Assembly (NCBI RefSeq): GCF_034262375.1
Contig: NZ_CP139558.1
Span: 1,922,001 to 1,986,000, forward strand
Source: Mucilaginibacter sabulilitoris
Lineage (GTDB): Bacteria > Bacteroidota > Bacteroidia > Sphingobacteriales > Sphingobacteriaceae
Reading direction: 5' to 3'
Length of the DNA stretch: 64,000 nucleotides
Below are positions 1-64,000 of this stretch, one piece after another; within the stretch, counting starts at the first letter, position 1; each line of letters begins with the position of its first letter. The position numbers were made by a program, and so were the translations under genes. A model generated the notes under the pieces. It saw nothing but the letters and a program-made list of their open reading frames with translations. It was not told the origin of the DNA and searched no databases.

Positions 1-1
1 A

Positions 2-856
2 CAAGGTGTGTTTACCTGGGATAACGCAGACGCGATTGTTAACTACGCGGTAAGCCACAACATGAAAGTGCGTGGGCATACCCTGGTTTGGCCATATAAA
101 ATGCCGGGATGGATTTATAAGGATGACGATAAACTGGTAAGTAAGGAGGTTTTGCTAAGCAGGTTAAAAGAGTATATTCAAACCGTTGTTAAGCGCTATA
201 AAGGGAAAACATATTGCTGGGATGTTGTAAACGAAGCAATATCTTATATACCACCCGATAAGCTCGACGCCAGAACAGATACCTTATATCAAATAGCAGG
301 AGATGAGTATATTGAAAAAGCGTTTGTTTACGCCCATGAAGCCGACCCGCAGGCAAAGCTGTTTTATAATGATAATGGAGAAGAATGGTCAAAAAAAAGG
401 CATAAGGTATATGCATTTTTGAAAAAAATGAAGCAGAAAGGTATCCCCATAAATGGCGTGGGCTTTCAGGCGCATTGGGGGATAGAAGGCTTGCCCGAGA
501 GCTATTTACGGGAAACTATAAATATGTTTGCCAAAGCGGGATTGGAAGTACAGATCACCGAATTGGATATTTCTATATACCCTAAACGCATTGATGGGAA
601 GATGGTAAGAGCGGCAGACCTTACAGGGTATAGCGACGAATACACCCAAGACTTGCAGCAAAAGCAAGCCGCCATGTTTGATATGATATTTAGGGTGTGC
701 CGCGAAAGCAAGGGAAAGGTAACGGGTTTAACCCTTTGGAGTAGTTACGATTGGCCAAACTATCTTACCCGGACGTATAAAAAAAGGAATTATCCATACC
801 TTTTTGATGACAAGCTTAAACCTAAACAAGCCTTTTATAGAGTAACCAATTTTTGA
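2..856 (+). CDS. GH10 endo-1,4-beta-xylanase, 3' part
   Basis: This is the C-terminal part of a glycoside hydrolase family 10 xylanase, which cleaves internal beta-1,4 bonds of xylan with retention. The reading frame is open to the left edge, so the true start and any signal peptide lie outside the window; the apparent GTG at base 8 is internal. Visible family signatures, numbered from that GTG, are FTWDNAD at the start, GHTLVW (about 23-28), the acid/base Glu76 in WDVVNEA, NDN (about 121-123), QAHWG, and the nucleophile Glu185 in ITELDI. The end LWSSYDWPN...PYLFDDKLKPKQAF matches the closing strand of the barrel, so the 3' end is intact. No xylan-related partner is seen downstream; its operon, if any, lies to the left. 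The family assignment is very secure; the exact substrate is inferred. Confidence 0.96.
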   Translation, partial: QGVFTWDNADAIVNYAVSHNMKVRGHTLVWPYKMPGWIYKDDDKLVSKEVLLSRLKEYIQTVVKRYKGKTYCWDVVNEAISYIPPDKLDARTDTLYQIAGDEYIEKAFVYAHEADPQAKLFYNDNGEEWSKKRHKVYAFLKKMKQKGIPINGVGFQAHWGIEGLPESYLRETINMFAKAGLEVQITELDISIYPKRIDGKMVRAADLTGYSDEYTQDLQQKQAAMFDMIFRVCRESKGKVTGLTLWSSYDWPNYLTRTYKKRNYPYLFDDKLKPKQAFYRVTNF

Positions 857-1006
857 GGTTGATAAATTTGAAGCATAATTGAAAGTAGATTGTTAACCCT
901 GGCCGAGTTTTCTTGTGGATTTTACATGAAAATAACGCTTTAAAAATGTTACAAAAATGTCTTGTAAAAGTTAATTACAACTTGTAATATTGTTATATAT
1001 ATAATT

Positions 1007-1020
1007 CTTAACGCTATAAG
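1007..1020 (-). repeat. Degenerate third copy of the sigma-flanking motif
   Basis: The sequence CTTAACGCTATAAG matches the reverse complement of the 1094-1107 motif at 12 of 14 positions. It lies about 75 bases upstream of the forward copy, giving two oppositely facing elements before the sigma gene. A regulatory role is inferred only from position and dyad symmetry. Confidence 0.4.
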
Positions 1021-1091
1021 TGTTATATCATTTTAAGAAAATATATCTAAGGATATGTATAATTGTGCATGTCTTTTTTTATACTAAATTT

Positions 1092-1107
1092 AACTTAGTG
1101 CGTTAAG
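1092..1107 (+). repeat. 16-bp direct repeat, copy 1, upstream of ECF sigma
   Basis: AACTTAGTGCGTTAAG occurs here, 60 bases before the sigma factor start, and again identically at 1750-1765 just after its stop. The core CTTA..GC..TAAG is an imperfect palindrome. It could be an operator, a promoter element recognised by the sigma factor itself, or a scar of an inserted segment. Confidence 0.55.
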
Positions 1108-1166
1108 AATGTAAAATTTCCTTAAAGCATAATTGTAAAATATAAATAAACCTACTTATATAAATT

Positions 1167-1730
1167 ATGAAAATCGAAGACGACGTATTACTGAAATTAA
1201 TACAGGGAAAAGACAGACGAGCGTATACCCTTTTGTACGAAAAGTATTATAAAACCTTAACTAACCAAGCATCCTATATTTTAAAAGATAAGATGGAAGC
1301 AGAGGATCAGGTTCAAAATTTATTTATTGGGATAATTGACGGAAAAATAGGCGTAAACATTAATTCATGTCTAAAGGCATATCTTAAAACCTGCATATAC
1401 CATAAATGCCTTATGGTTATCAATAAGGATAAAAGAGTGAAAAAACACATAGACTTATATGCAATTTCATGTAACAAAGAAATAGCTTATGACTATTTTC
1501 ATATAACAGAAACACAGCAGTGTATGGATGAGCTATTGAAAGAACTACCCATGCAAAGGTTGGAAGCTTGTAAACTGGTATATTTGCATCAAAAAAAATA
1601 CAAGGAAGCGGCTGTCGAAATGGGTATTACCGTAAATTCCGTAAAAACGCATCTACGACTGGCTGCTAAAGGTTTACGTCGTCAATTCGTTGGATCTAAA
1701 GAACAGGTAAAGAGCTTGCTTTATGCATAA
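1167..1730 (+). CDS. Orphan RNA polymerase ECF-type sigma factor
   Basis: This 187-residue protein has the layout of a group IV (ECF) sigma-70 factor. Region 2 (about 10-75) contains FxxLYEKYY and the EAEDQVQNLFI helix. Region 4 (about 120-175) has a helix-turn-helix ending in VNSVKTHLRLAAKGLRR, typical of Bacteroidota ECF factors that drive SusCD operons. It would direct RNA polymerase to a small regulon. Unlike most relatives it has no FecR-type anti-sigma gene and no susC/susD pair next to it; the neighbours are a xylanase and pheT. Its DNA is clearly more AT-rich than the adjacent pheT, which hints at a different history. The ATG follows an AT-rich leader without a Shine-Dalgarno sequence, as is usual in this phylum. 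Class is confident; regulon unknown. Confidence 0.85.
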   Translation: MKIEDDVLLKLIQGKDRRAYTLLYEKYYKTLTNQASYILKDKMEAEDQVQNLFIGIIDGKIGVNINSCLKAYLKTCIYHKCLMVINKDKRVKKHIDLYAISCNKEIAYDYFHITETQQCMDELLKELPMQRLEACKLVYLHQKKYKEAAVEMGITVNSVKTHLRLAAKGLRRQFVGSKEQVKSLLYA

Positions 1731-2239
1731 ATTTTTTTTGCATCAAAAAAACTTAGTGCGTTAAGTTATTTTGCTCTCCGATTTTGTTATGTTGAACTCG
1801 GTTTCCACTTTTTTATTCCGCGAAAATGGGACATTCTGAAGCTCATGTTATGTTTAATATCTCCTAGGTAACTTCTATTTCAACAGAGCGGCGCTTTGTT
1901 AATCTACCCCTTCTTTCTATATTCAGATTTTCTCTTGTCTTGGTAGGGATGTCTGTAGGGTAGTGCCTGATATCAGTACGGGAGATTTATAACCTGATTT
2001 TTACTGGGCCTTTTTACCGGTTTCAACCTTCCGTTCATCTAAATATAAGTTAACTTTTACTAACCCAGTTACTAGGATATCGAGCCGGCCAAAAAATAAG
2101 CGGCAGGCCGCATGCTTGAGATCGATGTACTTGATCACTCATTATAACCGATAACGGCTATTACGACTTTGATGACGAAGGGTGATTTGATTAAAATGTC
2201 AAAATTAGAAAGTCAAAAATCTTACCTATACCTTTTTCC
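1731..2239. other. Non-coding stretch between sigma factor and pheT promoter
   Basis: No open frame with protein character is visible on either strand. The first 35 bases carry the second copy of the 16-bp repeat (1750-1765). The rest shows no terminator hairpin with a U tract, no tRNA signature and no recognisable riboswitch or T-box that I can defend. Confidence 0.5.
1750..1765 (+). repeat. 16-bp direct repeat, copy 2, downstream of ECF sigma
   Basis: This is an exact second copy of AACTTAGTGCGTTAAG, beginning 19 bases after the sigma factor stop codon and in the same orientation as the copy at 1092-1107. The two copies bracket the gene exactly once on each side. Confidence 0.55.
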
Positions 2240-2276
2240 TTTGGACTTTAACCTTTCAGCCTAAATCGTATCTTTG
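2240..2276 (+). promoter_or_regulatory. Bacteroidota-type promoter of pheT
   Basis: TTTG at 2240-2243 and TATCTTTG at 2269-2276 fit the Bacteroidota housekeeping sigma consensus (TTTG, then TAnnTTTG near -7). Transcription would start a few bases later, leaving a leader of roughly 15 bases before the pheT ATG at 2297. Seen directly as sequence matches; activity is inferred. The spacing is at the long end of the usual range. Confidence 0.5.
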
Positions 2277-2296
2277 CCGATTATCATTTCTGACTA

Positions 2297-4696
2297 ATGA
2301 AAATATCATATAACTGGCTTAAAGAATTTATTGATACAGATAAAACCCCGCAGGAAATTTCAATTATCCTTACCGGTACCGGTTTGGAGGTAGAGAGTTT
2401 GGAAAAAGTACAAGCTATCCCCGGTGGCCTTGAAGGATTGGTGATTGGCTATGTAAAAGAAAGTGTTGATCATGCCAATTCTGATCACCTGCATGTAACC
2501 AAAGTTGATGTTGGCGGTCCGGAAGATTTGCAGATTGTTTGCGGTGCTGCTAACGTAGCTGCCGGGCAAAAAGTGGTAGTTGCTGTTGTAGGTACTGCCG
2601 TTTATCCTGTAACTGGCGAACCTTTTGCCATTAAAAAATCTAAAATACGCGGCGAGGTGTCTGAAGGGATGATCTGCGCCGAAGACGAAATAGGTTTGGG
2701 TACCAGTCATGAAGGTATTATGGTACTTGATTCCGATGCTCCGGTTGGCGCTTTGGCTAAAGATTACTTTAAACTGAACGACGATTACATGTACGAGATT
2801 GGCTTAACACCAAACCGTGCCGATGCTGCGTCGCACCTGGGTACTGCCCGTGATGTGGCCGCGTTTTTGAAAATAAGTATCACCAAACCCGATGTAAGCG
2901 CGTTTAAAGTAGCCAACACCAGCAGAACCGTTGAAGTAATTGTAGAGAACGAACAGGCAAGTCCGCGTTATTCTGGTTTAACCATCAGCGGGCTCGAAGT
3001 AAAGGAATCTCCGCAATGTTTAAAGGAAAGACTGGCTGTAATTGGGGTGCGTTCAATCAATAACATTGTTGATGTTACCAATTATGTGCTACACGAGTTA
3101 GGACAACCCCTGCACGCCTTTGATGCCGACGAAATAAAAGGCAACAAGGTATTGGTTAAAAATTATCCGGAAGGAACGGTTTTCAAAACATTGGACGATG
3201 TAGACCGTACGCTGTCGGAATATGATCTGATGATAGGTAATGCTGAAGAGCCGATGTGTATTGCCGGTGTTTTTGGCGGTGCACAATCGGGTGTTAAGGC
3301 ATCAACAAAAAGTATTTTCCTGGAGAGCGCTTATTTTAACTCCGTATCTGTTCGTAAAACAGCTAAAAGGCATGGATTAAAAACAGATGCGTCTTTTAGG
3401 TTTGAGCGTGGTACCGATCCGGATATGACCGTGTTTGCACTGAAACGTGCCGCGCTGTTAATTCAGCAAGTTGCGGGTGGCGAGGTATCGTCTGAAATAG
3501 TTGACATTTACCCAACTCCGGTTGAACCGTTTGCCTTTGACGTGAGTTATAAAAATATCCACAGACTAATAGGCAAGGAAATTCCGCATGCCGAAATCAA
3601 AGGCATTATTAAGGCTTTGGATATCCAGGTGGTTAACGAAACAGAAGAAGTACTGTCGCTGAAAGTGCCGCCTTATCGTGTTGATGTAACCCGCGAGGTG
3701 GACATTGTTGAAGAAATACTGCGCATTTATGGCTACAACAATATAGAGATACCTACACAGATCAGGGCCTCATTGAATAACTCGCAGCGGCCCGAGAAGG
3801 ATTTGGTGCAAAACCAGCTTTCAGATCTGCTTACTGCTAACGGTTTTAACGAGATACTGTCGAACTCGTTAACTAAATCGGCTTATTCTGATAACCTGGA
3901 TACAGCCGTGAAAATTCTGAACCCGCTGAGCAGCGATCTGGATGTGATGCGCCAGACAATGCTTTATTCCGGTCTTGAGGCTATTACCTACAACCAGAAC
4001 CGTCGTGCCGCCGATTTGAAATTTTATGAGTTCGGCAAAGTTTACAGTGTAAAGGACGATAAGTATAGCGAAGTGCAGCGCTTTTCGATATTCCTTACGG
4101 GTGCTAATGCTGCCGAGCAATGGAATCAAAAGCAAAAACCGGTATCATTCTACAACATAAAGGCTATTGTTGATGGTATTCTGGAGCGCCTGAATATTAC
4201 GGGTTATATATTGGAAGATGCTACCTGCAAAAAAATGGCGTTCGGGCTGCAGTATATGCTTAACGGCAAGCAGATGGTTAAATTTGGCGCGGTAGCAAGT
4301 ACAGCCTTGAAAAAAGTTGATGTAGATAAAGAAGTATTTTATGCCGACTTTAATTTCGACATGGTATTGGCAGCAATTCGCAAAAATAAGATCGTTTACC
4401 AGGAGGTTTCTAAGTTCCCTGCAGTACGGCGCGACTTGTCTATGCTGATAGATAAGAGCATTTCATTTAGCCAGTTAAAGCAAATAGCACAAAGAACAGA
4501 ACGCAAGTTACTGCAGGAGGTTAGTGTATTTGATGTGTACGAAGGCGACAAACTGCCTGCCGGTAAAAAATCATACGCGCTGAGCTTTATTATACAGGAC
4601 GTGGAAAAAACGCTCACCGATAAAGCTATTGATGCCATTATGCAGAAATTAATTTATAATTTAGGAAAAGAAGCCGGAGCCGAGATCAGAAAATAA
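2297..4696 (+). CDS. pheT: Phenylalanine--tRNA ligase beta subunit
   Basis: PheT pairs with PheS to form the cytoplasmic (alpha-beta)2 enzyme that charges tRNA-Phe; the beta chain carries tRNA-binding and editing domains. The 799-residue length is normal for the bacterial long form. In order one sees MKISYNWLKEF, the EMAP-like tRNA-binding domain from about 44 (GLVIGYV...HLHVTKVDVG), the B3/B4 editing region with RSINNIVDVTNYVLHELGQPLHAFD, the B5 domain (about 400-470), the catalytic-like core with RMNPLSSDLD-type sequence (NPLSSDLDVMRQTML), and the C-terminal FDX-ACB anticodon-binding domain with FPAVRRDLSM (about 705-798). pheS is not adjacent in this window. Genes for a coiled-coil protein, ZapA and RNase Y follow on the same strand. 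Confidence 0.98.
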   Translation: MKISYNWLKEFIDTDKTPQEISIILTGTGLEVESLEKVQAIPGGLEGLVIGYVKESVDHANSDHLHVTKVDVGGPEDLQIVCGAANVAAGQKVVVAVVGTAVYPVTGEPFAIKKSKIRGEVSEGMICAEDEIGLGTSHEGIMVLDSDAPVGALAKDYFKLNDDYMYEIGLTPNRADAASHLGTARDVAAFLKISITKPDVSAFKVANTSRTVEVIVENEQASPRYSGLTISGLEVKESPQCLKERLAVIGVRSINNIVDVTNYVLHELGQPLHAFDADEIKGNKVLVKNYPEGTVFKTLDDVDRTLSEYDLMIGNAEEPMCIAGVFGGAQSGVKASTKSIFLESAYFNSVSVRKTAKRHGLKTDASFRFERGTDPDMTVFALKRAALLIQQVAGGEVSSEIVDIYPTPVEPFAFDVSYKNIHRLIGKEIPHAEIKGIIKALDIQVVNETEEVLSLKVPPYRVDVTREVDIVEEILRIYGYNNIEIPTQIRASLNNSQRPEKDLVQNQLSDLLTANGFNEILSNSLTKSAYSDNLDTAVKILNPLSSDLDVMRQTMLYSGLEAITYNQNRRAADLKFYEFGKVYSVKDDKYSEVQRFSIFLTGANAAEQWNQKQKPVSFYNIKAIVDGILERLNITGYILEDATCKKMAFGLQYMLNGKQMVKFGAVASTALKKVDVDKEVFYADFNFDMVLAAIRKNKIVYQEVSKFPAVRRDLSMLIDKSISFSQLKQIAQRTERKLLQEVSVFDVYEGDKLPAGKKSYALSFIIQDVEKTLTDKAIDAIMQKLIYNLGKEAGAEIRK

Positions 4697-4710
4697 TTTT
4701 TTATCCCCGG

Positions 4711-4777
4711 AGTTTGGAATTTCGATTTGGGATTTATTTTTAATTTAGAGTTTAGGATTTAGAAATTAGAGTTTAAA
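4711..4777 (+). repeat. AT-rich decayed tandem repeat (ATTTAGAGTTT-like)
   Basis: The pheT to coiled-coil gene spacer is built of imperfect units resembling GGATTT or AGAATTTAGAG repeated several times. This is low-complexity sequence and no function is claimed. It provides the leader of the next gene, which lacks a Shine-Dalgarno sequence. Confidence 0.35.
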
Positions 4778-4782
4778 AGAAA

Positions 4783-5073
4783 ATGCCTTCTGTAGCAGAA
4801 CAGTTAAATAAGATTGTAGACAAGACCGAGCGGTTGATTGAACTTTGTGCTGCCTTACAGGAGGAAAATGATTTGTTAAAACTGGAAAGCGAGGCTTTAA
4901 CCGTTGCCCTTGATGCCAGCAAAAACAAGACAAAAGAGCTGGAAGAAAAGCTTCGTGTATTGAAACTCGCGAAATCATTTTCGGAAACAAATGAAAAAAG
5001 TCTTGACATAAAGCAAAAAATTAACGACTTTGTGCAGGAAATAGATAAGTGTATTGTATTATTGAAGAAATAG
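4783..5073 (+). CDS. Small coiled-coil protein upstream of zapA
   Basis: This 96-residue, charged, cysteine-poor protein is predicted to be almost entirely alpha-helical. Heptad-like spacing of Leu and Ile runs from about 5 to 60 (AEQLNKIVDKTERLIELC, then EENDLLKLESEALTVAL), followed by a second helix to the C terminus. It has no signal peptide or membrane segment, so it is cytoplasmic. Size and coiled-coil character recall ZapB-like division proteins, and it sits directly before zapA, with the zapA start 20 bases after its stop, so co-transcription is likely. A role as a ZapA partner or a division-ring cross-linker is an inference from context, not from sequence identity. Confidence 0.75.
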   Translation: MPSVAEQLNKIVDKTERLIELCAALQEENDLLKLESEALTVALDASKNKTKELEEKLRVLKLAKSFSETNEKSLDIKQKINDFVQEIDKCIVLLKK

Positions 5074-5093
5074 TACAAAAAGTGAAAAGCTCA

Positions 5094-5384
5094 ATGGGAG
5101 AAATCTCAATAAAAATAAATATTGCTGACAGAGTTTACCCTTTAAAGGTAAACATGGAGGAGGAAGAAATAATACGCAGGGCGGCTAAGCTGATTAATGA
5201 CCGGATAAAAGAATATCAGGAAAATTACGCGGTGAGGGATAAACAGGATCTGCTTTCAATGGCGGTGTTGCATTATGCTACATCATCATTAAAAGCCGAA
5301 AAGAAAGTTACCGTTGAAGATACCGATATAGCCGAAAAAGTTTATCAGCTGGATCATTTGCTGTCTGAATTTTTCTCAAAGTAA
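5094..5384 (+). CDS. zapA: Cell division protein ZapA
   Basis: ZapA binds FtsZ in the cytoplasm and promotes bundling of protofilaments at the Z ring. From the ATG at 5094 the protein is 96 residues, the usual length: an N-terminal beta-alpha-beta globular part (EISIKINIADRVYPLKVNMEEEEIIRRAAKLINDRI, given here in shortened form as ISIKINIADRVYPLKV and EEEIIRRAAKLIN) and a C-terminal helix ending in DHLLSEFFSK that forms the dimer coiled coil. In-frame GTG codons at 5049 and 5082 would give extended forms; the first would overlap the preceding gene, so the ATG is preferred. A probable 6S RNA and rny follow, and a zapA-6S neighbourhood is also known in other bacteria. Confidence 0.88.
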   Translation: MGEISIKINIADRVYPLKVNMEEEEIIRRAAKLINDRIKEYQENYAVRDKQDLLSMAVLHYATSSLKAEKKVTVEDTDIAEKVYQLDHLLSEFFSK

Positions 5385-5424
5385 TAAACGTTCTTTACAC
5401 ATACAGAGCACATTTAAGATTTAG

Positions 5425-5586
5425 CCGCAGTTAAATTTTAGGTTTCACTATTAAAAACTTAACGCTTCAATATTAAGCGGATCAAAGAGGCATGCGTTAC
5501 TCTGGTATTAACGTAACCATGGTCCCCAAATATCCGAAATGAGGTTTTTAAATACATGATACTTAAGAATTAGTTGCGGTTTTTTT
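5425..5586 (+). ncRNA. ssrS: Probable 6S RNA
   Basis: 6S RNA mimics an open promoter and sequesters housekeeping RNA polymerase. The zapA-rny spacer folds into one long rod. A closing helix pairs 5425-5443 with 5561-5579 (18 of 19 positions pair, counting G-U). An unpaired bubble follows (5444-5451 against 5551-5560). A second perfect helix pairs 5452-5460 with 5542-5550. An apical hairpin follows, with arms around 5491-5500 and 5512-5520. Seven T residues (5580-5586) come right after the closing helix, as expected for a terminator. The rod with central bubble, the roughly 160-nt length and the zapA neighbour all suit 6S. The identification is by structure and position, not by sequence match; another structured RNA is possible. 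Confidence 0.6.
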
Positions 5587-5618
5587 ATATACATAACCTT
5601 ACACCCTAAAAAAAGAAG

Positions 5619-7184
5619 ATGGACGTATTATTATACATTATTATCGGGCTGCTGGCAGGTGCCATTATTGGCATTGTCATTGGCCGCTTCCTGTTACGGA
5701 AGCTTTTTAAAGACCAGGAAACATCGGCACAAAATAAAGTGAAAAAGATATTAAAGGACGCTGAAAACAATGCTGAGATACTGAAAAAAAACAAATTACT
5801 CGAAGCCAGAGAGAAGTTTTTACAAATGAAAGCTGAACATGAGCAGGAAGTAAACAATAAAAACAATGCTATTAATCAGCGCGAAAACGGCGTTAAACAA
5901 AAGGAGCAGTCATTAAATCAGCGCCTGGAGAACATGAACCGTAAAGAAAGCGAACTGGATAACACCCGTAAAAACCTGGAGAAACAAACCGATATTGTTG
6001 TTAAAAAACAGGAGGAGGTTGAACATCTGAAAAATTCACATGTACAGCAACTGGAAACCATCGCTGGTTTATCTGCCGATGATGCCCGTAACCAGTTGGT
6101 TGATACCTTGCGTGAAGAGGCCCGTACCAAAGCCATGATCCAGATAAAGGATATTGTTGACGAGGCTAAACTTACCGCTACCAAAGAGGCTAAAAAGATA
6201 GTTATACAAACCATTCAACGTACGGCTACCGAAAGCGCTATTGAAAATACGGTTTCTATTTTCAACATCGAAAACGATGAGATCAAAGGCCGTATCATTG
6301 GCCGCGAGGGCAGGAATATCCGCGCGCTGGAAGCGGCAACTGGTATTGAAATTATTGTAGACGATACACCAGAGGCCATTATTCTTTCGGGCTTTGACCC
6401 GGTTAGGCGCGAAATTGCCCGTTTGGCCATGCACCGCCTTGTAACCGACGGTCGTATACACCCTGCCCGTATTGAGGAGGTTGTTGCCAAAACCAAGAAG
6501 CAGATTGAAGAAGAAATTGTAGAAATAGGTGAGCGCACCGTAATTGACCTGGGTATACATGGCTTACACCCTGAGCTGATCCGTATGGTTGGCCGTATGC
6601 GTTACCGTTCATCATACGGACAAAACCTGCTGCAGCACTCACGCGAGGTAGCCAATTTCTGCGCTACTATGGCTGCAGAACTTGGCCTGAATGTTAAAAT
6701 GGCCAAACGCGCTGGGTTGTTACATGATATTGGCAAAGTGCCTGATGACAACCCTGAGTTGCCTCACGCCATTTTGGGTATGCAGCTGGCCGAAAAATAT
6801 AAGGAGCATCCTGAAGTGTGCAACGCCATTGGCGCTCACCACGATGAAATAGAGATGACCTCTATGTTATCGCCAATTATTCAGGCTTGTGATGCTATTT
6901 CAGGTGCCCGTCCGGGAGCACGCCGCGAGGTGGTTGAAAGCTACATCAAACGTTTAAAAGAACTGGAAGAGCTGGCGCTTTCATACCCAGGTGTTGAAAA
7001 AACATTTGCTATACAGGCTGGCCGTGAGTTGCGTGTAGTGGTTGAAAGCGAAAAAATAACCGATGCGCAATCGGAGGTTTTAGCGGCAGATATATCAAAC
7101 CGGATACAAACCGAAATGACCTATCCCGGCCAGATCAAGGTTACCGTGATCAGGGAAACCCGCTCGGTAGCATTTGCTAAATAA
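5619..7184 (+). CDS. rny: Ribonuclease Y
   Basis: RNase Y is a membrane-anchored endoribonuclease that starts mRNA decay. The 521 residues have the full family layout: one N-terminal transmembrane helix (about 4-24, [19 protein letters not shown]), a long charged coiled coil (about 35-200), a KH RNA-binding domain with [10 protein letters not shown] at 224-233, and an HD phosphodiesterase domain whose metal ligands include His369-Asp370 in LLHDIGK, preceded by QHSREVANF near 340. No residue of these motifs is missing. It follows the 6S RNA candidate and is closed by a strong terminator at 7206-7243. Confidence 0.97.
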
Positions 7185-7205
7185 TATATCAGAGAAAAAA
7201 ATAAC

Positions 7206-7243
7206 AAACCCTTTCTGTCTTAAAAAACAGAAAGGGTTTTTAT
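7206..7243 (+). terminator. Rho-independent terminator after rny
   Basis: A perfect 13-bp stem (7206-7218 with 7227-7239) has an 8-base loop and runs into T residues. It lies 20 bases after the rny stop. The next gene starts only 13 bases further on, so that gene must have a very short leader or an internal start. Confidence 0.9.
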
Positions 7244-7255
7244 ATTTACATCAAA

Positions 7256-7810
7256 ATGGCTGCAAATAAACAAACAGGCTCTATTCAAAGTAGTATGCCG
7301 TCAAAAAACGGTGGGGCTGGTGATGCCCGCCAGGTTGATGTTTATTTTGCCAAGTATGCCGAAAGCCATCAAAACCATACTAACGAGGCTATTCATTTCA
7401 TTTGCATTCCGCTTATCGTGTTTAGCTTATTGGGTTTAGTTTGGTCTATTCCTTTTCCCAAACTTGATTTTTTAGGTTCATATGGTGATATGTTTAACTG
7501 GGCATCCTTCTTAATTGCCTTTAGTATTTATTACTACCTCAAGCTTTCACCGGTATTATCATACCTGATGTTGTTTATACTGTTTGGCTTTAGCTATGGT
7601 ATTATTAAGCTGGACGATTGGCACAAAGCCGGCGGCCCGGCTTTATGGCTTGTTTGTTTACTTATATTCTTTATATCGTGGATAGGGCAATTTATCGGAC
7701 ATAAAATTGAAGGTAAAAAGCCATCGTTTTTGGATGATATTAAGTTTTTACTCATCGGACCAATCTACCTGCTCCACCTCATACTTAAAAAGTTAGCTGT
7801 TCGCTACTAA
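7256..7810 (+). CDS. Mpo1-like (DUF962) membrane protein
   Basis: This 184-residue protein belongs to the DUF962/Mpo1 family, whose yeast member Mpo1 is an iron-dependent dioxygenase in fatty acid alpha-oxidation. Characteristic sequence includes YFAKYAESHQNHTNEAIHF (about 25-43), holding conserved His residues, and QFIGHKIEGKKPS near 145, with a further His in the last helix (IYLLHLILKK). Four hydrophobic segments lie between about 44 and 175, so it is an inner-membrane protein. The annotated ATG lies 13 bases after the rny terminator. An internal ATG at 7295 (residue 14) is an alternative start, because the first residues are low in conservation and little room is left for a promoter. The substrate in bacteria is unknown. 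Confidence 0.85.
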   Translation: MAANKQTGSIQSSMPSKNGGAGDARQVDVYFAKYAESHQNHTNEAIHFICIPLIVFSLLGLVWSIPFPKLDFLGSYGDMFNWASFLIAFSIYYYLKLSPVLSYLMLFILFGFSYGIIKLDDWHKAGGPALWLVCLLIFFISWIGQFIGHKIEGKKPSFLDDIKFLLIGPIYLLHLILKKLAVRY

Positions 7811-7911
7811 TAACAGGTTTTACTTAATGTTAACATTGTGGGTTAAATATAATCCTGCGTTAACATGCTGTTAATATTGTAGCCGAACCTTTGTGTTACA
7901 AATAAACACAC

Positions 7912-10900
7912 ATGAAAAAGCTTTACTTTATCTTTCTCTCCATGCTAATTATTGGGGTTGCACAAGTTGCCAAAGCGCAAATTACAACCTCTTTAGTAAG
8001 CGGAAAAGTCACCGATCAAAAAGGCGTAACCCTGCCCGGAGTAACCGTAACCGTACTTAGTACAAGTACCGGAACACGCTACGGAGCACAAACAAACGCT
8101 GATGGTCGTTACACAATTGCAAACATTAACCCAGGCGGTCCTTACACCGTTTCTGCCTCTTTCGTTGGGTTTAAAAAAGACGAAAGAACAAACATTACCC
8201 TGAGTCTTGGTGCTACCACCTTTAATTTTGCTTTGGCCGATGAAACTACAGCCTTAAAGGAGGTGAAAGTTACAGCCAATGCAGGCGGTACTAAAACAGG
8301 TGCAAGTACCCGTATTAACCAAAACCAGATCCGCACTGCGCCTTCTATTAACCGCAGTTTACAGGATTTAACCAGGAACACCCCTCAAAGTAATAATAAC
8401 TCATTCCAGGGAACAAACTACCGTTATAATAACGTAACCCTTGATGGTGCTATTAATAACGACGCGATTGGTTTTAGCCCATCATTAGGCGGCCAGAACA
8501 ACGCATCTGGTCAGGTGGGTAGCAGTACCCGTACAAGCCCGGTATCGTTAGACGCGATTCAGGATATACAAGTATTGGTTGCCCCTTATGATATTAAAAT
8601 TGGTAACGTATTGGGTGGTAGTATCAACGCAGTAACCCGTAGCGGTACCAATGACTTTACCGGTTCGGTATACGGATTTGGCCGTGGCGCGTTTTTGGTA
8701 GGTCCTAATAATGCTGCTGCTGCATCTGGTGGTGACGGTTCAAAATTACCATCTGACTTTCATGATTATCAAACCGGTATCCGTGTTGGTTTACCGATCA
8801 TCAAAAACAAATTATTCTTCTTCACCAACGAGGAAATCGCCCGTCGTGTTGATCCGGTTATCGCAGGTGCTGGTACAAACGGATCATCAAAGATCCTAAG
8901 CTTACAGGATGCTCAGAATTTAGCGGCCGCGTTTACTAAATTTTCAGGTTTAGATCCGGGTACTTATAACAATACCACGATCTTCTCAAACTCTAACAAG
9001 TTTTTTAACCGTTTAGACTGGAATATCGACGATCACAACCAGTTAACTATTCGTAATAATACCATCACCTCAAAAGCTACTAACTTAGAGCGCGATCAGC
9101 AAAACTTCCGTTTTGGAGGTATTGATTATACCTCACATAATAACTCAACATCAACTGTGGCGGAGTTAAAATCAAGGTTTTCAAATAACGTGAGCAATAG
9201 CTTAGTATTAGGTTATTCAAACGTTCATGACTACCGCGATCCTAACTCGAACCCTGCTTTGCCGCAAATCGAGATCACAGGCCGTGCCCCTGGTACAACT
9301 ATATTTATGGGTACCGACCGTGAGGCTGCCATATTTGATATGCACCAGAAAACAGCTGAGTTTACTGACAACTTAACCTGGACTAAAGGCAAACATACCT
9401 TTACTTTTGGTACGCACAATGAGTTTTATAATATTACCTACAACTTTGTAAACGCATGGAACGGAAGGCTTGCTTACAGCAGCATTGAAGATTTTATCAA
9501 CAATAACCCTAACCGTGTGCGTGCTAACTTTAACTATACTGATAACACACGCGACTATATCTTAGCTAACCCATCGGCTCAGTTTAAAGTTAATCTGATG
9601 AGCTTATATGGTCAGGATGAAATTCAGTTAACTGATAATTTCAAATTGACCGTAGCATTACGTGCTGATTATGCTGGTGTACCAAACAAACAACCATTGA
9701 GCCCAAAAACTACCAATGCTCCGGTTGATCCTAACTATGGTACCACCTATACCTATACCAAACCAAGAGACATCAAACAAAACTATTTGAACAACGTAGA
9801 ATTTAATCCGCGCGTATCATTTAACTATGATGTAAATGGTGATCAAAGCGTTATTTTACGCGGTGGTAGCGGCTTGTTTACCGGCCGTGTTCCGTTTGCA
9901 TGGTTTGGTTACGCGTTTTACAACAATGGTGTTACTTATGGTGCTTATGATAACAAATCTTCGTCAAAAGCATTTGTGCCAGGAACAAATCCGGTACAAG
10001 CGCCTGCCAACGGTGGTTTAAACTTTGTTAATCAGCAAGGTTTCAATACAACACCCAATGGTTCTACCCAGGTGGATATGATTGACAATAACTTTAAAAT
10101 GCCACAGGTATGGAGAAGCAGCTTAGCTGTTGATTATACTACTGACGACCAGTGGAAATTTACTGCCGAAGGTATCTATACCAAAGTTATTCATGACTTG
10201 AAGTTTCAGCAGGTAAATACTAAGGATAGCGTAACTTATTATCCTTATGATACCCAGCACCAGCAGCCTATATTTATAAACAAAGGTATTAACCCATCAT
10301 ATACCAATGCTTATTTACTGTCAAACACCAGCGAAGGTTACCGTTACAGCGCAACGGTACAGGTAGGTAAATTCACCCAGTTTGATCCAAAGAATGCTTT
10401 AAACTTTTCAGTTGCCTATACTTATGGACATTCTAAAGACGTTACCAACGGTATCCGTAACTCAATGGAATCAAACTGGCAGTTAAACCAGGCTTTAAAC
10501 CCTAATAACCCGGGCCTGGCAAACTCAAACTTTGATATCCGTCACCGCATTGTTTCAAACGTGAACTTTAAGCACGATTGGGATGTGGAACATAACTACA
10601 CAGCTAACTTTACATTCTTCTTTAGCGCTCAAAGTGGTAACCCATATACCTTTGATACTTACCCGAATGCTATTGACGGAACAGGACAGCAATTGAGCTT
10701 AGCTTATATCCCTAACAAAGGCGAAACTGCTAAATTTATTGTTGACCAGGTTGATAAAAAGACTGGTACAGTGATACAAACCGCCGCTCAACAAGTTGCT
10801 GCTTTTGACGCATTTATTGATAACAATAAATACTTAAGCAGCCGTCGTGGTCAGTTTACTGAGCGTAATGAAGCTTTTACTCCATGGAATAACCAGCTTG

Positions 10901-11226
10901 ACTTCCGTTTTACTCAAGACTTTAAATTTGGTGGTAAACACAAACAGATGATCACCTTTACTTATGACATCATCAACCTTACCAACTTATTGAACAAAAA
11001 ATGGGGTCAGTATTATTTCTCGGCCAATACATTTAACTCTTCAGCAAGCGTTGGTTTAACTCCGGTAAGCGCCTTGCCAGGAGCAAATGGCGGTCCTGCT
11101 TTTGTTAAGAATGGTAATGTTACAGCTTACCCAACTTACAATTTTACAAACCCAGGTTTACCGTACTCAGTTGATTTGTTTGCTTCGCGCTGGCAAATGC
11201 AGTTTGGTGTACGTTACAGCTGGTAA
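7912..11226 (+). CDS. TonB-dependent receptor with N-terminal carboxypeptidase-like domain
   Basis: This is a large outer-membrane receptor of 1104 residues, with a signal peptide (about 1-22, ending AKAQ), a CarboxypepD_reg-like beta-sandwich (about 28-110, SGKVTDQKGVTLPGVTVTVL), a plug (about 115-250, with YNNVTLDGA and GGSINAVTRSGTN) and a 22-strand-type barrel ending in MQFGVRYSW. Plug and barrel sequence resemble the OmpA/Oar-like receptors rather than SusC. There is no SusD partner, and the gene stands alone between two transcription breaks. It likely imports a ligand energised by TonB, or acts as an adhesion-related Oar-type protein; the ligand cannot be read from sequence. GTTAACAT-type repeats and an AACCTTTG element (7886-7893) precede it and may be a weak promoter. 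Confidence 0.93.
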   Translation: MKKLYFIFLSMLIIGVAQVAKAQITTSLVSGKVTDQKGVTLPGVTVTVLSTSTGTRYGAQTNADGRYTIANINPGGPYTVSASFVGFKKDERTNITLSLGATTFNFALADETTALKEVKVTANAGGTKTGASTRINQNQIRTAPSINRSLQDLTRNTPQSNNNSFQGTNYRYNNVTLDGAINNDAIGFSPSLGGQNNASGQVGSSTRTSPVSLDAIQDIQVLVAPYDIKIGNVLGGSINAVTRSGTNDFTGSVYGFGRGAFLVGPNNAAAASGGDGSKLPSDFHDYQTGIRVGLPIIKNKLFFFTNEEIARRVDPVIAGAGTNGSSKILSLQDAQNLAAAFTKFSGLDPGTYNNTTIFSNSNKFFNRLDWNIDDHNQLTIRNNTITSKATNLERDQQNFRFGGIDYTSHNNSTSTVAELKSRFSNNVSNSLVLGYSNVHDYRDPNSNPALPQIEITGRAPGTTIFMGTDREAAIFDMHQKTAEFTDNLTWTKGKHTFTFGTHNEFYNITYNFVNAWNGRLAYSSIEDFINNNPNRVRANFNYTDNTRDYILANPSAQFKVNLMSLYGQDEIQLTDNFKLTVALRADYAGVPNKQPLSPKTTNAPVDPNYGTTYTYTKPRDIKQNYLNNVEFNPRVSFNYDVNGDQSVILRGGSGLFTGRVPFAWFGYAFYNNGVTYGAYDNKSSSKAFVPGTNPVQAPANGGLNFVNQQGFNTTPNGSTQVDMIDNNFKMPQVWRSSLAVDYTTDDQWKFTAEGIYTKVIHDLKFQQVNTKDSVTYYPYDTQHQQPIFINKGINPSYTNAYLLSNTSEGYRYSATVQVGKFTQFDPKNALNFSVAYTYGHSKDVTNGIRNSMESNWQLNQALNPNNPGLANSNFDIRHRIVSNVNFKHDWDVEHNYTANFTFFFSAQSGNPYTFDTYPNAIDGTGQQLSLAYIPNKGETAKFIVDQVDKKTGTVIQTAAQQVAAFDAFIDNNKYLSSRRGQFTERNEAFTPWNNQLDFRFTQDFKFGGKHKQMITFTYDIINLTNLLNKKWGQYYFSANTFNSSASVGLTPVSALPGANGGPAFVKNGNVTAYPTYNFTNPGLPYSVDLFASRWQMQFGVRYSW

Positions 11227-11251
11227 TACCGAACAAAACTAAACTAAATAC

Positions 11252-11283
11252 AGCCCTGCCAAATTAACTGGCAGGGCTTTTTA
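11252..11283 (+). terminator. Terminator of the solitary TonB-dependent receptor
   Basis: A 10-bp perfect GC-rich stem (11252-11261 with 11269-11278), a 7-base loop and a following T tract. It separates the receptor from the convergent permease gene. Confidence 0.92.
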
Positions 11284-11307
11284 TATTTTATAAAAAAGGA
11301 TTTATTA

Positions 11308-12738
11308 TTATAATTGTTTGTCACGAGGGGCTCCGTATTGCTTTCTAAAATACAGGTAAAAAGGTGCGCCGCTTAAAATAAGCAACAATCCAATCAATGA
11401 GGCCTTTGTCTGCGTAATTGCAGTATTGACGATAAGTGTAAGGCAAAATAATATGATAATGTACGGAACTACCGGATAGCCAATAACTTTTGAGGTGATA
11501 ACTTTTTTTCTTTTCATCTTAACCAGACCCCATGCAGTAAGCGCAAAAAAGGCGTAAGAGGCAAAAATAACAAGATCGGTAATTTGATCAAACGTGCCAC
11601 TGCACACCAATATGATGCTCCATATTGCAGTATAAAGCAGCGAAATATGCGGTGTGCGGAAGGTAGGATGCACCTGTGCTGCGCCTTTAAAAAAAACATT
11701 TTCCTGTGCCATGCGGAAGAACACCCGTGGATTGGAGATTATAGTACCGTTAAGCGCCCCAAAGGTTGATACCATGATCAATACTGCTATGATCACAGAT
11801 CCGGCTTTACCCATTAAAACACCCGCGACTTCTGCAGCTGCTATTTTATTTGTTCCCAGCGCAGCCAGCCGCGATACAGGTAGCACGTTCATATAGGCGT
11901 AGTTAAGCAGCACATATAAAGTCATGGCTATGCCTACGCCTCCAATAATAGCCAGCGGGATATTACGCTTCGGATTTTTGATTTCGCCGGTTACAAACGT
12001 AATGTTTATCCACCCATCATAAGCCCAAAGAGCGCTGAGCATAGCGCCAAATAAACCGCTAAATAAGGCTGTACCGCCTGGCGGCAGCGTTTGTATGGTG
12101 TTAACGTTACTGTCAGCAACCGGATGATTTGAATACAATAAGCTGGCTATAATTAACAGCAGGATACCCACTATTTTGGCGCTGGTAACAATGTTATTCA
12201 AAATGCCGGCCTTGTTTACCCCAATATAGTTTACCCAGGTTAACAGGATTATAGCAAGTACCGCCACTATTTTGACACCCGAATCGGCAAAGGGGAAAAC
12301 AGCGGTACCTATGCCGATATCCTTAAAGGCATATAAGGGTTCGTAAACAGGAAGCAGGGTATTAACCGATTGCGCAAATACAAAAGCCAGCGCGGCCACG
12401 GCTCCCGTGCCTACTATGGTAAAAGTAGTCCACCCGAATAAAAAGGCTATAAAATCACCATAGATCAATCGCAGATACTCGTAAACGCCACCAGTTTGGG
12501 TTGTCATGGTGGCCAGCCCAGCATAAGTAAATGCTCCAAGCATTGTAATAACACCCGCAATAATCCACGCCAGCAGAATGTACGTTTCATTATGCAGCGT
12601 TTGCGCCATGGGGACAACCTTTTTAAATACTCCCGAACCTATCATAATACCGGCCACCAATAAAATTGCGGTAGGCAAGCCAAGTACCTGCTTTAAATTC
12701 GGGGACCCTGTTTTTTTATCGGATAGGTTTTCTGTCAT
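11308..12738 (-). CDS. APC-family amino acid permease
   Basis: Inner-membrane amino acid transporter of the APC superfamily, with about 12 hydrophobic helices. The first helix has the family motif GIMIGSGVF, and later segments include GWINITFVTGEIKNPKRNIPLA, the conserved consensus amphipathic region after helix 5-6. The start chosen is the ATG at 12738, giving 476 residues (MTENLSDKKTGS). An upstream ATG at 12810 would add 24 residues that read into the inverted repeat of an inserted element and are not family-like. Substrate is likely a neutral amino acid or an exchange pair, but this is only a family-level inference. It lies downstream of the olsF-like gene on the same strand, behind a terminator interrupted by a MITE-like element. 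Confidence 0.93.
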   Translation of the reverse strand: MTENLSDKKTGSPNLKQVLGLPTAILLVAGIMIGSGVFKKVVPMAQTLHNETYILLAWIIAGVITMLGAFTYAGLATMTTQTGGVYEYLRLIYGDFIAFLFGWTTFTIVGTGAVAALAFVFAQSVNTLLPVYEPLYAFKDIGIGTAVFPFADSGVKIVAVLAIILLTWVNYIGVNKAGILNNIVTSAKIVGILLLIIASLLYSNHPVADSNVNTIQTLPPGGTALFSGLFGAMLSALWAYDGWINITFVTGEIKNPKRNIPLAIIGGVGIAMTLYVLLNYAYMNVLPVSRLAALGTNKIAAAEVAGVLMGKAGSVIIAVLIMVSTFGALNGTIISNPRVFFRMAQENVFFKGAAQVHPTFRTPHISLLYTAIWSIILVCSGTFDQITDLVIFASYAFFALTAWGLVKMKRKKVITSKVIGYPVVPYIIILFCLTLIVNTAITQTKASLIGLLLILSGAPFYLYFRKQYGAPRDKQL

Positions 12739-12784
12739 GTTGCGGGAGAATATTGTTACCGCAATATATTCAATTTCAAGCAAA

Positions 12785-13017
12785 AAGCCCTGCTGGTTTA
12801 TGGAGGGCACTGAAAAAGTCCAATTAATATGTGAGGTAAAAAGGAGGGCTTAAAAAAATCAATTTGATACGTTGAGAATCGTTTATACGACTCGGCGATG
12901 AGACTTGTAGGCCTATAAGACAAGGAAAAGGGGGTGTTCGTGCTTATTGAACAACCCCTTCATTTTTGCCGGATTTTCCGGGACTTTTTCAGTGCCCTCG
13001 GTTTATGAGCAGGGCTT
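12785..13017 (-). terminator. Ancestral terminator split by a MITE-like insertion
   Basis: Removing the insertion and one copy of its 8-bp duplication restores a perfect hairpin. The 10-base arms are 12785-12794 (AAGCCCTGCT) and 13008-13017 (AGCAGGGCTT), around the loop GGTTTATG. Read on the minus strand the stem runs into TTTTT, so it would have ended transcription of the olsF-like gene before the permease. Confidence 0.7.
12803..12999. mobile_element. MITE-like element, 197 bp, 19-bp perfect TIRs and 8-bp TSD
   Basis: The ends 12803-12821 and 12981-12999 are perfect 19-bp inverted repeats (GAGGGCACTGAAAAAGTCC at the left). The element is bordered by the identical octamer GGTTTATG at 12795-12802 and 13000-13007, an 8-bp target duplication. 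It has no transposase gene, so it is non-autonomous. Inside lies a hairpin (12928-12938 with 12949-12960). Read on the minus strand this is followed by TTTTCC, so it may replace the terminator the insertion disrupted. An 8-bp duplication is compatible with several IS families; I cannot name the parent. Confidence 0.8.
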
Positions 13018-13061
13018 TCGCTTAAATGGATGTGGCACACGTTGTGTGTGGCGGGCCATTA

Positions 13062-14816
13062 TTAAAGATTCTTGCCTAATTTTTCTAAAATATCCTGGGG
13101 AACTTTTTCAAGATCGAGCACCAGGAAACCATCCAGGCAATCGGCAAACTTAGGGTCGATGTTAAAGCTGATGATCTTGGCATTTAGCGCAATGTATTGG
13201 CGCAGCAGTACCGGAACTTTCATGTTACGGGTCTCTACTTCCGATATCAAGTTGTCCAACCCCTTAAAGGTATCTTCGCCGGCCATCAGCAGGTCGGTAT
13301 CTATCTTGGCAAAATCAACCTTGAATTTTTTACGCGGTTTTACATACTGCGCCATTTCGTGGTCAAAATGATTGCGGTTAATGTAATCAACAATAAGCGA
13401 TTTGGAGAACTTAGAGAACGAATTACTAATACTCACCGGCCCGATGAGATACCTGTACCTCGGGTTATCAATCAGAAACTTTAAAATACCTTTCCATAGC
13501 AAGAATAGCGGCAGGGGTTTGGTCTGGTATTCTTTACGTATCCAGGAACGGCCAAGTTCAAGGCTGCGGCGTAGCACCGGGGTAAACTGGCTTTTAAGCT
13601 TAAACAGTTCAGTAATGTAGAAGCCATTTTTACCTACACTGTAAAAAATTTCATCGCCAAGGCCAATTCTGTAAGCGCCTACTATCATTTTAGCTTCAAA
13701 ATCCCAGATAAACAGGTGATGATAATAAATATCATACTCATCCAGATCAATAGCCTTATTAGTTCCCTCGCCAACCTCTCTGAAGGTTACCTCGCGCAGG
13801 CGACCAATTTCGCGTATCACATTGGGTATGGCAGATGTGGGCACTATGAATACTTCATAGTTCTTCTCTGTCCAAATTTTATAATTGTCACGAAGCGGGG
13901 CTATTTCCTTGTCCAATACGTCGGCACTAATTTCGGTAGCAACATTTTCCGGCAGCCGTTTTATCTTAAACAGGTTACGCGGACTAAACAATTTCTTTTC
14001 TTCCTCCAGCCCGGTGCCAAGCGCATAAGTACGGGCTCGTAAAAAATTGAGCAGTTTGGCGCTGTTGTTATGATCGGGGATATCCTCTACATTAATAGGC
14101 TTGCCAATACGAAGCTTAATGGTGTGCCCGTGCTTGTTAAACAATTCAGACGGTAGTTTAGCCGTGCGTAAGGCAGGGTGTATGAGGCTCAGTAAATTAA
14201 ACAACAGGCCATTGTTGCCATGAAAATAAATAGGTACAACTGGCACCTTGGCCTTGGCTATTATTTTGCCTACCACAGGGTGCCAAAGGCGATCGGTTAC
14301 CTGTTTTTGTTCAACCTTAAAGGTTGATACTTCACCGGCAGGGAAAATACCTATTGGCGTGCCGTTGTTTAAAAGCTCCAGCGTGTTTTTTAAACCGCTG
14401 ATGCTTGATGAATGTTCAACGTTTTCAAATGGGTTTACGGCTATAAAGTAATCACTCAGATTGGGGATCTTTTTGAGCAGGAAGTTGGCCATCAGCTTGG
14501 CATCGGGCCTCACCATACACAGTATTTTTAACAGCACCATGCCCTCAATACCACCATAAGGGTGGTTGGCAATGGCAACAAAGCTACCGGTTTTAGGTAT
14601 GTTTCTTAATTCGCGCTCGTCAAACTCAATATCAATACCGCAGCCTTCTAAAATAGCATCAACAAACTCGGGGCCCTGTTTTGGCTGTGCCTGGGCAAAA
14701 AGTTCGTTAACCTGGTTTATTTTCATTAGTTCCATCAATAAAGCGGCCAGGCCCGGCATCTTCAACTTATCCAGTTTGGTGGCTTTGGCAAACTCTTCGG
14801 TGGTTATTACTTTCAT
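13062..14816 (-). CDS. olsF: OlsF-like bifunctional acyltransferase (ornithine/aminolipid synthesis)
   Basis: The 584-residue protein joins two acyltransferase domains. The N-terminal half (about 70-270) is a lysophospholipid acyltransferase (PlsC-like) with FVAIANHPYGGIEG (His85) and the later FPAGEVS motif (158-164). The C-terminal half (about 325-500) resembles the GNAT/hemolysin N-acyltransferases, with REVTFREVGEGTN and LGRSWIRKEYQ. This order is that of OlsF, known from Serratia and Flavobacterium, which makes ornithine lipids by N-acylation (C-terminal domain) and O-acylation (N-terminal domain). The H(X)nD box carries Glu91 in place of the usual Asp. It acts at the cytoplasmic membrane face. 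The gene is monocistronic on the minus strand, with a terminator region downstream. A related amino-acid lipid such as a glycine lipid is an alternative product. Confidence 0.82.
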   Translation of the reverse strand: MKVITTEEFAKATKLDKLKMPGLAALLMELMKINQVNELFAQAQPKQGPEFVDAILEGCGIDIEFDERELRNIPKTGSFVAIANHPYGGIEGMVLLKILCMVRPDAKLMANFLLKKIPNLSDYFIAVNPFENVEHSSSISGLKNTLELLNNGTPIGIFPAGEVSTFKVEQKQVTDRLWHPVVGKIIAKAKVPVVPIYFHGNNGLLFNLLSLIHPALRTAKLPSELFNKHGHTIKLRIGKPINVEDIPDHNNSAKLLNFLRARTYALGTGLEEEKKLFSPRNLFKIKRLPENVATEISADVLDKEIAPLRDNYKIWTEKNYEVFIVPTSAIPNVIREIGRLREVTFREVGEGTNKAIDLDEYDIYYHHLFIWDFEAKMIVGAYRIGLGDEIFYSVGKNGFYITELFKLKSQFTPVLRRSLELGRSWIRKEYQTKPLPLFLLWKGILKFLIDNPRYRYLIGPVSISNSFSKFSKSLIVDYINRNHFDHEMAQYVKPRKKFKVDFAKIDTDLLMAGEDTFKGLDNLISEVETRNMKVPVLLRQYIALNAKIISFNIDPKFADCLDGFLVLDLEKVPQDILEKLGKNL

Positions 14817-14892
14817 TTATAAAAAGGGTGTTTTAATTAACTTATAAATATCCTGAAATTTTCTTTATTTTAACAATTGATAAATGCTATAA

Positions 14893-15075
14893 ATGAAGGC
14901 ATATATAAAAAGCCACTTGTCTGTAACCAAAAAAGAATGGAACGGAATGGTAGTATTTATTATTTTAATTGCATTGGTTTTAGCAGCGCCTTACGTTTAT
15001 CAAACGTTTCGCAAAGATAGGATAATAAACTTTAATGAGTTTGATAAAGCTCTTATCCTAAATAAACCACTTTAA
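14893..15075 (+). pseudogene. Truncated ComEA-like protein (N-terminal anchor only)
   Basis: Sixty codons read MKAYIKSHLSVTKKEWNGMV, then one transmembrane helix (about 20-37), then a short basic tail ending at a stop. The N-terminal KSHLSVTKKEWNG plus membrane helix resembles the start of Bacteroidota ComEA-type helix-hairpin-helix DNA-uptake proteins. These normally continue with a linker and repeated HhH motifs, none of which is present here or in the next kilobase. I therefore read it as a truncated remnant. It could instead be a genuine small membrane protein. Confidence 0.5.
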
Positions 15076-16236
15076 GTGCCCCGGTTCGCATTCGCAAAAA
15101 GGCACCCTTGCCACACGAAGGTCATAGGATAAATTTCCATAAAGTCATACACAGCATACCACAATATCGAACCACCTATTAGATTAGGCGCCTAGTTTCA
15201 ACGCGCTAGAGTACATTTGGTAATCCCTCAATGGGCGAAAATCGAATTGTCTTCTTTCGGTGGGCTGTATACCACATCCTATTCAGCAGTTTAGCACTAC
15301 TGCATTTTGGCAAAAGAAACACAAGGTGATAAAGGCACTAATAGGTGGATAAATGAATGGATTAAAACATCAGTACAATAGTTTTATATTGTATTCAACG
15401 TTCACTACCCGTTAAAAGGTCTTTTAGTATAGAGAATTTACGAACAGAGACTTTGGTTTATGTATATTGTCAATTTAATGCATGTAAATTGTAAGTCTGC
15501 CTGTGATTTTATAAGGGCGCTTTGGGAGCCTATAGTTTATCTAATAGCAAAAAAGCCTATGTAGAGATCTCGAATAAAAATGCGAATGGAGCAACCGTGG
15601 CTAATGCGGTGCTTTTGTATCTATGAAATAGCTCTGCCTTTTACGCGAGGGCAGATCATCCCTGGTGGGTGCTAATCAATGCCTGCCGAAAGGCGGCATT
15701 GATTAGTATTAAGCAAAGACCATGACTTGCGATAGACCAGCTAAATAAATCTGGATAACCTCAATTAGGAACAATTTCTACGCACTACCGGCTAGCAGGG
15801 GCAGACGCTTTCCTATGGATTGTTTTCTGAAAGCGTAAGATTTTTATACCTAATACACCAGCTGTCCGGAGAGGTGAGCGTTGAGGCAGGGTTTGTGCGC
15901 TATTCGAATGTTTCCGCCGGTTATGCTGAAGAAAAGAACAAATTAACCCAACAACAAGAGTCAAGCGCAAGGCTGATCAACCGATGGGCCAAGTGCATGT
16001 ACGGGAACAGTTAAGGAATGTACGATAATTTATAGCAGCCGGTCAGCGTTAAAAATCCCAATGCCACTTACCTGCACTGCCGGAGGCTGTATTCAACATA
16101 TTTCCACGCTGGCTTCTCAATTTGTACACAATTAAGTATCAAAATAGATATTTAATAGTGGTTACGGCCGGTTTTTGATATCTTTTTGGCAATTTTAGCT
16201 ATCATTCTTGCCAGATAGTGCGCTGGAAAATAATAC
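15076..16236. other. Gene-poor stretch of about 1.16 kb
   Basis: No convincing protein gene is visible on either strand; the longest frames (for example 15820-16014) match nothing I recognise and lack coding character. One striking feature is a long hairpin at 15672-15706, listed separately. The position after a truncated gene and before a damaged polysaccharide locus suggests decayed DNA. Confidence 0.55.
15672..15706. repeat. Long hairpin with GAAA tetraloop
   Basis: Arms 15672-15683 and 15695-15706 are perfectly complementary over 12 bp. Inside, GCC-GAAA-GGC adds three pairs and a GNRA-type tetraloop, with a single bulged T. That makes 15 base pairs with one bulge and no T tract on either side, so it is not a typical terminator. 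It could be a REP-like or recombination-associated hairpin or part of a structured RNA. Confidence 0.6.
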
Positions 16237-17310
16237 ATGATGAAAATCAGCCAGACAAAAAAAAATTTAAATATTGAAACACTTAGAGGCCTTGCTATAA
16301 TTTTAATGGTATTAGGTCATGTTATAGGCGGCAGTTCACGTGATGGGCTAAAAGTTGTCGATAATTCGATATGGAGGTTTTCATATTATGCATTGCAATA
16401 CATCCGAATGCCGTTGTTTACCGTTATTTCCGGCTTTGTTTATGCTTATAAGCCTGTTTCCAGATTTACCTCCAATTCCAAATTCATAGCGGGAAAAATC
16501 AATCGCTTATTGATACCCTTAGTTGTTGTGGCAACGCTTTTTTACCTATTGCAATACTTCACCCCCGGAACTAACTTCAAACCCCCACTAAGCCATATCT
16601 GGCGTATTTACGTTTACTCCTATGCTCATTTTTGGTATTTACAGGGCATGATGTGCGTATTTCTGGTTATTACCGTTCTTGAAAGCTGTCAAGTATTTAA
16701 CACGTTAAAATCCGCAATGTTTTGTATGGTGATAGTAGCATTGATCTATATTTTGCTGCCCTGTAAAATTTACTATTTCAGTTTTAACAGGGTTCCATTT
16801 TTACTAACATTCTTTATCCTGGGTTTGTCGCTTAAAAGATTTTACGAGTTTATATTAAAAAAAGACATAATTACAATAGCAGCTGTAATATTTATTGTTG
16901 CTATAAGTTTTCAGTTGTATTTATTTAATGTGAACGCCGGTGTCAGCATTGCAAATTTTTTAACGTTCTGCGTTGGCTCGACGGCTTGTGTATTATTGAT
17001 AAGCCTGGGTTATCAGAACAGCAAACTGATCTGGCTTGGCGATTTTTCTTATGCCATTTATCTGTTCCATATTTTGGGTGCTGTAACGGCAAGGGTAATA
17101 CTGGCCAGGTTGTCAGTACATAATATGCCGATCCAGATCCTTACCGGGTTAATCGCTGCAATAAGCTTTCCAGTTTTGTTGCGGCTATTATGCGGTTCTA
17201 ACAAGGTATTGTCTGTCGCATTTTTTGGAGATAAGATCAGCAGTAAAAAGAGTCCCCTGCCAAAAAGAAATCCGGAAAACGTACCCGCCAGTCGAATTTT
17301 CCCCTATTAA
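16237..17310 (+). CDS. Acyltransferase 3 family membrane protein
   Basis: Inner-membrane acyltransferase (OafA/WecH-like Acyltransf_3) that typically O-acetylates sugars of surface polysaccharides. The 357 residues begin with the family signature LNIETLRGLAIILMVLGHVI, with the catalytic-type His in LGHV, and contain about ten hydrophobic helices. RMPLFTVISGFVYAY follows at about 58-72. The start is the ATG at 16237; a second ATG follows directly. It lies 650 bases upstream of the rest of the polysaccharide locus. Residues about 24-107 are duplicated in a decayed copy at 32383-32632, about 16 kb away in the same orientation. Confidence 0.9.
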   Translation: MMKISQTKKNLNIETLRGLAIILMVLGHVIGGSSRDGLKVVDNSIWRFSYYALQYIRMPLFTVISGFVYAYKPVSRFTSNSKFIAGKINRLLIPLVVVATLFYLLQYFTPGTNFKPPLSHIWRIYVYSYAHFWYLQGMMCVFLVITVLESCQVFNTLKSAMFCMVIVALIYILLPCKIYYFSFNRVPFLLTFFILGLSLKRFYEFILKKDIITIAAVIFIVAISFQLYLFNVNAGVSIANFLTFCVGSTACVLLISLGYQNSKLIWLGDFSYAIYLFHILGAVTARVILARLSVHNMPIQILTGLIAAISFPVLLRLLCGSNKVLSVAFFGDKISSKKSPLPKRNPENVPASRIFPY

Positions 17311-17961
17311 ATTAATTTTATCAGACCGAGAAGAAATGTGTCGGATAATTTAACCGCAGTGCCGGGCATAGCATGTTAACAGCTTTAACGGTGTCCGGCA
17401 GAAGAAAGACAGGTCCTATTGTGTCTTGCAACCAATATTCGGATTGGCCGAATTTTATTGATGGGAAATTCACCCTTGTTATGATTTGTATCGTTAACGA
17501 GTCTGTCCGGGTGAATGCCATAAATAAACATTTTTCGAGTCTCTGCGCAATAATGCCCATTATTCAACAATAATTCGACTGAGTGTATTTGAATATTGTA
17601 TATCTAAATGTGAAGATATTGTGCAATATATTATTATATTATTACATTACATTTGGTTGAATCTGTAATTAAAATAATAAACCTTGTAAAAAGGTTCGGC
17701 CCGATTTTCTGTGATGATGTCGGGCTATTAAAAGAAGAATCTGTTCTTACAGAAAAGTACTTTTATACTTATAATCGTATCCTTAGTTACCCCACAGTTG
17801 ACACAACCAGCTTTTTAGTAATATGAAAGGCTTATCTAAATCAACTGCTCTGGATATATGAAATAAAGAACGTTATCTTCCAAATAAGGCTAAGCGCTTT
17901 ATTCTAAATAATTATTTGTTAATGTGTAAAATACCTTGACCTGTTAATTCAATAAAAGTGA
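17311..17961. other. Intergenic region, 651 bp
   Basis: Short overlapping frames occur on both strands between 17321 and 17573, but none has recognisable homology and they exclude each other. The rest is AT-rich. I see no JUMPstart-like element, no UpxY-type gene and no clear promoter before the sugar-1-phosphate transferase gene. Confidence 0.5.
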
Positions 17962-18978
17962 ATGAAAAATATAACCCTGCACCTGTTTTATTTATCACTA
18001 TTGTTTTTAGCGGAATTGCTTTATTTGCGCTTAGCAAGGAAGCTGAATATTCAAGCAATACCAAATGAGCGGAGCGCACATTCGCAAAGTACATTAGTTG
18101 GCGGAGGCATTATTGTGCCTTTAACGTGCATGCTATATTTTTTCACCTCCGGCTTTCAGTATCCATTTTTTATAACCGGTATTTTGCTGATAGCTACAGT
18201 ATGCCTGATCGATGATGTAAAGGAAGTCTCTATCGGCTTGAGATTGCTTAGTCAGCTTATTGCTGTATCTCTTGTTTTTTTTCAGTTTAATTTATATATC
18301 AACAGCATCTGGTTATTAATAGTTGCCGGCTGTATCATGATCATCTCTCTTAACGCCTATAATTTTCTTGACGGGATTAATGGAACCACCTGCGCTTACA
18401 GCCTCATTCTACTGGCTAGTTTGTATTATATCGATCAGTTCAAAGTACATTACATTGATGGGCATTTGCTCGTGTTAACGGCTCTTGCTGTACTCGTTTT
18501 TACCTTTTTTAACTTTCGTGTCAGGGCAATTTGTTTTGCAGGTGATGTAGGCAGCGTCAGCATCGCGCTTATAGTTTGCGGTTGTATTTTTAAATTGATC
18601 GTGTTAACCCATAATTATATTTTCATCAGTCTTTTACTGGTTTATTACCTCGACGCGGGGAGTACATTTATATTCCGCTGGTTACAGGGGCATAATGTTT
18701 TTGAAGCACATAAAAAGCATTTTTATTTATACCTGGTGAACGATTTAAAGTGGCCTCATTTAAAGGTGGCTGGTTTATACGCTGCAGTTCAATTAGTTAT
18801 AAATATTTTTGTAATAAATGTATTTGATATTAAAGGCAACCGTTCCAATCATTATCACTTGCACTATACCGGTTTGCTCATAGGACTTGCGGCACTGCTA
18901 GCAGTATCTATGCGTGTTAAACTGGAAGGAAGGCAGATATATATGAAAAAAAGTATTGACCCGGTAACATCCCGATAA
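17962..18978 (+). CDS. Polyprenyl-phosphate sugar-1-phosphate transferase (WecA/MraY-like)
   Basis: An integral membrane enzyme of the MraY/WecA (GT4-type) family that moves a HexNAc-1-phosphate, usually GlcNAc-1-P, from a UDP-sugar to undecaprenyl phosphate and so starts a lipid-linked glycan. Of 338 residues, most lie in about ten helices. The catalytic Asp pair is DD at 84-85 (LIDDVKEVS), the conserved NAYNFLDGINGT spans 131-142, and CFAGDVGSVS lies in a later cytoplasmic loop. This would be the initiating enzyme of the locus. The next gene starts 37 bases downstream. The exact sugar cannot be read from sequence. Confidence 0.92.
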   Translation: MKNITLHLFYLSLLFLAELLYLRLARKLNIQAIPNERSAHSQSTLVGGGIIVPLTCMLYFFTSGFQYPFFITGILLIATVCLIDDVKEVSIGLRLLSQLIAVSLVFFQFNLYINSIWLLIVAGCIMIISLNAYNFLDGINGTTCAYSLILLASLYYIDQFKVHYIDGHLLVLTALAVLVFTFFNFRVRAICFAGDVGSVSIALIVCGCIFKLIVLTHNYIFISLLLVYYLDAGSTFIFRWLQGHNVFEAHKKHFYLYLVNDLKWPHLKVAGLYAAVQLVINIFVINVFDIKGNRSNHYHLHYTGLLIGLAALLAVSMRVKLEGRQIYMKKSIDPVTSR

Positions 18979-19015
18979 AAAAACAAGCGGTTTAAATATT
19001 ATTAAGTAAGTAATT

Positions 19016-20374
19016 ATGAAAGTAGCCATTATCGGAGCCGGCCCTACGGGCCTTACTGTAGCGCATCAGCTTATTCGTAATAATATGGAGGTTGATATTT
19101 ATGATAGTGCTAAAGATGTGGGGGGCTTTGCAAAATCAATCGAGCTTTGGGATCAAACCGTTGAAATCGGCCCCCATTTTTTAAGTATCGGCAAATTTCC
19201 GTCGGTCAAAGCGCTCATATTGGAGTCAATTAATGGCAACTATAAAGTGTATAAAAGAAAAACATTTATCCTTACCAAAAACAAAACGTTCATTTACCCT
19301 CCATCTGCCGGTGACATTATCAAAAAACTCCATGTTTTTCAACTATGTGCCGCTGCATGGGGCATACTTAAACAAAATCTCTTCCCCGTTAAGAATAACG
19401 GAACAGCAGAAACCTTTGTTAAAAATCACCTGGGGGGGTACTTATACAAATATTTTTTTGAAAACTTTTCTATTAAGCTTTGGGGTATGGGCGGAAGCCA
19501 GGTTTCAGATGTGTTTGCAAAATCCTTGTTGGGTTTTAAAGGCATTTCCCCAATAAAAACATTGTTCAGCAAAACACTTAAAACTACGGCGACTGAAGAT
19601 CTCTATATCTATCCCAACGGCGGACTTTCTACCCTTTGGGACGCAATGAAAATGCAAATTGAAGAGCGGGGAGGGCGGTTCCTGCTTGCATCCCGGATAA
19701 CGTCTTTGTCATGCAGTGAAACAGATCCTAATGTAATTTCACAAATCAATCTGTCAGACGGAACCGTGGCAGCGTATGATTACTTTATATCAACTATTCC
19801 GATCGTTCCTTTTTTAAAATATTTGAGTATCGGATTTATTAACAACCATCAGTCATTACCGATTCAATTCCGGAGTGATGTATTGCTTTATATGAAAGTA
19901 AAATATGATAGCGTAAAGGATGGTCAGTGCTTTTACATTTATGAAGACGATATTAAAATTACAAGGATTACTAATTTCAATAAGTTCGATGGCCGTAAGG
20001 AGGTTCCGTTCGCAATCATATTATTAGAATTCTGGTGCGGTAAGGAAGATAACGTTTGGAAAGCTGAAAAAGACGAATTACTGGATATTGCCAGGGTGCA
20101 GCTTGCAAAGACCGGCATTTTTACTGGATTGGAAATTTTAGATGTGCTTTTTAAAAAGATAGAAAGCGCGTTCCTGGTTCCCGATATGGGTTGTTTAAAC
20201 AACAGGAACTATTTATTTGATCAGCTGTCGCCTTATAAAAACTTAACTGTAGCCGGTAGAACTACTTCTGTTAATTTTAATTATGGAATGGAAAACGCCA
20301 TTGATGATGGAATTATTTTGGCTAAGGAGTTTATGGCTAGAAAACAACATACATCGGAGGTGGAGGAAATATGA
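19016..20374 (+). CDS. FAD-dependent amine-oxidase-like protein of polysaccharide locus
   Basis: The 452-residue protein opens with a Rossmann FAD site, KVAIIGAGPTGLTVAHQL (GAGPTG at 7-12), followed by the VGGFAKS stretch and a C-terminal FAD-contacting VAGRTTSVNFNYGMENAIDDG. The fold is that of amine oxidase, protoporphyrinogen oxidase or UDP-galactopyranose mutase-like flavoproteins. Such proteins recur in exopolysaccharide clusters, where the reaction is mostly undefined. No membrane segment is evident. Its stop overlaps the start of the deacetylase gene by four bases (ATGA type), showing translational coupling. A UDP-sugar mutase function is possible, but the overall sequence does not look like a standard Glf. 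Confidence 0.82.
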   Translation: MKVAIIGAGPTGLTVAHQLIRNNMEVDIYDSAKDVGGFAKSIELWDQTVEIGPHFLSIGKFPSVKALILESINGNYKVYKRKTFILTKNKTFIYPPSAGDIIKKLHVFQLCAAAWGILKQNLFPVKNNGTAETFVKNHLGGYLYKYFFENFSIKLWGMGGSQVSDVFAKSLLGFKGISPIKTLFSKTLKTTATEDLYIYPNGGLSTLWDAMKMQIEERGGRFLLASRITSLSCSETDPNVISQINLSDGTVAAYDYFISTIPIVPFLKYLSIGFINNHQSLPIQFRSDVLLYMKVKYDSVKDGQCFYIYEDDIKITRITNFNKFDGRKEVPFAIILLEFWCGKEDNVWKAEKDELLDIARVQLAKTGIFTGLEILDVLFKKIESAFLVPDMGCLNNRNYLFDQLSPYKNLTVAGRTTSVNFNYGMENAIDDGIILAKEFMARKQHTSEVEEI

Positions 20375-21207
20375 ATATTTTAACAATTGACCTGGAAGAA
20401 TGGTTTCACGTTGTTTTTGAAGGAGACCCCGCGGGGTGGAAAAACAAGGAAAGCCGCGTGATGAAAAATACGGAATTTGTTTTGGATGAGCTTGTAAAAA
20501 ACGACATAAAAGCCACTTTTTTTACAGTAGGATGGATAGCCAGGGAATATCCTGATTTGGTAAAAAAAATAAATAATGCCGGATTCGAAATAGGATCGCA
20601 TTCAGATTTCCACAGGGTAGTATATAAGTTTTCAAAAAGCGGATTTAAAGCGGATGTTAAAAGGTCCGTAGAATCATTGGAGGCGCTTATCGGGAAAAAA
20701 GTTACAAGTTTTCGTGCACCGTACTTTTCACTTACCAATTCGGTTGCCGGTTATCTGGATACTTTGGTGGAGAATGGTATTGAGATAGACAGTTCTGTTT
20801 GTCCTGTTGTAACCAAATATGGCGGGTATAAAAACTTTCCCTCAAATGAACCTTGCCTTATTAAATCAGAACACTTTACAATTAAAGAATTTCCTCTAAG
20901 CAGTTACAGGATTTTTAGCAAGCAAATACTATACTCAGGCGGCGGATATTTCAGATTATTCCCTTTTGCACTGATCAAACTATTGTTTAAACAACAACAA
21001 TATAACATGACCTATTTTCACCCCCACGACTTTGATGGCAGGCAGCCGGCGTTAAATCTTTCGTTAATAGCGGATACACGGCGAAAGATAGGGGCGGCAA
21101 CTGCCGGTGATAAGTTCAAAAAACTATTGGCTTCGTTTAATTTTACAGATATCAGCGCATCGGATAAGTTAATTAACTGGGACCAGGTTCCGGTTGTGAA
21201 TTTTTAA
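20371..21207 (+). CDS. Polysaccharide deacetylase (NodB homology domain)
   Basis: The 278-residue protein has a NodB deacetylase fold. It begins MNILTIDLEEWFH, where the TID(L)EEW motif supplies the catalytic base region. A metal-binding HSDFH (His77 and His81) and the FRAPYFS motif (114-120) follow, with YFHPHDFD near the C terminus. It resembles the XrtA/exopolysaccharide-associated deacetylases with a C-terminal DUF3473-type extension. It would remove N-acetyl groups from a lipid-linked or nascent glycan. No signal peptide is seen, so a cytoplasmic or membrane-face site is likely. Coupled to the preceding gene by a 4-base overlap, with three bases to the next. Confidence 0.92.
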   Translation: MNILTIDLEEWFHVVFEGDPAGWKNKESRVMKNTEFVLDELVKNDIKATFFTVGWIAREYPDLVKKINNAGFEIGSHSDFHRVVYKFSKSGFKADVKRSVESLEALIGKKVTSFRAPYFSLTNSVAGYLDTLVENGIEIDSSVCPVVTKYGGYKNFPSNEPCLIKSEHFTIKEFPLSSYRIFSKQILYSGGGYFRLFPFALIKLLFKQQQYNMTYFHPHDFDGRQPALNLSLIADTRRKIGAATAGDKFKKLLASFNFTDISASDKLINWDQVPVVNF

Positions 21208-21210
21208 AGG

Positions 21211-22386
21211 ATGATGAACAGCAAAATACCCAAAACGGCTATTGTACACGATCTCCTATTGGCTATGGGGGGCGCTGAGAACACGTTGGAATCCATATAT
21301 AGGATACATCCATCACCAATATTTACGCTTGTTTTAAATAGAAACGGGATAAAGGATTCTTTATTAAGTAAAGCAACCATCATTACCTCATTTATACAGC
21401 GGTTTCCGCGTGTGTTAAAAGCATACCGAACCTATTTACCCTTTTACCCCTTAGCCATTGAGCAATTTGATTTGAGGCAATATGACATTATTTTATCATC
21501 GTCATTTATAGTTGCTAAAGGAGTTATAACTAATACCGAGCAATTACATATCTGTTACCTGCATAATCCGATAAGGCCTGCCTGGGAGCTATATCAACAA
21601 TTTTTATCACAATCAAATAACGGTACGGGCCTGAAGGGGCTTTTAACCCGGTTGGTTTTTCATTATTTAAGGCAGTGGGACGTATTATCTGCAACTAGGG
21701 TAGATCATTTTATAGCCAATTCAAATTACACAGCCCGGCGAATCAAGAAGATATATAACCGGGATGCTGATGTTATTTATCCGCCGGTTAATGTTGATTT
21801 ATTTGAGTTGGAAGAGTGCAAAGAAGCGTATTATGTAACAGCGTCAAGATTGGTGTATCATAAACGCATAGATCTGATTGTGAAGGCTTTTGCGCAAAAT
21901 CCTGATAGAAAACTCATCGTTCTTGGTGATGGTCCGGAACTTAAGAAATTAAAATTAATTGCTACCCCAAATGTTGAACTGATGGGTTTCCAGCCAAAGC
22001 ATGTGCTGATAAGTTGTCTTCAAAAGGCCAAGGCATTCGTGTTTGCAGCGCAGGAAGATTTCGGGATAGCACCCATAGAGGCCATGGCCTGTGGAACACC
22101 TGTGCTGGCTTTTGGAAAAGGCGGTACGCTTGAAACGGTAATACCTGGAGAAACCGGCCTTTTTTTTTATAAGCAAACGGTGGAAAGCATTTGCAATTGT
22201 ATAGCAGATTTTGAGTCAGGATCGCACATGTTTAGTTCTACAGCGATAAGGGAACATGCTGCTAAATTTAGTGTGAAGCGGTTTGAGCAGGAGTTTACGG
22301 AATTAACCAGGCAAAAGATTAATGAGTTTTACGAAAAACAAATTGCCGAAAACCGTCGGCAACACCAAGATTATACCCTCCTTTAA
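21211..22386 (+). CDS. Glycosyltransferase family 4
   Basis: GT-B-fold retaining glycosyltransferase of 391 residues. The N-terminal domain begins KIPKTAIVHDLLLAMGGAEN, with the donor-independent GGAE loop, and contains CYLHNPIRPAW. The C-terminal domain has YVTASRLVYHKRIDLIVKAF and the family EDFGIAPIEAMACGTPVLAFGKGG (E-x7-E motif). It would add a sugar to the growing lipid-linked glycan in the cytoplasm. Two successive ATG codons (21211 and 21214) are possible starts. Intact, unlike the second GT4 of the locus. Confidence 0.93.
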   Translation: MMNSKIPKTAIVHDLLLAMGGAENTLESIYRIHPSPIFTLVLNRNGIKDSLLSKATIITSFIQRFPRVLKAYRTYLPFYPLAIEQFDLRQYDIILSSSFIVAKGVITNTEQLHICYLHNPIRPAWELYQQFLSQSNNGTGLKGLLTRLVFHYLRQWDVLSATRVDHFIANSNYTARRIKKIYNRDADVIYPPVNVDLFELEECKEAYYVTASRLVYHKRIDLIVKAFAQNPDRKLIVLGDGPELKKLKLIATPNVELMGFQPKHVLISCLQKAKAFVFAAQEDFGIAPIEAMACGTPVLAFGKGGTLETVIPGETGLFFYKQTVESICNCIADFESGSHMFSSTAIREHAAKFSVKRFEQEFTELTRQKINEFYEKQIAENRRQHQDYTLL

Positions 22387-22395
22387 ATAAGTGTT

Positions 22396-23556
22396 ATGAG
22401 TAATAAGATATGGCTTTCATCGCCTCACATGGGAGAGGCAGAAATTGATTTCATAAAAGGCGCATTCGAAAATAATTGGATAGCACCAGTTGGCCCTCAT
22501 ATAGATGCCTTTGAAAAAGATATTGAAAACTATATCGGAAATGATTGTCATGTAGCTGCTGTAAATAGCGGTACATCTGCTTTGCATTTGGCACTTATTC
22601 TGTTGGGGATTGGTCCGGGTGACGAAGTGTTATGTCAATCGATGACTTTTTCAGCGTCAGCCAATCCCATTGTTTATCAGGGCGCTAAAGCAGTGTTTGT
22701 TGATAGTGAAGAACAATCATGGAATATTTCACCGTTATTTCTTGAACAGGCGATAAAGGACCGTATCAAAAAGGGGAAGAAACCATCTGCAATAATTGTA
22801 GTGCATTTGTATGGCATGCCGGCGGCTATGGCCGAGATCGTCACCATTGCACAGAATTATGAAATACCCCTAATAGAAGATGCGGCGGAGGCTTTGGGCT
22901 CATGTTATAAAAAAAGGATGCTTGGAACTTTTGGCGATATGGGTATCTATTCTTTTAATGGCAATAAGATCATTACAACGTCGGCAGGAGGGGCCCTGGT
23001 ATCAAAAAATAACGTATGGATAGACAGAGCCAAATTTTTAGCTACACAAGCAAAGGACAACTTACCATATTATCAACATTCAACCATCGGCTATAATTAC
23101 AGGATGAGTAATATATGTGCGGGAATTGGCCGGGGGCAAATTACTAAGATTGAATTGCGCGTAATGCAAAGAAGGAACAATTTCGAATTTTATAAGAAAC
23201 ATCTTTCTGATATCCCTGAGATTAGCTTCCATAAAGAGCCTGATGCAGATTATCACTCAAACAGGTGGTTGAGTACTATTTTAATTGAGCCGGGAACGGT
23301 TACAAAAGAGCATATCATCGCCACACTCGCAAAACAAAATATTGAAGCCCGGTGTACCTGGAAACCCATGCATTTACAACCCGTTTTCAAAGATTGCCCA
23401 TATTATGGCGAAGACATCGCCGAACATGTTTTTGAAAATGGTTTATGTCTCCCATCCGGATCTAATCTTACCGGAGAAGACCGGGAATTAATTGTGAGAC
23501 AACTCAGAACATGCTTTTTGAATGTGTCAAATGCTGCATTTTATACGCATTATTGA
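22396..23556 (+). CDS. DegT/DnrJ/EryC1/StrS sugar aminotransferase
   Basis: PLP-dependent aminotransferase that converts a 4-keto (or 3-keto) nucleotide sugar to the amino sugar. Of 386 residues, NSGTSALHLAL (57-67) binds PLP phosphate, EDAAEALGS (161-169) contacts the ring, and Lys191 in SFNGNK forms the Schiff base. GYNYRMSNICAGIG follows. The sequence is close in style to PglE/PseC-type enzymes that act on UDP-4-keto-6-deoxy-GlcNAc. The substrate would need a 4,6-dehydratase such as the FlaA1/CapD-type protein next door, but that gene has lost its catalytic domain. The enzyme itself shows no damage. Confidence 0.93.
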   Translation: MSNKIWLSSPHMGEAEIDFIKGAFENNWIAPVGPHIDAFEKDIENYIGNDCHVAAVNSGTSALHLALILLGIGPGDEVLCQSMTFSASANPIVYQGAKAVFVDSEEQSWNISPLFLEQAIKDRIKKGKKPSAIIVVHLYGMPAAMAEIVTIAQNYEIPLIEDAAEALGSCYKKRMLGTFGDMGIYSFNGNKIITTSAGGALVSKNNVWIDRAKFLATQAKDNLPYYQHSTIGYNYRMSNICAGIGRGQITKIELRVMQRRNNFEFYKKHLSDIPEISFHKEPDADYHSNRWLSTILIEPGTVTKEHIIATLAKQNIEARCTWKPMHLQPVFKDCPYYGEDIAEHVFENGLCLPSGSNLTGEDRELIVRQLRTCFLNVSNAAFYTHY

Positions 23557-23567
23557 GGGTTTAGGTG

Positions 23568-24431
23568 ATGAAAAAATTATTCAATAATAACGAGATGCTC
23601 CCTAAGATGGTAGTCATGCTTATTGACTTAACAATTATCGTGCTGGCTTTTTCAATGTCATTTTTGCTCATACCTCCTGTTTGGCTTATAGAGCCCGAAC
23701 AGAAGTATTTTCTCATCTACCTGGCATTATATACTGCTATTTCCTTTGTTGTGTTTTATAAGATGAAAATACCGAACAATATGATGCGCTATTCAAACAT
23801 TCCGGACCTTTTCAAGCTATTTACCGCAGTTTTGATTACTTGTGCTTTCTTTGATGCAGTAGTGCAAGTAATTCTGCTGTTTTACAATATTCCTGCAATT
23901 GTTCAATCATTCCTTGTCATCAATATGGCCATATCAAGCATGGCCCTCATTATGTTTAGAATTGGTATAAAAGGTGTTTTTGCGCAGCTTAAAAAACTCC
24001 CTGAGGCAAGCGTTATTGGCAATGGTGGCGAAATATTGATTTTTGACATGGGCGAACCGGTAAAAATTATTGATCTCGTAAGAAAGATGATCTCTATGTC
24101 AGGAGCCGTCCCGGATCAGGACATCAAAATTATTTTTTCGGGATTAAGGCCAGGGGAAAAGCTATACGAGGAATTGCTAAAAAACGATGAATGTAGTGTT
24201 CCGTCCCCTCATGCAAAGATTAGAATCTCTTTAGCGGGGAAAAATCAATGGTACGGTATAAATGAACACATTGCCGACCTGACGCTTCTTGTCAAAGGGA
24301 GCGATATTGATATTGTAAGAAAGATCAAAGAGGCCGTCCCCGAGTTCATTAGCAACAATTCGGTTTATGAAGTGCTCGACGCTGAAAATAAAAACATACA
24401 CACCATCCGTAAGCTCATTTTTAACGCATGA
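23568..24431 (+). pseudogene. FlaA1/CapD-like protein with in-frame loss of the catalytic core
   Basis: Full-length members (about 630-650 residues) have four transmembrane helices, a Rossmann domain, and an SDR 4,6-dehydratase domain that acts on UDP-GlcNAc. Here the N-terminal membrane part (about 1-145, to FRIGIKGVFAQLKKLPEA) is fused near residues 148-152 (bases about 24009-24021) directly to the C-terminal end of the SDR domain, GNGGEILIFDMGEPVKIIDLVRKMI. The tail with SGLRPGEKLYEELL is kept. Roughly 350 residues are missing, including the nucleotide-binding loop and the catalytic Tyr/Lys, yet the frame stays open for 288 codons. The protein cannot be a dehydratase. ATG 23568 is preferred over the GTG before it. 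It overlaps the next gene by four bases. Confidence 0.8.
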
Positions 24432-25969
24432 ACAGGATATATGATATCATATTTGTGGGGGCAGGTATTTCCTGCACATATACTTTAGTGCATTTATTAA
24501 ACCATTTCAATATTTCCGTAAAAAATGGCAATAAGCTGAAAATACTCATTGTTGATAAAGACAAAGAGTTTTGGACCGGTATACCATATGGAAACCGGTC
24601 CGGTAAAGATTCTTTAATTATAACTCCTTTAAAAGACTTTATTCCAAAAGCTGATAGCGCATTTTTTTTCTCCTGGTTGAAGCAAACCTTTACCAACATT
24701 TTGAAAAATGACGAACGGGATGCTTCGATGTTAATGAACATTTGGCTCCAAAAAAACCGAAATGCAATTGAAAGGAATAGCTGGGAGGATTTATATATCC
24801 CGAGATATTGGTTTGGACTTTTTATAAAGGAACGTATAACCGGTTTATTGGAGGAGGCCGTAAAAAAAGACCTTATCGAATATGATCTTTTAAATGCCAC
24901 AATTGATGATATTCAAAAAAACGGTTCTTTTTACGAAGTGATTACTGACGACCCGATGTACGAAATCATTAATAAGTGTAAAAAAGTGGTTTTGTCAATA
25001 GGCAGTCCTCCCGAAAAGCTTTTTAATAACAGGGTTAATAATACAGACAAAAGACAACCGCCCATTTTTATCGAAAACATTTATGACAAAGGACTGCCGG
25101 CGGCGTTGAAACTTATTCGCGGCGTCTTAGCCGATAGTGATACTAAGCGAAAAAATGTACTCATAATAGGCTCAAACGCCAGTTCATTAGAGCTCATTTA
25201 CAATCTTGGAGATGAAATTTTGAAGGAGGTCTATAACCTTTATGTTATTTCGTCATCTGGAAGATTTCCAGGCCGTATTAAAGAAGGGATATCCCAGCAT
25301 GTTTTTATTCCTGAGCACTTAACATCATTAAAAAAACTGGAGGATTTAACTGCCGAACAATTGTTCGCATCCTTCCTCAATGATCTGAAAATTATAGAAA
25401 ACTGTAAAGTAGATATCGAATATACCTATCTCCCTGTAAACGCTTTGATCGCAGAATTGGTCAATAAATTAAATTCCACTGAGCAGGACAAATTTGTAAC
25501 AACATACGGTAGGGAGATAGGTAAGTATTATCGAAGGGCAGGAGGTGAATATTCAAACAAAGTGACGAAGTTGCAAAAGTGCCGGAAGATGAAATGTATT
25601 CAGGGCGAATTTATAAGCGCTAACGCATCAGGTGTCCAATATAAAAATATTACAGATGCAACAATAATAAACTTAATTCTGCCCTTAACTATTGTTATCA
25701 ATTGTTCGGGTCCGGGTAATTTGGAAACAGAATCATCAACATCAGCACTTATCGATAACCTCATTAAAAGTGAACTTTGTAAGTTAAACTCATCAAAAAG
25801 AGGCTTCAGCGTTAATTCACAATTTGAAGCTGATAAAAACTTTTACGTAATGGGACCTTTATTAGCAGGCAACGTTATCGGTGTTCACAAAATTTGGCAT
25901 GCTGAAAGTTGTAACCGCATTTTTAATTTAACATTTGATTTGGCCAACCAGTTATTAAAAACGGCATAA
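24428..25969 (+). CDS. FAD/NAD(P)-binding protein (NAD_binding_9 type)
   Basis: The 513-residue protein starts with MNRIYDIIFVGAGISCTYTL, a dinucleotide-binding site, followed by VDKDKEFWTGIPYGN. This fits the FAD-NAD(P)-binding family PF13454 (HpyO/lysine-monooxygenase-like). A second GxGxx(S/G)-like segment, VLIIGSNASSLELIYNL, lies at about 240-257 and VINCSGPGNLE near 420. It has no signal peptide. The reaction is unknown; such proteins appear sporadically beside surface-glycan or siderophore genes. The ATG overlaps the stop of the deleted CapD-like gene by four bases, so translation is coupled to a gene that has lost its enzymatic core. Confidence 0.8.
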   Translation: MNRIYDIIFVGAGISCTYTLVHLLNHFNISVKNGNKLKILIVDKDKEFWTGIPYGNRSGKDSLIITPLKDFIPKADSAFFFSWLKQTFTNILKNDERDASMLMNIWLQKNRNAIERNSWEDLYIPRYWFGLFIKERITGLLEEAVKKDLIEYDLLNATIDDIQKNGSFYEVITDDPMYEIINKCKKVVLSIGSPPEKLFNNRVNNTDKRQPPIFIENIYDKGLPAALKLIRGVLADSDTKRKNVLIIGSNASSLELIYNLGDEILKEVYNLYVISSSGRFPGRIKEGISQHVFIPEHLTSLKKLEDLTAEQLFASFLNDLKIIENCKVDIEYTYLPVNALIAELVNKLNSTEQDKFVTTYGREIGKYYRRAGGEYSNKVTKLQKCRKMKCIQGEFISANASGVQYKNITDATIINLILPLTIVINCSGPGNLETESSTSALIDNLIKSELCKLNSSKRGFSVNSQFEADKNFYVMGPLLAGNVIGVHKIWHAESCNRIFNLTFDLANQLLKTA

Positions 25970-25997
25970 GGCTATTGTTAATTCAATTTGAGATGAT

Positions 25998-27139
25998 GTG
26001 AAAATTCTTATAAATGGTTTGCTGTTAAACGAAAAGTCTTCCGGGATTCAATATGCTACACAAAATTTATTGCGTGCCCTGAGCGAGAATGATCGTTTGG
26101 AACATGATATTGAAGTTTTGGTTTCTGGCAATTATTCAAACTCATGGAAAGAAAGCAAACATTTTAAAACGCATAGATTGCCTTTTAATTCTACTAACAG
26201 AATGAAACGGGTTTTTTACGAACATTTTAACCTCGAACGTTATTTCAAAAAAACAAATTCAATCTTTATCACACCACAAACTGCATATTACCTTATTTTT
26301 CAGAAGCTCCCACTTTACTGACAGTCCATGATTTGGTAGCATTGGATTATCCCGAATTTTGTAAAAATGAAACCGCAGTTTATCATAAGTTATTTTTGCC
26401 GAATTCGATTGCTAAGGCAAAAAAAATAATTGCGGTATCTCATCAGGTCAAAGAAGACATCATAGCGAGATTTAATACCGACCCGTCAAAAATAGAAGTA
26501 GTTCACCATGGTGTTGGTAAAGAATTTACAGAGATCAAATCACCCCGAATATTACAAAAGGTAAGTCAAAAATATCAGCTCCCGGAAAAATATATATTAT
26601 TTGTGGGAAACCTTGAGCCGCGGAAAAACATTGAAAATTTAATCGACGCATTCGTTGAACTTAAGAAGCATCTTGATATTGAACATAAACTCGTTATTGT
26701 CGGGGCAGAGGGTTGGAAATTCCACGGCATCTACACCAAGGTTGGGCAACGGAAAATAAATAATGAGATTATATTCACAGGTTATGCCGATCAGGAAGAT
26801 ATGCCAGCTTTGTATTCTTTAGCTGATTTGTTTGTTTTCCCCTCTTTGTATGAGGGTTTTGGATTACCCGTATTGGAAGCGCTGGCATGTAAAACTCCGG
26901 TGCTAATTTCAAATAGTGGAGCGCTTCCTGAAGTTGCCGGGAACGTTGTTCCTCAGGTAGACCGCTTAGATCCACGGGATGTCGCGGAAAAAATATTATT
27001 ATTGATAACCAGTGACGAACTGAAAATAAGGATTGCCAATTATGGGATTGACAGAATAAAACAATTCACTTGGGAACAGTCAGCGCAAAAAACAATTACC
27101 GTTTATGATCAACTTTTAATGAATGGAGTTAGTGCTTAA
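25998..27139 (+). pseudogene. Glycosyltransferase family 4, frameshifted
   Basis: Two frames make up one GT4 gene. The first (25998-26321, GTG start) begins VKILINGLLLNEKSSGIQYATQN and ends prematurely after YYLIFQKLPLY. The second continues with EAPTLLTVHDLVALDYPEF, then LFVGNLEPRKNIENLIDAF and EGFGLPVLEALACKTPVLISN to 27139. The shift lies at about 26300. Restoring one base (an extra C after the T run, giving PEAP) rejoins the frames without losing residues. The rest of the gene is intact, so the lesion is recent, or a sequencing error, or a programmed slip. Function would be mannosyl- or similar transfer to the lipid-linked glycan. Confidence 0.85.
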
Positions 27140-27442
27140 TAATTGCAGCGTAGCTTAATTCATGCCTGGATGGACATCATGTAGTTTGTAGTCTTCAGCC
27201 TTCAGCCAGCTTTCCTGGTGACTACAACAAAAATCGTTCAGCCAATAAACGGTTTTCATAAATTACCAATTTAATATGCAATATTTTACACATATTTATA
27301 TACATATTTTACATGCATACTTTTAATGAATATTTTGCGCTTAATTTTAATTGAGATTTGTTCAGCCACTCTTCAAATAAATCAGCCCCCGGGTTTACGG
27401 TTGACCGTTAATTAATTATTAATCTATATTGCATTTTGACTT
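27140..27442. other. Intergenic region after the polysaccharide locus
   Basis: About 300 AT-rich bases. A hairpin pairs 27186-27193 with 27220-27227 and contains an inner CCAG/CTGG stem, but no T tract follows. It may still close the polysaccharide operon. No gene is seen. Confidence 0.4.
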
Positions 27443-28501
27443 ATGAAGCGCAAAACATGTTGTTTATTTATTTGCGGGCTGGTATTCCTGCAAATATTTG
27501 AAGGCTGCAAAAAGGATAGCCTGCAAACCCCGTCATCAATTGATGTCCAAAAAACCAGCATGGAAAACCACTCAGGTGCTCTGGCAGATAGCAGCGGGTA
27601 TACGGTTAGCACCATGATCAGTAACGGGCCTGGTTTAAGGGGTATTTGCACGGCAGACGACGGAACCGTTTATTCCGCGGCAACCGACGATAATAAAATT
27701 TATAAAATAAGCCCGCAGGGAGTACTAACGCTGATCGTCAGTTTTCCGCCCAAAATATATCCGCTTGGCTTAAAACTGGCCGCGAACGGATATTTATATA
27801 GCATACTGGATAGTAGCAAGTTCTACCGTATTTTAAAAATGACCACAACCGGGGTGATCGTTGCCAAAATGGCCATACATAACGTCAAAGTACATACGCC
27901 GAGTGACCTGGCAGTAGGAGATGATGGGACGATCTATATCGCGGATGCAGGCGATCAGCGGATCGTAGCCATTACGCCAGACGGAAAGTCGGGGTCTGTG
28001 TTGGCAGGCAGGGCCGGATTCCACCAGGTGGTTGATGGTAAAGGCGATAAAGCCGGTTTAGATGGTTTAGTATCTATAAAATTTTTAAAAGATGGTTACC
28101 TAGTAGCAAGCGAACAATTCTCTTCCTACACCGGTTTACGGAAGATAACAAGGGACGGAAATGTAACGACCATTTTTAGTCTGCCTGGCGACGCCCAGAG
28201 ACAAAGTTATATCAGCGATTTTTCGGCCTCACATCGGGACAAAAACATGAAGGTAACAGCCAAAGAAAACTTTTTTCTGCAAATGACCACATTCACAGCC
28301 GGTGAGATTAGAAATAACATCGTGCACCTGAGTGATAAAAATGTAATGACCAATATCACCGGCGAAAACGCAGAAGGAATCACAAACGGACCCGGTGAGA
28401 ATGCACGATTTGCGAATTTCTTTGGAATGGCTATTTTTGGAACCACGCTTTATATAAGTTGCGGTTCAGTCGACAATCTTCGTAAAATAATCAAAAATTA
28501 A
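27443..28501 (+). CDS. NHL/SMP-30-like beta-propeller lipoprotein
   Basis: A 352-residue exported protein. The N terminus MKRKTCCLFICGLVFLQIFEGC is a lipoprotein signal with the lipidated Cys at about 22 (EGCKK), so it is anchored in the periplasm or cell surface. The body carries repeated blades such as GLRGICTADDGTVYSAATDDNKIYKISPQG, given here only in part, and DLAVGDDGTIYIADAGDQRIVAI, which are NHL-type repeats of a six-bladed propeller. No catalytic motif is evident; a binding role is likely. It stands alone after the polysaccharide locus. Confidence 0.82.
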   Translation: MKRKTCCLFICGLVFLQIFEGCKKDSLQTPSSIDVQKTSMENHSGALADSSGYTVSTMISNGPGLRGICTADDGTVYSAATDDNKIYKISPQGVLTLIVSFPPKIYPLGLKLAANGYLYSILDSSKFYRILKMTTTGVIVAKMAIHNVKVHTPSDLAVGDDGTIYIADAGDQRIVAITPDGKSGSVLAGRAGFHQVVDGKGDKAGLDGLVSIKFLKDGYLVASEQFSSYTGLRKITRDGNVTTIFSLPGDAQRQSYISDFSASHRDKNMKVTAKENFFLQMTTFTAGEIRNNIVHLSDKNVMTNITGENAEGITNGPGENARFANFFGMAIFGTTLYISCGSVDNLRKIIKN

Positions 28502-28921
28502 TTTGTACAGGCGATCGTCACTACTAGTAGCAGGTGTTTTCTAAAAACGACACTTGGTTCCAAAGGATGATCTGCTCATAGAATTGGAACATAATTCCGC
28601 CGTTCAGGGTGAACAAATTCCTGACAAATTAGTAAAAAATAAATAATTAAGTCACAACACCGCGAACCTTTAACAGCTGACTCCGCAATATCGATATGCC
28701 AAAACCAACCACATCAAGCCAAAATATTTAAAATATCTTATTATTAATAAGTATAATTCTTTATTTCGCCTTATAACTTCGGATAAATTCCCTTATTAGG
28801 CTGTCTGTTCATGATAATTATTTACAGGAATTTATCCGAAAATCCTTTAAGATAACCTCATGATACCTGCCATAGTTAAATTTGAGTACTAATGGAAATT
28901 ATGCTTGTATGGGCACAAAAT
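28502..28921. other. Convergent intergenic region
   Basis: Between two convergent genes lie about 420 bases without a coding frame. Its only clear feature is the 14-bp inverted repeat at 28778-28840. Confidence 0.5.
28778..28840. repeat. 14-bp perfect inverted repeat between convergent genes
   Basis: TTCGGATAAATTCC at 28778-28791 is repeated in inverse at 28827-28840, with a 35-base spacer. There is no T tract. It lies between the 3' ends of the convergent NHL lipoprotein and DUF3943 genes, so it could be a bidirectional transcription stop or a small mobile-element footprint. Confidence 0.45.
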
Positions 28922-30331
28922 TCAAAAATTTACAGAGTATTTAAAAGATCCTTTGAAATAAGGATAATTTCTAAAAATGTCGGGATGGTTTCGGTATATG
29001 CCAGATAAAGAATAATAACCCCGCTCCGCACACAGCGATAAACCTTTGATCAGGACATAGCTCAATTCCCCCGATACGGTGTGCAAAAAATAATGAGAAG
29101 GGTTTCCGTTTATGGTAGCCAGCCAGCCGCCCCTGTAATTGAGATCTAAATATAATTTGCTGCTCATATTAAATGCCGCACTGCCATTGATTCCCCAACC
29201 CATCGTGTAATCATAATCCCTGCCGTTCGGCGTAATATACTTATCAGGGGCGGCCCCGAGTATGACCGGGCCCATTCCGAGGGTGGTGTTGATCGTGAGT
29301 TTTTTACTCAGATCAAATTCCGATAAAAGGTTTATCCGTACGCTCTGGCCGCTATAGAAAAATGCCGTATTACGAATGTAATCATAGTTTGCAGATAGAA
29401 CTGCTAAGTGCTCTACAGATCTTGTTGATTCAATTTCCCAACCCGCCAAAGACCCGTAAACACTGACAACGTTAACCTTACTGCTATCATCCTTTCCGAT
29501 CTCTGTGTTGATCAAAATGTTACTGAACGGTGTTTGATAATCTTCAGTTGGATCGCCATAATAGATCTTTACATGCCCGTACCAGCCGCTATGATACTTG
29601 TTGTTTGATTCAATAGACCTGGTCCCCAGATTGAAATCCGCTACTATTTTTGCGGAATCCCGGAGTATCGTGTTCGCTGAAACTTCCCCCCATTTACCAT
29701 TTAATATCCGTGAAAGCCCGTTCTGTGGATCAATCAAAAAACCCAACACCTCATTTATTTGCCTTTTAACCCCCATACTTTCATTATTAATGATCCGGTT
29801 AGACAGACGATATTCCATTTCTCCTAAAACGGTTCCTCCAAAACTGGTGTTGATGAAATCGTTTGGGGCTGGTGCCTGGTTCTCCGCATAAGTCTCCCAA
29901 ACATAGCTGCCGGCAAAGGTTGCCGCCGCAGATTGCCAGAAATTATAGCCGTTTGCACGGAAAGAATTAAAGAACAGGCTGCCATGATAAGGGTGGCCGA
30001 ATTGATTTGTTTGGAGCGGGTCGTTGTCGAACCTCCAGCTTCCCAGATTCAAGTTATGTCCGATCGTTTTAAACGATATCTGGGCATAGTCCTTTTTAGT
30101 GATATATTGATCAAAAGCCTGAGGGAGTAATTCGGCCAGACCAAACTGTAGTGCAGCATGGCCAAAGCTTTTCGTTCTCAGCAACATATCGGGCATATGA
30201 ATCCGGGGACTATCTTGTAATGTTTGCTCAATAATGTGTATCTGGCAGTAAGAAACCAAAGTGCTGCTCAATAGGAAGTTGAAAATTAAAAGTGCCGTAA
30301 AGATTTTATTTTTAGTATTGAGTAGCCACAT
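28922..30331 (-). CDS. DUF3943 outer-membrane protein
   Basis: Member of the DUF3943 family, seen in Bacteroidota and proteobacteria; function unknown. The signature region includes TNQFGHPYHGSLFFNSFRAN, GYNFWQSAAATFAGSYVWE and a following NDFINTSFGGTVLGEMEYRLS. The C-terminal half alternates polar and hydrophobic residues and ends in GSFKYSVNF, an aromatic end typical of outer-membrane beta-barrels. The start chosen is the ATG at 30331, which gives a good signal peptide (WLLNTKNKIFTALLIFNFLL...SYCQ). The longer start at 30370 adds 13 residues. It is divergent from the MBL-fold gene. Confidence 0.82.
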   Translation of the reverse strand: MWLLNTKNKIFTALLIFNFLLSSTLVSYCQIHIIEQTLQDSPRIHMPDMLLRTKSFGHAALQFGLAELLPQAFDQYITKKDYAQISFKTIGHNLNLGSWRFDNDPLQTNQFGHPYHGSLFFNSFRANGYNFWQSAAATFAGSYVWETYAENQAPAPNDFINTSFGGTVLGEMEYRLSNRIINNESMGVKRQINEVLGFLIDPQNGLSRILNGKWGEVSANTILRDSAKIVADFNLGTRSIESNNKYHSGWYGHVKIYYGDPTEDYQTPFSNILINTEIGKDDSSKVNVVSVYGSLAGWEIESTRSVEHLAVLSANYDYIRNTAFFYSGQSVRINLLSEFDLSKKLTINTTLGMGPVILGAAPDKYITPNGRDYDYTMGWGINGSAAFNMSSKLYLDLNYRGGWLATINGNPSHYFLHTVSGELSYVLIKGLSLCAERGYYSLSGIYRNHPDIFRNYPYFKGSFKYSVNF

Positions 30332-30457
30332 TGGATAAAATGTATGTCGGATAATTGTTGTAACATCCATTCAATAATTTGGTTTTCCCAAGGCCTCTTG
30401 TATTTGTGCCTGGAAACAATCATCATTCTTAACCGTTATTAGCGTGCTAAGGTGTAT

Positions 30458-31549
30458 ATGACAAAACGTTATTTATGGGTCGGGTTATCTATGATACTAC
30501 TGGTAATATCCACCGGCTGTGGCTTTGTTAAACAACTGGGAAAAAAACCAAAAGGCGAAGCGCGTGCCCGGCTTGACACTTTGCTCAATTACAAAAACGG
30601 CAGTTTCGAAAACCTGGCGGAAGACTCAAACGCTTCAGTTAAACACAATCGCTGGCTTTTTCTTCGCAAGCGTCCTAAAACTGTCAGGCCCACTCGTGAG
30701 TTGCCGTGGGTTAAAACGGATCTGAAGACGCTTCAGGTTTCCGTACCAACAGTTGTTTGGTTTGGTCATTCCTCCTTGTTGATCAAAACCAGACAAAGCA
30801 ATATACTAATTGATCCTATTTTCGGTAACCATGCTGGACCGGTACCTGAATTGCTTAAAGCGTTTAACGGGACGACACATTACCATGCTGAAGATATGCC
30901 GCCTATCGATGTACTAATCATTTCTCATGACCATTACGACCACCTTGATTATCGTACCCTGAAAAAATTAAAACCTTTTATTAGATTGGCTGTAGTCCCG
31001 AAGGGTGTCGGCTCGGATCTGATCTACTGGGGATTTGATCCTAAAAAGATTATTGAGCTCAACTGGAACCAATCGGCAATACTCCCCGGAGACATCCATA
31101 TAACTGCTACACCTTCGCAACACAAGAGCAACCGCACATTTGGTGCAGAAAATAAAACGCTTTGGGCATCTTATGTAATACAAACGGGTGGGTACAGGTT
31201 ATTTTACGGTGGGGATGGCGGCTACGGTCCTTATTTTAAAAAGATAGGAAAACATTACGGCCCTTTTGATATAGCTTTTTTAGAATGTGGTCAATACAGT
31301 CCGAATTGGCCATGGACACACCTCTGGTTCGGGCAGGCAGCCCAGGCCGCTGTCGATTTACATGCCCGTCTGCTACAACCCATTCACTGGGCCAAGTTCG
31401 TCGAGGCCGGTCAGCCCTGGAATGAACCTATCAAAAAATTGTTACCAGCTGCTGAAAAACTGGGTGTTGAGATAAATGTTCCGCGTATAGGAGAACCCTA
31501 TACCTTAAAAGACCCGCCTAAAAAAGTAGTTTGGTGGGATTTTAAGTAA
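30458..31549 (+). CDS. MBL-fold metallo-hydrolase lipoprotein (NAPE-PLD/UlaG-like)
   Basis: A metallo-beta-lactamase fold hydrolase of about 363 residues. The N terminus has a lipoprotein-like signal, ending STGCGF with Cys about 21. The metal motif SHDHYDHLD (His and Asp at about 157-162 from the ATG) is complete; FGHSSLLIKT and LIDPIFGNHAGP precede it, and GDGGYGPYF and QPIHWAKF supply later ligands. This arrangement is that of the NAPE-PLD/RomA-type group, which includes phosphodiesterases acting on N-acylphosphatidylethanolamine. The ATG at 30458 is preferred to the GTG two codons upstream. No operon partner. Confidence 0.88.
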   Translation: MTKRYLWVGLSMILLVISTGCGFVKQLGKKPKGEARARLDTLLNYKNGSFENLAEDSNASVKHNRWLFLRKRPKTVRPTRELPWVKTDLKTLQVSVPTVVWFGHSSLLIKTRQSNILIDPIFGNHAGPVPELLKAFNGTTHYHAEDMPPIDVLIISHDHYDHLDYRTLKKLKPFIRLAVVPKGVGSDLIYWGFDPKKIIELNWNQSAILPGDIHITATPSQHKSNRTFGAENKTLWASYVIQTGGYRLFYGGDGGYGPYFKKIGKHYGPFDIAFLECGQYSPNWPWTHLWFGQAAQAAVDLHARLLQPIHWAKFVEAGQPWNEPIKKLLPAAEKLGVEINVPRIGEPYTLKDPPKKVVWWDFK

Positions 31550-32198
31550 GAATTACTGGCGTTAGTTACCAATCCGAGGCTGGTGTCTGCTGCATGTCAA
31601 ACCACAAGGAAGAATTTAGTCATAACCTTAAGCTTGTTACAAAATCTACGTAATATTTTGCCTTGTTCCAGTCCGGTCACAAACTATTTCTGGCTCTCCG
31701 CTTTAGAGCAACAGAACCTTATTTTTCTTCAATCTTGAATATGCTTTTTTAAAATGTCGGGACCCAAACTTGTCCTATCGATCTTGCTACTCCATTATGG
31801 AAGAGTAAACATTAACTTTTTATTAATAACTAACGGTTATAAGTCAAAGATTCAAACGCATAATTGTTCAGTAAAGTATTGCAAGCACTTAAGGAGGTTA
31901 TCACAATGTTATAGAACCCTAAAGGCCCGTAAGGGCCACAGCCAATTTTAGAAGTTTCAGGAATTCTTCCGCTGAAATGTTTTCAAAGCCGTCTAGTTCT
32001 AATTCGTTCAGATCCTGATAGCATAGCGTCTCGTTTTTGCCAGTTTACTGAATCTAACTTAATTATCTTATTAGTATGCACTTCAATTTGACGAACGGTA
32101 TCTTGCCCAATGAAATGTAAGTAATACCAAACCTGTGCGGAAGTGATGTCTGCAAACAGGTCAGGATATATAGCCAGCTTTTACTGGTGGCGCTATCC
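31550..32198. other. Gene-poor region before composite pseudogene
   Basis: About 650 bases with no intact gene. On the minus strand, bases about 32049 to 31919 read QDLNELELDGFENISAEEF and then LKLLKLAVALTGL before a TAG. That is a coding-like run, but it has no ATG, GTG or TTG start in frame, so it is not called as a gene. GGCCCGTAAGGGCC at 31924-31937 forms a short hairpin at its end. Confidence 0.45.
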
Positions 32199-32382
32199 TG
32201 AACAGCGTTGCTGTCCTGCAAAAAGTATTTGGCGGAACGACCGAACAAAACCCAGGCGTGCCCTCCAGCTACCAGGACCTGCAGGCGACACCGGATAATG
32301 CATTGGTAATGAACCGGGGCTACCCTTCCATGGGAGAGGCTGCCACGGATGATTATTATTTGACGGGGCCCGATTATGACGC
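32199..32382 (+). pseudogene. SusD-family N-terminal fragment, frameshifted
   Basis: In one frame LLSCKKYLAERPNKTQ (from 32208) resembles the lipobox and first helix of a SusD/RagB lipoprotein. In the next frame, from about 32258, VPSSYQDLQATPDNALVMNR and then PSMGEAATDDYYLTGPDYD continue the same family pattern (DLQ..LDN...MN..YPS.GE..SDDYYL). At least one frameshift separates them. The rest of the gene is missing, replaced at 32383 by acyltransferase sequence. No SusC remnant lies upstream. Confidence 0.65.
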
Positions 32383-32632
32383 TGGTATTGGGACATGTTA
32401 TAGGGGTACTTCACATGATGGACTAAAGGTTGCTGATGATTCGATATGGAGGTTTTCATATTATGCACTGCAATATATCTGGATGCCGTTATTCGCTGTT
32501 ATTCCAGGCCTTGTTTATGCTTACAAGTCGGTTTCCAGATTTGCCTCCAATTCCAAATTCATAGCGGGAAAAATAAACCGCTTGTTAATACCATTAGTTG
32601 TTGTGACAACGCTTTTTTACCTGTTGCAATAC
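32383..32632 (+). pseudogene. Fragment copy of the acyltransferase 3 gene
   Basis: This 250-base segment aligns with 16307-16558 of the intact acyltransferase 3 gene at high identity. The encoded DGLKV.D.SIWRFSYYALQY and SNSKFIAGKINRLLIPLVVV are shared. A one-base deletion near 32404 breaks the frame relative to the intact gene, and neither the N terminus nor the last two-thirds of the gene is present. It abuts the SusD fragment on its left and the leader of an intact susC on its right. Confidence 0.85.
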
Positions 32633-32804
32633 ACTTCACTTATGTTTTGTCTTCTGAAAATAAATTCCCCGTCGGTGCACTTATTTCCCACAGCTTATAC
32701 AAAAGTTAAAAGAGTAACATTTTTGTTTCATTTATATAAAAGCAAGAAAAAATTTATCATAATATTAATGTTTTGTTAACTTAAGCAACTAAAACCTACC
32801 TTTT

Positions 32805-35800
32805 ATGATAAAAAACTTACTACTATTAGGGATTCCCCTGTTTTTTTCAGCATCCAACCTATTCGCGCAACGTATAATTAAGGGACAAATAACTGACTCA
32901 AGAGATAAACAACCTTTACCTGGCGTATCTGTGTCTTTAAAGGGAACAACATCAGGAACAGTTACTAATAACAATGGCGATTACAACATTACGGTTAATA
33001 TCGATAACCCTGTCCTGGTTTTTAAATTTGTAGGATACCTTACACAGGAAAAACCGGCAGACAGGGAATCTGTTATCAATGTTCAATTAAGCGAAGATAA
33101 CAAGCAGCTTAATGAGGTAGTGGTCACCGCTCTTGGTATCAAAAGAGAGCAAAAATCATTAGGGTATTCTACTCAAACGGTAAAAGGTTCCGACTTAACT
33201 ATAACTAAAGACCAGAATGTCATTGGCGATTTAGCAGGTAAAATTTCCGGAGCGCAGGTGACAGGTTCTTCGGGGGCAAATCTTGGTGGTACGGCAAAAA
33301 TCAAATTAAGAGGGATTAATTCACTTGACGGTAGTGGTTCTCCTCTAATGGTAGTTGACGGAACTCCAGTTGCACAGGATAACTTTGGCGACGATGAAAA
33401 TGGTGTAGACAGAGGGAATATTTCCCAGGACATTAACCCCGATGATATTGAAAGCGTAAGTGTTTTGAAAGGCCCGGCCGCCTCTGCCCTGTATGGTTTA
33501 CGCGGGCAATATGGCGCTATCCTTATCACCACTAAAAAAGGCATTAAAGGAGCCAAAAACGTATCCGTTTCGGTAAACAGTGCTTTTTCTTTTGAGCGTA
33601 TAGGTAACTTTCAGCCCTTACAAAACATTTATGGCGTAGGGAATAACCAAACCTTCTCCACGCTTGATAACGGTCAAAAATACATCAATGGCAATGACGA
33701 AAGCTGGGGCCCCAAGATGGATGGTACACCTGTGAGGATGTTTTACAGCTTTTATCCTGAAGATCTGCAATATGGGCAGCTGACACCATTTGTGCCTCAT
33801 CCGGACAACATTAAAGATTATTATCAAACTGGCCTTAATATTAATAATGGGGTTACAGTTACCGGAGGCAGCGAAAATGCATCTTACCGCCTTAGCTATA
33901 ATAATAATTATATTAAAGGCACCATGCCCAATACCTCGTTAACCCGCAACAACTTCGGTTTAAGTACTTCCTTAAACTTAAATGCCAAATTAACGCTGGG
34001 TGCAAACGTAAATTACGCCACTAACAGCGCCCAAAGACCAACACAGGGTTATCAGGGATCATTTACCGGCGCACAGCAATGGTTTCAGCGTAATTTAGAT
34101 ATTAATCGCCTGCGCAACTATAAATATTCCGATGGTACTATTCTGAACTGGAATGTGAACCCGAACTCGGCAGGTGTAATTACAAATAATAAACCAAGCG
34201 ATTGGGATAATCCGTTTTTTGACGCTTACGAGGTTCTTAATAATGACAGCCGACAGCGCGTTTTTGGGGATGTGAACCTGACTTACCAGGTATTGCCCGG
34301 ATTAAAATTAAGCGGTTTTGTAAGATCAGATTTTTATACCCAGGATATTACCAACAAAACCGCATTCGGCGGCCGTTTGGATGAGGGATATGCTGCAGGT
34401 AAATACCAGAATACTGAAAATAATTATGAGTTCTTAGGCCAGTATGATAAAAAATGGGATGATTTCTCATCTAACTTCCTGTTAGGAGCCAACCTGCTCA
34501 CCCAAAACTACAGCCAGTTATATGCAGCAACTGTAGGTGGCCTGTCAAGTCCCGGAGATTATACCATAGGCGCGTCTGTCAGCAGGCCCATAAGTACTTC
34601 TTATCTCAGAAAAAAACAGGTAAGAAGCGCTTACGCAACTGGATCTTTTGGATACAAAGACATTTATTTTTTAGAGGCATCCTTACGTAACGATATATCA
34701 TCGGCATTGCCGGCTAACAATAATTCTTACTGGTACTCATCAGTATCAGGTAGTTTTGTTTTTAGCGAACTGTTAAAATGGGAACCTTTATCGTTTGGTA
34801 AATTAAGAGCGGGATATGCCGTGGCCGGATCAGATCTTGCTCCATATCAAACCCAATATACTTATGAGCTGGGCACCGTTTACCCTGGCATCAACCCCAT
34901 TACCGTTCCCGAATTATTAAACAATCCGAATATAAAACCGTCCTTTGCTAACTCACTGGAATTGGGTACCGATCTTAAATTTTTTAAGAATCGTTTAGGA
35001 TTAGCTTTTACTTATTATAATCAGCAAAATAAGAATCAGATTATAAACTTATCCGTTTCCGGGGCGAGCGGCTACGACCAAACTGTTGTTAATGCCGGCT
35101 TGATAGAAAACAAAGGCATTGAGGTCTCGCTTACAGGCCGTCCGGTACAATCTAAATTATTTACCTGGGATGCCATATTGAACGTGGCACATAATACGAG
35201 TAAAATAAAGGAATTATACCCCGGTGTGAATACCTACCAGTTAGATGTACAAACCTACTCGAGCGTATCTGTTTATTTAAACGCTACGCTGAATAAAGGA
35301 TTCGGCAATATCGTTGGCCAGGGTTATCAACGCGATCCGGCAACCGGAAAAATTCTGCTGGGTACCGATAATATGCCTCTTTATGATAACAATCATGACT
35401 TTGGCAGCGTACTACCAAAGTTTACAGGCGGTTTTCAAAACAATTTTCAGATATGGAAATTTAACCTGAGTGCCATGATCGACTTTCAGGACGGCGGAAA
35501 ATTTTACAGTTGGTCACAAATGCTCTCTGTAAAATCGGGCCAGTCCGCAGAAACGGCAGTGCTTAATGATAAGGGAGTTAATGTTCGCGAACCGATAGCC
35601 AACGGCGGTGGTGTTAAGATAACTGGGATTTCAAAAGCCACCGGTCAGGAAGTTACGGCTTATGTAGATGCAAGAGGTTATTACCGCAATGTGCTGGGTA
35701 CGCAGGTTACCGAAAACTGGATATATGATGCTTCTTATATTAAACTACGGGAAGTAAGCCTGGGGTATACTTTTGATAAGGGTTTATCAAGAAAATCGCC

Positions 35801-35978
35801 ATTTAAAGCGATTAAAATCGCGCTCATCGCCCGAAATCCATGGATGATCTGGCAAAAAGCACCCAAAGGCGTTGATCCTTCCGAACTATCTTCAGGAAGT
35901 AACTCTATCAGTTGGATTGAAAAAGGCGAATTACCAACTGTACGCTCCTATGGCTTAAACTTAAATCTGACATTCTAA
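32805..35978 (+). CDS. SusC/RagA-family TonB-linked outer membrane protein (peptidase-linked pair)
   Basis: A 1057-residue SusC-type transporter: signal peptide (about 1-22, NLFAQ), CarboxypepD_reg-like domain (about 23-105, IKGQITDSRDKQPLPGVSV), TonB-box/plug entry NEVVVTALGIKREQKSLGYS (about 106-125), plug with ISQDINPDDIESVSVLKGPAA and ALYGLRGQYGAILITTKKG, and a 22-stranded barrel ending in SYGLNLNLTF. It forms a lidded outer-membrane importer with the SusD encoded 11 bases downstream. The ligand is unknown. The SH3-NlpC/P60 peptidase that follows suggests peptide or muropeptide uptake rather than glycans. Confidence 0.95.
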   Translation: MIKNLLLLGIPLFFSASNLFAQRIIKGQITDSRDKQPLPGVSVSLKGTTSGTVTNNNGDYNITVNIDNPVLVFKFVGYLTQEKPADRESVINVQLSEDNKQLNEVVVTALGIKREQKSLGYSTQTVKGSDLTITKDQNVIGDLAGKISGAQVTGSSGANLGGTAKIKLRGINSLDGSGSPLMVVDGTPVAQDNFGDDENGVDRGNISQDINPDDIESVSVLKGPAASALYGLRGQYGAILITTKKGIKGAKNVSVSVNSAFSFERIGNFQPLQNIYGVGNNQTFSTLDNGQKYINGNDESWGPKMDGTPVRMFYSFYPEDLQYGQLTPFVPHPDNIKDYYQTGLNINNGVTVTGGSENASYRLSYNNNYIKGTMPNTSLTRNNFGLSTSLNLNAKLTLGANVNYATNSAQRPTQGYQGSFTGAQQWFQRNLDINRLRNYKYSDGTILNWNVNPNSAGVITNNKPSDWDNPFFDAYEVLNNDSRQRVFGDVNLTYQVLPGLKLSGFVRSDFYTQDITNKTAFGGRLDEGYAAGKYQNTENNYEFLGQYDKKWDDFSSNFLLGANLLTQNYSQLYAATVGGLSSPGDYTIGASVSRPISTSYLRKKQVRSAYATGSFGYKDIYFLEASLRNDISSALPANNNSYWYSSVSGSFVFSELLKWEPLSFGKLRAGYAVAGSDLAPYQTQYTYELGTVYPGINPITVPELLNNPNIKPSFANSLELGTDLKFFKNRLGLAFTYYNQQNKNQIINLSVSGASGYDQTVVNAGLIENKGIEVSLTGRPVQSKLFTWDAILNVAHNTSKIKELYPGVNTYQLDVQTYSSVSVYLNATLNKGFGNIVGQGYQRDPATGKILLGTDNMPLYDNNHDFGSVLPKFTGGFQNNFQIWKFNLSAMIDFQDGGKFYSWSQMLSVKSGQSAETAVLNDKGVNVREPIANGGGVKITGISKATGQEVTAYVDARGYYRNVLGTQVTENWIYDASYIKLREVSLGYTFDKGLSRKSPFKAIKIALIARNPWMIWQKAPKGVDPSELSSGSNSISWIEKGELPTVRSYGLNLNLTF

Positions 35979-35989
35979 GAAATTACACT

Positions 35990-37414
35990 ATGAAAAAGAT
36001 ATTTATTTATCACTGGTTATTGCTGAGTGTTGTTGTATTATTAAGCAATTGCAAAAAGTTCAGCGATTCAGTAACAAAAGACCCTAATAAACCTACGAAA
36101 GCCTCAGGTACACAGCTTATTGCCAATGCGGAGCTTACATTACCGACACTTAGTTCATCTCCTTATGGTGTGCATTATCCTCAATATCTGTCAAACACTT
36201 CGTTTACAGATAACAGCAGGTATACTACAGTAAATTTTAACTTTTACAGTTTTTATACAGGCCCGTTAAATGACCTGGAAAATGTATTAACTCAGCCACT
36301 TGATGCTACCCAGGGTCCAATAGCTAATCAGATAGCTATCGCTAAGATTTTAAAAGCCTACTTTTTCTGGCATATGACAGACCGGTGGGGGCCGCTCCCA
36401 TATTCAGAGGCTTTAAAGGGCCGTATCAACTTTACACCCAAATATGACAGCCAGCAAGCTATTTATACTGCCGCTTTTAAATTACTTGATGAAGCAAATT
36501 CTGGAATAGTTACCACAAACGGCGATATCAAGAATGACATTGTTTATAACGGTGACATAACCAAGTGGAAAAAACTGGGCAACACCATACATCTGTTAAT
36601 GGCCTTAAGATTATCGAAAGTTGATCCGGGTACCGGCAGTACCGAGTTTAATAAGGCATTAACTCGTGGCATCATGACGGTTAACACAGATAACCTGGCC
36701 TATCCGTCAGCAGCCGATCCTGATAATGAAAATTATTGGTATACCTCTTTTACCCGCTTGGGCAGAAACTGGTTTGCTTTAAGTAAACCATTGGTTGATT
36801 ATATGCTTCCGTTAAATGATCCGCGTTTACCGGTGTTTGGAAATAAAAATAATGCCGGCAATTATGTTGGTTTGGAGTACGGTAAAGCTGTCCCCAATTC
36901 AGACGATATCAATAATGTGTCATTATTAGGTTCGTCCCTTCGTCAGCAAACTTCTCCGGTTTACCTAGTTACTTATGCACAGGCATTATTTGCCATGGCC
37001 GAAGCGGCTAAACTGGGATGGATAGGCGGCGGTGATGCAACTGCAAAAAACAATTATGACCTGGCCATACAAACTTCTATCGCGCAGTGGACGGGCAGTA
37101 CAACCGGCGCGGATGCATATCTGGCACAAAGCCAGGTACAATATAATCCGGCAACAGCCATCATGCAGATTGCGTATCAGCGCTGGGTTCATTTGTTTTT
37201 ACATGGGTATGAAGGTTGGGCCGAATGGAGAAGAACCGGATACCCTGTTCTGACAGCCGCTCCCGGTGCTAATGGCGACCGCATTCCGCGGAGAGAGGGT
37301 TACCCCACACAGGAACAGACAAACAACACCGGCAATTACCAGGCGGCTGTTTCGTCGTTTCCATATGGAGGCGCCGACGACTTAAACGCCCGTGTATGGT
37401 GGGATAAACAATAA
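35990..37414 (+). CDS. SusD/RagB nutrient-binding lipoprotein (SusD-like_2)
   Basis: Cell-surface lipoprotein that acts as the lid and ligand-binder of the preceding SusC. Of 474 residues, the signal ends LLSNCKKFSD with lipidated Cys about 21. The first domain contains IAIAKILKAYFFWHMTDRWG, the TPR-like helix typical of the SusD-like_2 (PF12771) subgroup, and TPVYLVTYAQALFAMAEAA-like sequence follows (about 325-343). The gene starts 11 bases after susC, so the two form one operon. A long palindromic terminator closes it at 37461. Confidence 0.94.
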   Translation: MKKIFIYHWLLLSVVVLLSNCKKFSDSVTKDPNKPTKASGTQLIANAELTLPTLSSSPYGVHYPQYLSNTSFTDNSRYTTVNFNFYSFYTGPLNDLENVLTQPLDATQGPIANQIAIAKILKAYFFWHMTDRWGPLPYSEALKGRINFTPKYDSQQAIYTAAFKLLDEANSGIVTTNGDIKNDIVYNGDITKWKKLGNTIHLLMALRLSKVDPGTGSTEFNKALTRGIMTVNTDNLAYPSAADPDNENYWYTSFTRLGRNWFALSKPLVDYMLPLNDPRLPVFGNKNNAGNYVGLEYGKAVPNSDDINNVSLLGSSLRQQTSPVYLVTYAQALFAMAEAAKLGWIGGGDATAKNNYDLAIQTSIAQWTGSTTGADAYLAQSQVQYNPATAIMQIAYQRWVHLFLHGYEGWAEWRRTGYPVLTAAPGANGDRIPRREGYPTQEQTNNTGNYQAAVSSFPYGGADDLNARVWWDKQ

Positions 37415-37460
37415 TGGCATTAAAAGCAATCATCCTGATCATACACCTTGCGATTAAAAT

Positions 37461-37497
37461 AAACTATTCCGGTAAAATTATTTTACCGGAATAGTTT
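37461..37497. terminator. Perfect 18-bp palindromic terminator-like hairpin
   Basis: Arms 37461-37478 and 37480-37497 pair perfectly around a single central base. The stem begins with AAA and ends with TTT, so it is usable in both directions, but no long T tract follows. It lies between susD and the NlpC/P60 gene and probably attenuates rather than blocks read-through. Confidence 0.7.
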
Positions 37498-37534
37498 ATG
37501 GCTCTAAAATTTCAATAATGAAATCAATAAAAAC

Positions 37535-38797
37535 ATGTTGAACGCTAAACGACGGTTTCTCAAATGGCCTGCACAAAAAACCACCATAGTTTTGTTATTG
37601 TTAAAAGTTTCTTTTAGCGTTCAGGCCACACCTACGGATAGTTTAACAGTACAACGCGCACAGCAAATTATATACGCGGTTAAGCAAAAGTTCGCGCCTG
37701 ATAAACGGACAGAAGTTGCCAATATACAACTTATCAGCACCTCGCCTTTAATTTTTGGTGTGGAAACAACAAAACCATCTTTAATTAATGAAATCAGGAC
37801 AGCCCTGGCAGATTCATCCGTTAATGCCGAAATAAAGGCGGATACCTTGCCGGACAAAGCTTTACATGGGAAAATTTATGGTCTCGCTAATCTGTCCGTT
37901 ACCAATAACAGGGCAATGCCCGCAAATGCAGCCGAAATGGTGACGCAAATGCTGTTGGGAACCCCCGTTACTGTAATTAAAAAGCAGCGGGGTTACTACC
38001 TTGTCCGCACACCTGACGGCTACCTTTCATGGGTTGAAGGCAGCGGCGTGGCGCCAATGGATAAGGTTGCTTTTGAAACCTGGCAAAAGTCTCTCAAGAT
38101 TATATATACAGCTCAGTATGGGCATGCGTTTGAACAACCAACCAGAGTGGCTTTACCGGTTTCTGATTTGGTGTCCGGCGACATTTTACAAGTAATTGAC
38201 CAGCAAAAAGGCTTTTATAAGGTGATTTTTCCGGATCAACGGGAGGGTTTTGTCCTTAAAAAGGAAACCGAGAACTTTAATAAGTGGCTGCAGATGCCCA
38301 ATCCTAATGCCGACCAAATACTGACCGCAGCTAAAACCCTGATCGGTGTCCCGTACTTATGGGGAGGTACCTCCATTAAAGGTGTTGATTGCAGTGGCTT
38401 TACCAAATCATGCTATTTTTTAAACGGGATTATTATTCCGCGTGATGCATCGCAGCAGGCTTTGGCAGGCGAAGAGGTTGATATTTATGACGCAGATACC
38501 GTGAGTATGGACAAGTGTTTGAAAAATTTAAAGCCCGGCGATCTGCTTTTCTTTTCATCGGGTATGAGCCAGGGTAAACAAGCCAAAATTACGCATACCG
38601 CAATTTACATGGATAATGGTCAATTTATACAATCGGCTGGGTTTGTTAAAATAAGCAGCCTTGTGCCGCAAGCTGCCAATAACGATGTGCACAGCCTGAA
38701 ACGACTGGTAAAAGCCCGCAGAATGCTAACCACTATCGGGAAAGCAGATATATTCAGAGTAAGCAACAATAGCTATTATAATGTTTGTAAAAATTAA
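37535..38797 (+). CDS. SH3 domain and NlpC/P60 cysteine peptidase
   Basis: A 420-residue exported peptidase of family C40, which cleaves gamma-D-glutamyl bonds in peptidoglycan stem peptides. After a signal peptide (about 10-31) come an uncharacterised N-terminal part, two SH3b-like domains (about 112-172 and 190-245) and the NlpC/P60 domain (about 258-400). The catalytic Cys is 286 in VDCSGF and the His is 354 in ITHTAIY; a third polar residue follows near QFIQSAG. PYLWGG precedes the Cys. It closely follows a SusC/SusD pair, and such trios are thought to salvage cell-wall peptides; that function here is inferred. Confidence 0.93.
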   Translation: MLNAKRRFLKWPAQKTTIVLLLLKVSFSVQATPTDSLTVQRAQQIIYAVKQKFAPDKRTEVANIQLISTSPLIFGVETTKPSLINEIRTALADSSVNAEIKADTLPDKALHGKIYGLANLSVTNNRAMPANAAEMVTQMLLGTPVTVIKKQRGYYLVRTPDGYLSWVEGSGVAPMDKVAFETWQKSLKIIYTAQYGHAFEQPTRVALPVSDLVSGDILQVIDQQKGFYKVIFPDQREGFVLKKETENFNKWLQMPNPNADQILTAAKTLIGVPYLWGGTSIKGVDCSGFTKSCYFLNGIIIPRDASQQALAGEEVDIYDADTVSMDKCLKNLKPGDLLFFSSGMSQGKQAKITHTAIYMDNGQFIQSAGFVKISSLVPQAANNDVHSLKRLVKARRMLTTIGKADIFRVSNNSYYNVCKN

Positions 38798-38936
38798 TGA
38801 ATTAAAGGCCACAATTTATTGGTCTCGAAAGGCCACTGACCGTTAGGTGACCGCGGCGGCAAAAGCGAAATTAAAAGTTTTAAAAGACGCCGGTATCGCA
38901 TCTAAGCACCACAAATTGACTTGCACATACTTTTTA

Positions 38937-39959
38937 TTATGATATTAACGTGCTGTTCCTGATGATCAATTCTGTTTTCAATACGTGGGTTACCGCCTTC
39001 CAGTCTTTCACGTCTCTTTTGATTTGGTCTATAAGTAGCTCTATTGCTTTGATACCAATTTTTTGAACAGGCTGGGACATGGTAGTCAGTGAGGGTTCAA
39101 TTAATGAAGAAATGTAATCGTTACTAAATCCGGCAACAGCAATATCCTGTGGTATACGCAGGCCGGCTTTCTTAATAACTTGTATAGCCTCAATTGCAGT
39201 CGGATCATTTATTGCAAAAATAGCATTGGGTGGATTTTCTAAATTAAGCAGATGGTTAACATAAATGCTCACTTTGGGTATACTGAGATCATATGGAATG
39301 ATCCATTGCTCGTTAATTGCGACCTGGTGTTTTTTTAACGCATCCAGATAACCACTTAGTCTTTTTACACTCATGGATAAAGAATCAGGCCCCGCAAGAT
39401 GCGCAATCTTGTTTTTACCGATTGACAGCAGATGTTCTACTACTTTAAACGCACCATCATAATCATCCACTACAACTTTGGGCACTTTCATTTCATCGCA
39501 CACTCTATTGAAAAAGACAATGGGGATACCTTTACGCTGGAAAACTTTGAAATGATCATAGTTTCTGGTTTCTTTAGTCATTGAGATCATGATACCGTCA
39601 ACCTGATTTGCAAGCATGACCCGTGTATTAGCCACTTCTGTTTCGTAACTCTCGTTTGACTGACTGATGATGATATTGTATCCTGCGGCAGTTGCGGCGG
39701 TTTGAGCACCAATAATGATCTCGGGAAAGTAGGAACTCGTGAATTCAGGTACAATAACGCCCAATGTGCTGCTTTTTCTCGTGATGAGACTGATCGCATG
39801 CATATTGCGCTGATAGTCCATCTTCTCTGCGAGTTCCAGTACAGCCATACGTGTTGTGTGCTTGACATTAGGGTGCCCGATCAGTGCCCGTGATACCGTG
39901 CTTTTTGAGATCTTCAGTTCATGGGCTATATCAATAATGGTAGTTTGATGGCTTTTCAC
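38937..39959 (-). CDS. LacI-family transcriptional regulator of the adjacent PUL
   Basis: A 340-residue LacI/GalR repressor. The N-terminal helix-turn-helix TIIDIAHELKISKSTVSRALIGHPNV (about 7-32) is followed by the hinge and a periplasmic-binding-protein-like domain (GVIVPEFTSSYFPEIIIGAQ, then DGIMISMT and AIFAINDPTAIEAIQVIKKAG). It probably senses a sugar released by the PUL enzymes. It is divergent from susC at 40253, and a perfect palindrome of LacI-operator type (center CG) lies between the two, so it should control the PUL and itself. LacI control is less usual for SusCD systems than ECF or hybrid two-component regulation. Confidence 0.93.
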   Translation of the reverse strand: MKSHQTTIIDIAHELKISKSTVSRALIGHPNVKHTTRMAVLELAEKMDYQRNMHAISLITRKSSTLGVIVPEFTSSYFPEIIIGAQTAATAAGYNIIISQSNESYETEVANTRVMLANQVDGIMISMTKETRNYDHFKVFQRKGIPIVFFNRVCDEMKVPKVVVDDYDGAFKVVEHLLSIGKNKIAHLAGPDSLSMSVKRLSGYLDALKKHQVAINEQWIIPYDLSIPKVSIYVNHLLNLENPPNAIFAINDPTAIEAIQVIKKAGLRIPQDIAVAGFSNDYISSLIEPSLTTMSQPVQKIGIKAIELLIDQIKRDVKDWKAVTHVLKTELIIRNSTLIS

Positions 39960-40000
39960 ATTTATTGGTTTTATTCAAAGTTATGCTTTTTTTGAAAGCT

Positions 40001-40038
40001 GGGAACATTCCCATAAATTGGGAACGTTCCCAATTTAT
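40001..40038. promoter_or_regulatory. LacI-type operators between regulator and PUL
   Basis: Bases 40013-40038 form a 26-bp perfect palindrome with core GGGAACGTTCCC. Directly to its left, 40001-40012 carries a second site, GGGAACATTCCC, which differs from the core by one base. The central CpG and the dyad are typical of LacI/GalR operators. The pair lies about 42 bases before the regulator start and 215 before susC, a good place for mutual repression. Confidence 0.8.
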
Positions 40039-40252
40039 ATATATGAGGTTCTGAGGCCGGGACCAAACCACAAAATATATTTTTGAACTGCCAATGAGCG
40101 CTAAACATCAATCTTTTCTGCGACATGAAGGTTGGTGGAATTGCGACAATTGATTCGGAACTGAACCGCTTCAACGCCTAATTAATGATAATACAACCAA
40201 TTATTAACCTAAAACGTACGGTACACGATGTAAACCTTTATCAGAAAAAATT

Positions 40253-43200
40253 ATGAGAAAAAAATTTTTACAATTAATTATAACCTTGTTTTTATTTGGA
40301 AATGCCTTTGCTAAAGATGGGGAAGCAGCCGAGACAACAAATAATAGAGAGGTTGAGACAAAAAATCTTATCAATACACCAGGCAATGTTTTTAAAGCAT
40401 TCACGGATATCAATTTAACAACAAACGAGCTGAAGATATCCGGAAAGGTGACCGATGAAAAAGGCATACCGCTTCCTGGTGTTAACGTGAAGTTAAAGGG
40501 GACGGCCATCGGAGCAACAACAAATGCCGAAGGTATGTATACCTTAACGGTATCTGGACCAGATGCAGTTTTAGTATTCAGCTTCGTGGGATTTGAAACC
40601 CAGGAAAAATATGTCGGCAATACGGCCGCTATCAACGTAATTTTAAAAGAAACCAGCAATGGCTTAAATGAGGTTGTCGTTGTGGGTTACGGCACACAAA
40701 AACGGACAGACCTGGTAGGCGCGGTTTCAACGATAAGCGGCAAGGTGCTGGAAAGCAGACCACTAACCAACCCACTGGCGGGTTTGCAGGGGACCGCACC
40801 AGGACTGGTGATCACGCGAACCTCCGGACAGCCCGGTAAGGAAGGGTATTCGGCACAAATACGCGGTGCATCATCTGTGAACGGATCAAGCGTGCTGATA
40901 TTGGTAGATGGGGTGGAGCAAACTTCTATTGCCAGCCTAAACCCAAGTGACATCGCGTCTGTTTCGGTTTTAAAGGATGCTTCTGCTGCTGCCATTTACG
41001 GTGCGCGCGCAGCGGGAGGGGTAATGCTCGTCACCACCAAAAAAGGAAAGGCCGGCAAAACAACCATTAGTTACAGCGGCATGTACACCCTTAACAAGCC
41101 ATATAACATGCCTAAGCGCCTCCATTCTTATGAAGAAGCTCAAATGAGAAATGAGGCTAATGCCAATGCGTCAGCGAGTCCGGCTTATACTGACCAGCAA
41201 ATAGAATGGCTGAAAGACCCCGGTGTGGAATACATGGTTAATGCCGCAACAGGGCAGTATGACTGGTATTATGATTTCAATCAGATCCCTTTCATGACCC
41301 GTTCGCTCACGGCTCAGCAAAACCATACGATAGCTGTAAACGGAGGAGATGAAAAAACGCAGTACCTGTTCTCGGGCGGATGGCTTAATCAGAATGGTTT
41401 ATTTAAAGTTGGTCCCGATGGTACTGACCGTTATAATGCCCGCATCAACATAACTACAAATTTCAACAAATGGCTGAGCCTGGATGCCAGAGTGGGATAT
41501 GTGCAGCGATCTACTTTATCACCGTCTATGGATGTGGGCGGAGGCAGCGGAATCCTATATAATCTGTACGAAATACGCAGTAATTATCCTATATTCTTTC
41601 CGGGGTCTGGTGATACCAAGTATGCTGATGGCGGATCACTTGCCTATCCCAATTTAAAGGACGGCGGCGCTACTAACGAAAGAACCGATGCCTTTAACGG
41701 GGTATTCACTTTACAAGCAAAAGACCTGGTTAAGGGCTTGCAGTTAAAAGCTATCTATGCACCATATCTGGATAATTATAACTATAACAGGACACTGCGA
41801 ACAGTACCTTTATATCAGGTATCGGGCCTTACGACCAATCTTAACCCAACTAATGCGTATTATGTAACTAAGCAAGAAACCTATAGGAGTAATTATCAAT
41901 TCCTTACCGATTATGACCTGACCATTGCAAATGATCATCATTTCCACGCCCTGGCAGGTTATCAGTTTGAAAATTACAGAATGACCAATGTGGCGGCATC
42001 AGCCAGAAATTTGTCATCAAATGACTTGTTTACACTGAATATCGGAGATCCCACCCAATATATCGCCAATGACCAGATTGATACATGGGCTACGCAATCT
42101 GTTTTCGGCAGGTTGAGTTATAACTATCGCGAAAAGTATTTTCTGGAAGGTACCGCGCGTAATGATGGCAGCTCGAGACTGGCTCCAGGTTACCGGTATA
42201 AATTTTTTCCTTCCCTGTCTGCCGGATGGCGGGTTGCCCAGGAACCCTGGTTTAAAAGAGCCGTGCCTTTTATCAACGAGTTTAAAATCAGAGGGTCCAT
42301 CGGTAACCTGGGGAACTCGGATTTGAGCAATTTTGGTTATTATGATTATATCGCACTGATTTCACGTTCTACGGCTTATCCATTTAATAACCAGGTTAAC
42401 TATGGTTATTACAATGCAACACTAGCCTCGCCCTATAAAACATGGGAAAAAATTAACACCAAAGATATCGGTCTGGATATGGCTTTTCTGTCTGACCGCC
42501 TAAATATATCCGGCGATTATTACGTCAAACGCAACAGCAATATGCTAGTCCAGGTGAAAACGACGGCCATGATCGGCATCGGTACCTCGCAGTACAATTA
42601 TGCTGACCTGAAAAACTCGGGTTGGGAGCTCAGAGTTGGCTGGAAGGACCGTATCGGTACGAACTTCAGCTATTGGTTAAACGGCAATCTTTCCAATAAC
42701 AAAAATGTCGTTACCGCCTACCAGGGCCGCTCCGTGATAGCCGAAGGAGTAAATTCAGTCGTGGAGGGCCTGCCTTTAAATACCATTTGGGGGTATAAAG
42801 CCACGGGGCTGTATTCCAATGCTGAAGAAGTGGCTGCGGGACCTTTTGTAAGTAATACCACAGGGCCGGGAGATATCAAATATGCCGATATCAATGGCGA
42901 TGGCAAGATAAATGCAGGTAAAGGTACCAAGGAAGATCATGGTGATTTGGTTAACCTGGGCAGCACCACCCCGCGTTATACCTATGGATTTGATTTTGGG
43001 TTTTCCTTTAAAGGATTCGATTTCAGCGCCTTCTTTCAAGGTGTAGCGAAACGAGAGATGCTCATTAACTCGGCATTTATGCTGCCCTTTGTACAAAGTT
43101 GGCGCCAGCCAAATCAGGAACAAACTGATTACTGGACACCTACCCATATGGATGCCCGCTTCCCGCGACTGTATTCGGGCGGAAGTTCCAATACGCTCAC

Positions 43201-43447
43201 TTCTTCCTGGTGGGTTCAAAACGCGGCTTACCTGCGGCTTAAGAATCTGCAGATCGGATACAATCTTCCGTCGAAATGGATACGTAAAGCAGGCCTGCAA
43301 GGTGTTCGGATCTATTTTTCCGGGCAGGACCTATGGGAAAACAGCAAAATGTGGCTCAAATATTATGACCCTGAAGAGCCTACCAATGCTTCTACCTCTT
43401 ACCCTTTTTTCAGGTCCTACGCCATTGGTCTTAACGTGACATTATAA
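40253..43447 (+). CDS. SusC/RagA-family TonB-linked outer membrane protein of the large PUL
   Basis: A 1064-residue SusC-type glycan importer. The signal peptide (about 1-20, ending NAFA) is followed by a roughly 40-residue polar stretch, then CarboxypepD_reg-like (about 62-140, KISGKVTDEKGIPLPGVNV), the TonB-box entry LNEVVVVGYGTQKRTDLVGA, the plug motifs LNPSDIASVSVLKDASAAAIYGARAAGGV, given here in shortened form, and a barrel ending in SYAIGLNVTL. It should carry oligosaccharides across the outer membrane with the SusD 21 bases downstream. It is the first gene of the locus under the LacI operator. Confidence 0.96.
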   Translation: MRKKFLQLIITLFLFGNAFAKDGEAAETTNNREVETKNLINTPGNVFKAFTDINLTTNELKISGKVTDEKGIPLPGVNVKLKGTAIGATTNAEGMYTLTVSGPDAVLVFSFVGFETQEKYVGNTAAINVILKETSNGLNEVVVVGYGTQKRTDLVGAVSTISGKVLESRPLTNPLAGLQGTAPGLVITRTSGQPGKEGYSAQIRGASSVNGSSVLILVDGVEQTSIASLNPSDIASVSVLKDASAAAIYGARAAGGVMLVTTKKGKAGKTTISYSGMYTLNKPYNMPKRLHSYEEAQMRNEANANASASPAYTDQQIEWLKDPGVEYMVNAATGQYDWYYDFNQIPFMTRSLTAQQNHTIAVNGGDEKTQYLFSGGWLNQNGLFKVGPDGTDRYNARINITTNFNKWLSLDARVGYVQRSTLSPSMDVGGGSGILYNLYEIRSNYPIFFPGSGDTKYADGGSLAYPNLKDGGATNERTDAFNGVFTLQAKDLVKGLQLKAIYAPYLDNYNYNRTLRTVPLYQVSGLTTNLNPTNAYYVTKQETYRSNYQFLTDYDLTIANDHHFHALAGYQFENYRMTNVAASARNLSSNDLFTLNIGDPTQYIANDQIDTWATQSVFGRLSYNYREKYFLEGTARNDGSSRLAPGYRYKFFPSLSAGWRVAQEPWFKRAVPFINEFKIRGSIGNLGNSDLSNFGYYDYIALISRSTAYPFNNQVNYGYYNATLASPYKTWEKINTKDIGLDMAFLSDRLNISGDYYVKRNSNMLVQVKTTAMIGIGTSQYNYADLKNSGWELRVGWKDRIGTNFSYWLNGNLSNNKNVVTAYQGRSVIAEGVNSVVEGLPLNTIWGYKATGLYSNAEEVAAGPFVSNTTGPGDIKYADINGDGKINAGKGTKEDHGDLVNLGSTTPRYTYGFDFGFSFKGFDFSAFFQGVAKREMLINSAFMLPFVQSWRQPNQEQTDYWTPTHMDARFPRLYSGGSSNTLTSSWWVQNAAYLRLKNLQIGYNLPSKWIRKAGLQGVRIYFSGQDLWENSKMWLKYYDPEEPTNASTSYPFFRSYAIGLNVTL

Positions 43448-43468
43448 ATCATACTTAAAACAAAATAT

Positions 43469-45127
43469 ATGATTGCTTTATATACCTTCTTAAAACGGGC
43501 AGCATTAAGCGCCCTGCTACTATCAGCACTCACCATAGGGATGGGGTGCAATAAAAAACTGGATCTGAGCCCGGAAACAGCACTTTCTGACGCTTCGTTC
43601 TGGAAAACACCCGCCGATTTGCTCAGTGCCTGTACTACATTATATAACTCGCTGCCGGGTATGGCTGCCAACTACCAGGACAACTATTCCGATATTTCCT
43701 TTGGTGCGGCCGCCAATACCGTGAGCGACGGTTCCCGCATAGCCCCTGCGACGGCTGCTGAGTGGGCCGATAATTATACCTTGATCAGAAGGAGCAATAC
43801 CATACTTGAAAAATCTGCGGGTGTAAAAGGCGATGAGGTATTGATCAAAAAGGCTAAGGGTGAAGCCAGCTTTTTCCGGGCCTGGGCATATTTTGAGTTG
43901 GTAAAAAGATACGGCGATGTGCCGCTTATCCTCAGAACCTTCGATATACAGGATACACTTGCAACGGCCCACCGGACGCCGAGGGCCCAGGTGATTAAAG
44001 CCATTTACAGCGACCTGGACTTCGCAGCTGCTAATTGCCCTGATGCAGCCGCGCAACCGGCGGCCGAATACGGTCGCATTACTGCCGGTGCCGCACTGGC
44101 TTTTAAGTCGAGGGTCGCGCTGTTTGAGGGGACGCGGGAGAAGTTTTTTAATTATGGCACACCTACCTCCGATCTTACCATTGCAATTGATGCAGCCGGT
44201 AAAGTTATGGCTAATGCCAGATATGGGCTTTATCAGAATGCCTCAAAACCCGACAGCAGCTATTTTTACCTCTTTCAGCTAACAGCCGACGGCGCTGCAA
44301 ATAAGGAGAATATCCTGGTGAGGTTATACGGACAAGACATGACCAACAGTATCTCCTACACGAATGTTTCCCGCGATCTGGAGCAGGCTTTAATTTCACC
44401 AACCCGCACTATGCTTGATTTGTACCTGTATAAAGACGGCTTGCCGATTGGTAAATCCCTTTTGCAACAGGAGCAGACCAACACGACATCTGAATTTGCG
44501 AACCGTGATCCACGTGCAGGTATAACCGTATTTAATAGAAGTCTTTGGTATATCTCGGGCAGGTATGTGCCTAATTTTGATTTTACCAAGACTGGCTATA
44601 AACTGGCTAAATGGTTTAAAGGAACTGATTGGAACAACAAACGCAGCTTCACTGATTTTGCCATTATCAGGTATGCGGAAGTTTTATTGAATTATGCCGA
44701 GGCCCGATATGAGTTAAATGGCTCCATAACCGATGATGATCTTAATCTTACCATCAATAGGATCAGAGCACGTAACGGCGCCGGCGCCATAGCCCCGCTT
44801 ACCAATGTGTTTGTTAACTCAAACGGGCTTAATATGCGTGATGAGATCAGAAGGGAACGCAGTGTAGAACTGGCATTTGAGGGCTTTCGGTACTGGGACC
44901 TTTTAAGATGGAAAACAGCAGAGGTACAATTACCTGCGCAAGTATTGGGTATCAAATACTTCCCGGCAGAAATGAAGATTACTTCACCTTCATTAACAAC
45001 AGATGGTTACCTGATTACGCAGCCTGCAGCCAAGCGGGCTTTTAATCCAGCTAAAGATTATTTATGGCCTATACCGACGTCGGAGTTGGGTTACAACCCT
45101 AATATGGTGCAAAATCCCGGATGGTAA
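43469..45127 (+). CDS. SusD/RagB glycan-binding lipoprotein
   Basis: The 552-residue surface lipoprotein partner of the preceding SusC. The signal ends IGMGCNKKLDLSPETALSD, with the lipidated Cys at about 27 and the family start LDLSPETALSDASFWKT. Later come KGEASFFRAWAYFELVKRYGDVPLI (first TPR helices), FAIIRYAEVLLNYAEARYEL and the C-terminal RDEIRRERSVELAFEGFRYWDLLRWK, LWPIPTSELGYNPNMVQNPGW. All are characteristic of classical SusD_RagB proteins. It is probably co-transcribed with susC and the GH35 gene. Confidence 0.96.
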   Translation: MIALYTFLKRAALSALLLSALTIGMGCNKKLDLSPETALSDASFWKTPADLLSACTTLYNSLPGMAANYQDNYSDISFGAAANTVSDGSRIAPATAAEWADNYTLIRRSNTILEKSAGVKGDEVLIKKAKGEASFFRAWAYFELVKRYGDVPLILRTFDIQDTLATAHRTPRAQVIKAIYSDLDFAAANCPDAAAQPAAEYGRITAGAALAFKSRVALFEGTREKFFNYGTPTSDLTIAIDAAGKVMANARYGLYQNASKPDSSYFYLFQLTADGAANKENILVRLYGQDMTNSISYTNVSRDLEQALISPTRTMLDLYLYKDGLPIGKSLLQQEQTNTTSEFANRDPRAGITVFNRSLWYISGRYVPNFDFTKTGYKLAKWFKGTDWNNKRSFTDFAIIRYAEVLLNYAEARYELNGSITDDDLNLTINRIRARNGAGAIAPLTNVFVNSNGLNMRDEIRRERSVELAFEGFRYWDLLRWKTAEVQLPAQVLGIKYFPAEMKITSPSLTTDGYLITQPAAKRAFNPAKDYLWPIPTSELGYNPNMVQNPGW

Positions 45128-45154
45128 ATTATTGGACTTTATAAATTTTGCGGT

Positions 45155-47632
45155 TTGAGCATCAAAAAGAAAATATTCCTAAACCTTATCATTTTGATAA
45201 ATACTTCCTTTTTAATGAAGGCTGTAGCTCAATCACCATATCTTATAAAAATAACCGAACAAGCTGTGATGCCTAAGGCCGGATTTTTAGAAATGGGGAC
45301 TAATAAAGCCGCTAACGGAGATGTGCTTACTTACAATAGCAATTATCTCATCAAGAATAACCAGCCTTGGTACCCGGTGATGGGTGAAATGCATTTTGCC
45401 AGGTGCGCGGCCAAAGACTGGGAGGCGTCTATATTAAAAATGAAAAGTTGTGGTATCCATATCATATCCACCTATATCTTCTGGAACTATACTGAAGAAA
45501 AGGAGGGCGTTTTTAACTGGTCGGGCAACAATGACCTGAGCGCCTTTTTAGCGCTTTGTAAAAAGCACAATATGTATGTGTGGCTGCGCCCAGGGCCCTG
45601 GGTGCATGCGGAGTTACGTAATGGTGGATTTCCCGACTGGCTTTTGAAGAAAAAGATCGGATTGCGTAAAAACGATAGTGCTTACATCGCTTGTGTTAAT
45701 CGTTTTTTTAAGCAGATAGCCCTGCAGTGCAGCGGTTACTGGTTTAAACGAAACGGAACAATCATAGGCGTTCAGATAGAGAATGAACTTGACTTTCGAA
45801 ACCAGGAAGCATTTAAACACATGCTGATCTTAAAAAAACTGGCTATCGCGGCAGGCATGGATGTACCTTATTATTCGGCTTTTGGGCAGGGGCCTGATAA
45901 TCAGACCGCTTTTATGTACATGATGGGCAGCTACCCGGACAGTCCATGGAGCCAGAACACAAAAAAGCTGATCAAACCTGTTTTTTTTATCAAGCCGCTG
46001 GAAGCAGACCGGGACATCGGGTCAGATCTTATAGGTAAGGTGGATGGAAAAGTACGGAATACCTACCCCAGACTGAGCGCTGAAATAGGAGGAGGGATGC
46101 AGGTAACCTATCACCGCCGCGTGGTGGTAAGTGCCGCTGATATTGCTGCCAACTCATTAACAAAAATTGCTGGTGGGCTCAACGGCATGGGATATTATAT
46201 GTTCGCGGGCGGACTCAATCCAACGGGCGCAACCTCCATGCAGGAGTCAAGAAGTACTGATTATCCTAACGATGTACCCCTGATTAATTATGACTTTCAG
46301 GCACCCATTGGCAGCATGGGTATTCTTAACGACACTTATGATGAGCTGAGATTGCAGCACATGTTTATAAGCGATTTTGGTTCGACACTGGTCACAATGC
46401 CCACCTACTTTCCAGAGGGAAGGAAAAACCTGAGCATTTCAACAGATACCGTACAAAGCTCTGCAAGGGTAACCAACAATAGTGGGTTTATATTTCTTTC
46501 CAACTATCAGCGGCATGTAAACATGCCTGCAGTCGAAAACTTTAATATGGGGATCGAAGTGGAGCATCATATCAGTTATGTGCCCGAAAAATCGACGACA
46601 TTTAAAGCAAATAGCTATGCTATATGGCCGTATAATTTAAAAATAGGAAACGCTGTGCTGCATTATGCCACTGCTCAGCCTTTATGCGTATTACATAATA
46701 ACGGGCATTTAACTTATGTGTTCTTCAGCGAAGATCGTACGGAATTTGCATTTACCCGGGGCTCTGTGAAAAATATTGAACATGTTAATAATGGGATAAA
46801 TCAAGAGGACAAGGTGTTTTGCCCAGGTAATGACCTTTCATTTTTTGATGTAACAGACGACGAGGGCACCGCTGCCAGGATTATCCTGCTAAGCAAATCC
46901 CAGGCGCTGCAATCCTACAAGGTAAAACTTAAACATAAGGAAGTACTGGTGATCAGTAACGGTAATGTGATTACAGATAATAACACGCTGAGTGTCGAAA
47001 AAACGGGCAGTGATATGTTGCAAATAAGAACATTCCCCAGTATCGGCCTCCAATCCAAATCTAAGTTATTCACCATAACGAAGGGCACAGACCGCATATT
47101 TTCTCACTATCGGCTGACTCCTGTGAAAACAGTAACCGGCAATGTATCCGTGTCGGAAAATAAAACTCTCTATGATACAATCGGAGCCTCGCTCTATAGG
47201 GATTCCTTGATACGGCAATACGCACGGCATAAAACTTTTAAGAAAACGCAGCCCGGGCCTTTATATCAATTACGCTTTCATGATTTGCCCGGGCAAAAGA
47301 GATATGATATGCAATTTAACGTGAACTATACAGACTTAGTAAGAGACTGGGAGGCGACAATCGCGTACGATGCTGATGTTATGGCCTTGTACAAGGAAAA
47401 CCGGCTGGTGTATGACCAGTTTAACTACAATGATACCTGCAAAATGAGGTTGAGCCGTTTTACGCAGAAAAAAGCCGGAAAATTACAGGCTCAGCTGCTC
47501 CCGAGCCCTGATGGCGCTGATGTGTACGTAGAGGATCAAACGAAAGACGCGCAGGATAAGTTGTGGCAAATGCCTTTGTTAAAAAAGGTAACGCTTAAAC
47601 CAGTTTACACCTATCAATTATTAATTAAATAA
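45155..47632 (+). CDS. GH35 beta-galactosidase
   Basis: Exo-acting beta-galactosidase of family GH35, 825 residues. Signal peptide about 5-26 (FLNLIILINTSFLMKAVAQ). The catalytic barrel has YPVMGEMHFAR (about 73-83), YIFWNYTEEKEG, LRPGPWVHAE, the acid/base Glu211 in GVQIENE, and the nucleophile Glu310 in SAEIGGG. C-terminal beta domains follow. The first codon is a TTG: it is the only choice that keeps the whole signal peptide, because the next ATG (45215) lies inside it. Located in the periplasm, it would trim terminal galactose from imported oligosaccharides. Confidence 0.93.
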   Translation: MSIKKKIFLNLIILINTSFLMKAVAQSPYLIKITEQAVMPKAGFLEMGTNKAANGDVLTYNSNYLIKNNQPWYPVMGEMHFARCAAKDWEASILKMKSCGIHIISTYIFWNYTEEKEGVFNWSGNNDLSAFLALCKKHNMYVWLRPGPWVHAELRNGGFPDWLLKKKIGLRKNDSAYIACVNRFFKQIALQCSGYWFKRNGTIIGVQIENELDFRNQEAFKHMLILKKLAIAAGMDVPYYSAFGQGPDNQTAFMYMMGSYPDSPWSQNTKKLIKPVFFIKPLEADRDIGSDLIGKVDGKVRNTYPRLSAEIGGGMQVTYHRRVVVSAADIAANSLTKIAGGLNGMGYYMFAGGLNPTGATSMQESRSTDYPNDVPLINYDFQAPIGSMGILNDTYDELRLQHMFISDFGSTLVTMPTYFPEGRKNLSISTDTVQSSARVTNNSGFIFLSNYQRHVNMPAVENFNMGIEVEHHISYVPEKSTTFKANSYAIWPYNLKIGNAVLHYATAQPLCVLHNNGHLTYVFFSEDRTEFAFTRGSVKNIEHVNNGINQEDKVFCPGNDLSFFDVTDDEGTAARIILLSKSQALQSYKVKLKHKEVLVISNGNVITDNNTLSVEKTGSDMLQIRTFPSIGLQSKSKLFTITKGTDRIFSHYRLTPVKTVTGNVSVSENKTLYDTIGASLYRDSLIRQYARHKTFKKTQPGPLYQLRFHDLPGQKRYDMQFNVNYTDLVRDWEATIAYDADVMALYKENRLVYDQFNYNDTCKMRLSRFTQKKAGKLQAQLLPSPDGADVYVEDQTKDAQDKLWQMPLLKKVTLKPVYTYQLLIK

Positions 47633-47683
47633 TGATCTATAAATGATTGCAGTGACTTTTTATTTAACCTAAATATTATCACA

Positions 47684-50215
47684 ATGAGGAAATTAACAAT
47701 TTGTTTCGCTTTTATTTTGTCAATGATCGGCATTGTAAATGCCCAGTCTGTAGTTAATCCCGGTTTTGAAACAGGCGCTTTGTCGCCCTGGACGATATGG
47801 CAGCCTGCGGGTGGCGGTTTACCACAGCTCATTACAACTAATGTACACACGGGAACCTACGCTGCCCAGGTGGGTACTGGGCGTTGCAGCCTGGAACAGA
47901 TTGTCACGGGACTAAAACCATGGACACAGTACACCTTGACAGCCTGGGTAAAAGTTTTGAACGTTGGCGACACGGTTACTGTTGGTGTTAAGCTTTTTAG
48001 GGGTACTACAGTTGTTGAAGCAAGGCCGTCAAGCACCAGTTATACCAAGTATACATTATCATTTATAACCGGCGGCAGCAATACGAAGGCAACCATTTAT
48101 TTTTTTAATACAAAAGCTACAGGAACGGCATTTGGTGATGATTTTGAAATCACGGAGAATACGCCGCCTGCGAGAAGCAATTACTATATCGATAATATAA
48201 GTGGCAATGATAGCAATACAGGAAAAAGCCCCGTGCTGGCCTGGAAAACAATAACCAAAGTAAACGGCAAGATCTTTTCTCCGGGAGATAGCATATTATT
48301 CAAAAATGATGGTACCTGGACCGGTACTTTACATCCACAGGGGGAAGGTGCAACAGGAAAACCTATCGTTATCAGTAATTATGGTAGCGGGGCTGCAAAG
48401 CCGCTCTTTAACGGAAACGGCGCTGTAAGGACGGTATATCTAAGCAACCAGCAGTATTTTGAAATTACAAATCTGGAAGTAACGAATAGTGTGAACCCCG
48501 GTAGCTCAAAACGTGGTATCGAGGTTGAAAATATTAATCGCGGAAAATTAACACATATCAAAATTTTTAATAATAATGTACATGATGTTTTGGGGGATAA
48601 TAACAGGGGCCAGGATGGCAGTATTGGCATCATGGTCGTGGTGAGAAAAGGAAGCTCAGGTTTTGTGCCATCCTGGTTTGATACCGTAGCCATTGAAAAC
48701 AACATTGTTAAAAAAGTAAACCGGACAGCCATTGGTAGCAGCTCTGATTGGCGTTGCCAGGCACAATGGGGCTGTACAACCAACAGTGGTTATTACCCTA
48801 CTACCAACATGGTGATCAGAAATAATTATGTGGAGGATGCAGGAGGTGACGGGATTGTGCCAATGGTTTGTTATGCAACATTGGTTGAACATAATATCGT
48901 GAACGGCGCAAACAAAAACTCAGGGACGGCAAATGCCGGTATGTGGTGCTATTCAGGCAATAAGAACCTCTTTCAATACAATGAAGCGTACAACGTGAAA
49001 ACGGCCATAGATGGCGAAGGATACGATGTTGATTTCGCCCAGGACAGTACCATATTTCAATACAATTACAGTCATGATAATGATGGCGGGTTTATGTTAT
49101 TGTGCACCAACATAGCGGGGGCTAATACCAATGCAACCGTACGGTATAATATAAGCCAGAATGACAAATACCGGATCATGATATTAAACGGTAATGTCCA
49201 AAATGCGAGGATCTATAACAACACCATGTACCTGCCTACGGGCTCTACTTCCCGGCCCATTGTGATTGACAACTGGGGAGGTGAGTTTCCGAAGGATATC
49301 TATATCCAGAATAATATTTTTCAGTTAACGGACGCTAACCAGTGGGTGGCTATGGATTCCATAAGCGGCACCAAAGTATTTGACTATAATATTATCTACG
49401 GTGTTCATACAACCGGTGAACCCACCGGCCCTCATAATATTTTTACTGACCCCTTATTAACCGCTCCCGGAACGGGAACAACAGGCGGTATGGTGAGCGG
49501 CACGTTAACGTTTGGAAATGTGGATGGATACAAATTACAGGCCGGTTCGCCGGCAATTGGCGCCGGTACAATAATCAGCGGAAACGGCGGTATGGATTAC
49601 TGGGGGAATGCAGTTGGCACGAGCAGTGCGCCCAATATCGGGGCTTATAATGGGACGCCTGTCTCTCCGCAACTTCGGAAAAATAGCTTTAGAGGCGAGC
49701 CTGCATCCAAAAAAGTTCAACTAAACTGGCTTACAGATCATGAAGAGCAGATTTCACATTTTATTTTGGAGCGAAGCATTGATGGCTCGGTCTTTAAAGA
49801 ACTGACAATGATCCCTGCAAAAGCACGCGCTTTTGATTACGAAAGTCTAGATTATAATCCAGTTGAAGGCAAGGTTTACTATAGACTAAATACTATTAGC
49901 AAAGAAAATAAAACGATTTATAGCGAAACGATCCCTGTTAATTATAAAAGCCAGCAATCGGGCTTGCTGTGTTTTCCTAATCCTATAAAAACAGGCCAGC
50001 AATTAAGTATATCCTACATATCGACGATATCCGGACCTGCAACTGTATACATCAGAAGCATAATGGGAAACAACATATACCAAAGTAAACTCAATGTTTC
50101 AAAAGGGAAAAACGATTCGCAAATTATATTGCCAAACATTCGCTCCGGTAATTATTTGGTACAGATAAGCAATGGAACGGATAAAATTATTGGAAAAGTA
50201 AATATAGTTGAATAG
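47684..50215 (+). CDS. Secreted beta-helix protein with N-terminal CBM and T9SS tail
   Basis: An 843-residue exported protein. Signal peptide about 1-20 (IVNAQ). A CBM4/9-like jelly roll (about 22-160, VVNPGFETGALSPWT...TAWVKV) is followed by YYIDNISGNDSNTGKSPVLAWKTI, the entry of a right-handed parallel beta-helix (about 165-600) of the pectate-lyase/DUF1565-like type. The C terminus (about 760-843, FPNPIKTGQQLSI...GNYLVQISNG) is a type A T9SS sorting domain, so it is exported to the cell surface by the type IX system. It may be a polysaccharide lyase or glycosidase acting on the intact polymer; no catalytic residue can be assigned with confidence. It is the only surface-secreted enzyme candidate of the locus. 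Confidence 0.86.
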   Translation: MRKLTICFAFILSMIGIVNAQSVVNPGFETGALSPWTIWQPAGGGLPQLITTNVHTGTYAAQVGTGRCSLEQIVTGLKPWTQYTLTAWVKVLNVGDTVTVGVKLFRGTTVVEARPSSTSYTKYTLSFITGGSNTKATIYFFNTKATGTAFGDDFEITENTPPARSNYYIDNISGNDSNTGKSPVLAWKTITKVNGKIFSPGDSILFKNDGTWTGTLHPQGEGATGKPIVISNYGSGAAKPLFNGNGAVRTVYLSNQQYFEITNLEVTNSVNPGSSKRGIEVENINRGKLTHIKIFNNNVHDVLGDNNRGQDGSIGIMVVVRKGSSGFVPSWFDTVAIENNIVKKVNRTAIGSSSDWRCQAQWGCTTNSGYYPTTNMVIRNNYVEDAGGDGIVPMVCYATLVEHNIVNGANKNSGTANAGMWCYSGNKNLFQYNEAYNVKTAIDGEGYDVDFAQDSTIFQYNYSHDNDGGFMLLCTNIAGANTNATVRYNISQNDKYRIMILNGNVQNARIYNNTMYLPTGSTSRPIVIDNWGGEFPKDIYIQNNIFQLTDANQWVAMDSISGTKVFDYNIIYGVHTTGEPTGPHNIFTDPLLTAPGTGTTGGMVSGTLTFGNVDGYKLQAGSPAIGAGTIISGNGGMDYWGNAVGTSSAPNIGAYNGTPVSPQLRKNSFRGEPASKKVQLNWLTDHEEQISHFILERSIDGSVFKELTMIPAKARAFDYESLDYNPVEGKVYYRLNTISKENKTIYSETIPVNYKSQQSGLLCFPNPIKTGQQLSISYISTISGPATVYIRSIMGNNIYQSKLNVSKGKNDSQIILPNIRSGNYLVQISNGTDKIIGKVNIVE

Positions 50216-50234
50216 GCCCATATACAACATAAAT

Positions 50235-51206
50235 ATGAGAGATGTGATAAAGTATTTTCAACTGAGGAGCATTTTGTTGGTGATTTTTTCGCTGCCCTTT
50301 TTCAATAACCAGGCAACTGCTGCTGCCGTAGATGAACCTGGAAATATAGTGGCGAGAATAAATGGGGAACCTATTTATGAAGAGGAGTATGAATTTATAA
50401 AGCAAGGGTTGAGATCCGACTGCATAACATATTTCGTGAACAAATACGGAACATATGATAGAACAGATTTTTGGGAACATTCATTTAAAGGCGAAATACC
50501 AAGGCTCTGGTTAAAAGAGAAAATATTAGAGAAATGTAAGGATCAGAAAGCCCGCCTGAGCGTGATGAATCAGTATGGAATTTTAATAGGTTTTAATTAT
50601 GAGGTATTTACGGCCAAGTGGAGACAGGAAAATATCGCTCGCGAAAGCGAGGTAAAAAAAGGAGGACTGGTTTATGGCACAATTGATTTTGATCAGCAAA
50701 CTTATTATTCCTATATCATCAGCAAATCGATATTGGATACCGAGCGCGAAATTGTCAGAAGATCCAATTTTTCTGAAAAGCAATGGAGTGAGTATTATGA
50801 AACCATAAAAACAAAGAAGTTCAGAAAATTACCATCCAAAGAAATTGTACTGTACAGGAGAAGTAATGGGATGACTGATTCGTTAAACGTAAAGTTTGAA
50901 GCCTCTGGCAGCAAGACGGACGAATTGGAATGGGGTGAGATTTATTCCAGGGCTTTATCGCTTAACAAGGTAGGGCAGTTTAGTGACCGGTTCTGTGATG
51001 TTAACAGAAATGACTGCATCATCAAATGTATTTCGATTACAGATAATGGTTTTTTCCCATATCAGGAAGTGATAGACAATGTAAAAATGCTTTATGCAGA
51101 AGAGATCATTCACAATTTATCAAAAAGGATGAAAGAACAATGTACTGTTGAGGTTTATGATGAAAACGATAAGCTGAACCTGGTATCAACACATAAACAG
51201 CTATGA
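50235..51206 (+). CDS. SurA-like periplasmic protein of the PUL
   Basis: The 323-residue protein has a signal peptide (about 10-30, LVIFSLPFFNNQATAA) and then NIVARINGEPIYEEEYEFI, which is the start of SurA/PrsA-type chaperone and PPIase proteins. The middle is mostly helical and charged, and a segment around SKEIVLYRRSNGMTDSLNV to VGQFSDRF is parvulin-like in outline, but I see no clear PPIase active site. It probably binds unfolded outer-membrane or secreted proteins in the periplasm. It starts 19 bases after the T9SS beta-helix gene, a TTG start overlapping that gene also being possible, and is followed by GH88 after 4 bases. A client among its neighbours is inferred. Confidence 0.65.
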   Translation: MRDVIKYFQLRSILLVIFSLPFFNNQATAAAVDEPGNIVARINGEPIYEEEYEFIKQGLRSDCITYFVNKYGTYDRTDFWEHSFKGEIPRLWLKEKILEKCKDQKARLSVMNQYGILIGFNYEVFTAKWRQENIARESEVKKGGLVYGTIDFDQQTYYSYIISKSILDTEREIVRRSNFSEKQWSEYYETIKTKKFRKLPSKEIVLYRRSNGMTDSLNVKFEASGSKTDELEWGEIYSRALSLNKVGQFSDRFCDVNRNDCIIKCISITDNGFFPYQEVIDNVKMLYAEEIIHNLSKRMKEQCTVEVYDENDKLNLVSTHKQL

Positions 51207-51210
51207 AAAA

Positions 51211-52422
51211 ATGAGATTTTGTAACACGGTTAAATATATGCTTGGTATAATGGTCTTGAACATTGTTCCACTATTATTATATGCACAACAGGATACTGCT
51301 CAGGTAAAAATGAGGGAATTGATAGCCAATAATTTTTTGTTTGCTACGCGGCAATATAAGTTATTGATACGCAACGTGCCTCCCGAAGTTATGCCAAAAA
51401 CCTATGATGTGCAGAAAAACAAGGTGATTGCAAGTGATATCAAATGGTGGTGTAGTGGTTTTTATCCGGGCACTCTACTGTATCTGTATGAATATTCCAG
51501 GGATACGGCTATCATGACCGAAGCTGTTAAACGGTTATCCATACTGGAAAAAGAGAAAACATATACCGGCAATCACGATCTGGGTTTTATGATGTACTGC
51601 AGCTTTGGCAATGCTTACCGCCTTACGGGCAATGCTTTGTATAAAGCGGTAATTATGACATCTGCCGGTTCGTTGGCTACCAGGTACCGCCCCTCAGTTA
51701 AGGCCATTCAGTCGTGGGATGCCTCCACCAATTTTAAATGCCCTGTGATTATTGATAACATGATGAACCTGGAATTGCTGGAATGGGCAGGCCATAACGG
51801 GGGCGATAAACGTTTTGAAGAGATAGCTGCCAACCATGCGAATACCACGCTCCGCAACCACTTCAGACCCAATTACAGTTGTTATCATGTTGTTGACTAT
51901 GATCCGGCATCCGGGCAGGTAATCAAAAAAAGAACATGGCAGGGATATTCGGATTCATCGTCATGGAGCAGGGGACAAAGCTGGGCATTATATGGATATA
52001 CTATGATGTACCGCTTCACCAAAAATAAAACCTACCTGCAGCAGGCAAAACAGGTAGCTGATTTTATTTTAAATAACCGCAATATGCCCGCAGATAAGGT
52101 GCCCGCGTGGGATTTTGATGCCCCCGATCAGCCTGAACAACCTAAAGATGCCTCAGCCGCCGCAATAATGGCTTCTGCGCTATTAGAACTTGGACAATAT
52201 ACCTACGGAAAAGAGAAGACCCGATACATCAATGTGGCGGAGAAAATGCTCCGCTCATTATCATCTTCAAAATACCGCGCGGCCTATGGCAGTAACGGAG
52301 GTTTTTTACTGATGCACAGCACAGGTGCATTGCCTTTTAAAAGTGAAGTAGATGTTCCGTTAACCTATGCTGATTATTACTTTCTGGAAGCCTTGCTTCG
52401 TTATCAAAAATGGTACTTATAA
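51211..52422 (+). CDS. GH88 unsaturated glucuronyl hydrolase
   Basis: Family GH88 (UGL) enzyme, 403 residues, which removes 4,5-unsaturated uronic acid from lyase products by hydrating the double bond. Signal peptide about 8-25. Conserved IKWWCSGFYPGTLL leads to the catalytic Asp123 in NHDLGF and the second Asp182 in IIDNMMNLELL, then SSSWSRGQSWALYGY and DASAAAIMASALLEL. Its presence implies that a lyase acts on a uronic-acid-containing polymer, for which the beta-helix protein two genes upstream is the natural candidate. Periplasmic. Confidence 0.94.
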   Translation: MRFCNTVKYMLGIMVLNIVPLLLYAQQDTAQVKMRELIANNFLFATRQYKLLIRNVPPEVMPKTYDVQKNKVIASDIKWWCSGFYPGTLLYLYEYSRDTAIMTEAVKRLSILEKEKTYTGNHDLGFMMYCSFGNAYRLTGNALYKAVIMTSAGSLATRYRPSVKAIQSWDASTNFKCPVIIDNMMNLELLEWAGHNGGDKRFEEIAANHANTTLRNHFRPNYSCYHVVDYDPASGQVIKKRTWQGYSDSSSWSRGQSWALYGYTMMYRFTKNKTYLQQAKQVADFILNNRNMPADKVPAWDFDAPDQPEQPKDASAAAIMASALLELGQYTYGKEKTRYINVAEKMLRSLSSSKYRAAYGSNGGFLLMHSTGALPFKSEVDVPLTYADYYFLEALLRYQKWYL

Positions 52423-52440
52423 TTTAATTCCAGTTCATAA

Positions 52441-53712
52441 ATGAACCAATTGAAAAGAAACTTTTGCATTACGATTATATTCTTCACTATAGGAATTGGC
52501 TGGAGCGGTACTTTACTGGCTCAAACCAATAATACTGATATTTTTAAGCCGGTTAACCCAACCGGTTTAATGGACCGGCAATACCTGGTTAAATTACTGT
52601 ATAAAATAGCATATCCGGTTATTCATAACCTGGCCAATAGTACCCTGAAAAAAAATATGCCTCTGGAAATATCGCAAGCCTATAACCTAAAGGCTGCAGA
52701 GGTGAGTTATTTAGAAGCAGTAGGCCGCACCGCGGCGGGTGTTGCACCTTGGCTGGCATTGCCTGATGATGGCACAGAGGAGGGAATACTCAGAAGCGGG
52801 TTACGTGCCGAGTTATTGAAAGGGTTCAAAAATGCCGTTGATCCTCAAAATGCCGATTATCTTAATTTCAGAAAAGGCAACCAGGCCATAGTTGATGCGG
52901 CGTACATGGCCCAGGCATTTCTACGCGCGCCCAAAGCGTTATGGGAACCTTTGGACAGTATAACCAAAAAACGTTTTATTAATGAATTCAAATCGCTGCG
53001 TACGCGTACGGGCGCCTATAATAACTGGCTGCTTTTTGCCGGTATTACCGAAGGTTTTCTGTTAAGCATAGGGGAGCAATATGACCCGGCAAGGTTAAAT
53101 ATTGCCTTATATAAAATGAAAGAATGGTATGTTGGGGATGGCTGGTACAGCGACGGGGAAAAATTCAGTATGGATTATTATAACGCTTATGTGATCCATC
53201 CGATGTTAGTGGATCTGTTGAGTATTACCAATGCCAGAAGGTTAACAAAAGAAAGTGAGTACGACCAGGCATTAAAAAGGATGGTGCGTTATGCCGAATT
53301 TTCTGAGCGGATCATATCCCCCGATGGGTACTATCCGCCAATCGGCCGTTCTGTGACCTATCGTACAGCAGCTTTTCAGGCGCTGGCACAAACTGCACTG
53401 ATCCATGCATTACCGAAAGATATATCACCTGCCCAGGTGCGTTGTGCCCTCACCAAAGTAACGGATAGGCTATTCAGCGGTAAGCAAAATTTTGATGCCC
53501 GCGGCTGGTTGGTACTGGGTTTTAACGGGTCTCAGCGCATGGCGGCTGATGTATATACCTCTACCGGCAGTTTATACATGGCCAGCTTAAGTTTTATCAC
53601 CCTTGGTTTACCCGCATCAGATCATTTCTGGACAGATCCGCCCACGCCATGGACGGCTGTTAAAGCCTGGAGCGGCATACCTTTGAAAAAAGATTATAAA
53701 GTAGAATATTAA
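52441..53712 (+). CDS. DUF2264 protein, probable glycosidase
   Basis: A 423-residue member of DUF2264 (PF10022), mostly alpha-helical and suggestive of an (alpha/alpha)6 barrel. Signal peptide about 9-28 (ITIIFFTIGIGWSGTLLAQ). Recognisable stretches are EAVGRTAAGVAPWLALPDDGTEEG-like sequence (about 90-113), YNNWLLFAGITEGFLL, KEWYVGDGWYSDGEKFSMDYYNAYVIHP (seen here in order) and SPDGYYPPIGRS. I recall, without being able to check, that such proteins were placed in CAZy GH154, linked to beta-glucuronidase activity. Position between GH88 and GH43 fits an enzyme on uronic-acid side groups. Confidence 0.85.
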   Translation: MNQLKRNFCITIIFFTIGIGWSGTLLAQTNNTDIFKPVNPTGLMDRQYLVKLLYKIAYPVIHNLANSTLKKNMPLEISQAYNLKAAEVSYLEAVGRTAAGVAPWLALPDDGTEEGILRSGLRAELLKGFKNAVDPQNADYLNFRKGNQAIVDAAYMAQAFLRAPKALWEPLDSITKKRFINEFKSLRTRTGAYNNWLLFAGITEGFLLSIGEQYDPARLNIALYKMKEWYVGDGWYSDGEKFSMDYYNAYVIHPMLVDLLSITNARRLTKESEYDQALKRMVRYAEFSERIISPDGYYPPIGRSVTYRTAAFQALAQTALIHALPKDISPAQVRCALTKVTDRLFSGKQNFDARGWLVLGFNGSQRMAADVYTSTGSLYMASLSFITLGLPASDHFWTDPPTPWTAVKAWSGIPLKKDYKVEY

Positions 53713-53731
53713 TCAGGCGATCTACCGGAAA

Positions 53732-54835
53732 ATGATGAACAATTTAAGCATAATAGTAATAATCGTTTCAGCACATTTATTAACCCTGACCACCGTTCAG
53801 GCACAGTCTGCGAGCGCGTTTCAGCCGGGAAAAGAATGGCCGGATAATCATGGCATCCACATCAATGCACATGGCGGAGGTGTATTGTGGCACAATGGTA
53901 ACTATTACTGGTTTGGCGAACACAAAGTGGCTGGTGAAAAAGGTAACAGAGCATATGTCGGTGTACACTGTTATACTTCAAAAGATCTTCATCATTGGGT
54001 AGACAGCGGGATTGTGCTTGCTGTCGACGGTGCCCAAAACAGCCCGATTGCCCCGGGAGCTATTATTGAACGGCCCAAGGTCATTTACAACAAAAAAAAT
54101 AAGCAATTTATCATGTGGTTCCACCTGGAATTAAAAGATCAGGGTTATAAAGCTGCATTGTGCGGTGTTGCCACAAGTAAAAAAATAACTGGTCCTTATG
54201 TTTTTCATCATGCCGAAAGACCTGATAAAGGCACCCTGCCCATCAGCTATAAACCGGATACAAATAAAGGAGATAGTATTTTATTAAGGGATAAAGAAAA
54301 AGGGCAAATGTCAAGAGATATGAACCTCTTTGTGGATGAAGATAATTCGGCCTATCTTATCTATACATCTGAAGAAAACCGTACGGTACATATTAGTCAG
54401 TTATCTGACGATTACTTATCAACCAGAGGGCGATTTGCCCGAGTATTCCCGGATAGGTTTATGGAGGCTGCGGCTATTTTTAAAGCCAATGGGAAGTATT
54501 TTTTCGTAGCATCCGGCTGCACCGGATGGGCTCCAAATGCGGCTCGTTCAGCGGTAGCTACTCATATATTCGGCCCTTGGCAAGAGCTGGGTAACCCCTG
54601 CGAAGGACCTGATTCGGCACTCACTTTCCATGGACAGAGCACCTTCGTTTTGCCCGTTATGGGGACTAAAAATACATTCATTTTTATGGCGGATAAATGG
54701 AACCCGAAAAATGCTATTGATGGCCGGTATTTATGGCTGCCTGTAGTTTTTAAAGCGAATAAATTTAAAGTGATGTGGAGTGAAAGCTGGGAGTTAGAGG
54801 ACCAAGCAAAACAGAAATCAATTAACAATGAATAA
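53732..54835 (+). CDS. GH43 glycosidase, exo-beta-1,3-galactanase-like subgroup
   Basis: A 367-residue five-bladed propeller enzyme of family GH43. Signal peptide about 8-25. GIHINAHGGGVLWHNGNYYWFGE (about 41-63, split here) is the subgroup signature. The acid is Glu245 in FMEAAAIF, and SGCTGWAPNAARSAVA and LTFHGQSTFV follow. The usual catalytic base Asp of GH43 is absent at the N-terminal position, where AHGGG occurs instead. In the exo-beta-1,3-galactanase group a Gln takes a role in catalysis, and Gln302 (HGQS) is the likely equivalent. This favours GH43_24/34-like action on galactose linkages. It overlaps the symporter gene by 8 bases. Confidence 0.88.
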   Translation: MMNNLSIIVIIVSAHLLTLTTVQAQSASAFQPGKEWPDNHGIHINAHGGGVLWHNGNYYWFGEHKVAGEKGNRAYVGVHCYTSKDLHHWVDSGIVLAVDGAQNSPIAPGAIIERPKVIYNKKNKQFIMWFHLELKDQGYKAALCGVATSKKITGPYVFHHAERPDKGTLPISYKPDTNKGDSILLRDKEKGQMSRDMNLFVDEDNSAYLIYTSEENRTVHISQLSDDYLSTRGRFARVFPDRFMEAAAIFKANGKYFFVASGCTGWAPNAARSAVATHIFGPWQELGNPCEGPDSALTFHGQSTFVLPVMGTKNTFIFMADKWNPKNAIDGRYLWLPVVFKANKFKVMWSESWELEDQAKQKSINNE

Positions 54836-56498
54836 ACTGGATTTTATAGTTATGGGCGTTTTTGCCCTTTTAATACTAAGCATTGGAATGGCTTTTACCC
54901 ATATGGGCAGCAAAAATGGCAATTCCTATTTTGAGGCGGGCGGTGAAACGCCCTGGTGGATTAATGGTTTATCTTTGTTTATCAGCTACTTTTCTGCAGG
55001 TACATTTGTGGTATGGGGTTCAATTGCCTATAAGTACGGACTTGTTGCCAATGGCATTCAGCTTACCATGGTCATTGGTGGTTTATTAGTAGCCATATTT
55101 GTTGCTGCTAAATGGAAAAAAACAGGCGCGCTAACTGCTGCGGAATACATCGGGCAACGTTTTAATAATAAAACACAGCAGTTTTATACCATTTTAATTA
55201 TGCTTTACAGCCTGTTATCAACTGCGGCGGTATTGTATCCCGTTGGTAAAATGGTTAATGTGGCAACCGGTCTTAATGTAAATACCTGTATATTAATTAT
55301 CGGTGGCATCATTATTTTATATACCGCCGCGGGCGGCTTATGGGCGGTACTCGTAACCGACGTGGTTCAGTTTGTTATATTGACTGCTGCGGTTTTTATT
55401 GTTATTCCCCTGGCGTTTCGTGAAGTAGGTGGGATACATAATTTTACCGGCAAGGCTCCGGCAGATTTCTTTAAGTTTTTTAATTCCGAATATTCATTTG
55501 AGTTCTTCCTGGCTTTTTTGGCCTACCAAACCATTTATATTGGAGGTAACTGGGCTTATGTACAACGTTATACCAGTGTGTCAAACGTTAGAAATTCGCG
55601 TAGGGTAGCTTACCTCTTCGCGGGTTTATACCTGATAAGCCCTTTTATATGGATGCTGCCACCTATGATCTATAGGGTGCTGAATCCTGGCTTAACAGGG
55701 TTGCAGCCCGAGGGCGCCTATATGATGATTTGCAGCCGGGTTTTGCCTGCAGGTTTGATAGGCCTGGTATTATCAGGCATGATCTCGGCAACGGCCAGCA
55801 AAGCCAATACAACCATTAATTTGGTAGCCGTGGTTTTTGCCAATGATGTATTTAAAAAACTGATAAGGCCGGCGGCAACCGAACAGAACGTCATCAATTC
55901 GGCACGGATATTCACCGTTTTTTTTGGCATTTTAACTATCGGAATCGCCATGATGGTTCCGCTGGTTGGCGGAATAGTTGAAGTAGTGCTGAGTACGGCA
56001 TCAATTGCGGGAGGTTCATTATTTGCACCAATTTTATGGTCGCTTTATTCAAAAAAGCAAAATGCGACATCGGTTATTGCTGCGTCTGTTAGTAGTTTGG
56101 TAGTCAGCTTGTTTTTTAAAACTATAGCACCGAGATTATTACACATTTCTCTTAATAGGGTTGAGGAAACCGCGTTAGGTGTTGGGCTTCCCGTGCTCGT
56201 CCTGCTTGCCGCCGAATTCATGCTGCCGGTTATCGCCGATATCTCTTTGCCGGACAGGCGGCTTGTTGCCGTCGGTACCAAAGAAGACGAGCGGCACCGA
56301 AATTCAGCTATCAGCCAGAATGTTTTTGGTATAAAAGTGATTGCCATATCTGTTGGAATTGTCGGTATTGGTGTGCTTGTTTTAGGCACTCTTGCAAAAA
56401 ACGGCGGTATCGCCATGATCGTAGGAGCAGCTACTGCAGGTGTTTTTTTTCCTGTATGGCGGTCTGCCAGGCGATTACAGAAACAAATTACAGCTTGA
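54828..56498 (+). CDS. Sodium:solute symporter (SSS family)
   Basis: An inner-membrane transporter of 556 residues with about 13 hydrophobic helices, of the SSS/SGLT type. LDFIVMGVFALLILSIGMAF forms the first helix and GGETPWWINGLSLFISYFSAGTF carries the conserved sodium-site region (shortened here: PWWINGLSLFISYFSAG); ASKANTTINLVAVVFANDVF is typical of the last part. It would import the monosaccharide or small sugar acid released by the periplasmic enzymes, driven by sodium. It overlaps the end of the GH43 gene (ATGAATAA), so the two are translationally coupled. Confidence 0.93.
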   Translation: MNKLDFIVMGVFALLILSIGMAFTHMGSKNGNSYFEAGGETPWWINGLSLFISYFSAGTFVVWGSIAYKYGLVANGIQLTMVIGGLLVAIFVAAKWKKTGALTAAEYIGQRFNNKTQQFYTILIMLYSLLSTAAVLYPVGKMVNVATGLNVNTCILIIGGIIILYTAAGGLWAVLVTDVVQFVILTAAVFIVIPLAFREVGGIHNFTGKAPADFFKFFNSEYSFEFFLAFLAYQTIYIGGNWAYVQRYTSVSNVRNSRRVAYLFAGLYLISPFIWMLPPMIYRVLNPGLTGLQPEGAYMMICSRVLPAGLIGLVLSGMISATASKANTTINLVAVVFANDVFKKLIRPAATEQNVINSARIFTVFFGILTIGIAMMVPLVGGIVEVVLSTASIAGGSLFAPILWSLYSKKQNATSVIAASVSSLVVSLFFKTIAPRLLHISLNRVEETALGVGLPVLVLLAAEFMLPVIADISLPDRRLVAVGTKEDERHRNSAISQNVFGIKVIAISVGIVGIGVLVLGTLAKNGGIAMIVGAATAGVFFPVWRSARRLQKQITA

Positions 56499-56518
56499 AA
56501 AATAATATAAGATAAATA

Positions 56519-58789
56519 ATGATAACAGAAAAAGCAGTTCAAAAACGTGTTAACCGTTTGGTTGCGATGTCGGCAGAGCTTGTTGTTGCCGGTGGCGGTA
56601 TGGCAGGTTGCTGTGCTGCTATAACTGCAGCCAGGCAGGGAATAAAGGTGATATTGGTACAGGACCGTCCTGTATTGGGTGGAAACGCCAGCAGTGAAAT
56701 CAGGTTGTGGATACTTGGGGCTACCTCACACATGGGGAATAATAATCGTTGGTCGAGAGAAGGTGGGGTAATAGATGAAATCCTGCTGGAGAACCTTTAC
56801 CGTAACAAAGAAGGTAACACCCTGATACTCGATACCATATTGCTGGAAAAAGTGACGCTTGAACCTAATATTACTTTATTGCTGAATACGGCGGTATATG
56901 AGTTGAATAAAAACGACGAACGTAACATTGATCATGTTAAAGCATTTTGCAGTCAAAACTCAACCGACTATAAATTATCTGCAACCTTATTCTGCGATGC
57001 TACCGGGGACGGCTCAATAGGTTTTTTAAGCGGAGCATCTTTCAGGATAGGTGCAGAGAGTAAAACAGAATTTAACGAAAACCTTGCACCAGATGAGGCT
57101 TATGGCGAACTGTTGGGCCATTCTATTTATTTTTATAGCAAACGGACAAATCATCCTGTGAAATTTGTTCCCCCGGCCTTTGCTCTCAAAAACATCAATG
57201 AACTCCCTAAGTATAAAATTTTAAATCCTGAAGATCATGGGTGCAGGCTTTGGTGGATTGAATATGGGGGCAGAAAAGATACGGTTTATGAGACTGAGGA
57301 GATTAAGTGGGAGCTATGGAAAATTGTATATGGTATATGGGATTATATTAAAAATTCCGGACAATTTGAAGACGTTGCCAACTTGACCCTGGAATGGGTT
57401 GGTACGATTCCCGGTAAACGGGAAAGCAGGCGTTTTGAAGGATTATATATGCTATCGCAAACAGACGTTGTTGAACAAAAGCATTTTGAGGATGCGGTAG
57501 CCTTTGGCGGCTGGGCGCTGGATCTTCATCCCGCGGACGGCGTCTATAGTGAGTTACCAAGCTGTAACCAGTATCACAGTAAAGGAATTTATACGATACC
57601 GTACCGCTGCTATGTGAGCAAAGATATAGATAACCTGTTTTTTGCAGGGAGAATTATTAGTGCAACGCATGTGGCATTCAGTTCGTCAAGGGTAATGGCC
57701 ACTTGCGCGCATGGCGCACAGGCAGTGGGTATGGCCGCTGCTTTGTGCATCAAACATAAAGTAAATCCCGCCGGAATCATGAACCCCTTTTTGATTACAG
57801 TGCTGCAACAGCAACTCAACCGAACCGGGCAAGGCCTGCCCGGTATTGCTATAAAACACCAATCAAGTATTGACATACCCACCATATATGCGACATCGAC
57901 ATTGGAATTATCCGAAATTTCTGCTGATGGCGACTGGAATATGTTATCGGAATCGGCAGCACAGTTGTTGCCATTAACAGCAGTATATTATCAATTCAGT
58001 TTGCCGGTGCTTGCATTACAAGACACCATCCTAAGGGCAGAATTGCGATACAGCCGGAAGGCAGATAACTACACCCCCGATGAAACCCTTGAACTTATTG
58101 AAATTCCCATGATGAAAGGGGAACAGCAAATACAACTAAACTTTACAAAGCAATTTCCCCGGACCCAGTATGGCTTTTTGATATTTCATAAAAACGACCG
58201 GGTAGCTGTTAAAACAAGCCGTCAATTATTTACCGGAATTACTGCACTTTTTAACGGTAAAAACAAAGCTGTATCTAACAACGGCAAACAGGAAGCGCCA
58301 AATGATTCCGGCGTTGAAAGCTTTGAATTCTGGATTCCTAAACGCAGACCCGAAAGACAAAATATAGCCATGAAAATACAACCTGCGTTAAAGGTGTATC
58401 AGGCTGAAAACATACTTAGCGGATTTACCCGTCCTTATATACAAACAAATGCCTGGTGCGCTGATCATCGTGATAAATCACCAGCACTTACCTTTAGATG
58501 GGGAAAGCCACAATTAATTAGTGCCCTCACTATTTTTTTTGATACTGATTATGATCATGCGCTCGAATCCTCTTTATTTGACCATCCCGAAAGCGTTATT
58601 CCTTTTTGCGTCCGGAATTATGCGTTATACGATGGGACTGGAAATATATTATTTGAAAAAACAGGCAATTACCAAACAGTTAACCAAATAAAGTTAATTC
58701 AACCTATCATGACCGATATGCTTATATTAAAAGTAAATCATCCATCAGAATATGTCAGTGCCGCGATTTATCACATTGATATCGTATAA
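56519..58789 (+). CDS. FAD-dependent oxidoreductase (FAD_oxidored) with C-terminal beta domain
   Basis: The 756-residue protein belongs to PF12831. The N-terminal FAD site reads ELVVAGGGMAGCCAAITAARQG (given in two parts: VVAGGGMAGCCAA and ITAARQG), followed by QDRPVLGGNASSEIRLWI and LFCDATGDGSIGFLSGA. No signal peptide or membrane helix is seen, so it is cytoplasmic, unlike nearly all its neighbours. The last 150 residues (about 605-756) look like a galactose-binding or discoidin-like beta-sandwich. It starts 20 bases after the symporter gene and likely acts on the imported sugar, perhaps oxidising a hydroxyl group to allow non-hydrolytic cleavage. The reaction is unknown. Confidence 0.85.
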   Translation: MITEKAVQKRVNRLVAMSAELVVAGGGMAGCCAAITAARQGIKVILVQDRPVLGGNASSEIRLWILGATSHMGNNNRWSREGGVIDEILLENLYRNKEGNTLILDTILLEKVTLEPNITLLLNTAVYELNKNDERNIDHVKAFCSQNSTDYKLSATLFCDATGDGSIGFLSGASFRIGAESKTEFNENLAPDEAYGELLGHSIYFYSKRTNHPVKFVPPAFALKNINELPKYKILNPEDHGCRLWWIEYGGRKDTVYETEEIKWELWKIVYGIWDYIKNSGQFEDVANLTLEWVGTIPGKRESRRFEGLYMLSQTDVVEQKHFEDAVAFGGWALDLHPADGVYSELPSCNQYHSKGIYTIPYRCYVSKDIDNLFFAGRIISATHVAFSSSRVMATCAHGAQAVGMAAALCIKHKVNPAGIMNPFLITVLQQQLNRTGQGLPGIAIKHQSSIDIPTIYATSTLELSEISADGDWNMLSESAAQLLPLTAVYYQFSLPVLALQDTILRAELRYSRKADNYTPDETLELIEIPMMKGEQQIQLNFTKQFPRTQYGFLIFHKNDRVAVKTSRQLFTGITALFNGKNKAVSNNGKQEAPNDSGVESFEFWIPKRRPERQNIAMKIQPALKVYQAENILSGFTRPYIQTNAWCADHRDKSPALTFRWGKPQLISALTIFFDTDYDHALESSLFDHPESVIPFCVRNYALYDGTGNILFEKTGNYQTVNQIKLIQPIMTDMLILKVNHPSEYVSAAIYHIDIV

Positions 58790-58792
58790 TTT

Positions 58793-61141
58793 ATGAGTAA
58801 GCTCCTTAATGCCGTTATGAATAAGGTTAAGATGATCATATGCCCGCTTGTGCTAAGCTTGCTAATAAGTAGTTTCTGCTATGGCGATGAAGGAATTTTA
58901 TATATTAAAAAGCATCATTATACCTTGATAATCCGTAAAAATAAATTTGCTTACGCTTTTAAGGATAGTACTGGGAAAATGGTCGCTGATTTCAGTCCAG
59001 AATCTGGCGTTAATTTTTCAAGATCAGGAAATAGCCTTTTGTCTTCCTGTGTTTTCGAAAAAACAATTGTTCTTAATGACACGCTTTTTTCCTGTATCCT
59101 TCATAATTCAAATGGTTTAAAAGCCAGGGCGAGTTTTCGTTTTTTTGATGATGTTATCAATTTGAAAATAGCAATTGATGATACTGAAGCAGAAAATAAG
59201 GAAAAAGATATGCAGTCAAAACCAGCTGGTAATTATACCATTGAAGCCTGTATTGCAGGCATTGGTCCGGCTTATGGACTTGGAGATCATGGCTCCTACG
59301 GTGAGGGGATTAATGTATTCGGTTATAGTAACAACAACTTTTTAAACTTGAGCGATGGTACGCGGTTTGTTTCCACATTTGCTATTTTTCCAAAACAGCA
59401 ATTTGCCCAGGTGTTGTTCGATAATGGGAGTAAACGCGTAGCGATAAACAAACGGGGAACAAGGCTTGGTGCCAATAAGGTAAAGGCAATTAGTATTTAT
59501 TATTTTTTTGGAACACCTCAAAAGATCTATAGCAACTATGCGTCGGTAAAAAAGAAAGTGGGATATCCTGATGCTAAGCCGAAATTTGATTTTTTTGATT
59601 TAGGTTATGAGGCCTTTGGTTCCTTGGGATGGAATGCTGCGCAGGCAACGGTTCAATCAGATGTACAAATGTACCTTGATAAGGGTTATCCTTTAAAATG
59701 GGTAGTAGTTGGCTCGGGATTTTGGAAAGGAGACCGAAGCCTGGCAACAGAAGGCGCAACAACAAGTTTCGGAATATGGGATAACTCATTACAGCCTGGC
59801 AGGAAGGACAAACTTGCAAATCCCAGGTATCCGGATGTTGCTGCGTTTAAAAAATATTTTTCTGACAGGAACCTCCATTTAATACTTGGCCTGAGGGTAA
59901 ATTTTAAAGCCTTGCCCGAAAAAGGTGGATTTTACGATCCCGCCAATGATGGGGAATATTCCAGGGAAGGCGCGCAAAGAGGTTTCTTCCTGAAAGATAT
60001 AAACAATAATCCTGCACTGTTTTCAGCTGTATTTCCTAAGGGGCCGACTTACGTGCTCGATGCTGATAATGTTTCCGCGCTTCAATGGTTCTACGCCGGT
60101 GTTAAAAAATGGGGAGTGCAGGGTTATAAAGAAGATACCATGTTGAAAGATGGGGAGAAATTAAACAACGATGCCAAGTGTAACAAGGTCAACGAGTTTC
60201 TAATGCAGAAAGGGTATTATGTCATGGTCAGGAATTCCGCCTATTCGGTTCCCGGGGATATCCTGCGGGTCGAAGATACGGAATATGGACATGGCCAGGA
60301 CAGGCCTGTGATCAACGTACTGAATGATGCGGCCAGCGGAACCCCAAATACTTATCCAGATATCGTTGGAGGTAAATATCTTAAACCGCCACTAAAAGAC
60401 GATCAGAAGCGTTATTTTCTTAAAAATGCATTTTTCGCAGCGGTATGCCCTGCCATGTCGATGGGTCTGGGCCCATGGCATATCGAAAACCCGGCATATG
60501 AAAATGCCATCAAAAAGGCTGCGATGTGGCATCATGAATTTGCGCCCTACCTGTATAGCGCAGCTGTAGAAAGCTATTATACGGGTTTCCCAACTACTAT
60601 GACACCATTGCCCATCGCATTTCCCAATGATTCAAACACCTACAATATAGCTAATAAAACGAAAAGACAATATTGCTGGATGCTGGGGCCGTCTCTGTTG
60701 GCTACACCTATATACGGTGATGACTATGCAACGGCATCAACAAGAAACGTGTATTTACCAAAGGGTAAATGGATTGACTATGAAAGTGGAAGATGTTTTA
60801 TGGGGCCCACTGTTTTAAATAATTATAAATTCCCTGATGGTAAGATCCCGGCATTTATCGGGGGGAAAGGCGTGCTGGTCAAAAAAAGCGAAGAGTCTGA
60901 CACCTTTATAGCTACGGTTTATCCTATTAGTAAAGAACAGTCATCTTACAGATTTTATTATCCCGATGGTAAATCCTCCTCTATTATAACGATCATGAAT
61001 GTAAACTGGGAACGATTAAATATTCAGGTAACGGATATTAATTCAAAAAAGAAGATAGATGCCATGTTTTCCAAAAGATTTCAATCTTACAGTTTCCCTT
61101 TGGTAAAGGGGCATAATTATACTGTTAAAAGTGATATCTAA
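58793..61141 (+). CDS. Divergent GH31 alpha-glycosidase
   Basis: A 782-residue TIM-barrel glycosidase of the GH31 type, with an N-terminal signal (about 13-31, ending SSFCYG). YGLGDHGSYGEG (about 161-172) and the barrel strands around LKWVVVGSGFWKGD are followed by VQGYKEDTML, where Asp448 is the probable nucleophile. The acid/base Asp could be in the RVEDTEYGHGQD stretch about 45 residues later. These motifs differ from the classical WxDMNE signature, placing it in a divergent branch; alpha-galactosidase or alpha-xylosidase-like action is possible. It starts three bases after the FAD oxidoreductase. Periplasmic. Confidence 0.83.
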   Translation: MSKLLNAVMNKVKMIICPLVLSLLISSFCYGDEGILYIKKHHYTLIIRKNKFAYAFKDSTGKMVADFSPESGVNFSRSGNSLLSSCVFEKTIVLNDTLFSCILHNSNGLKARASFRFFDDVINLKIAIDDTEAENKEKDMQSKPAGNYTIEACIAGIGPAYGLGDHGSYGEGINVFGYSNNNFLNLSDGTRFVSTFAIFPKQQFAQVLFDNGSKRVAINKRGTRLGANKVKAISIYYFFGTPQKIYSNYASVKKKVGYPDAKPKFDFFDLGYEAFGSLGWNAAQATVQSDVQMYLDKGYPLKWVVVGSGFWKGDRSLATEGATTSFGIWDNSLQPGRKDKLANPRYPDVAAFKKYFSDRNLHLILGLRVNFKALPEKGGFYDPANDGEYSREGAQRGFFLKDINNNPALFSAVFPKGPTYVLDADNVSALQWFYAGVKKWGVQGYKEDTMLKDGEKLNNDAKCNKVNEFLMQKGYYVMVRNSAYSVPGDILRVEDTEYGHGQDRPVINVLNDAASGTPNTYPDIVGGKYLKPPLKDDQKRYFLKNAFFAAVCPAMSMGLGPWHIENPAYENAIKKAAMWHHEFAPYLYSAAVESYYTGFPTTMTPLPIAFPNDSNTYNIANKTKRQYCWMLGPSLLATPIYGDDYATASTRNVYLPKGKWIDYESGRCFMGPTVLNNYKFPDGKIPAFIGGKGVLVKKSEESDTFIATVYPISKEQSSYRFYYPDGKSSSIITIMNVNWERLNIQVTDINSKKKIDAMFSKRFQSYSFPLVKGHNYTVKSDI

Positions 61142-61184
61142 TATTAGATTTTTGATTGGTAGTTGGTTATAGATATAATATAAA

Positions 61185-63095
61185 ATGAAATATTGGTTAA
61201 TTGTAATTTATGCACTGTTTATAACAGCAGTAACGAATGCACAAACAGCATTAAAGCTATCTCCCTTGTTCAGCAATAATATGGTTATTCAGCAAGGCAT
61301 TAATGCTGCCGTTTTTGGTGACGCAAATATTGGACAAAAAGTTTCCGTGACTTTAGCGGGGCATTATGCCGAAGCAGTCACGGATAGTGCCGGAAGGTGG
61401 ATAGCAAAAATGCCGGTATTAAAAGCAGGAGGGCCTTACCGGATGAAAGTAAGGGCAGACGGAGTAGAAATTATCCTGAACAATATAATGATTGGAGAGG
61501 TGTGGGTTGCATCCGGGCAGTCAAACATGAACTTTAAAATGAACCGGCCGGTATTAAATAGTAAATATGAAATTGAAAAGGCCGATTATCCGAATATAAG
61601 GGAGTTTCATGTCGAAGAGTCGGTGAGTAGCACTCCTTTAAAAGATTTAAAAAAAGGAGAATGGAAAATTTGTACGCCAGGTAATGCCACCAATTTTTCT
61701 GCTGTAGCTTATTTTTTTGCACGTAAGCTCAGCGAGGTACAACATGTTGCTGTAGGAATTATACATACTTCCTATAGTGGAACACCCATACAGGCCTGGA
61801 TAAGCGCGGATATGCTGGCTGCCCACCCTGATTTTAGCAAACGTATTCACGAAATCAGGAAAACTAATCCAAACTGGGCCGCTTTACAGGAAAAGGTCGA
61901 CAGTGTGCGGCAGATTTATTTGAAGGCTGTGCGAACCGATAGTGCGGGCTATAAGCTTGGCGTTTATAAGGAGGTATATGACGACAGCCGATGGAAGAAA
62001 GTAAAATACCCGATCTTTGCGTCGAAATTAAATATCCCGGGATATCGCCTGATCTGGGTGCGTAAGGAGTTTAATGTGGGTGCTAAAACTCCGGCGCATG
62101 ATCTTTATCTGTCATTGGGCGAGGTAAAAATGCAGGACATTACTTATGTGAATGGCATAGAAGTGGGGCGTGATAACAGGGAAGACCAAAGAGTTTACAG
62201 AATTCCTGCCAAACTAATAAAGAAGGGGAGGAATACTATTACTATTCGCTGGCTGTCCGAGTGGGGATATGGCAGAATTGGCAATCCTGGAGATCATCCG
62301 GCAGTATATTCTGCAGATCATAAATTTAATATTCCGTTAGAAGCAGAATGGGCTATTGATGAAAATATTGAGCCGCCTTTGATAACCTCAACCTCTTTTA
62401 GCGGCCAACCAACAAGCCTGTACAACGCCATGATTGCACCGATTGTTAATTATGGCATTAAAGGCATTTTATGGTATCAAGGAGAGGGCAATGCCGGTAA
62501 TGCGGAACAATACAAATCGTTACTCCCATTGCTTTTGACGGATTGGCGAATCAGGTGGCAGCAAGGGAATCTCCCTTTCCTATTGGTGCAGTTGCCGAAT
62601 TATAGCTATGGCGGAAATGGTTGGATAACACTTAGGGAAGCACAGTCGCAATTATTGAAATACCCCAATGTTGGCATGGTTATTACCACTGATGTTGGCG
62701 ACTCGACAGATGTGCATCCCAAAAATAAAAAGCCAGTAGGTGAAAGGCTTTATTTAGCAAGTGCAAAAGTGGCATATGGGAAGGATATTGAATATTTAGG
62801 CCCAACCTTTGATGGTTTGGTGTGCCAGGGAGACAGTGCGATGATATCTTTCTCCAATATCAGTAATGGATTAATGGTTAAGGCACAAAGAGAGCTAAAG
62901 GGCTTTACAGTTGCGGCTGATGATAAGAAGTTTTATCCTGCAATTGCAAAATTAACTGGTGATCGGGTGATTGTTAGATCTGATTTTGTGAAAAAGCCGG
63001 TAGCAGTGCGTTATAACTGGAGCGCAAACCCCGGCGGTAATCTATATGATAAAAACGATCTTCCTGCCGGTCCCTTTAGGACAGATAATTGGTAG
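61185..63095 (+). CDS. Sialate O-acetylesterase-type SGNH carbohydrate esterase
   Basis: A 636-residue exported esterase. Signal peptide about 1-19 (VTNAQ). The SGNH block I is EVWVASGQSNM, with the nucleophile Ser113; ILWYQGEGNA is the later conserved block; and Asp509/His511 in STDVHPKN complete the triad. An inserted beta-sandwich of the glycosidase jelly-roll type lies at about 235-390 (LIWVRKEFNV...NTITIRWLSEW). It would remove O-acetyl groups from the glycan. The name 'sialate' is inherited from the family; acetylated galactan or pectic sugars are a better match with the locus. It is the last gene of the PUL. Confidence 0.92.
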   Translation: MKYWLIVIYALFITAVTNAQTALKLSPLFSNNMVIQQGINAAVFGDANIGQKVSVTLAGHYAEAVTDSAGRWIAKMPVLKAGGPYRMKVRADGVEIILNNIMIGEVWVASGQSNMNFKMNRPVLNSKYEIEKADYPNIREFHVEESVSSTPLKDLKKGEWKICTPGNATNFSAVAYFFARKLSEVQHVAVGIIHTSYSGTPIQAWISADMLAAHPDFSKRIHEIRKTNPNWAALQEKVDSVRQIYLKAVRTDSAGYKLGVYKEVYDDSRWKKVKYPIFASKLNIPGYRLIWVRKEFNVGAKTPAHDLYLSLGEVKMQDITYVNGIEVGRDNREDQRVYRIPAKLIKKGRNTITIRWLSEWGYGRIGNPGDHPAVYSADHKFNIPLEAEWAIDENIEPPLITSTSFSGQPTSLYNAMIAPIVNYGIKGILWYQGEGNAGNAEQYKSLLPLLLTDWRIRWQQGNLPFLLVQLPNYSYGGNGWITLREAQSQLLKYPNVGMVITTDVGDSTDVHPKNKKPVGERLYLASAKVAYGKDIEYLGPTFDGLVCQGDSAMISFSNISNGLMVKAQRELKGFTVAADDKKFYPAIAKLTGDRVIVRSDFVKKPVAVRYNWSANPGGNLYDKNDLPAGPFRTDNW

Positions 63096-63520
63096 TTTAA
63101 TGGAATTTATCTGTATTTTCTGCTCCCCTGGTATCTCCTTAAGACTCTTGATGATAGTTGTAATATGTCGCGGATTTTATCGCTCGATATTGTGGTTAAC
63201 TTTAAAGGTCAGGTGCTTTGTCCAATGGCAGCCTGCCGATGTCAATCTGCATGGCTTTATATCCCCCATCTAAAAACGAGCGGTAGCAGTTCAGATCCTT
63301 TTTTATGACTACCCGTAAATGCATTTATAATTTTAACTCGTTTACTTTTGGTAAAGGTTAAAGTTTAGTAAACATAATTCACATTTCAAAAAGCTAGTCT
63401 AATATAAATAGAGCTTATACAAACAACTCGCTATACTTATATTTAAATACGTAAGGAAGACGGCTACTGGTGTCGGCAATCCCTTACAGCAAAACAATAC
63501 CTGGCTGCTTATACGGCTTT
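63096..63520. other. Intergenic region after the PUL
   Basis: About 425 bases, AT-rich in the second half, separating the last PUL gene from a convergent unidentified gene. A short frame overlaps the esterase end (63046-63273) but has no coding character. No clear terminator hairpin with a T tract is visible. Confidence 0.45.
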
Positions 63521-64000
63521 CTATCGAAAATTAAGTCGGGACGAAGGTTGGCTGCTTCGGAAACTATCCTGTAATTCCCGCTTTACGAGGTTCATATCAT
63601 TACCTAATATCTCATAAATAGCTTCATACTGCCCGCAAAGATCAAATATGCTTTGGTTATACAGGCCATAAAGTCCTTCCTTTTCTTCACCTTCTGCCTT
63701 CATAAGGCGGTCTGCGATATCCAAATTTTTCAGAAATAGTAAATGGGTCATGGTATTGACCGCAATAATATCGTTGCGGGAGAGGGTTACATCAAAGTAA
63801 AGCCCGATCAGGTTATGTTTCCAGTTCTCCTCGTTCAGTTTTTGCAGGTGCGTGTCCACTTTTTTGATCTCTTCGTTCAGAAATTTCAAACTTGATTCAC
63901 TTCGTGCATCATTCCGGTTCTTTCGGTAATTGATATTCTTCTTTAAAATGGCCATCGTCTCCCCGGTCATGAAATAATAACTTTCCGCGATCTCAATTTT
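63521..64000 (-). CDS. Unrecognised helical protein, 5' part outside window
   Basis: The frame is open to the right edge: upstream of the ATG at 63970 it continues KIEIAESYYFMTGETM. That ATG is therefore probably internal and the gene starts beyond the window. The visible 159 residues are charged and predicted to be helical, with no signal peptide, membrane helix or motif I recognise. Features include a Lys/Arg-rich stretch (LKKNINYRKNRNDAR) and coiled-coil-like FLNEEIKKVDTHLQKLNEEN. It is convergent with the PUL and probably unrelated to it. I do not propose a function. Confidence 0.65.
   Translation of the reverse strand, partial: KIEIAESYYFMTGETMAILKKNINYRKNRNDARSESSLKFLNEEIKKVDTHLQKLNEENWKHNLIGLYFDVTLSRNDIIAVNTMTHLLFLKNLDIADRLMKAEGEEKEGLYGLYNQSIFDLCGQYEAIYEILGNDMNLVKRELQDSFRSSQPSSRLNFR

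Follow-up and report, generated by a model that had tools for sequence, protein, structure and literature searches.

The 197-bp MITE described here lies in the window, by which we mean the whole 64,000-nucleotide stretch of Mucilaginibacter sabulilitoris DNA that was analysed. It is very probably a non-autonomous IS derivative, moved in trans by the IS1182-family DDE transposase of same-ended IS copies of 1.72–1.74 kb, and inserted by loop targeting into terminator dyads. IS and MITE have their ends, the length of their target duplication and their target in common. Insertion takes place preferentially at the dyad of an inverted repeat that resembles an intrinsic terminator, mostly behind a gene, and it duplicates 8–9 bp centred on the loop. 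A sequence-only reading of the same DNA had already placed a MITE-like element in the loop of a terminator hairpin; that finding was right, and it has turned out to be wider than stated.

The features of the window locus are collected in Table 1. The perfect 19-bp inverted ends and the identical flanking octamers claimed in the sequence-only reading are both present. Chance can be ruled out for the ends, as their pattern, with up to three mismatches allowed, was expected 0.08 times in the window and was found twice. When the element and one octamer are taken out, the minus strand (a 79-nt stretch) folds into a hairpin of -28.6 kcal/mol, in which the octamer CATAAACC forms an 8-nt loop and TTTTT closes the second arm. 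The loop and the run of T had thus been read correctly, save that the stem measures 11 bp and not 10 bp. The host site consists of a stem-loop followed by a T-tract behind the end of a gene, as intrinsic terminators do, and is a predicted terminator. In the list of open reading frames there is also a 500-aa ORF on the minus strand (11308–12810) whose start falls inside the MITE because GTG was allowed as a start; a more probable start is the in-frame ATG near 12738 (MTENLSD), which lies outside the element.

Table 1. The MITE and its surroundings in the window (positions are counted from the first letter of the window).
Feature	Position	Strand	Evidence
MITE, 197 bp	12803–12999	minus, by consensus orientation (internal hairpin near left end)	8 genome copies, 99–100% identical, both orientations in alignment
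Terminal inverted repeat, one end	12803–12821	plus	perfect 19-bp inverted match to 12981–12999
Terminal inverted repeat, other end	12981–12999	minus	perfect 19-bp inverted match to 12803–12821
Target-site duplication GGTTTATG, copy 1 (original hairpin loop)	12795–12802	no strand	single and loop-located in the empty site of relative G077
Target-site duplication GGTTTATG, copy 2	13000–13007	no strand	identical octamer
Predicted host terminator, stem arm AAAGCCCTGCT	12784–12794	no strand	11-bp perfect complement of 13008–13018; minus-strand end is a T run
Predicted host terminator, other stem arm AGCAGGGCTTT	13008–13018	no strand	pairs over 11 bp with 12784–12794
MITE-borne terminator-like hairpin	12928–12960	minus	faces the transcript of the upstream gene; followed by TTCC
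584-aa ORF whose transcript would enter the broken terminator	13062–14816	minus	ORF list; 3' end and adjoining terminator found in G077

In search of an empty site, the window region was used as a query against 100 genomes of the genus; one of them, G077, matches both flanks (identities of 76% and 85%), 50 nt apart. Between the same genes it reads aaaaagccctgcc GGTTTATG cggcagggcttttt. Its hairpin is intact: a 56-nt stretch folds with -31 kcal/mol into a stem of 18 pairs whose 7-nt loop takes up seven of the eight GGTTTATG bases, the eighth being paired. This arrangement, seen in one relative only, is what the site should look like before insertion, and it identifies the GGTTTATG repeat as a target duplication. 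In a second genome, G065 (L233), both flanks lie near each other with about 350 nt between them and the GGTTTATG hairpin is absent; in G046 (L243), where the flank compared was the one with the same gene end, a similar hairpin with GGTTTAT lies beside that gene end.

The genome (7,552,305 bases, one contig) holds eight copies of the 197-bp body with 99–100% identity. Eighteen bases of the end, with at most two mismatches, match at 50 places, 25 per strand, and a backwards control matches at none. These matches resolve to 8 MITEs, 16 full IS copies and two lone ends, at 7119788 and 5086867 (L054, L056). One might also imagine that the 233-bp arrangement in the window is a fixed nested RNA structure, either a regulatory leader or a double terminator, that does not move. 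The whole stretch indeed folds far better than its shuffles (z -8.8), but the eight copies at unrelated places, the target duplications and the empty site in G077 refute such a reading, and its probability is close to nil.

The 16 full IS copies, which answer to the full IS that the sequence-only reading had proposed to look for, are 1718–1736 bp long and agree with the MITE ends within one mismatch in 18. They are 80–100% identical and fall into three sub-groups; three of them (L039–L041) are identical to three decimals, which suggests that the IS group has moved recently in this genome. The transposase of copy L047 matches the IS1182 model NF033551 (E 5e-109; score 365 bits, cut-off 270) and contains the Pfam domains DUF772 and DDE_Tnp_1_6. 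The window element is short (197 bp), carries no transposase gene and has its ends in common with an autonomous IS of the same genome, which is what defines a MITE, and the duplication is mostly of 8–9 bp in MITE and IS alike. The match between the two is confined to 17–24 bp at the ends, so the MITE is not an IS that has simply suffered a deletion. As its interior is unlike the IS beyond those ends, we infer, rather than observe, that the IS1182-family transposase mobilises it in trans.

The close transposase is distributed patchily: at E 1e-60 it occurs in 12 of the 149 genomes searched from the genus, and at E 1e-40 in 4 of the 395 from the class, our own genome included in both counts. MITE-like matches at E 0.001 occurred in 15 of the 149 genomes of the genus, again with our own, several of these matches being an end alone. 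Two loci show more complicated arrangements. In L095 (1334–3227) the ends are nested, a full IS being enclosed by another pair of these ends at a distance of 87 bp on each side, which resembles an IS sitting in an internally deleted copy. In the right flank of L165, another IS end, GAGGGTACTGAAAAAGTC, starts directly after the 8-bp duplication, and two copies apparently stand side by side at a single site.

To describe the targets, we called a site hairpin-centred when a dyad score of at least 7 was reached within 3 nt of the target centre. All 24 sites of our own genome were read with their flanks joined. Relatives were added from the genus, family and class, as well as the best 80 loci of named genomes (574 stretches matched, of which 506 encode a relative). 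Dropped from the relatives were L083, which repeats the place of L068, L095, whose nested ends do not delimit a single element, and L100 and L101 (transposase with stops, neither duplication nor dyad); from the 80 loci, we removed 11 without an end pair at up to five mismatches each, and L219, which has no left flank. The removal of five doubly represented places reduced the list from 119 to 114 distinct sites. Of these, 26 have no exact duplication, and 8 bp was assumed for scoring where none was visible. A looser count of RNA pairs across the centre was left unused because it did not discriminate, all 92 sites passing it.

In our own genome, 22 of the 24 copies are hairpin-centred (8/8 MITEs and 14/16 IS copies), so that the check proposed in the sequence-only reading, whether other copies also sit in terminator loops, came out in its favour. 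Exact duplications of 8, 9 or 11 bp accompany 20 of the 24, and two more have a duplication with one mismatch. Among all distinct sites, 79 of 114 are hairpin-centred, and an exact duplication of 7–11 bp is present in 88 (8 bp in 59, 9 bp in 26, and 7, 10 and 11 bp in one each). The dyad and the duplication coincide closely: 68 of these 88 sites are hairpin-centred, with an offset of 0 in 42 of the 68 and of at most 1 nt in 64. The same score was reached within 3 nt at 1.1% of 2,600 flank positions, and within 1 nt at 0.34% of 20,000 random window positions; when halves taken from different sites were joined in 500 shuffles, the mean was 10% and the maximum 20.5%. Duplication and hairpin occur together at sites in records titled Mucilaginibacter, Sphingobacterium, Pedobacter, Flavobacterium, Chryseobacterium, Pontibacter, Algibacter and Galbibacter, and in a Bacteroidales MAG.

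The hairpin is strongly preferred as a target, but it is no absolute requirement, because 20 of the 88 exact-duplication sites score under 7 and exceptions come from several sources. Two IS copies of our own genome, L042 and L055, have a clean duplication and no good hairpin. In the Flavobacterium MAG NK2020 (L161–L168, L170, L202, L205, L225), all 12 sites have an exact duplication of 8–9 bp and 4 of the 12 are hairpin-centred, as are 5 of 12 diverged MITEs of other species. Only 6 of 21 weak-hairpin sites (on the list before doubles were removed) have a folding energy among the lowest 5% of the controls. Perhaps target choice is relaxed in NK2020. A- and T-tracts are present at many of the NK2020 sites. 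In the Tenacibaculum copy L198, neither duplication nor hairpin was found.

The sequence-only reading had spoken of hairpin loops as the target. The centring on the loop bears this out; the target, however, is more than a loop, because A- and T-tracts lie at a near-fixed distance from the centre, often at weak-hairpin sites too. Over 92 sites (before doubles were removed), A makes up 88–96% at -16 to -13 and T makes up 87–95% at +12 to +15; beyond these tracts, no sequence is common to the sites. At the 68 hairpin sites, the inner edge of the T-tract, located in 62 of them, is on average 11.6 nt from the centre (sd 1.4), and that of the A-tract, located in 64, is 12.2 nt from it (sd 2.4). The corresponding spread in 216 genomic dyads is sd 5.3 for T and 6.2 for A, a set that includes non-terminator dyads, so the ruler may look sharper than it really is.

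Such regularity raises the question of whether the duplex geometry alone is read, with an A-tract about 12 nt to the left and a T-tract about 12 nt to the right of an 8-bp cut, and terminators simply happen to fit. The narrow placing of the T-tract edges relative to genomic dyads speaks for this, and so do the weak-hairpin sites, which keep the tracts at the same distance (within 9.5–14 nt, the A-tract in 17/20 of them and in 57/68 hairpin sites, the T-tract in 14/20 and 59/68, respectively). On the other hand, where both tracts stand at the right distance, hairpins are found in 57 of 67 insertion sites (list before doubles were removed) versus 2 of 131 places in the window, and the joined halves of different sites keep their tracts while their hairpins fall to 10%. 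A/T geometry as the sole cue is ruled out by the former comparison, and we consider the duplex reading as a whole unlikely. That the inverted repeat and the tracts both count is the most economical reading.

Gene context was assessed on the cleaned list, at the 89 sites that have 900 bp of flank or more: convergent ORFs enclose 38 of them, ORFs of the same direction 46 and divergent ORFs 4, and one site is open on one side. In 85 of the 89, the element is faced by a gene end, at a median distance of 42 nt and within 100 nt in 72. By itself, this count says little, because a gene end also faces 14 of the 17 window gaps longer than 60 nt (5 of 17 are convergent). It could be argued from these numbers that insertion is random and that only copies behind genes survive selection. 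Selection, however, cannot account for 64 of the 68 hairpin sites having dyad and duplication within 1 nt of each other, when about 1% of nearby random positions reach the score within 3 nt. As the sole cause, selection is refuted by this centring, and the reading is very improbable, though selection may add to the pattern.

The resemblance of the sites to working terminators, mostly behind genes, also allows for a coupling to transcription, in which the transposase would meet a paused RNA polymerase or an RNA hairpin and not a DNA structure. No clear orientation bias was seen where the neighbours run in one direction (21 same versus 17 opposite, on the list before doubles were removed), which is weak evidence against it; we regard this coupling as improbable, somewhat more so than the duplex reading.

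Returning to loop targeting at the DNA level, insertion might proceed as follows. The transposase would recognise the inverted repeat together with the A- and T-tracts about 12 nt from its centre, either as an extruded cruciform or as a duplex. Each 3' end of the element would be joined by it to one of the two target strands, at points some 8 nt apart that are placed symmetrically around the loop, and repair of the gaps would then duplicate the loop. The host terminator would be broken, because its arms come to lie 213 nt apart, and hairpins carried by the element would take over termination. These hairpins would also shield the transposase gene from outside transcription.

The hairpins in question are a regular feature of the IS. 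After removal of identical left ends, 64 distinct ones were left, all ends being mutually related. An inward-facing terminator-like hairpin precedes the transposase gene at 64 of 64 left ends, versus 38 of 300 random window pieces, and is found at 58 of 64 right ends versus 55 of 300, the random pieces being unmatched in composition. Hairpins in the outward direction occur at 33/64 right ends and 49/64 left ends. When 24 diverse left ends were aligned, 6 of the 8 predicted pairs proved to be kept in one or more sequences in which both partners had changed. After the T-tract of the left hairpin, most rows of alignment A3 (columns 93–99) read GTATnTT, possibly part of the transposase promoter.

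In the MITE, a hairpin lies near the left end in all eight copies of our own genome; it has one stem mismatch in the window copy and none in the other seven. Its folding energy is -15.7 kcal/mol in the window (38 nt) and -19.6 kcal/mol in copy L060 (40 nt). Diverged MITEs of other species gave any hairpin match in 6 of 12 and one at a similar place in 3 (L067, L072, L084), with fewer T required than for the IS and no control. The sequence-only reading had noticed this hairpin on the minus strand of the element and suggested that it may have replaced the stop that the insertion broke. The inward-facing hairpins of the parent IS make such a replacement more likely. The window hairpin faces the transcript of the 584-aa ORF and would probably stop it.

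Hairpin targeting in the IS1182 family is already known. IS1272 and TnSha1/TnSha2 of staphylococci belong to this family and have hairpin targets without a common sequence (PMC4923244, PMC5678879), and both papers refer to a review on the point that some members of the IS1182 family target palindromes. RNA-seq confirmed 5 of 7 TnSha1 targets as transcription terminators (PMC4923244), and some targets in the work on IS1272 are not inverted repeats (PMC5678879). The window group is thus like IS1272 and TnSha1 in transposase family and in hairpin targets. Unlike these elements, which delete or replace part or all of the hairpin and make no target duplication (PMC4923244, PMC5678879), it keeps both arms and duplicates 8–9 bp at the loop: 88 of 114 sites have an exact duplication, both arms are kept in the window, and G077 has an empty site. 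Duplication of the loop only was drawn as a possible pathway (pathway c of Figure 13 in PMC5678879), for which the sections of that paper considered here give no example.

Within the IS1182 family, 4-bp duplications are tabled for two copies of ISCaa15 of Amoebophilus (PMC3196728); in the parts of PMC3196728 and PMC5395568 covered here, neither hairpins nor terminators are mentioned as targets. The phylum has further IS1182 lineages, one of them in our own genome (L262–L264), which match the same family model, NF033551, and differ in their ends, often of the GGCTGTC type. No 8-bp duplication was seen at 30 loci of these lineages, inverted ends being found in 18 of the 30 only; one of the 18, L135, showed a 7-bp repeat. 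The ends of L262, L264, L271 and L272 are terminator-like, with an A-tract and a GC-rich stem. In some copies among L262–L264 and L271–L272, the ends resemble a terminator stem that has A- and T-tracts; by analogy with IS1272, this would fit a mode in which the hairpin is replaced.

Class C group II introns, which are retroelements, also insert beside intrinsic terminators, behind genes; they are unlike the window group in that they are not DDE transposons and are not known to make a loop duplication. Some IS elements have REP palindromes as their targets (PMC1525189), and these are extragenic palindromes, as are the targets of the window group. REPs form a family of repeats, whereas the sites of the window group have no common sequence beyond the A- and T-tracts. 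No loop-duplicating IS1182 element is named in the titles and abstract openings of the matches listed. As far as the literature searched shows, what is new is the loop-duplicating mode together with the A/T ruler, the element-borne hairpins and the MITE partner.

Overall, it is tempting to picture an IS1182 branch, scattered in Bacteroidota, that reads intrinsic terminators as DNA objects by their inverted repeat and the near-fixed A/T ruler, inserts with two-fold symmetry (perhaps through both loops of an extruded cruciform), duplicates the loop only and exchanges one terminator for another by passing termination to its own hairpins, gene ends serving as a safe harbour. This broader picture is tentative, and we would put its chances a little below even. 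The sites described here, backed by controls and by an empty site, show in nature a loop-duplicating outcome that the authors of the IS1272 work had only drawn as a possible pathway, and the sensing of a DNA hairpin by a DDE transposase becomes directly testable. The findings also suggest a natural route for placing DNA behind genes at little harm, and they may explain some of the short intergenic repeats in Bacteroidota.
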